Assembly: GCA_013538855.1 (NCBI GenBank)
Contig: JABXJS010000008.1
Span: 1-46,532, forward strand
Reading direction: 5' to 3'
DNA from: Herpetosiphonaceae bacterium
Lineage (GTDB): Bacteria; Chloroflexota; Chloroflexia; Chloroflexales; Herpetosiphonaceae
Length of the DNA: 46,532 nucleotides
Position 1 is the stretch's first letter; each line of letters starts with the position of its first letter. The notes beneath the pieces were generated by a model that saw nothing but the letters and a program-made list of their open reading frames with translations, ran no database searches and had not been told where the DNA came from. The translations under genes and the position numbers were made by a program. Positions 1 to 46,532 of the stretch are shown piece after piece.

Positions 1-190
1 CGCTCAGCCCACGCGGTGGCGCATCCTACCCCTGATGATGTTGCCGCTGGCTGATGTGTGTGCTGATGAGCGCTCGGCTCCGCACCTACGCCCGCTCCAG
101 CGTGGCCCTGGCTATGCACGCCTGTGCGCTCAGCCCACGCGGTGGCGCATCCTACCCCTGATGATGTTGCCGCTGGCTGGTGTGGTCGTC
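1..190. repeat. 126-bp tandem repeat, family A, left copy (cut by window edge)
   Basis: One and a half copies of a 126-bp unit; the marker cgctcagcccacgcggtg occurs at 1 and 127. The same unit recurs about 4 kb away at 4303-4745. No convincing gene lies here. The array probably continues to the left of the window. Confidence 0.85.
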
Positions 191-314
191 TGCGGCAAAT
201 ATCCGTAGCGCGATGGAGCGGCGCTCCGTCTGAAGGCTTGGCGCACGCCTGGGCTGCTGCGCTATGATGGGCACAGCATCGTTTGCAGAAGCTTTAGGCA
301 CGAGGAACCAACAA

Positions 315-1298
315 ATGACGCCATCCAACATACAGCTGCGCCCGCTCGTCGACGAGAGCGACTATACAGTGCTTGAGGCCATTCACCTTCAGTCGCAGAC
401 CGTCGATCAAGTCGATCCGCACTCAGCACGCGAGGCGGTGTTGACCGTCGATGTGCTCAAGCGGTTCTATCCCTTCGACAGCACCGTCAACAGCCCCAAC
501 CTCCAGATCGCTATGCGCGATGGACAGGTGGTGGGCTATGTGCAGGTGCTGTGGGGCTGGCGCGAGATCACCGGCGTGTACGTCTTTTTGCATCAAGGCT
601 ATGTTAGCCCACAGTGGCGCGGCCAGGGCATTGGACGCAGGCTGCTCCAGTGGGCGCACGAGCGCATCTACGCGCTAGCAGCGGAAAAAAATATCACTGG
701 CCCCAAGACTTTCGCCAGCAACGTCTCCAGCACCGAGCGCGCCTGCGCCCGCCTCGTCGAGCACGCTGGCTACCGCATCATGCACACGCTGACCGACATG
801 GCCGCCGCGCCGATCGGCGTCAAGCCGGTGCGGCCGCTACCAGCCGCGTGCCAGCTCGCGCAGCCAGCCCCAGAGCACCTACACAGCATCTACATGACCT
901 GGAAGGCCGCCTATGGCACCAACGCGCTCAGCACCCCGCCGAGCGAGTCCGACGAGCGCAACTTCATTACCGAGCACTTCGAGCATCCCTGCTACGACCC
1001 AAGCCTGTGCTCGCTGGCTGTCGCCGACGGCCAGGTCGTCGGCGTGGTGCTGGCGCAGATTCGCCGCGGCGCAGGCATGATCGACGAGGTGTGTGTGCAC
1101 CCAGACTGGCAGCGGCGCGGCATCGCCGAGGCGCTGCTGCAGAACAGCCTCAACCAACTCGCCGCCCGCAACATGGCCCAGGCACGGCTCTACACCGACG
1201 CCGAGAACGCCGCCGGAGCGCGCACGCTCTACGAGCGCACCGGCTTCCGCGAGGTCAAGCAGCACTACTTCTACCGCAAGCCGCTCGACGAGGCGTAG
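315..1298 (+). CDS. Twin-GNAT acetyltransferase
   Basis: A 327-residue protein with two GCN5-related N-acetyltransferase domains in tandem. The first has the acetyl-CoA loop RGQGIG at about residues 102-107, after a beta-strand ending YVSPQW. The second has RRGIAEALL at about 267-275 and the typical C-terminal ARTLYERTGF stretch. Tandem GNAT proteins include mycothiol synthase-like and antibiotic-modifying enzymes, but the substrate cannot be read here. I chose the ATG at 315 because GAGGAA lies 8 bases upstream and the protein then begins with a normal GNAT strand. An in-frame ATG at 264 overlaps a TATGAT -10-like hexamer (263-268) and would add an unrelated N-terminus. The gene stands alone, convergent with the peptidase gene that follows. 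Confidence 0.85.
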   Translation: MTPSNIQLRPLVDESDYTVLEAIHLQSQTVDQVDPHSAREAVLTVDVLKRFYPFDSTVNSPNLQIAMRDGQVVGYVQVLWGWREITGVYVFLHQGYVSPQWRGQGIGRRLLQWAHERIYALAAEKNITGPKTFASNVSSTERACARLVEHAGYRIMHTLTDMAAAPIGVKPVRPLPAACQLAQPAPEHLHSIYMTWKAAYGTNALSTPPSESDERNFITEHFEHPCYDPSLCSLAVADGQVVGVVLAQIRRGAGMIDEVCVHPDWQRRGIAEALLQNSLNQLAARNMAQARLYTDAENAAGARTLYERTGFREVKQHYFYRKPLDEA

Positions 1299-1391
1299 CG
1301 CCACAGGGCGCTTGCGCAGCCGCCGTGCTGCGTCACGCTTGACAGGCTCAGCCACAGCACAGCATGATCGCCAGCGGTTGAGCGGCCACAG

Positions 1392-3473
1392 CTAGACAGG
1401 CGGGGCGACAGCAAGCGCCCAGCAGTAGAAGCTCAGCTCGTCGACATCCTGCTCGATCAGCAGCGTCAGCGTAGCCGCGCCAGCGTGGCCCGCGTCACGG
1501 AGCGGCAGCAGCAGATACGGGCCGCCCTGCTGGCACTCAGACTGGAGGCGCGCGACCATTTTGAGCGGATCGTAGGGCGGCGCGAGCTGGTCGTTCAGCG
1601 CCGCAACAAACAGCATCGCCGGGTAGTCGCGGTCGGCGCGCACAGTGTGGTAGGGCGAGTAGCGCGCCAGGTAAGCACCCTCGACCGGATCGCTTGGATC
1701 GCCGTACTCGCTGATGGCCGCGCTCATGTGGCTGAACTGCGGAAAGCGCAGCATGTCGAGGGTTGGCGCGCGGCAGAACACCGCCCCAAAGGCATCTGGC
1801 GCCTGCATGGCGGTGACAGCGACAAGCAGGCCGCCGTTGCTGTTGCCGCGCGAGGCCAGCCTGCCAGGCGTCGTGTAGCCAGCCGTCACCAACCAGCGCG
1901 CAGCAGCGCTATAGTCGTCGAAGGCGTTTTGGCGCTGCGTCTTGCAGGCCGCAGCATGCCAGTCGCGGCCATACTCGCCGCCGCCGCGCACATTGGCGAA
2001 AGCCAGCACACCGCCCAGCTTGAGCCATGCCGCGTGCAGCGCCACAAAGCGCGGCTCCACAGCGATATTAAAACCACCGTAGCCGCTCAGGCGCACTGGC
2101 TGCCGCCCATTCAGCTCCAGATCCTTGTGGTGAACAATAAACATCGAGATCGGCGTGCCATCGCGCGACTCATACCAAACCTGCTTGGTCAGGTACTCGG
2201 CTGGATCGAGGCCGACGTCAGGCACGTAGAATGGCGCGAGGCGGTCGGCGGCGTAGTTGTAGCGATAGGTCGAGGGCGGCTGAACAAACGACTGAAAGTT
2301 GACCCACACGTCCGTGCCGCGCCATGCGCCGCTGACACCGCTGACGACGCCCTCACCATCGTTGCGGTTCACCGAGCCAAGCGCTGGTAGCTGCATATCG
2401 CGGAGATACACGCCATCGGCGGCGTAGATGCGCACCCGGTGCGTCGCAGCGTGGGAGTAGACCGCGTAGAGACGCCCAGAAACGCCAGCGACCGTCTGGA
2501 GCGTGTCTGCGGCCTCTGGAATGAGCGTGCGCCACGCCGTCGGCGCATCCAGCGTGGCCACGCACAGGCGACCACGCGGCGCATCAAGATCGGTGTGGAT
2601 CAGCAGTGTATCATCGAGCACCTGCACCTGATTGATCGCGCGCAGTGTGGGAGCCACTGGCACCAGCGTATCGTCGGCCAGGCGCAGCAGATAGACGCTA
2701 TTAGCGTGGACGAAGTCCCACTTATACAAGATCGCAAAGCGACCGCACTCGCTTACCTGCACCGAGCACCAATACTCCTTCACATGGTCATCGCCGAACA
2801 CGCGCCGCGCTGGCGCAGCCGCTCCCAGCCGATGCTCATAGATTGCGTTCCAGTGCGCCTCGTCGCCAGCAGGCACCGTGCCTGGATCGGGACAGGCCGC
2901 ATAGAAAAAGCCGCGGCTATCCGGGTGCCAGGCGAGCGCGGCGTGGTGCGTGCCGCACGGCTGATCCGGCAGCAGCGCGCCTGAGTCAACAGCAAGCACG
3001 CGGATGCGCGCAGCGTGGGTGCTGCCCACAGACGCGCCAAACGCAACCAGCGCGCCGTCTGGCGATGGCACGGCGAACACCAGCGCCACATCGCTAGCCC
3101 AGCTGTTCGGATCAAGCAGCGGCACTGCTGGCGCACCTGCGTGCGGGCGCAGCATCAGCTTGGGCCGGTCCTCGTCAACACCCGCCTGCCAGAAGAACTC
3201 GCGACCGTGCGGGCCTGCGACAATCGGCGGCGACAGCCGCGCATAGCGCGCCGAGCGCGTCACCGCAGCGCGCAGCCAGTTGCGGCCTGGCACAGCCTGG
3301 AGCAGCGTGTGCGTGGCAGCCTCCTGGGCCGCAATCCAGGCCGCAGCTTCGGGGCTGTCAAGCTGCTCAAGCCACGTGTACGGATCGTCGAACCAGCGTC
3401 CATGCAGCATAAAGCCTGCGTCAGGATCACTGCGCGTCGCCGGAATATCGACACCAGGTGGAAGTTGTTTCAT
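1392..3473 (-). CDS. Prolyl oligopeptidase family serine peptidase (S9A)
   Basis: A 693-residue protein of normal length for family S9A, which cleaves short peptides, usually after proline. The N-terminal part holds the entry 'DPYTWLE' typical of the family, followed by a seven-bladed beta-propeller (about 70-420). The alpha/beta-hydrolase domain follows, with a GGFNIAVEPRF oxyanion region, nucleophile Ser545 in GNSNGG, Asp628 in NDQLAP and His663 in DAGHAG. No signal peptide is seen, so it is probably cytoplasmic. The start is supported by AGGAG about 10 bases upstream of ATG. A TATACT hexamer on the coding strand (3545-3550) could be its -10 element. The gene is monocistronic and convergent with the GNAT gene. 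Confidence 0.93.
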   Translation of the reverse strand: MKQLPPGVDIPATRSDPDAGFMLHGRWFDDPYTWLEQLDSPEAAAWIAAQEAATHTLLQAVPGRNWLRAAVTRSARYARLSPPIVAGPHGREFFWQAGVDEDRPKLMLRPHAGAPAVPLLDPNSWASDVALVFAVPSPDGALVAFGASVGSTHAARIRVLAVDSGALLPDQPCGTHHAALAWHPDSRGFFYAACPDPGTVPAGDEAHWNAIYEHRLGAAAPARRVFGDDHVKEYWCSVQVSECGRFAILYKWDFVHANSVYLLRLADDTLVPVAPTLRAINQVQVLDDTLLIHTDLDAPRGRLCVATLDAPTAWRTLIPEAADTLQTVAGVSGRLYAVYSHAATHRVRIYAADGVYLRDMQLPALGSVNRNDGEGVVSGVSGAWRGTDVWVNFQSFVQPPSTYRYNYAADRLAPFYVPDVGLDPAEYLTKQVWYESRDGTPISMFIVHHKDLELNGRQPVRLSGYGGFNIAVEPRFVALHAAWLKLGGVLAFANVRGGGEYGRDWHAAACKTQRQNAFDDYSAAARWLVTAGYTTPGRLASRGNSNGGLLVAVTAMQAPDAFGAVFCRAPTLDMLRFPQFSHMSAAISEYGDPSDPVEGAYLARYSPYHTVRADRDYPAMLFVAALNDQLAPPYDPLKMVARLQSECQQGGPYLLLPLRDAGHAGAATLTLLIEQDVDELSFYCWALAVAPPV

Positions 3474-3716
3474 CAGCGATTGCTCCTACACACTGCGCCT
3501 ACAGCATCACACCGAGCAAGCCCAGGCACACACCGTCATGGTACAGTATAGCCGCGCAGCAGACCACCGCTGCACCTAGTGAGCGCGCACCGCCCCACAC
3601 CTGTTGGGCAACATCGTGCATAACGCTGGCCTAGCCGCTCGCAAACCACGAAACTGCGGCCAGTCCCTTGCACGGCGCACCAACGCCTGACCGCATACCA
3701 CGCAAGGAGCAAGCCC

Positions 3717-4241
3717 ATGGCCAAGCTGCCACCTGAATTAGCATCGCTCGTACAACGCCTCAGCCCAGCCCAGCAGCGCCTGTTTGCCTGCGACTGCGCC
3801 ACGCACGTCCTACCATTTTTTGAGCGCTTCTGGCCTGACGATGACCGCCCACGCACGGCCATCGCGGTCGCCCGCCGCTATGCCAGAGGCGCGGCCAGCA
3901 GCGCAGAGCTAGAGCACGCCAGCGACGCCGTCGAAGCATGCGCCTGGGCGGTGAGCGATGCGGCGTGTATCAACGCCATCCCGCTCGATGAAGCCGCATC
4001 GCCAGCGGCGATTGCAGCGGCAGGCTGCGGCACCAGCGACGCGCTAGCAGCGGTGGAGGCGGTGATCGCGGTCGCGATTGAGGCTGTTGTTACCGCTGCT
4101 GTTGGCGTAGAGGAAGCCGACCGTATCTGGGCAAAGGCCAACGACGTTACCAGTGAAGTGCGCGCGCGCTACGCTGCCGCCGAGGCCCAAGAGCGCGCCT
4201 GGCAGCTACAGCGCGCCTATGAGTATGTCAGCGACAGCTAA
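3717..4241 (+). CDS. Imm5-like putative immunity protein
   Basis: A 174-residue acidic, Ala-rich, all-helical protein. The segment FACDCATHVLPFFERF followed by DDDRPRTAIAVARRYARG matches my memory of the Imm5-type immunity family (FAxDCAxxVLPxFE...DxRPRxAI), whose members usually neutralise polymorphic toxins. AAGGAG lies 9 bases before the ATG. No toxin gene is adjacent: the next stretch downstream is the family A repeat array. The stretch 3474-3716 upstream shows nothing recognisable beyond promoter-like sequence. Solitary Imm5-like genes are common in large-genome bacteria, so a toxin-antagonist role here is only inferred. Confidence 0.65.
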   Translation: MAKLPPELASLVQRLSPAQQRLFACDCATHVLPFFERFWPDDDRPRTAIAVARRYARGAASSAELEHASDAVEACAWAVSDAACINAIPLDEAASPAAIAAAGCGTSDALAAVEAVIAVAIEAVVTAAVGVEEADRIWAKANDVTSEVRARYAAAEAQERAWQLQRAYEYVSDS

Positions 4242-4302
4242 TCGTGTACTCGTCCGCCCACCTACGCCTGATCCAGCGTGGCCCTGGCCATGCACACTCG
4301 CC

Positions 4303-4745
4303 CGCTCAGCCCACGCGGTGGCGCATCCCACCCCTGATGATGTTGACGCTGGCTGGCGTGCGTGCTGATAAGCGCTCGACTCCGCTCCTACGCCTGCCCC
4401 AGCGTGGCCCTGGCCATGCACGCCTGTGCGCTCAGCCCACGCGGTGCCGCATCCTGTCCCTGATGATGTTGACGCTGGCTGGTGTGCGGACTGATGGGCG
4501 CTCGGCTCCGCTCCTACGCCCGCTCCAGCGTGGCCCTGGCCATGCACGCACGCCCGCTCAGCCCACGCGGTGCCGCATCCTGCCGCTGATGATTTTGCCG
4601 CTGGCTCGTGTGCTTGTGCCGATCGCGCTCGGCTCCGCTCCTACGCCTGCCCCAGCGTAGCCCTGGCCATGCACGCACGCCCGCTCAGCCCACGCGGTGC
4701 CGCATCCTGCCCCTGATGATTTTGACGCTGGCTGACCTGCTGACG
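4303..4745. repeat. 126-bp tandem repeat, family A, main array
   Basis: Three full units and one partial unit begin at 4303, 4429, 4555 and 4682 (periods 126, 126 and 127). The unit contains cgctcagcccacgcggtg, a gatgatgtt/gatgatttt stretch and gtggccctggccatgcacg. Because 126 is a multiple of three, both strands stay open for long stretches and give 42-residue periodic pseudo-proteins. One unit is 127 bp long, which breaks the frame, so I regard the array as non-coding. The array fills the space between the Imm5-like gene and the DUF2231-Rieske gene. Confidence 0.9.
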
Positions 4746-4822
4746 CTGCACCGCGTGCGTATGGCAGGAAACTTGCAGATGCTGACGCAGATGCGCAGTG
4801 TGACGAATAAAAGGAGGGAACG

Positions 4823-5770
4823 ATGCAGATCGATGTAACGGAGCGGCTGGATGGCTGGCTCGCCACGCAGCCATGGTTCAAGCGCGTGACCGACGGCGTG
4901 CACAAGGCGCTGGCGCGCTGGCGACACGCTAGCCCGCAGGCCAGCGCCGCCGCCAGCGACATTCTCAACGGCACAGTGCTAGGCCACTCGCTGCACGCCG
5001 TGATGACCGACTTTCCCATCGGCATGTGGACGGCCACCGAGGTGCTCGACATCGCCGGGCTGCTCTCGGGCAGCGACCGCTTCACGCCTGCCGCCGAGCT
5101 GACACTGCTGGTCGGTGAGGCCGCCGTGCCGCTAGCCGCGATCAGCGGGCTGGCCGACTGGCAGTACGTCGCCCAAGAGCGCGACAAGCGCGTCGGCATG
5201 GCCCACTCGCTACTCAACACCACCGCCGCGCTGCTCATGGGCGCATCACTGGTACAGCGCAGACGCAGCACCAACCACAGCGCGCCAGCATCGGCCCAGC
5301 TGCTCTCGGCGCTAGGCTACCTGGTGATGATCGGCGGCGCAGCGCTGGGCGGCGACCTCGCCTACCGCTTCGGCATCGCCGTGAACCGCCAGGCATGGAC
5401 CGAGCCAGTCGCGGAGTTCACCGCCGTCATGGCCGCCGATGAACTGGCCGACGGCGAGCCGACCAGCGTTGAGGTCGATGGCCGCGCGGTGCTGCTGGTG
5501 CGCCACGGCGAGCAGATCAAGGCCATCGGCGACGTCTGCACGCACATGGGCGCGTCGCTGGCCAACGGCACGCTGCAGGACGGCTGCGTGCAGTGCCCGT
5601 GGCATGGCTCGCGCTTCCAACTCGATGATGGCAGCGTGGTGCGCGGCCCCGCCACCGCCGACGAGCCAAGCTACGCTGTGCGCATCCGCGCCGGGCAGAT
5701 CGAAATTCGCAGCCGCCAGCCCCAGGAGCGCGAGCGCCACGTGGCCGACAGCGCCGACCAGCAGGCATAG
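4823..5770 (+). CDS. DUF2231 membrane domain fused to Rieske [2Fe-2S] domain
   Basis: A 315-residue protein. Residues about 50-185 form a DUF2231-type membrane domain, opening with GHSLHAVMTDFPIGMW and containing several hydrophobic helices. Residues about 200-300 form a Rieske ferredoxin domain with cluster ligands Cys239 and His241 (CTHMGASL) and Cys258 and His261 (CPWHGSRF). Both ligand pairs are intact. The arrangement suggests a membrane-anchored electron carrier, but partner and redox role are not visible. AAGGAGG lies just upstream of the ATG. A strong hairpin at 5804-5837 follows the stop. It opens the stress-type block of this window. Confidence 0.9.
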   Translation: MQIDVTERLDGWLATQPWFKRVTDGVHKALARWRHASPQASAAASDILNGTVLGHSLHAVMTDFPIGMWTATEVLDIAGLLSGSDRFTPAAELTLLVGEAAVPLAAISGLADWQYVAQERDKRVGMAHSLLNTTAALLMGASLVQRRRSTNHSAPASAQLLSALGYLVMIGGAALGGDLAYRFGIAVNRQAWTEPVAEFTAVMAADELADGEPTSVEVDGRAVLLVRHGEQIKAIGDVCTHMGASLANGTLQDGCVQCPWHGSRFQLDDGSVVRGPATADEPSYAVRIRAGQIEIRSRQPQERERHVADSADQQA

Positions 5771-5803
5771 CGAGCGCACCACCACAGCAGACTGCACGTA
5801 GCA

Positions 5804-5837
5804 CAAGCGCCCGCCGCGCATGGATGGCGGGCGCTTG
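5804..5837 (+). terminator. Hairpin after the DUF2231-Rieske gene
   Basis: Perfect 12-bp inverted repeat (caagcgcccgcc / ggcgggcgcttg) with a 10-base loop, 33 bases after the stop codon. No long T-tract follows, so termination is probable but not certain. Confidence 0.6.
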
Positions 5838-5866
5838 CATTATCAAGCGCAGCCCACAAGCCCAGA

Positions 5867-5979
5867 CGCTCCACACCAGCAAGCGCAGCACCTACCCCAG
5901 CTCGCCCAATCGACCACATGCGCTCCACACCAGCAAGCGCAGCCCATACGCCCGTGCGCTCCACACCAGCAAGCGCAGC
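5867..5979. repeat. Three copies of a 23-bp direct repeat
   Basis: The sequence cgctccacaccagcaagcgc plus agc recurs exactly at 5867, 5921 and 5957. Spacing is 54 and 36 bases, both multiples of 18. The surrounding intergenic stretch 5771-6168 holds no convincing gene. The spacing is irregular and there are too few copies for a CRISPR array. Confidence 0.8.
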
Positions 5980-6168
5980 GCCTGTGATGTCTGATGGCGC
6001 TGGCATGCAAGCAGCGCCCTATGGATGCGTGCGCATAGCTGCTGCCTGTGACAGAGCAGGGCAGAGCGTGGCCTGCTGGTGGACAGGCCATCTGCAAAAC
6101 AAGCTACACAGCACAGCGCCCGCCACACATCTGCGTGACGGGCGCTGCTTGGTAGGCCAACGAGGCTG

Positions 6169-6618
6169 CTAGCGGCCAACCTCCTGGCGCTTGGTCTCGG
6201 CGAAGACTTTGAAGTTATGCAGATCTTCGCTGAGGCGCTTCTCGGGCTGGGCGAACAGCGCGGCTACGATCTCGCCAGCGGTGCCAGCGGGCGGATCATA
6301 GGAGAGCGTGACTGTGATCTCAGTGCTGTCGTTGGGCAACTCCTTGAACGTCACCTGGCCGCTGGTGGTCAGCGCGCTACGGTCGCGGCTGTTCCAGGCG
6401 ATGCGCTTGTTCTCCTCCATCATCGTGGTCTCGGCGTCCCACTCGACCTTGAAGCCCAGCGGGCCGCTCATCACCCAGTGGCTTAGATCGGGGCCGGTCT
6501 TGGTGACCGACTCGATGTTGTTCATAAAGCTGGAAAAGTTCTCAAAGTTGGCCCAGATGCCGTAGACCTTGCTAAGCGGCGCTTTGACAATGATCGTCTG
6601 AATGGTTTGATTGGCCAT
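6169..6618 (-). CDS. SRPBCC family protein (149 aa)
   Basis: A compact START/Bet v1-like (SRPBCC) protein with a hydrophobic ligand cavity fold. It carries the subgroup signature seen twice more in this window: IWANFENFSSFMNNIESV near the N-terminus, SHWVMSGPLGFKVEWDAE in the middle, and SYDPPAGTAGE before the C-terminal helix with LSEDLHNFK. Such proteins are often annotated as cyclase/dehydrase, but the ligand is unknown. AAGGAG sits 8 bases before the ATG. It follows the 67-residue gene by 14 bases on the same strand, so the two are probably co-transcribed. Confidence 0.88.
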   Translation of the reverse strand: MANQTIQTIIVKAPLSKVYGIWANFENFSSFMNNIESVTKTGPDLSHWVMSGPLGFKVEWDAETTMMEENKRIAWNSRDRSALTTSGQVTFKELPNDSTEITVTLSYDPPAGTAGEIVAALFAQPEKRLSEDLHNFKVFAETKRQEVGR

Positions 6619-6632
6619 AGATATACTCCTTA

Positions 6633-6836
6633 TTAGCGCTGACTATTATTCTGATCGTGCAGTGACTGCTCAACGATGCGCTCGCTGCCCTCGGCCTGGC
6701 TGGGGCGCTGGCGCGAAACATCCTTGCCCGGCTCTGGCTGCGGCGCAATCTGGCCGCCGGGGACATCGGAGTCGACCTCGCGGGTGCCCTCGGCCTGGCT
6801 GGGATGCGGCGGCATACGTTTATCGTTATCGCTCAT
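6633..6836 (-). CDS. Small hydrophilic protein with PSQAEG repeats
   Basis: A 67-residue, strongly hydrophilic, probably disordered protein starting MSDNDKRMPPHPSQAEG. The hexapeptide PSQAEG occurs twice, each time followed by a charged stretch. An in-frame upstream start (6881) exists, but CAAGGAG precedes the ATG at 6836 and fixes the start. It lies directly before the 149-residue SRPBCC gene, probably in one operon. I recognise no family. The low-complexity composition resembles small stress-protective proteins, which is an inference only. Confidence 0.65.
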   Translation of the reverse strand: MSDNDKRMPPHPSQAEGTREVDSDVPGGQIAPQPEPGKDVSRQRPSQAEGSERIVEQSLHDQNNSQR

Positions 6837-6942
6837 TGGTGCTCCTTGGACTCGTTCCGGCCCACGGCGCGGCTGCGCCAAGCCCCGAACGACTCACTTA
6901 AATCGCTATCAGCTACTAGTGCAAAGGCCGTGCCGCGAGGCG

Positions 6943-7968
6943 CTAGACCGGCGGCTGATGGCCCTTCAGCTCGTTGTTGCGCACCGCCGCACGATCCGCC
7001 AGCCACGTCAGCAGCGATGGCGCGAGCGTTGACTGGCTCTCCCAGCCGACGTGGACCTCATCGCCAGCGGGATCGGTGGCCGGATCGGGCAGGAGCCGGT
7101 TCATCAGGCGCAGGGCCTGGGCGGTGATCTCAGGCATGAGCGGCGTGAGGCGCGCCAGCAGCTTGGCCTGCACGCTAATCACCAGCTCGGCATCTCCACG
7201 GCGGCAAGCCTCGATAATCTGCTCGGCGGCATACTCGGCGCTGACAGACATCAGCGGCGAGGCATCGAGCACCGAGAACCACGTGAACTCCTTGTGGTTC
7301 TGGCCCTTGAACAGCGCGTTGTAGTGCGAGCCGGTGCGCATCAGGCCGGGGCAGACCGTCGTGACCTTGATGTTGTCGCGGGCCAGCTCGGCGCGCACAC
7401 CGTCGGAGAAGCCAACCAGCGCGAACTTGCTAGCGCAGTAGGCCACCAGGTGCGGCACCGCGACCTTGCCGCCAATCGACGCGATGTTGACGATGCGCCC
7501 GCCGCCCTGAGCGCGCATATGCGGCGCTGCGGCAAACGTGCTGTACACCGCGCCCCAGAAGTGCGTCGCCATGGCCTTTTCAAAGTCGGCGATCTCCAGG
7601 TTGGCCAGCGGGGCGGACTGAATAACGCCCGCGCAGTGGATGAGGATGTCGAGCTTGCCATAGCGCTGGATCGTGCGCTCGACGGCCGCCGCGACCTCGT
7701 CACGGTTGCGCACATCGCAGACAAGCGCCTGGACGGTGCCGCCCATCTGACGCAGCTCCTCGGCGGCCCGCTCGACCTCGGCCTCATCGCGGGCCAGAAT
7801 CGTCAGCGCAGCGCCCTGCTGCACCAGCTTGCGCGCAATCACTAGTCCTAGCCCACGGGAGCCGCCAGTGATCAGCGCCACACGCTGATTAAAGCTGTAG
7901 GTCGAGCGGTGCCGCAGCATACGGTAGCCGAGCACGCCCATTCCAAGGGCAAATCGCAGTGGTTTCAT
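6943..7968 (-). CDS. Short-chain dehydrogenase/reductase with C-terminal extension
   Basis: A 341-residue NAD(P)-dependent SDR. An N-terminal hydrophobic segment (about 5-16) precedes the Rossmann domain, which has the cofactor motif TGGSRGLG at 34-41, NIAS with Ser164, and Tyr177-x3-Lys181 in YCASK. A C-terminal extension of about 70 residues follows the catalytic domain. The basic residues of GGSRG suggest NADPH preference. GGAG precedes the ATG closely. The gene is separated from the SRPBCC pair by 106 bases and from the gene upstream by a repeat array (8024-8363). Substrate unknown; it resembles the membrane-associated general-stress SDRs. Confidence 0.9.
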   Translation of the reverse strand: MKPLRFALGMGVLGYRMLRHRSTYSFNQRVALITGGSRGLGLVIARKLVQQGAALTILARDEAEVERAAEELRQMGGTVQALVCDVRNRDEVAAAVERTIQRYGKLDILIHCAGVIQSAPLANLEIADFEKAMATHFWGAVYSTFAAAPHMRAQGGGRIVNIASIGGKVAVPHLVAYCASKFALVGFSDGVRAELARDNIKVTTVCPGLMRTGSHYNALFKGQNHKEFTWFSVLDASPLMSVSAEYAAEQIIEACRRGDAELVISVQAKLLARLTPLMPEITAQALRLMNRLLPDPATDPAGDEVHVGWESQSTLAPSLLTWLADRAAVRNNELKGHQPPV

Positions 7969-8023
7969 GGATTCTCCTATCTCCTACGGCTGCTCTGAAG
8001 CCGTAGATTCAACTGTTGGCATT

Positions 8024-8363
8024 GATGGCTGGCTGGGGACGCCCCAGGCCCCGGCGGGCTGCGCCCACGCCCGCTCGTGCACAATTGATGGATGGCTGGC
8101 GATGCCCCAGGCCCTGGCGGGCTGCGCCCGCGCCCGCTCGTTCGCTCGTGCACATTGATGGCTGGCTGGGGACGCCCCAGGCCCCGGCGGGCTGCGCCCA
8201 CGCCCGCTCGTGCACGCGGGCACATTGGCTACTGAATAGATGGATGGCTAGCTGGGGACGCCCCAGGCCCCGGCGGGCTGCGCCCACGCCCGCTCGTGTA
8301 CATTGCTGGATGGCTAGCTGGGGATGCCCCAGGCCCTGGCGGGCTGCGCCCGCGCCCGCTATG
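8024..8363. repeat. Five-unit tandem repeat, family B (66-85 bp)
   Basis: Units begin with gatggct at 8024, 8091, 8158, 8243 and 8309. Each contains ctggggacgccccaggcc or a close variant, then ggcgggctgcgcccacgc and usually gctcgtgcac. The ggggacgcccc stretch can form a small hairpin. Read on the minus strand, the core (gggcgcagccc, gggg, ctgggg, cccc) matches the family C array at 18796. The array fills most of the gap 7969-8455; no gene is seen there. Confidence 0.88.
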
Positions 8364-8455
8364 CTGTGTTGACTGCGGCAGTGTGGATACGTGTGGGGCG
8401 ATCTCTGCCGCTGCGCTGCTTCAGCCTCGAAGCAGCGCAGCGGGCCGTAGCGAAT

Positions 8456-9349
8456 CTACCAGGCGGGCGGATCGCTGGCGGGGAAGGTCTGATCGACGGC
8501 CTCGTCGGTCTGGCTCAGCTCTTCGGCCTTGTGCTCGCGGGCCTCGGCCTTCAGGCGCTCGCGATAGCCCTCGACCTGCGGCTCCTCGTACTGCTTCGAG
8601 CCCGGGGCGGGCACATCGTTGAGCTTGCCGCCCGCCTCCAGCGACTGCGTGCCCGCGCCAATCTCCGACGACTCCATGATCTCCTTGAAGTGCTTGAGAT
8701 CGTCCTCGACCTGCACCTCGGGAGCCGCGCCAAACACGCGGGCGATGGTTGCGCCGATTGCTCCGGCGGGCGGATGGTAGTCGAGCGACACGTGTACGGC
8801 GGTCGAGCCATCCGAGTTGGCATTGAAGCGCACACAGCCCTCGTTGGGCACAACCGAGCCAGGCCGCGAGCGCCAGCTAATCAGCTTGTTGGCCTCGAAG
8901 TCCACGATGTCGGCGTCCCACTCGACGTGCATGCCCAGCGGAGCCTTGGCGACCCAGTGCGAGCAGCCATCCTGGTGCAGCGTGACCGACTCGAGGTGCT
9001 GCATGAAGCGCGGCAGGTTCTCGAAGTTGCTCCAGAAGCGGAACACCTCTAGCAGCGGGCGCTCAATCGTGATGTCTTTGCTGACGTGGATCGCTGTGCG
9101 CGTGAGCGTCTTCGGCGCGGCGGCGCTGTCGGCGCTGGCCTGCTCGCCCGCGGCGGTGGAGATATCGAGCGCCTGATAGACGTTGCAGTGGCCGGTCCAG
9201 CCGCGCTGAAGCAGCGGCGCGCCCAGGGCCACCGCCACGAGGCTGCCAGGCAGCGAGCGGCGCGTCAGGCCATAGGCCACCAGCGCGCTGCCGCCAGTGA
9301 CCGAGGCCAGGCGCTCCCAAAAGTTTACATTTGTATGTGCGGATGTCAT
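8456..9349 (-). CDS. DUF2892-like membrane segment fused to SRPBCC domain
   Basis: A 297-residue protein. Residues about 8-65 resemble a DUF2892/YgaP-type membrane domain (ERLASVTGGSALVAYGL, then a second hydrophobic stretch). An SRPBCC domain (about 85-235) carries the same signature as the other two in this window: FRFWSNFENLPRFMQHLESV, SHWVAKAPLGMHVEWDADI and DYHPPAGAIG. The tail is charged and ends in DQTFPASDPPAW, a C-terminal motif I know from many stress-associated bacterial proteins. The ATG at 9349 is preceded by AAGGAG. The upstream in-frame start (9376) overlaps the stop of the SDR gene. Only 26 bases separate it from that SDR gene, so they form an operon. Confidence 0.88.
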   Translation of the reverse strand: MTSAHTNVNFWERLASVTGGSALVAYGLTRRSLPGSLVAVALGAPLLQRGWTGHCNVYQALDISTAAGEQASADSAAAPKTLTRTAIHVSKDITIERPLLEVFRFWSNFENLPRFMQHLESVTLHQDGCSHWVAKAPLGMHVEWDADIVDFEANKLISWRSRPGSVVPNEGCVRFNANSDGSTAVHVSLDYHPPAGAIGATIARVFGAAPEVQVEDDLKHFKEIMESSEIGAGTQSLEAGGKLNDVPAPGSKQYEEPQVEGYRERLKAEAREHKAEELSQTDEAVDQTFPASDPPAW

Positions 9350-9375
9350 CGCTGTAACTCCTTTCTGAAGCATCA

Positions 9376-10158
9376 TCAGCCTTGCAGCAGCGACTCAGCG
9401 CCATCGATCCAGACCTCGCTGCCGGTGATGTGGGAGGCTGCGTCGGAGGCCAGGAACTGGACCAGCTGGGCGACCTGCTCTGGTCGGCCTGGCTGATCGC
9501 CGGTGAGCGGCTGCGAGCCTTCGGGGTACTCGACACGGATGCCGATGCGCCCGCGGTCGCGCTGCTGGGTGTTGTCGTCGATCTCGGTATCGATCCAGCC
9601 AGGGCAGATCACGTTGACGCGCACGTTGGCGCGGGCCAGCTCGATCGCGAGCATCTTGGCCATGGCCACCTGCGCGGCCTTCGTCGCCGAGTAGGCGGTC
9701 GCGCCAGTGTTGCTGAAGATGCGCGTGCCGTTGACCGAGGCCGTGATGATAATCGCACCGCCCTGCTGCTTAAGATACGGCACGCTGTACTTGAGCGTCA
9801 GAAATGTGCCGGTGAGATTGGTGTCGATGGTGCGCCGCCACTCGGCGGGCGTCAGCTCCTCGATTGGTGCCCAGACACCGTTGATGCCGGCGTTGGCGAA
9901 CACCACATCGAGCTTGCCCCAGCGCTCGATGATCTGCGCCACAGCGGCGTGCATCTGCTCCGGCTCGGTGATATCGGCATAGAGCGGGAGCGCATCGCCG
10001 CCCTGCGCGCGAATCTGCGCCACGACGGTGTCGATCTCCTTGGACGTATGGCCCAGGGCGGCGACCTGCGCGCCAGCGGCGGCGAAGGCCAGCGCGGTGG
10101 CCTTGCCAATGCCCGAGCCAGCGCCAGTGATCAGCGCCACCTTATTGTTCAACTGCAT
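9376..10158 (-). CDS. Short-chain dehydrogenase/reductase
   Basis: A 260-residue classical SDR with TGAGSGIG at 11-18, NAG in the fourth strand (89-91), Ser141, and Tyr156-x3-Lys160 in YSATK. PG near 195 and a normal C-terminus (SEVWIDGAESL) indicate a full-length enzyme. GGAGGGG lies 6-12 bases before the ATG at 10158. The open frame continues upstream, but that extension runs antisense through the HAD gene and is not real. It is the first gene of a two-gene operon with the DUF2892-SRPBCC gene. Substrate not predictable. Confidence 0.93.
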   Translation of the reverse strand: MQLNNKVALITGAGSGIGKATALAFAAAGAQVAALGHTSKEIDTVVAQIRAQGGDALPLYADITEPEQMHAAVAQIIERWGKLDVVFANAGINGVWAPIEELTPAEWRRTIDTNLTGTFLTLKYSVPYLKQQGGAIIITASVNGTRIFSNTGATAYSATKAAQVAMAKMLAIELARANVRVNVICPGWIDTEIDDNTQQRDRGRIGIRVEYPEGSQPLTGDQPGRPEQVAQLVQFLASDAASHITGSEVWIDGAESLLQG

Positions 10159-10284
10159 AGATGCCCCTCCAAACGAGCATGTTCTAGCCAATAAGGTAGG
10201 CAATTTATGTACCAGCAGCGCGCCTCTGGCATATCCTGTGCTTGAGCAACAGCAAGCCTTTTCAATAAACGGAGGAGTACACCG

Positions 10285-10944
10285 ATGCCAATACACGGAG
10301 TCATATTTGATGTTGATGGTACGCTCGTTGACAGCAACGCGGCCCACGCACACGCCTGGCACGATGCGCTGGCCGAGTTTGGCCATAGCGTGCCGGTTGC
10401 GCAGATTCTGCCGCTGATCGGCATGGGCGGCGACAAGCTGCTGCCGGAAGTCACCAAGCTCGCCAGCGACAGCCCCGAGGGCCAGCAGATTCGTCAGCGC
10501 CGCGCCGCGATCTTTGAGGAGCGCTATCTGCCGCACATCGACGGCCTGCCCAAGGTGCACGAGCTGCTGACAGCGCTCCAGCAGCGTGGCCTCAAGCTCG
10601 CCGTGGCCAGCTCGGCCAAGCAAGACGAGCTGGTGCCGCTGCTCAAGAAGGCCCACGCCGCCGCTATCCTGCAGCGCCGCACGTCGTCCGACGACGCCGA
10701 CGAGTCCAAGCCCGATCCAGACATTGTGCAAGCCGCGCTCGACCAGCTCAAACTGCCGCCAGAGCAGGTGCTGATGATCGGCGACACGCCCTACGATGTG
10801 CAGGCCGCCCACCGTGCAGGCGTGGCCTTCATCGGCGTGCGCTCCGGCGGCTGGCAGAGCAGCGACCTTGAGGGTGCGATCGCGGTCTACGCTGATGTGG
10901 CCGAGCTGCTGGCCAACCTTGATCACTCGCCGCTGGCCGACTAA
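10285..10944 (+). CDS. HAD-superfamily hydrolase (phosphatase, subfamily IA)
   Basis: A 219-residue HAD hydrolase. Motif I DVDGTLVDSN has nucleophile Asp9 and acid/base Asp11. Motif II is ASSAKQ, motif III the lysine of SKPDPD, and motif IV GDTPYD. The helical cap lies between motifs I and II (about 17-80), as in beta-phosphoglucomutase and phosphoglycolate phosphatase relatives. The substrate is not defined by the sequence. GGAGGAG precedes the ATG. It is divergent from the SDR operon, with a 126-bp shared promoter region, and is followed at once by a strong terminator. Confidence 0.92.
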   Translation: MPIHGVIFDVDGTLVDSNAAHAHAWHDALAEFGHSVPVAQILPLIGMGGDKLLPEVTKLASDSPEGQQIRQRRAAIFEERYLPHIDGLPKVHELLTALQQRGLKLAVASSAKQDELVPLLKKAHAAAILQRRTSSDDADESKPDPDIVQAALDQLKLPPEQVLMIGDTPYDVQAAHRAGVAFIGVRSGGWQSSDLEGAIAVYADVAELLANLDHSPLAD

Positions 10945-10988
10945 AGCAGCGCAGCCCCGCTCGCATAGCGCTGAGCGGGGCTGCTGCT
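10945..10988. terminator. Hairpin between HAD and DJ-1 genes
   Basis: Stem gcagccccgctc (10951-10962) pairs with gagcggggctgc (10973-10984), and the flanking agcagc/gctgct extend it. It begins directly after the HAD stop and lies between two convergent genes, so it may serve both. No T-tract is evident. Confidence 0.65.
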
Positions 10989-11001
10989 AGAGCGGACTAG
11001 C

Positions 11002-11568
11002 CTACGCGCCGCGCTGGCGCTCGTGGCGGCCCTCGCCAAACTCTTCGATCATCTTGCGGTTGAAGGCTGGAATGTCGTTGGGATTGCGGCTAGTCACCAG
11101 GCCATTATCGACCACAACCTCTTGATCGACCCAGTTCACGCCAGCGTTCTTCAGGTCAGTTTGGATCGTGTGGTACGACGTCATTGTGCGGCCTTTGGCC
11201 ACGCCAGCGTCGATCAACGTCCAGGGGCCGTGGCAGATCGCCGCAACCGGCTTGCCAGCGCTGAAGAAATCGCGCACAAACGCCTGCACGTGCTCATCGC
11301 GGCGCAGGTGATCGGGGTTCATCACGCCGCCAGGCAGCATCAGGCCGTCGTAGTTGCTGGCCTGCGCCTGATCGACGGTGATGTCAACATCAATCTCCTG
11401 GCCCCAGTCGGTCTTGTCCCAGCCGCGAATCCGCCCCGCCTTCAGCGACACAATGTCGATATCCGCGCCAGCCTGGCGCAGGGCGTCGCGCGGCTTCAGC
11501 AGCTCGCTCTGCTCGAAGCCATCGGTGGCCAGAATTGCGATGCGCTTGCCTTGTAGCTCGTTTGCCAT
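11002..11568 (-). CDS. DJ-1/PfpI family protein (YhbO/PfpI-like)
   Basis: A 188-residue member of the DJ-1/PfpI superfamily. It has the nucleophile elbow AAICHGPW with Cys112 and His113, the N-terminal acidic residue of DGFEQSEL, and MLPGG before the elbow. The PfpI/YhbO subgroup has been described as proteases, glyoxalases or deglycases and is often stress-induced. The ATG at 11568 is preceded by GGAGGG. A longer in-frame start (11706) adds a segment without family similarity and is rejected. Confidence 0.92.
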   Translation of the reverse strand: MANELQGKRIAILATDGFEQSELLKPRDALRQAGADIDIVSLKAGRIRGWDKTDWGQEIDVDITVDQAQASNYDGLMLPGGVMNPDHLRRDEHVQAFVRDFFSAGKPVAAICHGPWTLIDAGVAKGRTMTSYHTIQTDLKNAGVNWVDQEVVVDNGLVTSRNPNDIPAFNRKMIEEFGEGRHERQRGA

Positions 11569-11851
11569 TGAACCCTCCAGTTCTATTCTGCTTGTAAATA
11601 CGGTATGACCAGCACAGCGCAGCAGATTAGGCGCAGCGGGCGCTGATGCGGCCCGGCTGGTGTCGAGCCAGCGCGCCAGCGTGCAGCGCGTGCACTGGAT
11701 CACCATTAAGCTTTATGAAGCAAAAACGAGGCCAGCGCCATGGCCTGCATCTTGCCCAGGCTAGCCGTAGTACCGCCAAGGTGGTAGCGCCGCCAAGCCG
11801 CCACAGCGCGCAGCGCAGCGCAATCCAGCCCAAGCATCAGAGGAGGTTGCT

Positions 11852-12232
11852 ATGTCCGATCCGAACCGGATGCGCCCATCAGACGAGCAGTCATTCAAGC
11901 GTGATCTTAACCCTGACCAGTTTCATCAGCCCACCGACGCCAACATGGACACGGCCTTGCAGCACAAAGATGTGCACCAGCGCATGCAGCGCCTCAGCGA
12001 CGACGAGCTGCGCCGCATCCCGGTGCTCAAGCCAGGCACGCGCCTGCAGCAGGGGGCGGTGTACATGGATCTGCTGGCCGAGAAGTGCGCTGAGTTCAAG
12101 GCGATGGGCGGTGAGACCGCCGACAAGGATCACCTCTACGTGCCCAAGAACGAGACCGACTATGTGCTCTGGAATCGCCTGCTGGGCATCGACAACCCCG
12201 CCCGGCTCGACGAGGCCGAGCGCGGCTCCTAG
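11852..12232 (+). CDS. Conserved hypothetical protein (RIPVLKPGTRLQQGAVYMDL type)
   Basis: A 126-residue soluble protein. The N-terminal third is polar and probably flexible (DLNPDQFHQPTDANMD). The C-terminal part contains LSDDELRRIPVLKPGTRLQQG, then YMDL, and near the end YVPKNETDYVLWNRLLGI. I recall this combination from unnamed proteins of stress-tolerant bacteria, where similar IPVL..G.RL.QGA.Y.DL segments occur. No function is known to me. AGGAGG sits 6 bases before the ATG. It lies upstream of the mgtC-like gene (84-base gap, same strand). Confidence 0.75.
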   Translation: MSDPNRMRPSDEQSFKRDLNPDQFHQPTDANMDTALQHKDVHQRMQRLSDDELRRIPVLKPGTRLQQGAVYMDLLAEKCAEFKAMGGETADKDHLYVPKNETDYVLWNRLLGIDNPARLDEAERGS

Positions 12233-12315
12233 AGCCACAAACGACCGTTATCGATCAACCAGCAAGGGAGGCACAGGTGTGTCTCTCTTGTTTTGGTTTA
12301 GCAAGGAGCTGCTGC

Positions 12316-12789
12316 ATGGTCGATCTGCTGCATCTTGAGGATTTGTACATTTTGATTCAGGCCGCGCTCGCCCTGCTCTTTGGCGGCCTGATCGGCTGGG
12401 AGCGTGAGCACAGCGGCAAGTGGGCCGGCCTGCGCACGCATATGCTGATCTGTTTTTCGGCCACTATGATTGTGCGGGTTGGTCTCTTGCTCATCGACTA
12501 TGTGGACAAGCGCGTCGCCTTCGACATCTTGCGCAACGACCCGATCCGCATCATCGAGGCGATCATCAGCGGCATCGCCTTCCTTGGCGCTGGCACCGTC
12601 TTCCGCGACCCAGACGCCGAGCGCATGCGCGGCCTGACTACGGCGGCCTCAATGCTCGCCGTCGCATCCATCGGCATCGCGATCGCTGTGGAGCGCTATG
12701 CGCTGGCCTTGGGGATGACTCTGCTGGTGCTGTTTGTGCTGCACGTGATGGATCGCTTTGAGCAGCGCTGGTTCGACAAGGCGCGCTAG
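12316..12789 (+). CDS. MgtC/SapB family inner-membrane protein
   Basis: A 157-residue membrane protein with about four hydrophobic helices. It carries the MgtC/SapB signature: GGLIGWEREHSGKWAGLRTH near the N-terminus, AIISGIAFLGAGTVF in the middle, and RGLTTAASMLAVASIGIAIA after it. Family members are linked to magnesium homeostasis and, in pathogens, to control of ATP synthase or acid survival. The soluble C-terminal domain of longer MgtC proteins is absent. The ATG at 12316 follows AAGGAG by 7 bases; the 13 extra in-frame residues upstream are not family-like. Confidence 0.92.
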   Translation: MVDLLHLEDLYILIQAALALLFGGLIGWEREHSGKWAGLRTHMLICFSATMIVRVGLLLIDYVDKRVAFDILRNDPIRIIEAIISGIAFLGAGTVFRDPDAERMRGLTTAASMLAVASIGIAIAVERYALALGMTLLVLFVLHVMDRFEQRWFDKAR

Positions 12790-12971
12790 TCGGCCACTCC
12801 GCACGCAGCGCGTGCGCCAGCACAAAAAGCCGCGCATGGCCATCAGCGCGCGCTGCGCCACCAACGCCAGCACCGCTGTCCGCTGAGCGGCCGAGCACAA
12901 AACCAGCACCAGCCGCACACGTGCGCACGGCTAGCCATCTACATCTGATCGCGTGGAAACAGACATGCACT

Positions 12972-13013
12972 GCGCCGCGTGGCCGCTTGATAGCTCAGGC
13001 GGCCACGCGGCGC
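12972..13013. terminator. Bidirectional hairpin between mgtC-like and chaB-like genes
   Basis: Perfect 15-bp inverted repeat gcgccgcgtggccgc / gcggccacgcggcgc with a 12-base loop. It lies between the convergent mgtC-like and chaB-like genes, 17 bases past the latter's stop. There is no strong T-tract. Confidence 0.65.
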
Positions 13014-13030
13014 ATGGGCGATACGATAGC

Positions 13031-13237
13031 CTAGGTCTCGGTGCGATGCCACTTGCCATCGTCGCCTTTGGCATACTTCTGCTCCACCGCCGACCAGGCC
13101 ACGCGGTGGGCGCGCGACTCGTCGTGGTTGTACTCGTCCCAGGCGCTGTTGAACGCCGCCTGATAGATCTCCTGGGCGTGCTTGGGCAGATTGTCGCGCA
13201 CGCGGTCGGGCAGATCGCTGATCTTGGCATAGGGCAT
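13031..13237 (-). CDS. ChaB family protein
   Basis: A 68-residue protein with the ChaB pattern. DLPDRVRDNLPKHAQEIYQA is followed by FNSAWDEY, then RVAWSAVEQKYAK, ending in GKWHR. ChaB was named as a regulator of the cation exchanger ChaA, but stand-alone ChaB-domain proteins are common and their job is unclear. CAAGGAGG precedes the ATG at 13237. The longer frame to 13360 runs into the topoisomerase promoter region and is rejected. It is divergent from the topoisomerase IB gene, with a shared 124-bp upstream region. Confidence 0.92.
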   Translation of the reverse strand: MPYAKISDLPDRVRDNLPKHAQEIYQAAFNSAWDEYNHDESRAHRVAWSAVEQKYAKGDDGKWHRTET

Positions 13238-13361
13238 AGATTCCTCCTTGTGTGATACGCTCCAAAAGCTACGCTCAGCGCACGAATCAGCAGAATATAT
13301 GCCACTCGCTTGGCATCTAGATTGCTCTGCACGCTGCACAGCACAGCAGGAAGGAGCCACT

Positions 13362-14459
13362 ATGCCAACACGTCGGACGCGTCGACGACGGCAGCCAGAG
13401 ATCTATGGCGATCCGGTCGCCGCAGCCAAGGCGGCCAAGCTCGCCTATGTCAGCGATGATCAGCCAGGCTGGAGTCGCCGCCGTCGCGGCAAGGGCTTCA
13501 GCTACCACGACGAAGCGGGCGCGACGATTCGCGACGAGCAGACGCTGGCGCGCCTCAAGGCGCTGGCCATCCCGCCCGCCTGGAGCAACGTCTGGATCTG
13601 TCCCGACCCGGCGGGGCACTTGCAGGCCACCGGCTACGATGCGCGCGGGCGCAAGCAGTATCGCTACCACGAGCGCTGGCGCGCCGCCCGCGATGCGGCC
13701 AAGTTCGCCCGCATGCTCGACTTTGGCCACGCGCTGCCGACGATTCGCGCCCGTGTGGCCGCCGACTTGCGCCAGCGGGGGCTGCCGCGCAGCAAAGTGC
13801 TGGCGACGGTGGTGCGCCTGCTGGAGGACACGCTCATTCGCGTTGGCAACGACGAGTACGCCCGCGCCAACAAAACCTACGGCCTGACCACCATGCGCGA
13901 CCGCCACGTCGATGTCCAGGGCAGCCATATCATCTTCAAGTTTCGCGGCAAGCACAGCATCCGCCACAAGATCGAGCTGACGGATCGCCGCCTGGCGCGC
14001 ATTGTCAAGCAGTGCCGCGACCTGCCAGGCTACGAGCTGTTTCAGTACCTCGACGACGACGGCGTGCGCCAAGATGTCAAGTCCAACGATGTCAACGCCT
14101 ACCTGCACGAGATCACCGGCCAGGACTGGACGGCCAAGGACTTTCGCACCTGGGCCGGAACGATGCTGACCGCGCTAGAGCTGCGCGCCTGTGCGCCGTG
14201 TGCGACCAAGACCGCCGCCCAGCGCACCGTCGTCGCCGCGATTAAGGTTGTCGCCGAGCGCCTGGGCAACACGCCGAGCGTCTGCCGCAGCTGCTATGTC
14301 CACCCGGCGGTGATCGATACGTTTATGGATGGCGCGATGCATGCGCTACTCGACAGCGCTGCGGCCGTGGTAAGTGATGATGCCCACGCCCTCGACGCCG
14401 ACGAGCAGGCGGTGCTGCATCTGCTGCAGACGGCTACGGCAGCAGCACAAGATCGCTGA
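13362..14459 (+). CDS. DNA topoisomerase IB (poxvirus/bacterial type)
   Basis: A 365-residue bacterial-type IB topoisomerase, which relaxes supercoils through a 3'-phosphotyrosyl intermediate. The N-terminal domain contains IPPAWSNVWICPDPAGHLQA and GRKQYRYHERW. The catalytic domain has RVGNDEYARANKTYGLTTMR, KFRGKHSIRHK, FRTWAGT and the active-site Tyr312 in SCYVHPAVID. AAGGAG lies before the ATG at 13362. The stop overlaps the convergent membrane-protein gene by 26 bases. In bacteria TopIB often sits in stress-type gene sets, as it does here next to chaB. Confidence 0.95.
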   Translation: MPTRRTRRRRQPEIYGDPVAAAKAAKLAYVSDDQPGWSRRRRGKGFSYHDEAGATIRDEQTLARLKALAIPPAWSNVWICPDPAGHLQATGYDARGRKQYRYHERWRAARDAAKFARMLDFGHALPTIRARVAADLRQRGLPRSKVLATVVRLLEDTLIRVGNDEYARANKTYGLTTMRDRHVDVQGSHIIFKFRGKHSIRHKIELTDRRLARIVKQCRDLPGYELFQYLDDDGVRQDVKSNDVNAYLHEITGQDWTAKDFRTWAGTMLTALELRACAPCATKTAAQRTVVAAIKVVAERLGNTPSVCRSCYVHPAVIDTFMDGAMHALLDSAAAVVSDDAHALDADEQAVLHLLQTATAAAQDR

Positions 14460-16362
14460 GCGTTGTGCGGGCTTGGCCAGCGCCAGCGGTGACCGGATCA
14501 AGGCGCAGCTTGGCAATCGGGCCGCGCCAGCTCGGCAGGGCCGCCAGATCGAGCCGGTACAGGTGCGGCTGGCCATCGCCGATGAGCGGCCAGCTGATCG
14601 ACTGCGCCTCGGTTGCGCCGCCGCCGGGGGGAATCCAGTAGAACTGCGCGTGCTGATCGGCGAGGCTGGTAGTCAGCGTCACCTCCAGCGTGCGCCAGTC
14701 GCCAGCGTCGAGGCGCAGCGGCGGGCTGACGAAATGCGGATCAGCGCCGGGGATAAAGCTCCAGCCGCCATCCCAGCGCGTCGCGTCGATGAAGTTGGGC
14801 AGCCAGCCGAGCGTCCAGTCGCGCCAGTGCCAGGCGGGCTGCTGCGCGGGCAGCGGCGACAGCAGGGCGTACTGGGCCTCGCCGAGCGTGCGGCTAACGT
14901 GCGGATCGAAGGGCCGCCAGCAGTCGCGCACCGCCGCCTGATCAAGGTGATAGCGCTCCAGCAGCTCAGCTGGCGGATCAAGCACCGCTGCGTTGATCCA
15001 CACGTGATAGCCAGCGCCGATGGCATCGCTGATCGCGGCCTGAAACGTGGGGCAGGCCCGCGCCCAGTTGCCGGTGTCGAGGCTCAGCGGCAGCACGTTG
15101 GGATGCGCAAACTCAAAGCGCAGGTACAGCTCCTGCAGGCCGTTGGGCACGATGTAGAGATCGTCGGGCGCGCCGGCGGCGGCTAGCGCTGTGACCACGC
15201 GGCGATCCGCATCGGTGGCCGGATCGCCGCTCGTCTTGATCAGCCAGCCATTGCGCAGCAGCAGCGTGAGCACGAGCGCGGCCGTGGCCCACTCGGCCCA
15301 GCGGCGCTGCGGGCGGGGCAGCGTGGCCAGGCTCAGCACCAGCAGCAGCGTCAACGGCGGCAGGCTGGCGATCCAAAACTCAATGTTGTCGGCCTCCCAC
15401 CAGGTGAAAAACACACCGTAGACCAGCAGCCAGAGCAAGGCCAGCAGCGTAGGGGCCTGCCAGCGCCGCCACAGCGCCTGCGCGCGCCACAGCAGCAGCA
15501 GCAGGCTGAGGATGATCACACCTGCGCCGATGCCTGGCGACCATGTTTCGCTCCAGCCGTGCAGCATATCCGTCACGGTCTTGGCCGAGAGCGGGCCGCC
15601 CCAGAAGCCGGTCGCAGCGTACTCGAACAGCCAGCCGCGCACGGCGGCCCAGGAGCGGAAGCCGCTCCAGCCGAACATCACCAGCGCATAGATGCCGCCG
15701 ACCAGTGCGGCGGCCATCAGGGCATACAGGCCCAGGCCGCGCCAGCGCTCACGCCACGAGGTGGCGGCAGGCCAGGCCGCCAGCCACCAGCCCGCCAGCA
15801 CCACCGCCGCCCAGAGCACATTGGTCTGATGAAACAGCATCGCGCCAGCGTGGAGCAGGCCCAGCCAGGCCCAGCCAGCGCGCCACGTCGGCCGCTCCAG
15901 CAGCCGCAAGAGCACCAGCAGCGCGGCGATCAGAAACAGCGTCGCCAGGGTGTAGACCTCGACCTCGACGGCGTAGCGCCACCAGGCGAACGCCGTGCCG
16001 AGCAGCCCTGCGCCAAGCAGCGCCAGCGTCCAGCGGCCGCTCAGCCGCCGCAGGCCCAGCAGCCACAGCAGCACGCCGAGCGCCCCGGCCACAGCGTTGA
16101 CAATTTGCAGCGGCAGCAGCGCCGGACCAGCGTAGCCCAGCCAGCGCGCCACGTGCAGCGCCGCCGAGCCAAGCGGGCCATACAAAATATGGTGCGGATG
16201 AAACGTTTCGAGGAGCGGCTTGGTCTGCACGGCGGCGGCGTAGGAGTACGCATCGAAGGTGTGCACGCCGGTGAGCGTCGCCAGATACACCAGCAGCACG
16301 CCGAATCCTACCGCCATCCCTGCCAGCCAGGGCCGTTGTTTGATGCGCAGCATCCATTCCAC
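14434..16362 (-). CDS. Polytopic membrane protein, GT-C glycosyltransferase-like
   Basis: A 642-residue protein. The first 380 residues hold about ten membrane helices. After the first helix comes a loop with THTFDAYSYAAAVQ and ETFHPHHILYGP. An acidic residue in this first loop is typical of GT-C (Dol-P-sugar or ArnT-like) transferases. A soluble region follows from about residue 380. Its last 110 residues look like a beta-sandwich with FVSPPLRLDAGDWRTLEVTL, resembling carbohydrate-binding or lectin-like modules. The donor and acceptor are unknown, and other membrane families are possible. GAGGTGG lies upstream of the ATG, just beyond the terminator of the subtilase gene. Confidence 0.7.
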   Translation of the reverse strand: MEWMLRIKQRPWLAGMAVGFGVLLVYLATLTGVHTFDAYSYAAAVQTKPLLETFHPHHILYGPLGSAALHVARWLGYAGPALLPLQIVNAVAGALGVLLWLLGLRRLSGRWTLALLGAGLLGTAFAWWRYAVEVEVYTLATLFLIAALLVLLRLLERPTWRAGWAWLGLLHAGAMLFHQTNVLWAAVVLAGWWLAAWPAATSWRERWRGLGLYALMAAALVGGIYALVMFGWSGFRSWAAVRGWLFEYAATGFWGGPLSAKTVTDMLHGWSETWSPGIGAGVIILSLLLLLWRAQALWRRWQAPTLLALLWLLVYGVFFTWWEADNIEFWIASLPPLTLLLVLSLATLPRPQRRWAEWATAALVLTLLLRNGWLIKTSGDPATDADRRVVTALAAAGAPDDLYIVPNGLQELYLRFEFAHPNVLPLSLDTGNWARACPTFQAAISDAIGAGYHVWINAAVLDPPAELLERYHLDQAAVRDCWRPFDPHVSRTLGEAQYALLSPLPAQQPAWHWRDWTLGWLPNFIDATRWDGGWSFIPGADPHFVSPPLRLDAGDWRTLEVTLTTSLADQHAQFYWIPPGGGATEAQSISWPLIGDGQPHLYRLDLAALPSWRGPIAKLRLDPVTAGAGQARTTLSDLVLLP

Positions 16363-16364
16363 CT

Positions 16365-16404
16365 CTAAAAACCATACACGCGACCTGCAAAGGCCGCGTG
16401 TATG
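16365..16404 (-). terminator. Intrinsic terminator of the subtilase gene
   Basis: On the minus strand the stem catacacgcg / cgcgtgtatg (16373-16404) encloses a 12-base loop and is followed by gTTTTTag. It lies about 40 bases past the subtilase stop and directly before the start of the membrane protein gene, which it should insulate. Confidence 0.85.
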
Positions 16405-16444
16405 CTACCACGACTCGCGCCGTGCTCCGTGCGCCGAGCTACGG

Positions 16445-18694
16445 CTAGCGCAGCACCAGCGGCAGATAGAGCGTATTGCGCACATCGAAGAACACGAAGT
16501 CGCGCGTCTCGATGGCCCCCTCGCTGAGCGCGACAACGACGCTGCGATCAGCATAGCCGTCGATGTGCGCCGTCACCGTGTAGGTGCCCGTAGCCAGCGT
16601 GGCCGAGTAGACGCCTGAGCTATCGACCGGCAGGGTCAGCCCGCCTGGCGTGATCATCACCGTGGCCGTAAGCGCAGGCGCGCCGTTGAGCAGCACCGTT
16701 CCATTCAGCGTACCCTGGCCCGCCTGCGTCACAAAGGCGAAGTCCTGCGTGTTGGTCACGTTGCCCGAGACAAACACAGTCGCGCTCTGCGGGGCAAAGC
16801 CAGCGAGGCTGGCGGTCACGGTGTAGGCTCCCTCGTCGAGGGTGATCGAGTAGACGCCTGAGCTATCAACAACCGGCGTAAAGCTGCCCGGCTCAATCTG
16901 AATCGTGGCCGTCGGCGCGGCGCTGCCATCGAGCGTGACCATGCCGGTGAGCACGCCCTGGGTTGTCCCGCCAAAGGCGAAGTCCTGCGTCACCACCCGG
17001 CCGCCGATTGTTACGACAGCGCTCTGCGGGGCGAAGCCAGCCACACTGGCGGTGACCGTGTAGGTGCCGCTCGGCAGCGTGGTCGAGTAGGCACCAGTCG
17101 CAGCGACGTTGACATCGAGCACCACGTCGCCGTCGGTTACGCTCAGCGTCGCCGTGACCGGGGCGGCGCTATCAACGGTGATCGTGCCATTCAGCGAGGT
17201 CGAGATCGCGGCCAGCGCGTTGACCTTGCCATAGCCCCAGGTGTTGTTGGGCACCTCGGTGCCCGGCACGCCGCCGCAGGTCTGGCTCGGCTGCTGGGTA
17301 GGCGTGGCCGTCTCCTGCAGGATGCGCCGCGTCAGCCCAACCTGGCCGCGCAGCTCGGGGCGCGCCGACCACACCAGCGCCACCACGCCGGCCACGTGCG
17401 GCGCGGCCATCGAGGTGCCGCTAAGCGACGTGTAGGAGCTGTCGCCGCCATTGGAGACCGAGCGCGTGCTCACGCCAGGCGCGGCGATATTCGGCCCCAG
17501 CCGCGTCTGGCCGTTGTAGGTGATCGGGCCACGGCTGCTGAAGCTGGCAATTGAGCCGGTGGTCGGGCTGTAGGCGGCCACCGAGAACGACTCTGGATAG
17601 ATCGCTGGCGGATCGAGCACCGTCTCACACGAGGAGCCATTGTTGCCTGCCGAGGACACAAACATAATGCCCGCGTTGGTGACGTTGATAATCGACGGCT
17701 GAATGTCGTCGAGCGTCGAGCCAGAGCAGCCCTCGGAGGGCGGGCAGCCCCAGGAGTTGTTGATCACATCGGGGGCCTTGCTCGGGTCGCCGTCCTGCAC
17801 GGTGCCGCTGATCGGGTAGGGCGCGAGCATCCAGTCGATGCAGTCGACGTAGGTTGCGATGGTGCCGTTGCCAGCGTCCATGTTGCGGCAGGCGATCCAC
17901 TTGGCCTCAGGGGCCACGCCGATCTGGTTGGAGCCGCCGTCGTCGCCAACCATCGTGCCGACGGTGTGCGAGCCGTGGGTGTTATCATCGCACGGCGCGG
18001 TCAGCCGCGTGGAGCCGCATGGATTGCCAGCGCCGGGGTTGGCCACACCGTCGTGCCAGTTGTAGTTGTGATCGGCGCTAGCGCCATTCCAGCCGCGATA
18101 GTGCTCCTTGAGCGCGCTGTGGGTCCAGCGCACGCCGGTGTCCTCGCCGGCCACGACGATGCCCTGGCCGCGGTAGCCCAAGGCCCAGACATCTGGCGCG
18201 TTCACGGCGCTAACGCCCGCCTCTACCCCGCTCAGGGCCAGTGGCGCGCGGCTGGCCTGCGGCTGATCCAGGCGCTGCTGCGGCATGTCGCTGGCCACCT
18301 CGGCCACCTCTGGGCGCTTGAGCAGCTCGCTCAGCGTCGCCGCGTCGATCTCGGCGCTGATGGCGTTGACCGAGATAAAGCCCCGGCCGGTGATGCCGCG
18401 CTGATCCAGCCACTTGAGCAGCGCCGGCTGGTCGCGCTGCGCCTGCGCCCGCAGCGCCGCCACCACCGCCGCACCTTTGGCCTGCTTCGAGGGCAGATGG
18501 CGTGCAAAGCTCGTGTCGGCCTGGTTGCGCAGCACAATAAAGGCTGGCACGCGCGCCTGCTGGCGCAGCAGCTGCGTCAGCTGCGGGTCAACGGCGGCCG
18601 CTGTTACGGTCGCGGAAGCATCATTCGAGGCATATGGCAGCGTCAGCGTGAGCACAAGCGCCACAAGCGCCGCCAAGCGTCCAAACCAGAGCAT
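16445..18694 (-). CDS. Secreted subtilisin-like serine protease with three C-terminal repeat domains
   Basis: A 749-residue S8 family protease. A Sec signal peptide (about 1-28, hydrophobic LAALVALVLTLTL) is followed by an inhibitor-I9-like propeptide (about 35-140). The catalytic domain has Asp185 (GEDTG), His240 (NTHGSHTVGT), an oxyanion Asn in SSAGNNG and Ser428 (SGTSMAAPH). Residues about 510-735 are three carboxypeptidase-regulatory-like beta repeats, each with a GTYTVTA or AYTVTA strand. The protein ends in NTLYLPLVLR, a tail I associate with exported Chloroflexota proteins. AAGGAG precedes the ATG at 18694; the longer frame to 18724 adds ten polar residues before the signal. Likely an exported endopeptidase. 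Confidence 0.93.
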   Translation of the reverse strand: MLWFGRLAALVALVLTLTLPYASNDASATVTAAAVDPQLTQLLRQQARVPAFIVLRNQADTSFARHLPSKQAKGAAVVAALRAQAQRDQPALLKWLDQRGITGRGFISVNAISAEIDAATLSELLKRPEVAEVASDMPQQRLDQPQASRAPLALSGVEAGVSAVNAPDVWALGYRGQGIVVAGEDTGVRWTHSALKEHYRGWNGASADHNYNWHDGVANPGAGNPCGSTRLTAPCDDNTHGSHTVGTMVGDDGGSNQIGVAPEAKWIACRNMDAGNGTIATYVDCIDWMLAPYPISGTVQDGDPSKAPDVINNSWGCPPSEGCSGSTLDDIQPSIINVTNAGIMFVSSAGNNGSSCETVLDPPAIYPESFSVAAYSPTTGSIASFSSRGPITYNGQTRLGPNIAAPGVSTRSVSNGGDSSYTSLSGTSMAAPHVAGVVALVWSARPELRGQVGLTRRILQETATPTQQPSQTCGGVPGTEVPNNTWGYGKVNALAAISTSLNGTITVDSAAPVTATLSVTDGDVVLDVNVAATGAYSTTLPSGTYTVTASVAGFAPQSAVVTIGGRVVTQDFAFGGTTQGVLTGMVTLDGSAAPTATIQIEPGSFTPVVDSSGVYSITLDEGAYTVTASLAGFAPQSATVFVSGNVTNTQDFAFVTQAGQGTLNGTVLLNGAPALTATVMITPGGLTLPVDSSGVYSATLATGTYTVTAHIDGYADRSVVVALSEGAIETRDFVFFDVRNTLYLPLVLR

Positions 18695-18795
18695 GCTGTT
18701 CTCCTTAAGATCAATGTGGGTCATCGGTTCGTGTTATCTAAATGAGCGCAGCCCTGGAGGTTTGGGCCGTGCCAACATTCCATTGTCGCTGTCTA

Positions 18796-19131
18796 GCCGG
18801 GCGCAGCCCTGGGGGCTGGGGGACCACCCAAAAACTCGTCCGTGACTGCCAAGCGCTCGCACAGCGCCCCAACGAATTGATCACGCGCTGCGGCCGGGCG
18901 CAGCCCTGGGGGCTGGGGGACCACCCCAAAACTCGTCCGTGACTGCCAAGCGCTCGCACAGCGCCCCAACGAATTGATCACGCGCTGCGGCCGGGCGCAG
19001 CCCTGGGGGCTTGGGGATCGCGCCCCACAAATTCATCCACAACTGCCGCGCACTGGCACAGCGCCCTAACAAATTGATCTCGCGCTGCGGCCGGGCGCAG
19101 CCCTGGGGGCTTGGGGAGCACCCCAAAATTC
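18796..19131. repeat. 97-bp tandem repeat, family C
   Basis: Four units start with gccgggcgcagccctggggg at 18796, 18893, 18990 and 19090 (periods 97, 97 and 100); the last is partial. A further truncated core lies at about 18746. Each unit contains ctgggg with nearby cccc able to pair, then cgtccgtgactgccaagcg and aattgatcacgcgctgcg. The array lies in the divergent gap 18695-19233 between the subtilase gene and the RapA-tail-like gene; no gene is seen within it. Confidence 0.9.
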
Positions 19132-19233
19132 CATTTTTATCTTCACACGTGCTGGCTGGCCGCAGCGTCCACATCTGAGGCCACCAGTATACCAGAACAA
19201 GCGTGGTACAATTTCCGGCACGGAGGACCATCA

Positions 19234-20208
19234 ATGGAAGAATTTTTACGGCGCGCCGCCGCCGATCTACATATCGACTGCGTCTCAACCGGCGTCAACA
19301 CCTGGCAGCTGAGCATTCCCAACACGCTCGGCCGCGTCTTTGGCAGCGAGACCATCCAGGTCACCACCGACAAGCAGCTCGCCGCCCTCGACCCGCAGCT
19401 CCAGCTGCTCTCGCCCAACTCGTCGCTCACCATGCTGCTCGCCGAGCAGCTGCGCACCCGCGGGCGGCCCACGCACCGCGCCCAGCTCCAGTGGACCGCC
19501 GACGCCGAGCATCTGCTGGCCCAGGCCGCCGAGCACAAGCTGATCAGCGGCGTCGATCTCACCGTCGGCCAGCCCGAGCAGCGCCTGCTCATGCGCATCG
19601 TCTACCGCGTGCGCTTCGAGCGCGAGGTGATCGAGGAGGCCATGCTCGCCTGCTGTGTCGACTTTGTCACCGGCCACGTCTGGCCCGCAATCACCGATAT
19701 CTCCCCCCTGCGCGAGCTGCTCGCGCCGCTCCCGCCAACCAACCTCAGCGATGAGCACGTCAGCGTGGCGCTGATGCAGGCGCGCCGCTGGCTGGAGCTG
19801 GAGCTGTACCCAAAGCGCGTGATCCACGAGGCCGAGCTGGCTCAGCTGCTCGCCGTGGAGAAGGCGCGCATCAACGCCTTCTACGACGCGCTCAGCGAGG
19901 ACTCCGGCCTGGCCCTCGGTGCCCGCGCCGAGGACAACACCGCCACCACGCTGGAGGAGGAGCGCAAGCGCCTGCTCGAGGAGCAGGAGTATCGCTACGC
20001 CCTCTCGCTCGCCGCCGAGACGGTCAGCGTGGCCACGCTGCTGGCTGAGGTGACGCCGATCGGCACCGCCAGCCAGCCACACCTGCTGGAGCACTGCCTG
20101 CTGTTCGCCCCGGCGCTGCAGCCCGCTCGCTGCGCGATGTGCGGCCGCCGCGCCCCGCTCGCGCTCGTGCGCCAGCAGCTCGTCTGCGCTGTCTGCGCGC
20201 AGATCTAG
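19234..20208 (+). CDS. Stand-alone RapA/SNF2-helicase C-terminal-like protein with zinc ribbon
   Basis: A 324-residue protein that I do not recognise as a named family. Its order of segments matches what I recall of the C-terminal third of HepA/RapA-type SNF2 helicases. An N-terminal part with NTWQLSIPNTL and LLSPNSSLTMLLAEQL is followed by a helical part beginning IHEAELAQLLAVEKARINAF. A charged coiled coil follows (EEERKRLLEEQEYRYALSLA), and a terminal CAMC-x17-CAVC zinc-ribbon-like pair closes it. No helicase domain is present or adjacent. CGGAGGA lies just upstream of ATG 19234; the frame from 19111 runs through the repeat array and is rejected. The gene precedes the valS leader on the same strand. 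Confidence 0.55.
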   Translation: MEEFLRRAAADLHIDCVSTGVNTWQLSIPNTLGRVFGSETIQVTTDKQLAALDPQLQLLSPNSSLTMLLAEQLRTRGRPTHRAQLQWTADAEHLLAQAAEHKLISGVDLTVGQPEQRLLMRIVYRVRFEREVIEEAMLACCVDFVTGHVWPAITDISPLRELLAPLPPTNLSDEHVSVALMQARRWLELELYPKRVIHEAELAQLLAVEKARINAFYDALSEDSGLALGARAEDNTATTLEEERKRLLEEQEYRYALSLAAETVSVATLLAEVTPIGTASQPHLLEHCLLFAPALQPARCAMCGRRAPLALVRQQLVCAVCAQI

Positions 20209-20221
20209 GTCTTATGTCCAA

Positions 20222-20250
20222 TTGACAGCGCTGCACGCCAGCACTACAAT
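20222..20250 (+). promoter_or_regulatory. Sigma-70-type promoter for the T-box-valS unit
   Basis: A perfect TTGACA (20222-20227), a 17-base spacer and TACAAT (20245-20250). Transcription would begin near 20257, about 20 bases before the first conserved T-box element. Confidence 0.75.
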
Positions 20251-20270
20251 ACACAAACAGCTCATACGAC

Positions 20271-20523
20271 GTTGAACAGGAAGAGTACGCGCACACCAGC
20301 GCCAGAGAACGCGGGCCAGCGGCTGGAAGCCCGCCTCGCTATGGATGCGCCGAACGTGGCCTGTGAGTCGCTCGCCCGACCTGCCCAGGTGGCAGCTTAA
20401 GGCCAGCCGGGAGCGCCCGTTAGCGCGCAAGTTGAGTGGCGTCGGCCCAGGCAGGGCCGCGCAATCAAGGTGGTACCACGGGAGTTCAGCTTCTCGTCCT
20501 TGGCCGGACGAGGGGTTTTTTTT
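20271..20523 (+). promoter_or_regulatory. T-box leader of valS
   Basis: A tRNA-sensing riboswitch leader. The conserved entry element aggaagagta is at 20278-20287, inside stem I. A hairpin gcgggc/gcccgc (20311-20334) lies in its upper part. A specifier-loop-like cgaacGTGgcctgtgag places the valine codon GTG at 20356-20358. The T-box sequence aaggtggtaccacggg is at 20467-20482, and its TGGT (20471-20474) is complementary to an uncharged ACCA 3' end, as expected for tRNA-Val. A terminator follows. Uncharged tRNA-Val would stabilise the antiterminator and switch on valS. The specifier assignment is by eye; the T-box itself is clear. Confidence 0.93.
20493..20523 (+). terminator. T-box leader terminator
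   Basis: Stem ctcgtcc (20493-20499) / ggacgag (20506-20512) with a six-base loop, followed by ggg and eight T residues (20516-20523). It is mutually exclusive with the T-box antiterminator. Confidence 0.9.
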
Positions 20524-20552
20524 GGTCTTTTTTTCTCAGCGTGGAGGTTTGT

Positions 20553-23312
<2,760 letters not shown>

Positions 23313-23324
23313 CCGCTTGTGCCC

Positions 23325-23356
23325 AGCGGGAGCCAGCCCCTGCGTTGGCTCCCGCT
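23325..23356 (+). terminator. Hairpin after valS
   Basis: Perfect 11-bp inverted repeat agcgggagcca / tggctcccgct with a 10-base loop, starting 12 bases after the valS stop. No T-tract follows, so it is a probable transcript end rather than a classic terminator. Confidence 0.6.
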
Positions 23357-23518
23357 CCAGCTCCCTGCGTCGGCACTCGCCACACGCTGCCCCCAGCGCA
23401 GCGTAATGCTTTACAGTGTGGCTGTCGCACGATGGCTTGCCGCTAGCCCTAAGCCGCCAACGCACGACATCCGCGCTGTTCGCGCCACGCAGCGCACGCC
23501 ACCTAGCCATACGGCGTC

Positions 23519-23618
23519 GGCGTAAGCTGGTCCGACCGCGATGACCCTTGACGGGTACCCGCGCCGCCACAGCAGCAGCGAGCGTGCATGCACGGCCTGG
23601 CCCTGTCGGCTGAGCCGC
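23519..23618. repeat. 100-bp direct repeat D, left copy
   Basis: Starts ggcgtaagctggtccgaccg and ends ctgtcggctgagccgc. It is repeated at 23994-24093 with about three mismatches in 100 bases. It lies in the gene-free stretch 23313-24312, which holds only this pair, the 78-bp repeat E and a long palindrome. Confidence 0.9.
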
Positions 23619-23635
23619 TGTGGCCCACCGCACAC

Positions 23636-23785
23636 GCAGCATGCATCAAAAAAACGGCCATTTGCAATGCTGATGCAGGGCTTTACTGGAAGCCGTTCCG
23701 GCTCACCACCTGCGCAGCATGCATCAAAAAACGGTCATTTGCAATGCTGATGCAGGGCTTTACTGGAAACCGTTCCAGCTCAGCC
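23636..23785. repeat. 78-bp tandem repeat E, two copies
   Basis: Two copies begin with gcagcatgcatc at 23636 and 23714. Each contains a run of six or seven A residues, atttgcaatgctgatgcagg, ctttactgga and an imperfect palindrome around ccgttcc. They are clearly more AT-rich than the surroundings. The pair sits between the two copies of repeat D. Confidence 0.88.
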
Positions 23786-23829
23786 GTCAGGGTCGGCGCT
23801 GGTAGTAGTCCAGCCGTTCACCGGTGGGG

Positions 23830-23867
23830 CGCAGTCCACCCAAGGTTTAGACCTTGAGTGGACTGCG
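23830..23867. other. Long imperfect palindrome
   Basis: Outer arms cgcagtccac (23830-23839) and gtggactgcg (23858-23867) pair perfectly. Inner arms aaggt (23842-23846) and acctt (23851-23855) pair around ttag. The result is a 15-bp stem with one internal bulge. It lies between the two copies of repeat D. Confidence 0.75.
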
Positions 23868-23993
23868 GGTGGCGAATGTCCACACGCCATGGGGCGCACA
23901 GCCGCCGCCCGCCAAGGCGCACCACAGCCTGCCACAACGCATAGCCGAGGCGCAAAACAGACCGAAAAGCCCGTTGCCGCTGCCCACTGTGAT

Positions 23994-24093
23994 GGCGTAA
24001 GCTGGTCCGACCGCGACAACCCTTAACGGGTACCCGCGCCGCCACAGCAGCAGCGAGCGTGCATGCACGGCCTGGCCCTGTCGGCTGAGCCGC
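23994..24093. repeat. 100-bp direct repeat D, right copy
   Basis: About 97 percent identical by eye to 23519-23618; the differences are in the segment after gtccgaccgcga. With the left copy it brackets about 375 bases holding repeat E and the palindrome. A 22-base piece of it occurs inverted at 46177-46198 with one mismatch. Confidence 0.9.
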
Positions 24094-24312
24094 AGCAACA
24101 CACCAACAACGATTCTTTTCAAAAAAGCACTGCGCACAGCTGCCAGCGGCTGTGCGGCGACACAACGGGCCACACTGCACAGCGTGCCCGCACCATGCGC
24201 CGATCCCAGCTGAATAAAGGCGGCCAGCTGGCACAGCTGGATGCTGCAGCACCGCCGCACGAAGTGCGCTACAATGCAGCGCTGATCAACTGTATACCAC
24301 ATGAGGGAATGT

Positions 24313-24933
24313 ATGAGCGACGTTCTTGCTATTACGCTGCTGCGCCACGGCCGCTCGCTGGCCGATGACGAGGGCGTGCACGAGGGGCGCTACGACGCGC
24401 CACTGACCGAGCGTGGCCGTGCGCAAGTGCAGGCGCGCGCCGCCGACTGGCAGGCCAAAGGGCTGCGCTTCGACCAAGTGATCGCCAGCCCGCTGCGCCG
24501 CGCCGCCGAGACGGCCCAGATCGTCGCCGCCGCCCTGGCAGCACCGCTGACCACCGACGCGGACTGGCAGGAGCGCCACTGTGGCGCAATCACCGGTATG
24601 CCTTTTGCCGAGGCCAAGCGCCTGTATCCCAAGCCAGCGCTGCGCAACACCTACACGCCCTACACCGAGAGCGGCGAGAGCGACTGGGAGCTGTATGTGC
24701 GCGCAGCACAGGCGCTGGAGCGGGTGGTGCGCCGCGGGCCAGGCCGCTATCTGGTGGTGGCCCACGGCGGCATTCTTAACGCCGCCATGCACAGCATCTT
24801 TGGCATCACGCCGCCAATCAACCAGCATGGCTGCTTCGTGGCCTTCGCCGACACCGGCTATGTGCACCTTACCTACCGTCCAGCGCTGCACCAGTGGGTG
24901 CTACGCGAGCTTGGCGGCGCAGTCAACGCCTAA
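24313..24933 (+). CDS. Histidine phosphatase family protein (phosphoglycerate mutase-like)
   Basis: A 206-residue member of the histidine phosphatase (branch 1) superfamily. The phosphohistidine motif is LLRHGRS with His12. The second arginine lies in ASPLRRAAETAQ, the acidic acid/base in QERHCG, and the second histidine in VVAHGG. The substrate is open: the family includes cofactor-dependent phosphoglycerate mutases, alpha-ribazole phosphatase and broad phosphatases. Two ATGs (24301 and 24313) are in frame; GAGGGA fits the one at 24313, and the four extra residues are negligible. A TACAAT hexamer lies at 24270-24275. Confidence 0.9.
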   Translation: MSDVLAITLLRHGRSLADDEGVHEGRYDAPLTERGRAQVQARAADWQAKGLRFDQVIASPLRRAAETAQIVAAALAAPLTTDADWQERHCGAITGMPFAEAKRLYPKPALRNTYTPYTESGESDWELYVRAAQALERVVRRGPGRYLVVAHGGILNAAMHSIFGITPPINQHGCFVAFADTGYVHLTYRPALHQWVLRELGGAVNA

Positions 24934-25029
24934 TCCGTCCAGAGTCGCAGGCCAATCGGCGCAGCGACGGACGCACGGAGCGCCGCTCTCGGCTACGCTA
25001 AAGCCACAATCTCGTGTGGAGGAAGCCTT

Positions 25030-25257
25030 GTGAGCACCAATCTCGATCTGTTTAGCTACCGCAGCACCAAGGACGGCAAAATCCTCATCGACTGGAACGG
25101 CCGCACTGTGCTGATTCTCAAGGGCGCGAAGGCCCAAGCGCTCCAAGCGCGCCTCGACAACGCCGACGACCTTGAGGAGCAGCTGCTGCTAGCCAAAATC
25201 ACCGGCAACTTTAAGCACGGCAACGAGCGCGTCGCCAAGCAGCGCAGCCGACGCTAA
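25030..25257 (+). CDS. Small conserved hypothetical protein (KITGNFKHGNE)
   Basis: A 75-residue basic protein starting with GTG, supported by GAGGAA 7-8 bases upstream. It opens with a beta-hairpin-like part (GKILIDWNGRTVLILKGAKA). A helix with the acidic stretch NADDLEEQLLLAKITGNFK follows, and the basic tail is ERVAKQRSRR. I recall similar short proteins from other Chloroflexota but no function. It lies 96 bases after the histidine phosphatase gene on the same strand, so co-transcription is possible, and it is followed by a strong hairpin. Confidence 0.75.
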   Translation: MSTNLDLFSYRSTKDGKILIDWNGRTVLILKGAKAQALQARLDNADDLEEQLLLAKITGNFKHGNERVAKQRSRR

Positions 25258-25288
25258 GCGCGACGGCTGACACAGCACCTAACGCTAC

Positions 25289-25325
25289 AACGCGCGCCTG
25301 AGCCGTCCTGGCCCAGGCGCGCGTT
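25289..25325 (+). terminator. Hairpin after the 75-residue gene
   Basis: Perfect 12-bp inverted repeat aacgcgcgcctg / caggcgcgcgtt with a 13-base loop, followed by cattgtctta. It lies 31 bases past the stop. Confidence 0.7.
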
Positions 25326-25436
25326 CATTGTCTTACGCTGGCCGCCGACATTCAGATGCGGCCGTCGTTCGTGAGTCGCAGATGCAGAAGTGCACGCTCG
25401 CTGTGCGGCTCAGCCCGTGAGCCAGCGCAGCCACCT

Positions 25437-26207
25437 TCAGCGCTCGCTGATCATCCCCAGCAGCTTGTCGTAGATCGCAGCGTGCGCAGCGAAGAGCGGA
25501 TGTCGCGACTGCTCGCCACGGCCCATCAGCGGCCAGTCAAGCTGATCGCCGCTCACGGTGCCAAAGCGCCCGCCGGCCCGCTCTAGCACCGGCACCGCGC
25601 CTGCGATATCCCACAGATTGGAGCGCCCGAGCACCGCGCCGGTTGCGCCGCCGCGCGCCACATAGCAGATGTTGGCGGCGGTGCTGCCAAGCGAGCGTGT
25701 CTTGCCAGGAAACTTGATCGCATAGCGGCGGTGGGCGTTCGAGGGCACCGCCATCCAGGCTTGGCTATCGAACGGCTCGTCGATCTCGGCGCTGATGACT
25801 TGGCCGTTGAGGGTGGCGGGACCGTCTAGCCCGACAAGGTAGCACTCATCAGTGACTGGCAGAAACACACAGCCGGCGCGCGGGTAGCCATCGACCACCA
25901 GGCCAATCGAGACACACCAGACCGGCAGCCGCTTGACAAACGAGCCGGTGCCATCGATTGGATCAAGCACCCACACACGCTGATCGGAGCGCACGGCCCC
26001 GCCGCCCTCCTCGCCCATGATCGCATCGTCAGGATAGGCCGTGCGGATCATGCGGCGTAGCTCACGCTCAACCGTCTCGTCAACATCGGTCACCCACGAG
26101 TGATCGGCCTTGCGGCGCGGCGGCGCAGCGTGCGCATCGTTAAACTGCTGTAAGGCCCAAGCGCCTGTCTCGCGCGCCCACTGTTCCATATATTGCGCTT
26201 CGTTCAT
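25437..26207 (-). CDS. Inositol monophosphatase/histidinol-phosphatase family protein
   Basis: A 256-residue Mg-dependent phosphatase of the IMPase superfamily. Metal ligands are visible as Glu in IMGEEGG, WVLDPIDGTGSF (DPIDGT) and the C-terminal WDIAGAVPVLERAGG. Some family members act as histidinol-phosphatase (HisN) or fructose-1,6-bisphosphatase, and the sequence alone does not decide. The start ATG overlaps the stop of the upstream gene as ATGA, so the two are translationally coupled. No separate ribosome binding site is needed or obvious. Confidence 0.93.
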   Translation of the reverse strand: MNEAQYMEQWARETGAWALQQFNDAHAAPPRRKADHSWVTDVDETVERELRRMIRTAYPDDAIMGEEGGGAVRSDQRVWVLDPIDGTGSFVKRLPVWCVSIGLVVDGYPRAGCVFLPVTDECYLVGLDGPATLNGQVISAEIDEPFDSQAWMAVPSNAHRRYAIKFPGKTRSLGSTAANICYVARGGATGAVLGRSNLWDIAGAVPVLERAGGRFGTVSGDQLDWPLMGRGEQSRHPLFAAHAAIYDKLLGMISER

Positions 26208-29200
26208 TCATCGTCCTCAGGGATGTCGGCGGCGCTGATCAGGCGCACCGCATTGACCGCAGGGTCAACGCGCAGGTCGCCTAGCTCAGGGAAGGCCACC
26301 AACAATAATTCTCGTCCATCGCGCACCCGTGTCTTCTTCACCACGCCCTCGCCATATGGCACACAGAAGACTCTGTCGCCAGGGTGAAAGCGGCTCTCAA
26401 CCTCGGCCTCCGGCTCTGGGAGAGGACGGGGCGCTTGCGCTCGGCGCGGCTGTGTGCGGCGCAGCTCGGCCTCGCGCTGTTCGCGCAAACGACGCGCTTT
26501 CTCCAGCAGCGCTGCTGGATCACTCGATGCCTCAAAGGTCGGCTCAGCTGGTTCATCCACCGGTGCACGCCGCGGCGGCGCGCCTGCATCGCGGCGGGCG
26601 GTGCTGTCGCTGCGGCGCGCTGGCTCGCCGGTGTCGCGGCGCTCCCACGGCGGTGGTTCGCCTGTGTCGCGGCGGGCGGTGCTGTCGCTGCGGCGCGCTG
26701 GCTCGCCGGTGTCGCGGCGGCTCGGCGGCGGCTCGGCGGCGTCGCGACGGGCGGTGCTGTCGCTGCGGCGCGCTGGCTCGCCGGTGTCGCGGCGGGCCTG
26801 CTGAGGCGTGGAGCGCTCGGCCGGACCACGGGTATCAGCACTTGCTGGGCCAGGCGCTGGGCCACCGCGTTTTGAGCGCTTCTTGCTCGCTTGATTTGAC
26901 TTGCCACGGCGCTGCGGCTCGGTACTGCTTGGCTCCGTGGGCGCGCTGCGCCAGGCAGCGTCGCGGTTGTCTGGTGGGCTAGATGCCGCCGCGCTACGCT
27001 GCTGCTGGTCGGCTGGGCGCGCTGGCGCAGCGCGCTGCGGCTCTGCGGGCGCTGGTCGCTGGCTATGCGGCAGATCGAGCCGCTGCTGATCAGGCGACGC
27101 AGGACTACGTGGCAGATCGCGGCGGCCCTGGGCCGGATGCGGCTCAGCCGGTGGAGCGCTGGCTGGTGCTTCGGCGCGGCGCTGAGAGCGCTCTTGGTAC
27201 GGCGGGCGCTCGTATGGCGGCGGCTCGCGCTTCGGCGGCAGCACAGTTGGTCCGCTCGACGGCGACTCGACCGGTGCGCTATCGCGCTGGCGCTCGGCGT
27301 TTGTGGGCTTCGGCACAGGACGGGGCGCTGCGCTCGACTGCGGCTTAGGCACTGGCCGCAGCGGCTGCTCGGCGCTGGCAGGGCGCGCCACCGAGCGGTT
27401 TGAGCGGCGGCGGCTCGTCGTCGCCGGGCGCTTGGTCGGCGCAGGCGGTGGCTCATCGCGGCGCACACGGCGCTGCGGTGGCGTCGGCGGCGGCAGCGCC
27501 GGTGGCTGCGACTCCAGGCGCATCGGCTGGGCCGGGCGACCCTGGACTTTTTCGGCAGGCGGGACGGGGGCCACCGGCGGCGGCGGCAGCTCGCGCTCGA
27601 TTGGGCGGCGCTGCGGACGCTGGCGCACACGGCCAAAGCGCCGCCGCTCGGCAACTTCGGAGGCCGAGGGCACCATGGATGAGCGCGTGCGCCGCTCGCT
27701 CGGGCGCTGAACCGGCGCAGCGCTGGTCTTGGGCGTGGCCAGCGGCATGAGAATTGTATCGGCCCATGCGCGCTCGGCCTGCACCACACCGCGCCAAAGT
27801 GGATCGTCCTGCACGGCCTGCGCCGCCAGCTCGGCCAGATGCAGCAGGGCCTCGAACTGCATGTACAGCTCATCGACCAGCCCGCGGCCGCCTGGCTGGG
27901 CCTCGACTATGTAGAGCACGCCATCGGACACACACGGCACGACATCAACCTCCGAGCAGCGCACCAGCAGTGGCAGCACCTCGGCCAGGGTCTCGCCTAG
28001 CTCCGGCGGAGCTTGCGGCGCGGCGATCCACACCGCTGGCGCGCTCCACTGCACGCGCAGCGGCGGGTCGAAGGGCATGCGCCGCAGCGTGCCGTCGCCC
28101 TGGATAGCCAGCCGCGCCACGATCTCCTCGCGCACCACCACGCGGCCAACGCCGAGCATATAGTCGGCGCGCCCGCCATCGAGCGAGCGCTCGGCCAGCT
28201 GCTCGCGGACCGTCACCTCGGTGCGGCGGACGGCGCGGGTGCGGCGCTGCGCATTGAGGTGCAGCACCACAGTCATATCGTCGGCCCAGCGCTCGACGTA
28301 GCCACCAAGCATGCCCGCGCCCGGATAGAAGCGGCGCTCGGCGCTGGCGGCGTCGATAGCGGCCAGCCGCTGCTCGCGCTCATCCTCGACCTCCACCACG
28401 CTGCCGCTGGCGCTGGCCGGATGCAGCGCGCTGTAGCTGTCGCGCTCGCCGCCGGGCGCGGCGACTGGCTGCCACTCGGCCTGCGATCCAGGCAGCGCCG
28501 CCAGCAAGCCTTTGCGCTCCAGGCGCTCGACGAGCGACTCGACCTCCCAGGACTGAATCTCGGCCCAGGTCAGCGGCGACTCCTCCGCAGCGCAGCGCAG
28601 GTGGGCGCTATCGACGTAGGTGTTGGCCTGCGCCACGGGCAGCGGCAGCGCCAGATTTGGCGTCACCAGCGCTGGCTGGGCACAGGCTGTCTGCGCAGCG
28701 ACCGATTGATCAGTGACCACCACCACGGCGCGGTAGCCGCTCGCCGCCAGCAGCGGCAAGGTTGCGCCAGCGATCGCGCCAACCAGCACCAGCGTGTGGG
28801 CCGGTGTGCCCGCCTGCGGAGCCAGCGCCACGCCGTGCGGTGCCGCGCGCTGCGCCACCACCGCTCGCTCCAGCGGCGCGCGCGCGCCAACATGCACCGT
28901 CAGGCCGGTTGCCCGCAGCGCCAGCGCCACATCGAGCGCCATCTGGATTGGATCGGCACCACCACGCCAGAGCGACCATGTCAGCGGCACGCGGCTCGTG
29001 TTGACGGCCACTATCGGCGGCAGCGCATCGACCAGCGTCGCCAACGTGCTCTCGACCTCGGCGAGCGGCGCGACGCTGAGGAAGAGCTGTGGTGGCCGCG
29101 CCAGCGGTCGCAGCCGCGCCACCCGCCGCAGCAGCCAGCGAATATGCCCCAGCGGCGCGCCAGGAGCCATGTCAAGCGCCGGCAGCACAACGCCCTGTAG

Positions 29201-29746
29201 CTCGGACCAGAGCCGCGCCCAGGCGCGATTGTGCAGCCGCAGCACGCGCTGGTGCAGCGTCTCTGGCGTCATCAGCACCAGCTTGGGCAGCTTGCGCGGC
29301 GGGCGGGTTGTGGCCGCAACCACTAGGTGCGGCAGCGCGCCACCAAGCAGGGCATCGATTGCGCGCACTGTGGCGGCCAGATCGTCGAGCGCTTGCTGGT
29401 GCGGAGCCAGCACCAGCAGCACGCCGTTTAGCTCGCGCACCTGCTCGGCCACCAGCAGCAGCAGCGCCGCCGGTCCAAGTGGTGGCGGGGCGATCAGCGC
29501 AATGCCGCCGCCACGCCGGGCGGTGGCCAGCGCCTCGGCCTGCCAGGCCAGCCCAATATCGCCAAGCAGCGCACGCCAAGCCACCGCTAGCTCAGGGTCC
29601 AGCGGCGTGCTCTGGGGCGCAGCGTCGGGCAGCGTCAGCTCGCCCATCTGAATCAGCGGCGACTGGGCCGAAGTCGCCAGACGCTGGCCAATCTGCTGCA
29701 GCAGGTCGCCCAGCGGTGTCTTTGCATTATTGGCGTGATCGTTCAT
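26204..29746 (-). CDS. Degenerate YprA/MrfA-type SF2 helicase with Arg/Pro-rich tail and Tudor-like domain
   Basis: A 1,180-residue protein that follows the Hrq1/YprA/MrfA DEAD-box helicase plan with its motifs worn away. AWQAEAL at 67-73 stands for the Q-motif region. APPPLGPAAL (86-95) replaces the Walker A SGKT. TPETLHQRVLRLHNRAW stands for motif Ib, VVLPALDMAPG for the DEAH region and LFLSVAP for SAT. Later, NTYVDSAHLRCAAEESPLTW matches the family's NPYVLxxHLxCAAxExPL. YIVEAQPGGRGLVDELY (about 615-635) matches the DUF1998-type end, without its zinc cysteines. A disordered Arg/Pro/Ser tail (about 675-1115) precedes a UvrD-tail-like FHPGDRVFCVPYGEGVV domain. Start uncertain: ATG at 29746, or GTG at 29752; neither has a clear ribosome binding site. 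Confidence 0.75.
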   Translation of the reverse strand: MNDHANNAKTPLGDLLQQIGQRLATSAQSPLIQMGELTLPDAAPQSTPLDPELAVAWRALLGDIGLAWQAEALATARRGGGIALIAPPPLGPAALLLLVAEQVRELNGVLLVLAPHQQALDDLAATVRAIDALLGGALPHLVVAATTRPPRKLPKLVLMTPETLHQRVLRLHNRAWARLWSELQGVVLPALDMAPGAPLGHIRWLLRRVARLRPLARPPQLFLSVAPLAEVESTLATLVDALPPIVAVNTSRVPLTWSLWRGGADPIQMALDVALALRATGLTVHVGARAPLERAVVAQRAAPHGVALAPQAGTPAHTLVLVGAIAGATLPLLAASGYRAVVVVTDQSVAAQTACAQPALVTPNLALPLPVAQANTYVDSAHLRCAAEESPLTWAEIQSWEVESLVERLERKGLLAALPGSQAEWQPVAAPGGERDSYSALHPASASGSVVEVEDEREQRLAAIDAASAERRFYPGAGMLGGYVERWADDMTVVLHLNAQRRTRAVRRTEVTVREQLAERSLDGGRADYMLGVGRVVVREEIVARLAIQGDGTLRRMPFDPPLRVQWSAPAVWIAAPQAPPELGETLAEVLPLLVRCSEVDVVPCVSDGVLYIVEAQPGGRGLVDELYMQFEALLHLAELAAQAVQDDPLWRGVVQAERAWADTILMPLATPKTSAAPVQRPSERRTRSSMVPSASEVAERRRFGRVRQRPQRRPIERELPPPPVAPVPPAEKVQGRPAQPMRLESQPPALPPPTPPQRRVRRDEPPPAPTKRPATTSRRRSNRSVARPASAEQPLRPVPKPQSSAAPRPVPKPTNAERQRDSAPVESPSSGPTVLPPKREPPPYERPPYQERSQRRAEAPASAPPAEPHPAQGRRDLPRSPASPDQQRLDLPHSQRPAPAEPQRAAPARPADQQQRSAAASSPPDNRDAAWRSAPTEPSSTEPQRRGKSNQASKKRSKRGGPAPGPASADTRGPAERSTPQQARRDTGEPARRSDSTARRDAAEPPPSRRDTGEPARRSDSTARRDTGEPPPWERRDTGEPARRSDSTARRDAGAPPRRAPVDEPAEPTFEASSDPAALLEKARRLREQREAELRRTQPRRAQAPRPLPEPEAEVESRFHPGDRVFCVPYGEGVVKKTRVRDGRELLLVAFPELGDLRVDPAVNAVRLISAADIPEDDE
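26591..26794 (-). repeat. In-frame 51-bp repeats in the disordered tail
   Basis: Three near-identical 51-bp copies at 26591-26641, 26669-26719 and 26744-26794. On the minus strand they encode RRDTGEPARRSDSTARRD. Spacings (78 and 75 bases) keep the frame. Confidence 0.9.
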
Positions 29747-29898
29747 TGGCACTGTGGTTGACTAGATTTGCGTACTGCTATTGTAGCAGGCTTCGGTGAT
29801 TCACGCCGCACAGATCCGCTAGTCTACAAGCCTGTATCCATGGCGACAAGCAGCGCGCTCCTGCTTAAGTCCCGCTCCTCAACTGGCTATCCAGCGGC

Positions 29899-29904
29899 TA
29901 TAAT
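29899..29904 (+). promoter_or_regulatory. -10 element of the 221-residue lipoprotein gene
   Basis: A perfect TATAAT 30 bases before the ATG, leaving room for a start near 29911 and the GAGGAG site at 29922-29927. The -35 region is not recognisable. Confidence 0.5.
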
Positions 29905-29933
29905 CCATGTGTTTGAGCTACGAGGAGCCATCT

Positions 29934-30599
29934 ATGCCTTCATTGTCCTTGCGCACACTCTGTCTCGGTCTGCTGCTGCTCCTAGGTGCCTGTGGCGACT
30001 CCGCCGCCAGCACCGCGCCAATTGTTATCGACACCACCGCGACATCGTGCAGCGTCGCTCCCAGCGGCCAGCGCATCTATGTCGAGGGTGCACGCGCCCA
30101 GTTCTACGATCTGCAGGCACAGCAGTGGCTGCCAGTCATTCCTGCACCACCACGCTTTGTCAGCTCTGCTGCTATGGGCCATGTCTGGCTCAACAACGAT
30201 CAGCTGTTCACGGTGATGGCTGTCAGCACCATCGACACCGACCTACCCATCGCCGATGGCTGGCTCGCCGACCTACAGCAGGGCAGCGCCACCGATATCG
30301 ACGACCTCAGCCCAGCCGAGCGGAAAACCCTGCTCGCTGCGGCATCCCGCCAGCTGCGCCAGCAAACTATGGCGCGTGTGACCAAGGCCGCCGATCAAGC
30401 GCCCAACGCGGCCTACACCATCGCAACCGACTCAGGCATCGCCATCATCACCACCAGCGGCACGCCTGTGGCCAGGTTCAGCGCACCCGCCCGAACCTGT
30501 GAGAACCCCTGGAGCCACGCGAGCACTGGTATCTACATTCACGAGATCAACGGCAGCCAAGGTGGCCGCATCCGCTTCTTGCAGGTGCCCCAGCCTTAA
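29934..30599 (+). CDS. Putative lipoprotein of unknown function
   Basis: A 221-residue protein with a lipoprotein signal peptide: hydrophobic LCLGLLLLLGAC with lipid-accepting Cys20. The mature part begins with a Ser/Ala/Thr-rich linker. It continues with beta-rich segments (QRIYVEGARAQFYDLQAQQW, GHVWLNNDQLFTVMAV) that resemble propeller blades, but it is too short for a full propeller. GAGGAG precedes the ATG at 29934; the longer frame from 29907 would place charged residues before the signal. No family recognised. It probably sits on the outer face of the cytoplasmic membrane. Confidence 0.8.
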   Translation: MPSLSLRTLCLGLLLLLGACGDSAASTAPIVIDTTATSCSVAPSGQRIYVEGARAQFYDLQAQQWLPVIPAPPRFVSSAAMGHVWLNNDQLFTVMAVSTIDTDLPIADGWLADLQQGSATDIDDLSPAERKTLLAAASRQLRQQTMARVTKAADQAPNAAYTIATDSGIAIITTSGTPVARFSAPARTCENPWSHASTGIYIHEINGSQGGRIRFLQVPQP

Positions 30600-30611
30600 A
30601 AAAGTACGCAC

Positions 30612-30636
30612 GCCGCGCCACGAACTGTGGCACGGC
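30612..30636. terminator. Hairpin between two convergent genes
   Basis: Stem gccgcgccac / gtggcacggc, ten positions with one mismatch and a five-base loop, preceded by aaaaaa on the plus strand. It can act for the TolB-like gene on the minus strand (T-run after the stem) as well as for the lipoprotein gene. Confidence 0.65.
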
Positions 30637-30659
30637 GCGCGATCTGCGCGGCCGGAAGG

Positions 30660-32330
30660 CTATTGCAGCCAGTCGATCAGAAACAGCTCCATCCCTGGCC
30701 CGGTGGTTTGGGCCACCACGCCGCTCCACGAGCGGTCAACCTTGCCTGCCAGCAGCTTGGTGGGGCCGCAGAGGCGCGCACAGTTGAAGTTGGCAGCCAA
30801 GGCCGTGCTGTCCGGCGACCAGGTGTAGCCGCCCATGAAGTAGGCTGTGCCAAGGCTTTCAGCGCTGGTCGACAGCACCGTCTGCGGATTCTGGTCGGCT
30901 GCGTCGGCCACCACCAGCGCTGTTGGCGGCTGCGCGCCAGGGATGCTGCTCTGCGCCGCCTGGCTGATGTAGGCCAGCCATCGGCCGTCCGGCGACCAGC
31001 GCGGCGCGCGATCGGAGCCTGCGCCAGTCGTCGCTTGGCGCAGCTGCTTGGTCGCGAGGTTGTACAGGTACACGTCATCGTTGCCGTGGTGGGTCTGCAC
31101 CAGCGCGATCTGCGTACCGTCCGGCGACCACTGCGGCGTCATGCCGTAGTCGACGATCTGACGGCGGTTTGTGCCGTCGCGGTTGACGATGTACACGCCC
31201 TGGTCGCTGTAGTTGCTCTGGTAGACCAGCTGCGCCGCATCTGGCGCAAACTGGGCGTTCGAGGGCATGCGGCTCGGCTCGCCGTCGGCCACCTGGGTGA
31301 GGCTGCCCTGCTGCACATCGTACACAAACACGCCGCGGTGGTTCTCCTGCCCCGAGATGTAGGCGATGTAGCGTCCGTCGCGCGACCAGTCGTTCGGCAC
31401 GGTGGCGTTGTCGGCGGTGATCAGCGTGCGCACGCCGCTGCTCAGGTTGATCAGACACAGACCGTAGCTGCTGCCGCAGGCCGTGCGCTGCACAAGCTTG
31501 GTGCCGTCAGGGCTAAGCAGTAGGTTCGGGTTGTCGGAGCCAAACAGCGCCGTGATGCCGGAGCCGTTGGCACGCAGCGCGTAGAGGCTCGACGCCTGCT
31601 GCACCACAATCTGGCCGCTCAGCTGGCTGTTGGGCAGCAGGGCAAACGGCGCATACACTTGCTTGCCCAGCAGGCCCAGCAGCACCTTGAACGCGTCGGC
31701 CTCCTGCGGGTGCCACTCGAAGCGCGCCCGCTCGAACCACTGCGTCAGCACCGTGTCGCCCTCGGCGTTGGTCTCAATGTGCGGCTCGCTCAGCGGCAGC
31801 CCAAACAGCGCCAGACTCTCGGCGTAGGATGGCCCCGCCTTGCCGTCGAACTCTAGCCCGTGCTGCTCCCAGTAGGTCTTGAAGCCTAGCCCAGCGGCTT
31901 GATCACAGACGGTGTGGCGCGTCTCGGCAAACCAGAGGCAGCCGCTCTGCGCGCCGTCGGCCTGCGGGAAAGAGCGCCAGTTGATGCCGGTCTGGCGCAG
32001 CGCCTCGTCGCCCAGGCGGCCGAGCAGCACATCGTAGGGCGCGCTGTTCTCGGGGTGCAGCTCAAAGCGATTGCGCTCGAACCACTGCGTCAGGTAGGTC
32101 GCACCAGTATCAGGGTTAACCTCAGCACGGGCGGGCGAGATCGGGTAGCCAAAGACCGGCAGGCCGCCGTTCTGCTGCCAGTACTCGCGAAACCGGCCCT
32201 CGATGCAGTCGCTCACCGCATCAAAACAGAGGCGATTGGATACCAGTGCCGCCGCCGGGCGGGCGCTCGGCAGCAGCCAACCCATGCTCAGCACGCTAAG
32301 CACAATCACGATCCAACGATGAAAACGCAT
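30660..32330 (-). CDS. Exported TolB-like beta-propeller protein with FER/HPE modules
   Basis: A 556-residue exported protein. A Sec signal peptide (about 1-28) precedes two related modules of about 100 residues. Each runs from YWQQNGGLPVFGYPIS or YWEQHGLEFDG to TQWFERNRFELHPE or TQWFERARFEWHPQ and ends in VLLGRLG or VLLGLLG. I know this module from exported Chloroflexota proteins. The C-terminal half holds TolB/PD40-type blades (LLLSPDGTKLV, NDWSRDGRYIAYIS, PQWSPDGTQIALV, PRWSPDGRWLAYIS, YTWSPDSTALAAN). Its role is probably extracellular binding; no catalytic motif is seen. AGGAG lies before the ATG. Confidence 0.85.
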   Translation of the reverse strand: MRFHRWIVIVLSVLSMGWLLPSARPAAALVSNRLCFDAVSDCIEGRFREYWQQNGGLPVFGYPISPARAEVNPDTGATYLTQWFERNRFELHPENSAPYDVLLGRLGDEALRQTGINWRSFPQADGAQSGCLWFAETRHTVCDQAAGLGFKTYWEQHGLEFDGKAGPSYAESLALFGLPLSEPHIETNAEGDTVLTQWFERARFEWHPQEADAFKVLLGLLGKQVYAPFALLPNSQLSGQIVVQQASSLYALRANGSGITALFGSDNPNLLLSPDGTKLVQRTACGSSYGLCLINLSSGVRTLITADNATVPNDWSRDGRYIAYISGQENHRGVFVYDVQQGSLTQVADGEPSRMPSNAQFAPDAAQLVYQSNYSDQGVYIVNRDGTNRRQIVDYGMTPQWSPDGTQIALVQTHHGNDDVYLYNLATKQLRQATTGAGSDRAPRWSPDGRWLAYISQAAQSSIPGAQPPTALVVADAADQNPQTVLSTSAESLGTAYFMGGYTWSPDSTALAANFNCARLCGPTKLLAGKVDRSWSGVVAQTTGPGMELFLIDWLQ

Positions 32331-32457
32331 ACAGTTCTCCTGAAATATTCAATCTGATATGGCGTGAGTATAGCGGGCTGCGCCGCGCTTGTGGCGTATG
32401 CCAAGCTGAGATTTGATCAGCGCCAGCCTGAACATTCTGAGACGGCGCAGCTGTAAA

Positions 32458-32490
32458 GTTTTTTGATGATCAGCGCTGTGGTTAAGCGCC
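32458..32490. repeat. Dispersed repeat F, copy 1
   Basis: gttttttgatgat, a seven-base gap, then gtggttaagcgcc. The same two blocks recur at 46078-46112 with a nine-base gap. Weaker similarity continues downstream (cag...agagtc-like). Confidence 0.65.
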
Positions 32491-32679
32491 CGTTGTTCAG
32501 AGTTGGAGTCGGCGCTGTTGCTGGAGCGCCACTGCTCCGCCCAGCACCAAGCAAGCCCAGCGTCAGCCCCGCGCCGACGGCTGGCCCAGCCACCTAAGCC
32601 AACCATCGGCACTGTTACTACCACCGACTACGAGCATACCGGCGAGGGCGGGATCGGGGCGACGCTGCTCCAGCGGACA

Positions 32680-32718
32680 CAGCACGGGCGCGGGCACTGA
32701 GTGCCCGCGCCCGTGCTG
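32680..32718. other. Perfect 18-bp inverted repeat
   Basis: Left arm 32680-32697 (cagcacgggcgcgggcac) and right arm 32701-32718 are exact complements around tga. No T-tract follows and no gene ends nearby, so an ordinary terminator is unlikely. Confidence 0.8.
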
Positions 32719-33016
32719 CTGATGCGATTGAGTAGGCAATACTGCGTCTGGAGAGTGCAGCGGCTACGGCATTCAGCCCAACACCGTAAAGCGGCTGAGC
32801 AACGATCAACGCCAACACTGATCGTAGCGTAGCCAGGCGTCGGCGTGCACACCCGCCCCTGATGACCAGCGCCGCGCTTGCGCTGATTACGCCGGAGGTC
32901 ATGGGGGGACGTTTGGGGCAATGTGAGGAAGTGCTACCACAGCCTTGGACGGCTGCGGTAGGCGGCAAAAGGGCAGCGCGGAGCGGCGGGAATGGGCGAA
33001 GCGGGTGCGGGTATGC

Positions 33017-33436
33017 TCAGCCAGCGCAGCGGCAATGGGGAGCTGACGGATGGCGCTGCGGAGCATTGAGTGTCACAGCGATGCGTTCGAGCAGCGTTTC
33101 TAAAATGAAGGGCTTGCGGATGATCTCAAAATCCTCGTAGTCCTTCCAAAGGTTCGCATCTGGCGCGCCAATCAGGTCAGTGGTGCAGAGCATAACCTTG
33201 AGCGTCTTGGCGCAGGCCTGCGGCTCCAGCTGGTGCAGCAGCGCTTGGCCAGGATGCTGCGTGGAGAGCCGAATGTCGAGCAGCACAAGCTGCGGGCTAA
33301 CAATGTCGATCAACTCCTGAGCTGGGAGACCCTGCGGTGTAGCGTAGGCCGCATAGCCCGCCTCCTGCAAAATCTCGCGCATACAGTCGCGAACAGCGTA
33401 ATCATCATCAACTATCACGATAGATGGTGATGGCAT
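33017..33436 (-). CDS. Single-domain response regulator receiver protein
   Basis: A 139-residue CheY-like receiver with no output domain. The acidic pocket is Asp10-12 (VIVDDDYAVR), the phospho-acceptor Asp54 (LVLLDIRL) and the conserved Lys108 (IIRKPF). The T/S switch position is in CTTDL. The ATG at 33436 is preceded by AGGGAA; the longer frame to 33610 adds a Cys/Arg-rich piece unlike any receiver. No histidine kinase is nearby. It may act by protein contact in a phosphorelay. It lies about 260 bases downstream of a NarL-type regulator on the same strand. Confidence 0.88.
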   Translation of the reverse strand: MPSPSIVIVDDDYAVRDCMREILQEAGYAAYATPQGLPAQELIDIVSPQLVLLDIRLSTQHPGQALLHQLEPQACAKTLKVMLCTTDLIGAPDANLWKDYEDFEIIRKPFILETLLERIAVTLNAPQRHPSAPHCRCAG

Positions 33437-33697
33437 AGGGATTCCCTTCCCCGCACCGCGCTGCTGCCCATTATCGCCGCCATACAGGCGGACAGTGGGG
33501 CAGTTGCCAGACCGCTCCACGAGTGGCAATGCGCAGCAGCGCAGCGTTCGCTCTGGCTCGAATGGACGCCATTGTCCAGCGGGAAGCCAAAACGGCTTGA
33601 TACACAGCACCTTAATCGTAATTAATTACTGCGAGCGTGTGTAGCAGGGAAAAGCGCAGCTTAAGTCAGGAAAAGCCCGACAATGCCAAGCAGCATG

Positions 33698-34342
33698 TCA
33701 GGATAGCATGAACCAGCCCACCTGAGCGGCATAGCGCACCAGCTCCACGCGACTGCGCAGGGACAGCTTATCCATCGCGCGGGTCTTGTAGGTCTCAACC
33801 GTCTTGACGCTCACATCGAGCTGGGCGGCGACCTCTTTGTTGGTGTAGCCCTGCGCAATCAACTGAATCACCTCGTACTCACGATCGCTCAGCCCATCCT
33901 GGCCAACGGCGCTCAGCGGCTCCTCGGCGGCAGGCGAAGGAAGATAGGCGGCGAGGGCGGCATCGAGGTACAAGCCGCCGGTGACGACCGTACGAATCGC
34001 CTGGATCAACGTCTCGGCAGCCGAGCGCTTTAGCACATAGCCAACAGCGCCAACGCGCAGCAGCTCGTGTAGATAGCCGCTGTCCTCGTAGGCGCTCAGC
34101 GCCAGCACTTTGATCTGCGGGTAGCGACTGACAATCGTTGCGGCAATCTGCATGCCATTGAGATCAGGCAGCGCAATATCGATGATCACCACATCGGGCT
34201 GACATTCGTCAGCTAGGGCAATGGCCTCGCTGCCGGTGCCCGCCTCACCAACCACAACGATATCCGGCTGGGATTCGATGAGGGTTCGCAACCCCGTTCG
34301 CACCACAGCGTGGTCATCGACTAGAAGCAGGCGCAGCGTCAT
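33698..34342 (-). CDS. NarL/FixJ-family response regulator
   Basis: A 214-residue two-domain regulator. The receiver has Asp9-Asp10, phospho-acceptor Asp55 (VVIIDIALPD) and Lys105 (GYVLKRS). The C-terminal LuxR-type helix-turn-helix runs from LSDREYEVIQLIAQG to VKTVETYKTRAMDKL. AAGGAGAG precedes the ATG at 34342. Both phosphorylation and DNA-binding residues look intact, so it is a transcription factor with unknown targets. No sensor kinase gene is adjacent. Confidence 0.95.
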   Translation of the reverse strand: MTLRLLLVDDHAVVRTGLRTLIESQPDIVVVGEAGTGSEAIALADECQPDVVIIDIALPDLNGMQIAATIVSRYPQIKVLALSAYEDSGYLHELLRVGAVGYVLKRSAAETLIQAIRTVVTGGLYLDAALAAYLPSPAAEEPLSAVGQDGLSDREYEVIQLIAQGYTNKEVAAQLDVSVKTVETYKTRAMDKLSLRSRVELVRYAAQVGWFMLS

Positions 34343-34757
34343 AAGGGCACTCTCCTTTCCAAAGAGCAACTGAAAATTTTGCAGCCTGCATGTCACCTGT
34401 GCCTGTCCGTGGAAGGCGGCACAAGCTGCTGGAGGCGCGCCACAGGTTGATCAGCGCCGCAGGTCGTGTGGTGTAGACGCGAAGGTTGCTGCAGGTACAA
34501 GGCAGAGTCCATGGATCTTAGCTAGCAGCGCGGTCTCAGATAGAGGTCTGCGTTGTCCAGGGTGTTTATCGAGTAGGCTAGCGGGGGATGGCGGCTGCCC
34601 GTCCACGATCCATGTTTCACTGCTTGATCATTAATGTATCACAACCTGTGCCAATATATCGTAGAGCGCTACAACGCCCTGATGCCAAACGCGCAGCGCT
34701 TCAGCCACAGCTCAGCCGCGCAAGGGGAAAATTGCAGCAGCAGCGCGACGTTTCCGG
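34343..34757. other. Gene-free stretch before tgt
   Basis: About 415 bases between divergent genes. No gene, tRNA or riboswitch that I can recognise, and no preQ1-type leader. It should hold the promoter of the NarL-type gene. Confidence 0.5.
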
Positions 34758-34763
34758 TATAAT
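34758..34763 (+). promoter_or_regulatory. -10 element directly before tgt
   Basis: A perfect TATAAT ending 8 bases before the tgt ATG (34772). Transcription would start at or within a few bases of the A of the ATG, and no Shine-Dalgarno sequence is present. A ttgcag at 34732-34737 is 20 bases upstream, a long spacing for a -35. Confidence 0.55.
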
Positions 34764-34765
34764 AA

Positions 34766-37379
<2,614 letters not shown>

Positions 37380-37381
37380 CG

Positions 37382-37765
37382 GTGCTAACGACCGGCGTGG
37401 ACCTGATCGAGATCGCGCGCATCGAGCATGCCATCGGCCGCTGGGGCCAGCGCTTCACCCAGCGCGTCTGGACGGCGCGCGAGCTGGCCGAATGCCACGG
37501 CCGCGCCGAGTCGCTGGCGGTGCGCTGGGCGGCCAAGGAGGCGGCGGCCAAGGCGCTGGGCGTGGGCCTGCGCGGCCTCGGCGCGGCCTCTGCTGGTGTG
37601 GCCTGGACCGAGATCGAGGTGCGGCGGGCTGCCAGCGGGCGGCCGGAGCTGTGGCTGCACGGCGCGGCGCAGGCGCAGGCGCAGGCGCTAGGCTACCGCG
37701 AGTGGTCGCTGAGCCTGTCGCACAGCGGCGGCATGGCGATTGCGTTGGTGGTCGGGCTGGGCTAA
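37382..37765 (+). CDS. acpS: Holo-[acyl-carrier-protein] synthase
   Basis: A 127-residue phosphopantetheinyl transferase that activates acyl carrier protein with the CoA-derived arm. Motif GVDLIEIARIEHAI with the Mg-binding Asp is at the N-terminus. WAAKEAAAKALG carries the second Glu/Lys set, and WSLSLSHSGGMAIALV closes the fold. It starts with GTG, 2 bases after the FecR-like gene, so it is translationally coupled. A perfect bidirectional hairpin follows the stop. Confidence 0.95.
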   Translation: MLTTGVDLIEIARIEHAIGRWGQRFTQRVWTARELAECHGRAESLAVRWAAKEAAAKALGVGLRGLGAASAGVAWTEIEVRRAASGRPELWLHGAAQAQAQALGYREWSLSLSHSGGMAIALVVGLG

Positions 37766-37772
37766 AACAGTG

Positions 37773-37806
37773 CAGGCCCCCGCTCCGGCTGTGGAGCGGG
37801 GGCCTG
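37773..37806. terminator. Bidirectional terminator between acpS and the sortase gene
   Basis: Perfect 14-bp stem caggcccccgctcc / ggagcgggggcctg with a six-base loop between two convergent genes. AAAACA precedes it on the plus strand, giving a T-run for the minus-strand transcript. Confidence 0.8.
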
Positions 37807-37816
37807 CGGCTTTAAG

Positions 37817-38584
37817 CTACTGCAGCGTCCAGCTGGTGCTGGCGGCCTCGGCCTGGATGGCGCTCTGGAACGGCTCGGCGCGGATGATGACGCGCTGGTC
37901 GAAGGCGTTGGGGCCGGCAGGCGGCCAGCAGGTGATCAGCGTGACCACCTCGCTGCCAGTGGGGTGCATGTACTCGGCATTCTTGATGCGCTGCTCATCG
38001 GGCACGCCGACCTCCTGCACGCGCAGGTTCTCGCGCACGACGTAGAGGTACTCTTGGCCGCCGGAGTAGAGCAGCACCTGGTCGCCTGGCTCCAGCTTGA
38101 TCAGATCGGCGAACACAGGGCCAGCGCCGCCGACGTGGCCGGCCAGCACAATGTTATCGCCCTCGCCGGGGTTGGCGCTGCCCTGATGGTGGCCGACAGC
38201 AAACTTCGCCACCTGCCACACGGCCACATCGTCCTGCATCGACCAGCCAACCTCAACAACCTTGCTGTCAACATTGATCTTTGGAATCACCAGCCGCGAG
38301 ACGGCGGAGTGATTGGTGGTCGTGCCGGGGCCAGCGAGGGGCGCGGTGCTGGCGACGTTCAAGTTGGGCGCGATAAACGCCTCGGGAGCCGAGGCGGGCA
38401 CCGTCTCCACGACGGCGGCCACCGGCAGCGGCAGGGTGCTATCGCCACGCGAGGCGGCGCGCAGATAGGCCTCATCGGCATAGACGCCGCCGACGTAGAG
38501 CAGCAGATACAGGCCGGCGAACATCAGCAGGTTGCCAAGCGTCCACGACCAGCGGCGCGGTTGAATTGTCTGCGAATTGGACAT
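37817..38584 (-). CDS. Sortase (class E/D-like)
   Basis: A 255-residue sortase with one N-terminal membrane helix (about 17-35, LLMFAGLYLLLYVGGVY). A Pro/Ala/Thr-rich linker comes next, then the beta-barrel domain. Catalytic residues are His150 (LAGHVGG), Cys219 (TLITCW) and Arg231 (FDQRVIIRA). All three are present, so it should be active in covalent anchoring or crosslinking of surface proteins. No LPXTG-like substrate is encoded in this window. The start at 38584 gives a short cytoplasmic end; a longer GTG frame (38641) is possible but less natural. Confidence 0.93.
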   Translation of the reverse strand: MSNSQTIQPRRWSWTLGNLLMFAGLYLLLYVGGVYADEAYLRAASRGDSTLPLPVAAVVETVPASAPEAFIAPNLNVASTAPLAGPGTTTNHSAVSRLVIPKINVDSKVVEVGWSMQDDVAVWQVAKFAVGHHQGSANPGEGDNIVLAGHVGGAGPVFADLIKLEPGDQVLLYSGGQEYLYVVRENLRVQEVGVPDEQRIKNAEYMHPTGSEVVTLITCWPPAGPNAFDQRVIIRAEPFQSAIQAEAASTSWTLQ

Positions 38585-38656
38585 GCGTAAACTCTGCTCG
38601 CTCGTACTAGATGAATCTCTACCAACCACTACGCAGGGCACAGGCTGCTTGGATGG

Positions 38657-39214
38657 CTAGGCAGGCGTGGGCAGCGTGACGCCCAGCTCCTCTAGGCGCG
38701 GGCGCAGCAGCTGCAGGGCGTTCATCAGCTCCAGGCGTTGGCGCAGATACTCGGTGTCGAGCTGCTGGCGCTTGATGACATTTTCCACATCGACAACGTC
38801 GTACTTGCCCTGCTCCTCACCACGGCTGAGGAGCAACTTGTGCGCCACCACGTCCTCGGGCGATACCAGCAGCACGCGCGAGCCAAGCAGCGGCTTGCGC
38901 TGGCAATGGGCGATCATCGGCGCATCGAGCAGCAGCGGATAGGTGACGCCGCCCTGGCGCACCGACAGATCATCGAACAGCTTGATTCCGCGCCAGAGAA
39001 TGCGCCCGCCATCGAACTGCACGGCCTTCTGGCCCTGCTGCAGCAACGTTGCAACCTGATTGAGCGTACCCTGCGGCACTAAAATATCGATATCGTTGAT
39101 CGGGCGGCGATTGCCATAGAGGTGCGCCGCCGCGCCAGCGAAAACTCCCCAGTTCAAGTGCGCGCCATCGAGCAGTTTTTGAACTACCGCTAGGTTTCCT
39201 GCAATCAGTGACAT
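38657..39214 (-). CDS. Nucleotidyltransferase-fold protein (MNT/AbiEii-like)
   Basis: A 185-residue protein with a polymerase-beta/nucleotidyltransferase-type start. FAGAAAHLYGNRRPINDIDILV has the G-x(n)-DxD pattern with Asp residues in NDIDILV. VSPEDVVAHKLLLSRG follows, as in AbiEii and related nucleotidyltransferases, with a C-terminal helical part. Such proteins occur as toxin-antitoxin partners or as solitary tRNA or small-molecule modifying enzymes. No antitoxin gene is adjacent: the sortase gene follows after 72 bases. GAGG lies about 10 bases before the ATG. Confidence 0.75.
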   Translation of the reverse strand: MSLIAGNLAVVQKLLDGAHLNWGVFAGAAAHLYGNRRPINDIDILVPQGTLNQVATLLQQGQKAVQFDGGRILWRGIKLFDDLSVRQGGVTYPLLLDAPMIAHCQRKPLLGSRVLLVSPEDVVAHKLLLSRGEEQGKYDVVDVENVIKRQQLDTEYLRQRLELMNALQLLRPRLEELGVTLPTPA

Positions 39215-39337
39215 AAAACGTGCCTCACTTTATCAATCACCCAGGGGCGATGATGCTAAGAAGAAGGTGCAGTGAACGCCGGGCGTTGGATGGAATCGAA
39301 TATCTATGCAGCCCACCAGCCGTCGGAGCGGCGCTGC

Positions 39338-39952
39338 TCAGGGCGTGGTAAACGCTTGGCGGCGGCCCGACCACTCGGTGTGCTGTAGCTGCATGTCGTA
39401 GAACTGAACCCAGACGGTGTGCCGACCATGGCGCAGGTAGGGTTCGATCTTCGTGCGCGTCTCGGCGCTTAGGATGCTCAAAAAGCGTGCGCCGGCATCA
39501 CGCCAGTGCGAGCCAGTGGCCTGAAAGCCCAGCGTGCGATAGCAGCGCACCGCGCGCTCGTTGAGGGCCGCGACATCAAGCACCATGGTGCGAAAGCGCA
39601 TCGGGCCGAAGAAGGCGTCGAGAAAACATGCCAGCGCCTCGGTGCCATAGCCCTGGCTCACGTAGGGCGAGCCGATGGTGATGCCCAACCGCGCCGACGC
39701 TTTTTTATGATCGATATCGCGCAGCGTCAGCCGACCGATCAGCAGCTGCTCGTGGGTCTCGATGGCAAACGTGCGCCGGATATCCGGCGACCAGTTGCGC
39801 TGGCCTGCGGTTACACGATCGGGCAGGTTCCAAACCACACTGAGCGGATCGTCAAAAGGTGGCCAACGATCCATACTATAATAATCTTGCCGCTGCCAGC
39901 GGCGAATGTTGAGTCGGGCGCTTTTTAGAAGGAGTTCATCGCGTGCCATCAT
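39338..39952 (-). CDS. GNAT family acetyltransferase (RimJ/RimL-like)
   Basis: A 204-residue GNAT protein starting LLLKSARLNIRRW, as RimJ/RimL-like members do. It has the strand LLIGRLTLRDID, the acetyl-CoA loop SQGYGTEAL and the C-terminal LNERAVRCYRTLGF. Substrate unknown. Two adjacent ATGs (39952 and 39949) are possible, with AAGGCGG upstream. The coding start overlaps the start of the divergent lipoprotein gene by up to 10 bases, so each promoter must lie inside the other gene. Confidence 0.88.
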   Translation of the reverse strand: MMARDELLLKSARLNIRRWQRQDYYSMDRWPPFDDPLSVVWNLPDRVTAGQRNWSPDIRRTFAIETHEQLLIGRLTLRDIDHKKASARLGITIGSPYVSQGYGTEALACFLDAFFGPMRFRTMVLDVAALNERAVRCYRTLGFQATGSHWRDAGARFLSILSAETRTKIEPYLRHGRHTVWVQFYDMQLQHTEWSGRRQAFTTP

Positions 39953-41064
39953 TCTGGGTTTTCCGCCTTGTGAATGTTGCGCTCAATTATATCACGAGCC
40001 GACGCTGCAACGGGCTAGTACTTCTGGCTCTGCTGCTCTGCGCCTGTGCGCCGACGCAGCCGACCGCTACGCCGATTTTGGTGCCCACGCCGCAGCTAAC
40101 GCCAACCACCGTGATTGCGCAGCCAAGCGCCGCGCCGCGCGCGTCAGCTACGGCCACAACAGCTGTAGCAACGTCCGTACCGCCCACACCGGTCGCCCCC
40201 GAGCGGCTGGTCGAGCGCAGCGCCAACGGCCCGATCGAGCACTTTGGGCCACCTGCGCCCTCAGGCCGCTGGCTCATCGGCGAGCACGCCGACGCCACCT
40301 TCGGCGTCTACGATGTCGTTGGACCGCGCCCAAGCCTGCCAACACTGATCGCCGGGCAGCCGCTGGCCTGGTCCAACGATGGGGCGCTTGTGCTGTACAC
40401 GCCAGCGCTCAGCCCCACGCTGCTGGCGGCGCTTGAGCCAAGCACCGCGCTCACGGCAACCGTGCTCACATCGCAGCGCGGCGCGATCACGGGCCTGGCC
40501 TGGCTCAAAACTCAGATCATCTATGCCGCACAGGCGGATGATCGGCTCCAGCTGGTCGAGCTCACCGGGCAGCAAGAGCGGGTGGTTGGACAGCTGATGC
40601 AGCAGCAGCTGCTGCCTGGCGGGATGCAGGCTGATCGCAATTTGCAGTGGGTGGCCCTGCTCACTGAAGATGTTGTGTCAGGCACCTTGCAGCTGTCCAT
40701 TTTCACACCGACCACCGGCGATCTCCAGCGCATCGACAGCGGCCCTGGCGGCCCCGTCGCTGGCGTGCAGTGGTCCGACACTGGGCAGCTCGCCTATGAT
40801 CTGGGGGCGGGCCTGCGCCTGTACGACCCAGCGACGGGCCTGATCACGCAGTCCGGCATCGACGCACAGCCGCTGGCCTGGCCGTCAGCGGGCCTGCTCG
40901 CCCGCCAGCCCGACGACACGCTGGTGCGCTGGCGCAACGATGGCCGCCTCCAGTCGTTCGACACTGGAAGCGGCCAGGTGCAGGTGCGCGACGCACAGAG
41001 CGCCGGGCTAGGCAAGCTACTTTTCTTGATCAATGGTGAGGTGTGGCGGAGCACACTGCCGTAG
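39943..41064 (+). CDS. Putative WD40-like lipoprotein
   Basis: A 373-residue protein beginning with GTG, supported by AAGGAG 8 bases upstream. A lipoprotein signal is visible (NGLVLLALLLCAC with the lipid cysteine in CAC), though with a rather long n-region. A Pro/Thr/Ala-rich linker follows (about 38-85). The rest is a beta-propeller-like series with LAWSNDGALVLYTP, GLAWLKTQIIYAA, VQWSDTGQLAYDL and PLAWPSAGLLARQ. No catalytic residues are apparent. It is probably a surface-exposed binding protein. It is divergent from and overlaps the GNAT gene. Confidence 0.82.
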   Translation: MPSFWVFRLVNVALNYITSRRCNGLVLLALLLCACAPTQPTATPILVPTPQLTPTTVIAQPSAAPRASATATTAVATSVPPTPVAPERLVERSANGPIEHFGPPAPSGRWLIGEHADATFGVYDVVGPRPSLPTLIAGQPLAWSNDGALVLYTPALSPTLLAALEPSTALTATVLTSQRGAITGLAWLKTQIIYAAQADDRLQLVELTGQQERVVGQLMQQQLLPGGMQADRNLQWVALLTEDVVSGTLQLSIFTPTTGDLQRIDSGPGGPVAGVQWSDTGQLAYDLGAGLRLYDPATGLITQSGIDAQPLAWPSAGLLARQPDDTLVRWRNDGRLQSFDTGSGQVQVRDAQSAGLGKLLFLINGEVWRSTLP

Positions 41065-41114
41065 CGCACGCCGCGCCCACACACAGCCGTGCAGGCGCAG
41101 CGCGCAGCAGCATC

Positions 41115-42641
41115 CTAACGCTTGGCGGGCGGGTCGCCCAGGCCATTGTTTTTGATCACCTCGCTGTACCACAGCGCACTCTGCTTGGGCACGCGCTCCA
41201 GCGTCGCATAGTCAACATAGATAATGCCCCAGCGCTGATTGTAGCCCTCGGCCCACTCAAAGTTATCCATGAATGACCATACATAGTAGCCCTGGAGATT
41301 CACGCCGTCGCTGATGGCGCGCTGCGCGGCCGCAAAGTGATCGTAGAGGAAGCGGACGCGGCGCTGGTCGTCGACCTGGTGGTCGGCGTTCAGCTCGTCG
41401 TCGAAGGGCGCGCCGTTCTCGGTGATGTAGAGCGGCAGGTCGCCGTAGTCGCGCTTGATGCGCGTCAGCATATCGTACATGCCCTGGGCGTACATCGGCT
41501 GCCAGCTGGCGGCGGAGTACTCGTGCGGGGCCTGCGCAATCTGCGGGCCAGGGGCCACGTAGATCGGATTGTAGTAGTTGATCCCCAGAATATCCAGCGG
41601 CTGGTTGATCGTGGCGAGATCGCCGGGCTGAATTGCAGCCTTCAGGCCCAGGTCGCCGATGTGCTCCAGCATGTCCGCCGGATAGTAGCCATGGATCATG
41701 GGATCAAGGTAGAGCCGATTTTCTAGGCCGTCCTGAATCACCGCCGCCGCCTGCGCCGCTGGCGTGTCGTCGATCGGATAGACCGGCGAGACGTTCATCG
41801 CCGCGCCAATCTTGCCATCGCTGATGTTGGCGGCGCGGAATGCCTGCACCGCCAGCCCGTGGCCCAGCAGCATATGGTGCAGCGCTGTGTAGGCGCGCGT
41901 TCGATCCTGCACCCCTGGCGCATGGATGCCCAGGATGTAGCCAACATCGACGACCGTCTTTGGCTCGTTGAGCGTGAGCCACAGCTTGACCTGATCGCCA
42001 AGCGCACGGTAGACCGTATCGGCGTACTCGGCGAAACGCTGCGCGGTGTCGCGGCTTTCCCAGCCGCCGAGGTCCTGCAGCGCCTGCGGCAGGTCCCAGT
42101 GGAACAGCGTGGCCATCGGCTGGATGTCGCGCTTGAGCATGGCCTCGACCAGCCGCTTATAGAAGTCGATGCCCTGCTGGTTGACCGCGCCAGCGCCGGT
42201 GGGCACGATGCGCGGCCAGGCGATCGAGAAGCGGTAGGTCTGCACACCGAGCTGCTGCATCAGGTCGAAGTCTTGCTCAAAGCGATGGTAGTGGTCGTCG
42301 GCCACATCGCCCGTATCGCCGTTGAGCACGCGGCCGGGCGTGTGGCTAAAGCGATCCCAGACCGACTCGCCGCGGCCGTCGACGTTCGCCGCGCCCTCGA
42401 TCTGATACGCCGAGGTGGCCACGCCCCACAGGAAGCCTTTGGGAAAAACGACCTGGAGCGCGCGCTGTTGATCGGCCGCCTTGGTTGGCGGTGAGGTCGG
42501 CTGCACATCTGTCGGCGCAGCGGTCGATAGCACATCCGTCGTCGTCGCCATGCACGCTAGCAGCAGCTGGCTTGTGGCGGCAACGCCTGCGGTTAGCCCG
42601 GCCATACGCACAAAATCACGCCGTGTGAGCAGTTGAAACAT
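41115..42641 (-). CDS. Exported GH1 beta-glucosidase (Tat lipoprotein)
   Basis: A 508-residue family GH1 beta-glycosidase. The acid/base is Glu226 in LTLNEP and the nucleophile Glu408 in YITENG. FPKGFLWGVATSAYQIEG marks the N-terminal entry of the barrel and WSFMDNFEWAEGY the aglycone end. In front sits a twin-arginine signal (TRRDFVRMAGL) ending in LLLAC with Cys30, then a Thr/Pro/Ser linker (about 31-55). GH1 enzymes are usually cytoplasmic, so export as a lipoprotein is notable. AGGGG lies upstream of the ATG at 42641; the longer frame to 42749 would bury the Tat motif. Three LacI-type palindromes lie upstream. Confidence 0.95.
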   Translation of the reverse strand: MFQLLTRRDFVRMAGLTAGVAATSQLLLACMATTTDVLSTAAPTDVQPTSPPTKAADQQRALQVVFPKGFLWGVATSAYQIEGAANVDGRGESVWDRFSHTPGRVLNGDTGDVADDHYHRFEQDFDLMQQLGVQTYRFSIAWPRIVPTGAGAVNQQGIDFYKRLVEAMLKRDIQPMATLFHWDLPQALQDLGGWESRDTAQRFAEYADTVYRALGDQVKLWLTLNEPKTVVDVGYILGIHAPGVQDRTRAYTALHHMLLGHGLAVQAFRAANISDGKIGAAMNVSPVYPIDDTPAAQAAAVIQDGLENRLYLDPMIHGYYPADMLEHIGDLGLKAAIQPGDLATINQPLDILGINYYNPIYVAPGPQIAQAPHEYSAASWQPMYAQGMYDMLTRIKRDYGDLPLYITENGAPFDDELNADHQVDDQRRVRFLYDHFAAAQRAISDGVNLQGYYVWSFMDNFEWAEGYNQRWGIIYVDYATLERVPKQSALWYSEVIKNNGLGDPPAKR

Positions 42642-42749
42642 AGTTTTGCCCCTATTCCTATAACGCTGACGCACTGCTCCCCTGCCCTTGCCTAGCCGCT
42701 CGACACCACTGCGCCCCTGCACTGAGTGATCGGCGACACGCTTGATCAA

Positions 42750-42767
42750 CTTGGGACCGGTTCCAAG
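42750..42767 (-). promoter_or_regulatory. LacI-type operator candidate 1
   Basis: CTTGGGACCGGTTCCAAG, an 18-bp palindrome with one mismatched pair centred on CCGG, 109 bases upstream of the beta-glucosidase ATG. It resembles LacI-family sugar repressor sites. Confidence 0.65.
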
Positions 42768-42823
42768 TTTTCAACAACGATGGCTTAAACCTTGCACATC
42801 TCTTCGCCCTTGCGATGCAGCAT

Positions 42824-42837
42824 GGGGAGCGCTCTAA
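42824..42837 (-). promoter_or_regulatory. LacI-type operator candidate 2 (CelR-like)
   Basis: GGGGAGCGCTCTAA is close to the published CelR/cellulose-regulator type box (GGGAGCGCTCCC) centred on GCGC. On the minus strand it lies directly after the -10 hexamer, at the expected transcription start. Confidence 0.7.
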
Positions 42838-42865
42838 ATATACCACAGCATCGAAATAATTGAAA
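42837..42865 (-). promoter_or_regulatory. Candidate promoter of the beta-glucosidase gene
   Basis: On the minus strand, TTTCAA (42865-42860), a 17-base spacer and TATATT (42842-42837). The -35 is weak. The two flanking palindromes cover both ends of this promoter. Confidence 0.5.
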
Positions 42866-42874
42866 GCGTTTACA
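42861..42874 (-). promoter_or_regulatory. LacI-type operator candidate 3 (cre-like)
   Basis: TGAAAGCGTTTACA fits the catabolite-responsive element consensus (TGWAARCGYTWNCW) at all positions. It overlaps the -35 hexamer of the beta-glucosidase promoter. In non-Firmicutes such a site more likely binds a local LacI-family repressor than CcpA. Confidence 0.7.
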
Positions 42875-42934
42875 ATCACATCAGCAACAAAACCTGCGCT
42901 CAACGCCAGCAGGCGGCGCTGAGCGCAGGCAAGG

Positions 42935-44101
42935 CTAGGGCTTCAGGACAACCTTCGTGCAATCGACGCGGTGCTTGAACAGCTCATAGGCGCGCGGAGC
43001 CTCCGCGAGGGGGAAGTGGTGCGAGATCACAAAGGTGGGGTCGATATCGCCGCGCTGGATGCGCTCCAGCAGCGGCTGCAAGTAGCGGTGCACGTGCGTC
43101 TGGCCCATGCGCATGGTCAGCCCTTTGCCAAAGGCGGCCCCAAACGGCACTTTATCGAGCATGCCGCCATACACGCCAGGCACCGACACCGTGCCACCCT
43201 TGCGGCAGGCCTGGATGGCCTCGCGCAGCACGTGCGGGCGGTCGGTCTCCAAGAAGGTCGCCGCCTTGACGCGATCCATCAGCGCATCCACACTTGCGCC
43301 ATGCGCCTCTAGGCCCACAGCGTCGATGCACACATCGGGACCGCGGCCGCCGGTCAGCTCCTTGAGCGTCTCGATGACCTCCTGCTCGTCAAAGTTGATC
43401 GTCTCGGCCTGGCTGTGCCGCCGCGCTAGCTCCAGCCGGTCGGGGATGCGATCAATCGAGATCACGCGCTCGGCACCAAGCAGGCGCGCGCTGGCCAGGG
43501 CAAACTGGCCCACCGGCCCAGCGCCCCACACAGCCACCACATCGCCTGGCTTGATGTTGCCGTTCTCCGCCGCCATATAGCCTGTCGGGAAAATGTCGGT
43601 CAGGAACAGCACCTGCTCATCGCGCAGGTCGGAGGGGATTTTAAGCGCGCCAACGTCGGCGTAGGGCACGCGCACGTACTCGGCCTGGCCGCCAGCGTAG
43701 CCGCCAAGCATATGCGAGTAGCCGAAGATGCCAGCGGGCGCGTAGCCATACAGCGCCTCGGCGATGTGCGCGTTCGGATTGGAGTTATCGCACAGCGACC
43801 ACAGCTCGGACTGACAGAAAAAGCAGTTGCCGCAGGCGATCGGAAACGGGATCACCACACGGTCGCCGATGCTTAAGTTGGTCACCGCCTTGCCTAGCTC
43901 CACCACCTCGCCCATAAACTCGTGGCCGAGGATGTCGCCAGCCTCCATCGTGGGAATGTAGCCGTCGTACAGGTGCAGGTCCGAGCCGCAGATCGCTGTC
44001 GAGGTCACTTTGATGATGATATCGCGCGGGTTGAGAATCTGCGGATCGGGGACGTGCTCAACGCGCACATCGTCTTTGCCATGCCAACACACAGCCTTCA
44101 T
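42935..44101 (-). CDS. Zinc-dependent alcohol dehydrogenase (FdhA-like MDR)
   Basis: A 388-residue medium-chain dehydrogenase. Catalytic zinc ligands are Cys38 (ICGSDLH), His60 and Glu61 (LGHEFMGEV). The structural zinc site is Cys90, Cys93, Cys96 and Cys104. The NAD-binding motif is VWGAGPVGQ, and the acidic residue after it ([10 protein letters not shown]) suggests NAD preference. The closest type I recall is the glutathione-independent formaldehyde dehydrogenase-like group, including threonine-dehydrogenase-like members. GAAGGAG precedes the ATG. It is followed by the beta-glucosidase gene but separated by its promoter and operators. Confidence 0.93.
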
Positions 44102-44147
44102 ATGATGCTCCTTCTCTAAAATAGATTGCTATCACCGTGCCCTGGTG

Positions 44148-44672
44148 CTACTTGGAGGGCTTAAGCGCGCCGGCGACTTTATCCAGCAGCGTGCGCTCGC
44201 CGTGGGGCTGATTCTCAATCGTTGGAATCTCACCGGCCTCCATCAGCGCCTTGAAGCGGCGCAGGTCCTCGCGCACCTGCTGGTCGGGGGCCGCGCCAAA
44301 CAGCTTGGCCACCAGATCGCCGACCTTGCCCGCTGGCGGCTCGTAGCTCAGCTCAACCTGCACCACCGTGCCGCGGTCGCCAGGCGCGGCATAGAAGCGC
44401 ACGCTGCCCCAGTTGTTCACCTGCGCCTTGGGCAGCGCGCGCCAGGCGATCAGCTCATTGGGCGTATCAGCGGTGATCTCGGCGTCCCACTCGACCGACT
44501 GGCCCAGCGGAGCCTTGGCCATCCAGTGCGAGCGGCGCTCGTCCAGCGTGCGCACCGCCTCCAGATAGTGCATAAAGCGCGGCAGATTCTCGAAGCTGCG
44601 CCAAAAGGCGTACAGCTTGTCGGCAGGCTGAGCAATTGTCACCTGGCGCTTAACTGTCACTGGCTCACTCAT
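44148..44672 (-). CDS. SRPBCC family protein (174 aa)
   Basis: The third SRPBCC protein of the window. It shows the same signature: YAFWRSFENLPRFMHYLEAV, SHWMAKAPLGQSVEWDAEI, then SYEPPAGKVGDLVAKLFG and a C-terminal helix VREDLRRFKALMEAGE. It is closest to the domain in the gene at 8456-9349. AAGGAGG precedes the ATG at 44672; the longer frame to 44741 is rejected. It lies 46 bases upstream of the alcohol dehydrogenase gene on the same strand and may be co-transcribed with it. Ligand unknown. Confidence 0.9.
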   Translation of the reverse strand: MSEPVTVKRQVTIAQPADKLYAFWRSFENLPRFMHYLEAVRTLDERRSHWMAKAPLGQSVEWDAEITADTPNELIAWRALPKAQVNNWGSVRFYAAPGDRGTVVQVELSYEPPAGKVGDLVAKLFGAAPDQQVREDLRRFKALMEAGEIPTIENQPHGERTLLDKVAGALKPSK

Positions 44673-44703
44673 CGACAGACCTCCTTCACATAGTTCAGCT
44701 GCG

Positions 44704-44719
44704 GCCACACGCGTGTGGC
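44704..44719. promoter_or_regulatory. Perfect 16-bp palindrome in a divergent promoter region
   Basis: GCCACACGCGTGTGGC is fully symmetric. It lies 31 bases upstream of the SRPBCC start and about 35 bases before a TATACT (44755-44760) that could serve the GNAT gene, so it is a candidate operator. Confidence 0.5.
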
Positions 44720-44818
44720 GGCTGGCTACACTCTCTAGCAAGAGGCGTTCCGGTTATACTATCCTGCATACTGATGAGGAGAGCGAGCACACGCATGTTG
44801 GAGACTCAAGGAGAGCTG

Positions 44819-45556
44819 ATGACTGAACTCAGCCGCGATATTCGCGCGGTGATCGAGCGCTACTGGAGCGCCTTCTTCGGCTGGGAGCACGCCGACTGGG
44901 CGCAGCCGACCTGCGCGCTGCTGCCCCACGCCGCGCTGGGCAGCTACCAGGGCCTTGTGGTGTTCGAGCGGCCGCCGGTGCGCATTATCTCTGCGCCGCC
45001 AGCGTGGCTCGCGCCGCTGCAAGGACACACAGCCGTGCTGGCGCAGACGCCGCTGAAGCTGCTCGCCAGCGTGCTCAGCGCCGCCGGTCTGCCGCTTGGT
45101 CAGCGGATTGGCCCCGCCTGGATTGGCTACACCACCACGCCGCCAGCGCAGCCAGCCCACCCGCCAGCGCGCCTGCTGCACGACAAGGATGCGCCGCTCA
45201 TCGACCTGCTGCGCAGCGACTGCGCGCCGCTCGAATGGGAGCACGGCGGCAGCGAGCTAGGCGTCGAGCCACTGGCCGGGGCCTTTCTCGGCGAGGCGCT
45301 GATCGCGCTCAGCGGCTACAGCGTCTGGGGCGACAGCATCGCCCACATCAGTGTCATCAGCCACCCAGACTACCGCGGCCTTGGCGGTGGCCGCGCGGCG
45401 GTGGCGCTGCTCACGGCGGCCGCCCTGCAGCGGGACTTGATCGCTCAGTACCGCACGCTCACAACCAACCATACATCGCTGCGCATCGCCCGGCGGCTGG
45501 GCTTCGTCGAGTACGCGCACACGCTGGCCTACCGCCTTCAGCCTGAGCAAACATAG
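44819..45556 (+). CDS. GNAT family acetyltransferase
   Basis: A 245-residue protein with a C-terminal GNAT domain. The acetyl-CoA loop is in SHPDYRGLGGGRAAVALL, then LTTNHTSLRIARRLGFVEY. The first 110 residues (ERYWSAFFGWEHADW, FERPPVRIISAPP) form a different, lid-like domain, as in some two-part GNAT proteins. Of three in-frame ATGs (44774, 44795 and 44819), the last has AAGGAG at ideal spacing. The macrodomain gene follows after 16 bases, so the two form an operon. Confidence 0.85.
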   Translation: MTELSRDIRAVIERYWSAFFGWEHADWAQPTCALLPHAALGSYQGLVVFERPPVRIISAPPAWLAPLQGHTAVLAQTPLKLLASVLSAAGLPLGQRIGPAWIGYTTTPPAQPAHPPARLLHDKDAPLIDLLRSDCAPLEWEHGGSELGVEPLAGAFLGEALIALSGYSVWGDSIAHISVISHPDYRGLGGGRAAVALLTAAALQRDLIAQYRTLTTNHTSLRIARRLGFVEYAHTLAYRLQPEQT

Positions 45557-45572
45557 ACGGGAAAGCAACACC

Positions 45573-46037
45573 ATGGAGCTAAAGATTGTCCACGGCGACC
45601 TGCTGGAGCAGCCAGTCGAAGCCATCGTCAACGCCTGGAACCAGAATATCCTGCCTAGCTGGCTGCTGCGGCCGCACGGTGTCTCCGGGGCGATCAAGCG
45701 CCGCGCCGGGCCTGCGCCGTTCCGCGCGCTGCGCCGCTATGGTCGGCTCACGTCAGGTCAAGCGGTCTGGACAAGTGCCGGGCGGCTGAGCTATCGCGGC
45801 ATCATCCATGTGGCGACCATCAGCCCATGGGGCCGCGCGCAGGCTGCAATGCTGCCAGTGGCTTGCGCCAACATCATCGCCTGTGCCAAGCAGCACGCCG
45901 TGGCCAGCCTGGCGCTCCCGCTGCTCGGCACCGGCAGCGGTGGCCTGGATCGCGCCACCGTCCGCGAGCTGCTGATCACAGCGCTACAGCAGCAGCAGTA
46001 TGCTGGGCAGGTGCTGCTCGTCGAGTATGCTGATTAG
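45573..46037 (+). CDS. Macrodomain protein (ADP-ribose-binding/hydrolase)
   Basis: A 154-residue macrodomain. IVHGDLLEQPVEAIVNAWNQ carries the ADP-ribose adenine-side Asp and the catalytic-loop Asn. SWLLRPHGVSGAIKRRAG is the substrate loop and ALPLLGTGSGGLD the phosphate loop. Related proteins remove ADP-ribose from proteins or nucleic acids or hydrolyse O-acetyl-ADP-ribose. The ribosome binding site is weak (GGGAAA), in keeping with coupling to the GNAT gene 16 bases upstream. Confidence 0.9.
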   Translation: MELKIVHGDLLEQPVEAIVNAWNQNILPSWLLRPHGVSGAIKRRAGPAPFRALRRYGRLTSGQAVWTSAGRLSYRGIIHVATISPWGRAQAAMLPVACANIIACAKQHAVASLALPLLGTGSGGLDRATVRELLITALQQQQYAGQVLLVEYAD

Positions 46038-46077
46038 GTTGGTATTTTTTATGTCAATCAAAAAACTTCAAGCTACC

Positions 46078-46112
46078 GTTTTTTGATGATGAATCGTTCG
46101 TGGTTAAGCGCC
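46078..46112. repeat. Dispersed repeat F, copy 2
   Basis: gttttttgatgat, nine bases, gtggttaagcgcc. It begins 41 bases after the macrodomain stop. See copy 1 at 32458-32490. Confidence 0.65.
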
Positions 46113-46256
46113 ACAGCTCAGCCGCTAGAGTCAGGCGGTGTGTCGAGCGCTCGTTAATGCCATGGCAGCTCCGCAGCGCGGTCGGACCAGCTCACGCCGC
46201 AGCCAGACGGCAGCCACGCGGACGCAGCCCGCCAACCATGCGCCAGAGCGCTTAAC

Positions 46257-46532
46257 GCACTGCTGAAGCCAGCGCACCGCTGCGAGAGGCACGGCCAACC
46301 AGGCCTCGCGCAATCAGCGGGCGGGACGCTGCATGCATAGCGCTCGCGGCACCGCCGCCCAGCCCACTGCGCGCAGCATCAACCAACGCACTGCTGAAAC
46401 CAGCGCACCGCTGCGGTCGGCGCGGCCAACCAGGCCTCGCGCAATCACCGGGCGGGACGCCGCACACCGCGCGCTCGCGGCACCGCCGCCCAGCCCACTG
46501 CGCGCAGCATCAACCAACGCACTGCTGAAGCC
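46257..46532. repeat. 131-bp tandem repeat, family G (cut by window edge)
   Basis: Units begin gcactgctgaa at 46257, 46388 and 46519 (period 131 in both steps); the third is cut off. Shared blocks include ggccaaccaggcctcgcgca, gcgggcgggacg and gctcgcggcaccgccgccca. The stretch 46038-46256 before it holds repeat F and an inverted fragment of repeat D at 46177-46198, and no gene. Confidence 0.9.

Follow-up and report, generated by a model that had tools for sequence, protein, structure and literature searches.

The DNA analysed here (the window) is a stretch of 46,532 nucleotides from a Herpetosiphonaceae bacterium (contig JABXJS010000008.1). On its minus strand, at 26204..29752, lies the gene for a pseudohelicase, in the sense that the helicase fold is kept, the catalytic residues are lost and the gene is maintained. 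Translation from a GTG start gives 1182 amino acids, compared with 1180 from an alternative ATG at 29746, the start adopted in an earlier, sequence-only reading of this DNA, and the orthologous ORF is conserved in 76 of 80 Chloroflexales genomes. An inositol monophosphatase gene follows downstream on the same strand (25437..26207), its start overlapping the pseudohelicase stop (ATGA); this neighbour is shared with Herpetosiphon and absent next to the gene in other families, that is, it is local to Herpetosiphonaceae. Across families, no gene neighbour of the pseudohelicase is conserved, so that none ties the gene to repair or transcription, and no adjacent gene for the exonuclease MrfB, as in the MrfAB repair system, is found; given the lack of conserved neighbours beyond Herpetosiphonaceae, operon context was dropped as a functional clue. 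Elsewhere in the window, a lipoprotein-like ORF of 230 amino acids without a Pfam match (29907-30599) is divergent from the pseudohelicase gene, and a plus-strand valyl-tRNA synthetase gene (20436-23312) is overlain by a 767-amino acid antisense frame, also without a Pfam match (20559-22862), a typical high-G+C shadow ORF. A plasmid search gave no match.

The first 661 residues (27770..29752, minus strand) form an MrfA-fold core that consists of RecA1, a shortened RecA2, a winged helix, OB/CON and DUF1998/MZB domains, the inner borders being placed on the secondary structure with MrfA as the guide. Searches with the window protein alone are weak, yet all point one way, to YprA/MrfA: WHD_HRQ1 (E 0.0019) and MZB (E 0.11) both fall below the Pfam cut-offs, the MrfA structure 6znp is matched with E 0.0012, and TIGR03817 DECH_helic gives a local match over residues 376-566 (E 1.5e-13) with 49.9 bits, short of its curated cut-off of 874.1, the catalytic motifs being absent. 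At the level of the family, 31 of the 32 members match WHD_HRQ1 and 28 match MZB (E up to 0.01), with best E values of 1.7e-6 and 2.7e-7, respectively, and several orthologues exceed the MZB gathering score. The AlphaFold model of the core, built from an input of 32 orthologues, has a pLDDT of 89 and a pTM of 0.90; Foldseek places the MrfA structures first (PDB 6znp, 6znq and 6zns, E 2.0e-33 for 6znp to 2.9e-24), with the next family at 4.4e-11, and VIA-align gives Z 26.6 (rmsd 6.2 over 546 aligned residues) compared with Z 21.2 over 392 residues for the next family. The RecA1-RecA2-WH-OB-CON-DUF1998 fold is thus recovered by both structural methods, with the next families clearly lower. Profiles and structure together put the resemblance to YprA/MrfA well beyond chance. 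In a phylogeny with the canonical YprAs, the pseudohelicases form a single clade on a long branch (support 100/100). The protein belongs to the MrfA/YprA family by descent.

The catalytic apparatus of this family is gone. In the alignment columns, residues 88-95 (29468..29491, minus strand) read APPPLGPA in place of the Walker A motif T-x-T-A-S-G-K-T, the DExH box at residues 191-194 (29171..29182, minus strand) reads PALD, and a degenerate stretch at residues about 333-340 (28733..28756, minus strand) replaces the QxxGRxGR of motif VI; LGPA, PALD and NTYVDSAHLRCAAEESPLTW, the residues quoted in the sequence-only reading, are all present in the window ORF. The DUF1998/MZB domain (residues about 587-650; 27803..27994, minus strand) lacks the four zinc cysteines. 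When the pseudohelicases are aligned (L-INS-i) with canonical YprAs from the phylum, each of the 26 family members included lacks Walker A, DExH, QxxGRxGR and the C-x-C-x4-C-x2-C zinc site, whereas the canonical YprAs checked retain ASGK[TS], D-E-x-H, Q-x-x-GR-x-GR and the zinc cysteines wherever the sequence is complete. A pattern search for the four motifs in 48 distinct orthologues found none in place, only three chance strings elsewhere. None of the features required of an active MrfA/YprA (Walker A ASGKT, DExH Walker B, QxxGRxGR, C4 zinc site) is present and, judging from its residues, the protein is predicted not to be an active helicase.

Among 151 columns conserved in canonical YprAs, 71 survive in no more than 10% of the pseudohelicases, the lost positions including the P-loop, the acidic pair of the DExH box, SAT, motifs V and VI and the zinc ligands, and 39 survive in 70% or more. 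The retained columns comprise the Q-motif HQxxA, motif Ib (TPxxLHxxxLxxHxxxW), H203, R210, R213, N377, HLxCAAxExP, T505, G536, W575 and PGGxG; the winged-helix region (residues about 376-430; 28463..28627, minus strand), identified by WHD_HRQ1 and TIGR03817, keeps NxYxxxxHLxCAAxExPL. Next to motif Ib, the pseudohelicases have two invariant arginines of their own, Arg172, where canonical YprAs have Pro, and Arg176. The sequence-only reading had proposed a non-catalytic DNA-binding scaffold, which is plausible in view of the conserved positions that remain in motif Ib and in the OB-CON-DUF1998 part.

That reading missed the remainder of the protein, residues about 662-1182, in which a linker is followed by a Tudor domain at the C-terminus. 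The linker (residues 662-1081; 26510..27769, minus strand) is a low-complexity stretch of Pro, Arg, Ala and Ser that is probably disordered: residues 662-1118 are 79% P/R/S/A/Q/E/T and 9% hydrophobic, and TRF detects in its coding sequence a 75-bp minisatellite (26572-26795; 2.9 copies, 89% match) that encodes repeats of RRDTGEPARRSDSTA. From residue 1082, a conserved RRLREQRE helix precedes the Tudor domain (residues 1120-1182; 26207..26395, minus strand), and both are found in most complete orthologues. The AlphaFold model of the tail contains five strands with a pLDDT of about 90, and its best structural matches are the Tudor domains of PcrA (5dma) and UvrD (7egs, 9dqs, 6yi2), followed by CdnL/CarD; for 5dma, the Foldseek E value is 5.9e-4 and VIA-align gives Z 7.7 with an rmsd of 1.9 over 52 residues, where a Z below 8 is weak on its own. 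The tail profile retrieves the same PcrA/UvrD and CdnL/CarD names from the PDB sequences (E 0.06-1.4), and when it is run against the genomes, the second match is a protein of about 740-880 amino acids (E 1e-8 to 6e-4) that proved to be PcrA/UvrD with a Tudor domain at the end in all four cases read. A Pfam search with the C-terminal 100 residues returned nothing useful, and none of the canonical YprAs examined carries such a tail. The barrel is therefore related to the PcrA/UvrD-type Tudor in sequence as well as in fold.

The Tudor domain of PcrA, borne on a disordered linker, binds RNA polymerase (RNAP) and UvrB (PMC8318588, PMC5397179), and its residue K712 is required for RNAP binding (PMC5397179). 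With the Geobacillus stearothermophilus PcrA numbering (H681, W684, K712, L714; PMC5397179) mapped here onto the tail alignment, H681 corresponds to an invariant Cys and K712 to Leu, Val or Ile, and the aromatic character of W684 is kept as Y, W or H. Because K712 is not conserved, the partner of the tail may differ from that of PcrA. The published helicase-interaction motif did not appear in the 872 residues that were read of the window genome's RpoB. A Tudor fold alone is no proof of RNAP binding. The tail is the strongest clue to function.

The pseudohelicase is nearly universal in, and confined to, one order as far as the searches reach. It is present in all 56 good-quality genomes among the 80 from Chloroflexales, with a few copies being fragments at contig ends, and a search with the core gives a clear match in 40 of 41 relatives, at 46-56% identity within the family and roughly 30% over the order as a whole. 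Among 301 genomes of the phylum, only those of Chloroflexales give full-length matches; elsewhere the matches are partial, in proteins mostly of 750-1000 amino acids, and those that were read are canonical YprAs. A scan of 84,980 species, of limited sensitivity because it used one pattern only, yielded 33 confirmed loci, all under titles of Chloroflexales families or of unclassified Chloroflexi or bacterium MAGs. The complete orthologues span 865-1138 amino acids, with tails of variable length; the most diverged copies (L153, L037, L053, L057 and L058; Roseiflexaceae, small-genome lineage) still have a Tudor-like tail. Pairwise Nei-Gojobori dN/dS among close relatives is 0.02-0.22 for the core, 0.07-0.44 for the whole tail and 0.035-0.22 for the last 60 residues. 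The reading frame is under purifying selection. The sequence-only reading had described an MrfA-type helicase of full length, stripped of all its catalytic motifs but maintained rather than decaying; fold, profiles, phylogeny and selection bear out this description, as does the consistency of the motif loss, with all four motifs missing from each of the 48 distinct orthologues.

Taken with the tail, these observations make it probable that the protein is an ATP-independent, DNA-binding member of the MrfA/YprA family that is tethered by its Tudor domain to a partner in transcription or repair. Such a pseudohelicase would have originated once, in or before the Chloroflexales ancestor, and would have been kept since. 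The MrfA body, through the motif Ib surface and the OB/CON/DUF1998 canopy, would retain DNA binding, probably to single-stranded or damaged DNA, and would not translocate. By analogy to PcrA, the tail may dock the protein on its partner, for which RNA polymerase or a UvrB-like protein are the leading candidates, and docking together with DNA binding would probably make it a DNA-bound adaptor, not a motor. We infer this adaptor function from the features of the body and the tail.

Other explanations can be weighed against this one. The body could retain the part that MrfA plays and serve as a scaffold that presents DNA, without unwinding, to an MrfB/YprB-like 3'-5' exonuclease, with the Tudor domain as a secondary tether. 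A stand-alone RNase_H_2 protein of about 190 amino acids that resembles the YprB/MrfB core is encoded in 33 of 41 Chloroflexales genomes, many without a canonical YprA (in the window genome, G000:C240:52051-52497), and for Bacillus subtilis, an epistatic relation between mrfA and mrfB has been described, along with two-hybrid results that implicate the exonuclease core (PMC11194089). However, this gene is unlinked to the pseudohelicase in the loci read, some good-quality genomes with the pseudohelicase (e.g. G011, G014 and G038) show no RNase_H_2 match, and RNase_H_2 proteins are common among bacteria at large, with matches in 11 of 14 control genomes, so we regard a nuclease scaffold as rather unlikely. 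It is more doubtful still that the old helicase body is merely a structural platform of a transcription factor or nucleoid protein in which DNA binding is gone: the 71 nearly lost columns and the resemblance of the Tudor domain to CarD/CdnL fit such a role, but the best-kept residues include motif Ib and OB/CON/MZB positions.

That the protein regulates an active YprA paralogue as its partner, the second option of the sequence-only reading, is very improbable. Canonical YprAs of about 730-950 amino acids (counted at MZB E <1e-15, in ORFs of <1000 amino acids or cut by a contig end) do occur beside the pseudohelicase, in 17 of the 80 Chloroflexales genomes, but about 59 of the 76 carriers lack one, including the window genome and the sampled Herpetosiphon genomes; an obligate partnership is refuted by this distribution, and a partnership as the general role finds no support. 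The search of the window genome for an active paralogue turned up a single MZB protein, a Druantia DruE-like DUF1998 helicase of 1701 amino acids with intact motifs (L113 1094-6196, contig C11, minus strand). DruE-like proteins of 1600-2000 amino acids are patchy across Chloroflexales.

High-G+C DNA yields many long chance ORFs and the window protein alone falls below the Pfam cut-offs, but a decaying gene, a frameshift artefact or a chance ORF, to which we give practically no credence, is refuted by the 76 carrier genomes, the low dN/dS and the confident fold.

Pseudoenzymes are well studied for kinases; to our knowledge, few bacterial pseudohelicases are known. The one described here is nearly universal in the order of Chloroflexus, Roseiflexus and Herpetosiphon. 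Our literature search found no description of a Chloroflexales pseudohelicase, and a term search of the main text of a 2025 survey of nearly 52,000 YprA proteins found no mention of it as inactivated. In the Tudor-tethered DNA-binding protein favoured here, the part of MrfA that holds DNA occurs without the motor, which provides a natural test of the role of the OB-CON-DUF1998 canopy without ATP, and the tail offers a direct handle on the partner. A more specific version, which we put forward tentatively as a possibility, is that of an order-defining factor in transcription-coupled repair or R-loop processes, where an MrfA body with no working motor would be anchored to RNA polymerase (or UvrB) through the PcrA-like Tudor domain and, independently of ATP, would sense exposed or damaged DNA; most of the lineages concerned lack a canonical YprA.

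Several known systems invite comparison. The PriA protein of Deinococcus radiodurans has lost its ATPase and keeps DNA binding (PMC4504706), a bacterial precedent for the DNA-binding pseudohelicase proposed here, and is likewise a bacterial helicase whose helicase motifs were lost across a clade (PMC4504706), but it belongs to the PriA family and to replication restart, whereas the pseudohelicase comes from the MrfA family and is known here from sequence and models. Druantia DruE and other YprA relatives in defence have a DUF1998-type architecture in common with it; however, these are active proteins of 1700-2000 amino acids encoded in defence operons (PMC12458937), and the pseudohelicase has no PADLOC match. 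With PcrA/UvrD (5dma, 7egs, 9dqs, 7egt) it shares a Tudor barrel of five strands at the very C-terminus, behind a long low-complexity linker, but here the barrel is joined to an SF2 MrfA body instead of an SF1 motor, and the equivalents of K712 and H681 are replaced. MrfA/YprA itself (B. subtilis, 6znp/6znq/6zns) has the same overall fold, domain order, motif Ib region, HLxCAAxExPL and MZB PGGxG; the pseudohelicase differs in the absence of Walker A, DExH, SAT, motifs V and VI, the zinc cysteines and an mrfB neighbour, in its shortened RecA2 and in the addition of the linker and the Tudor tail.
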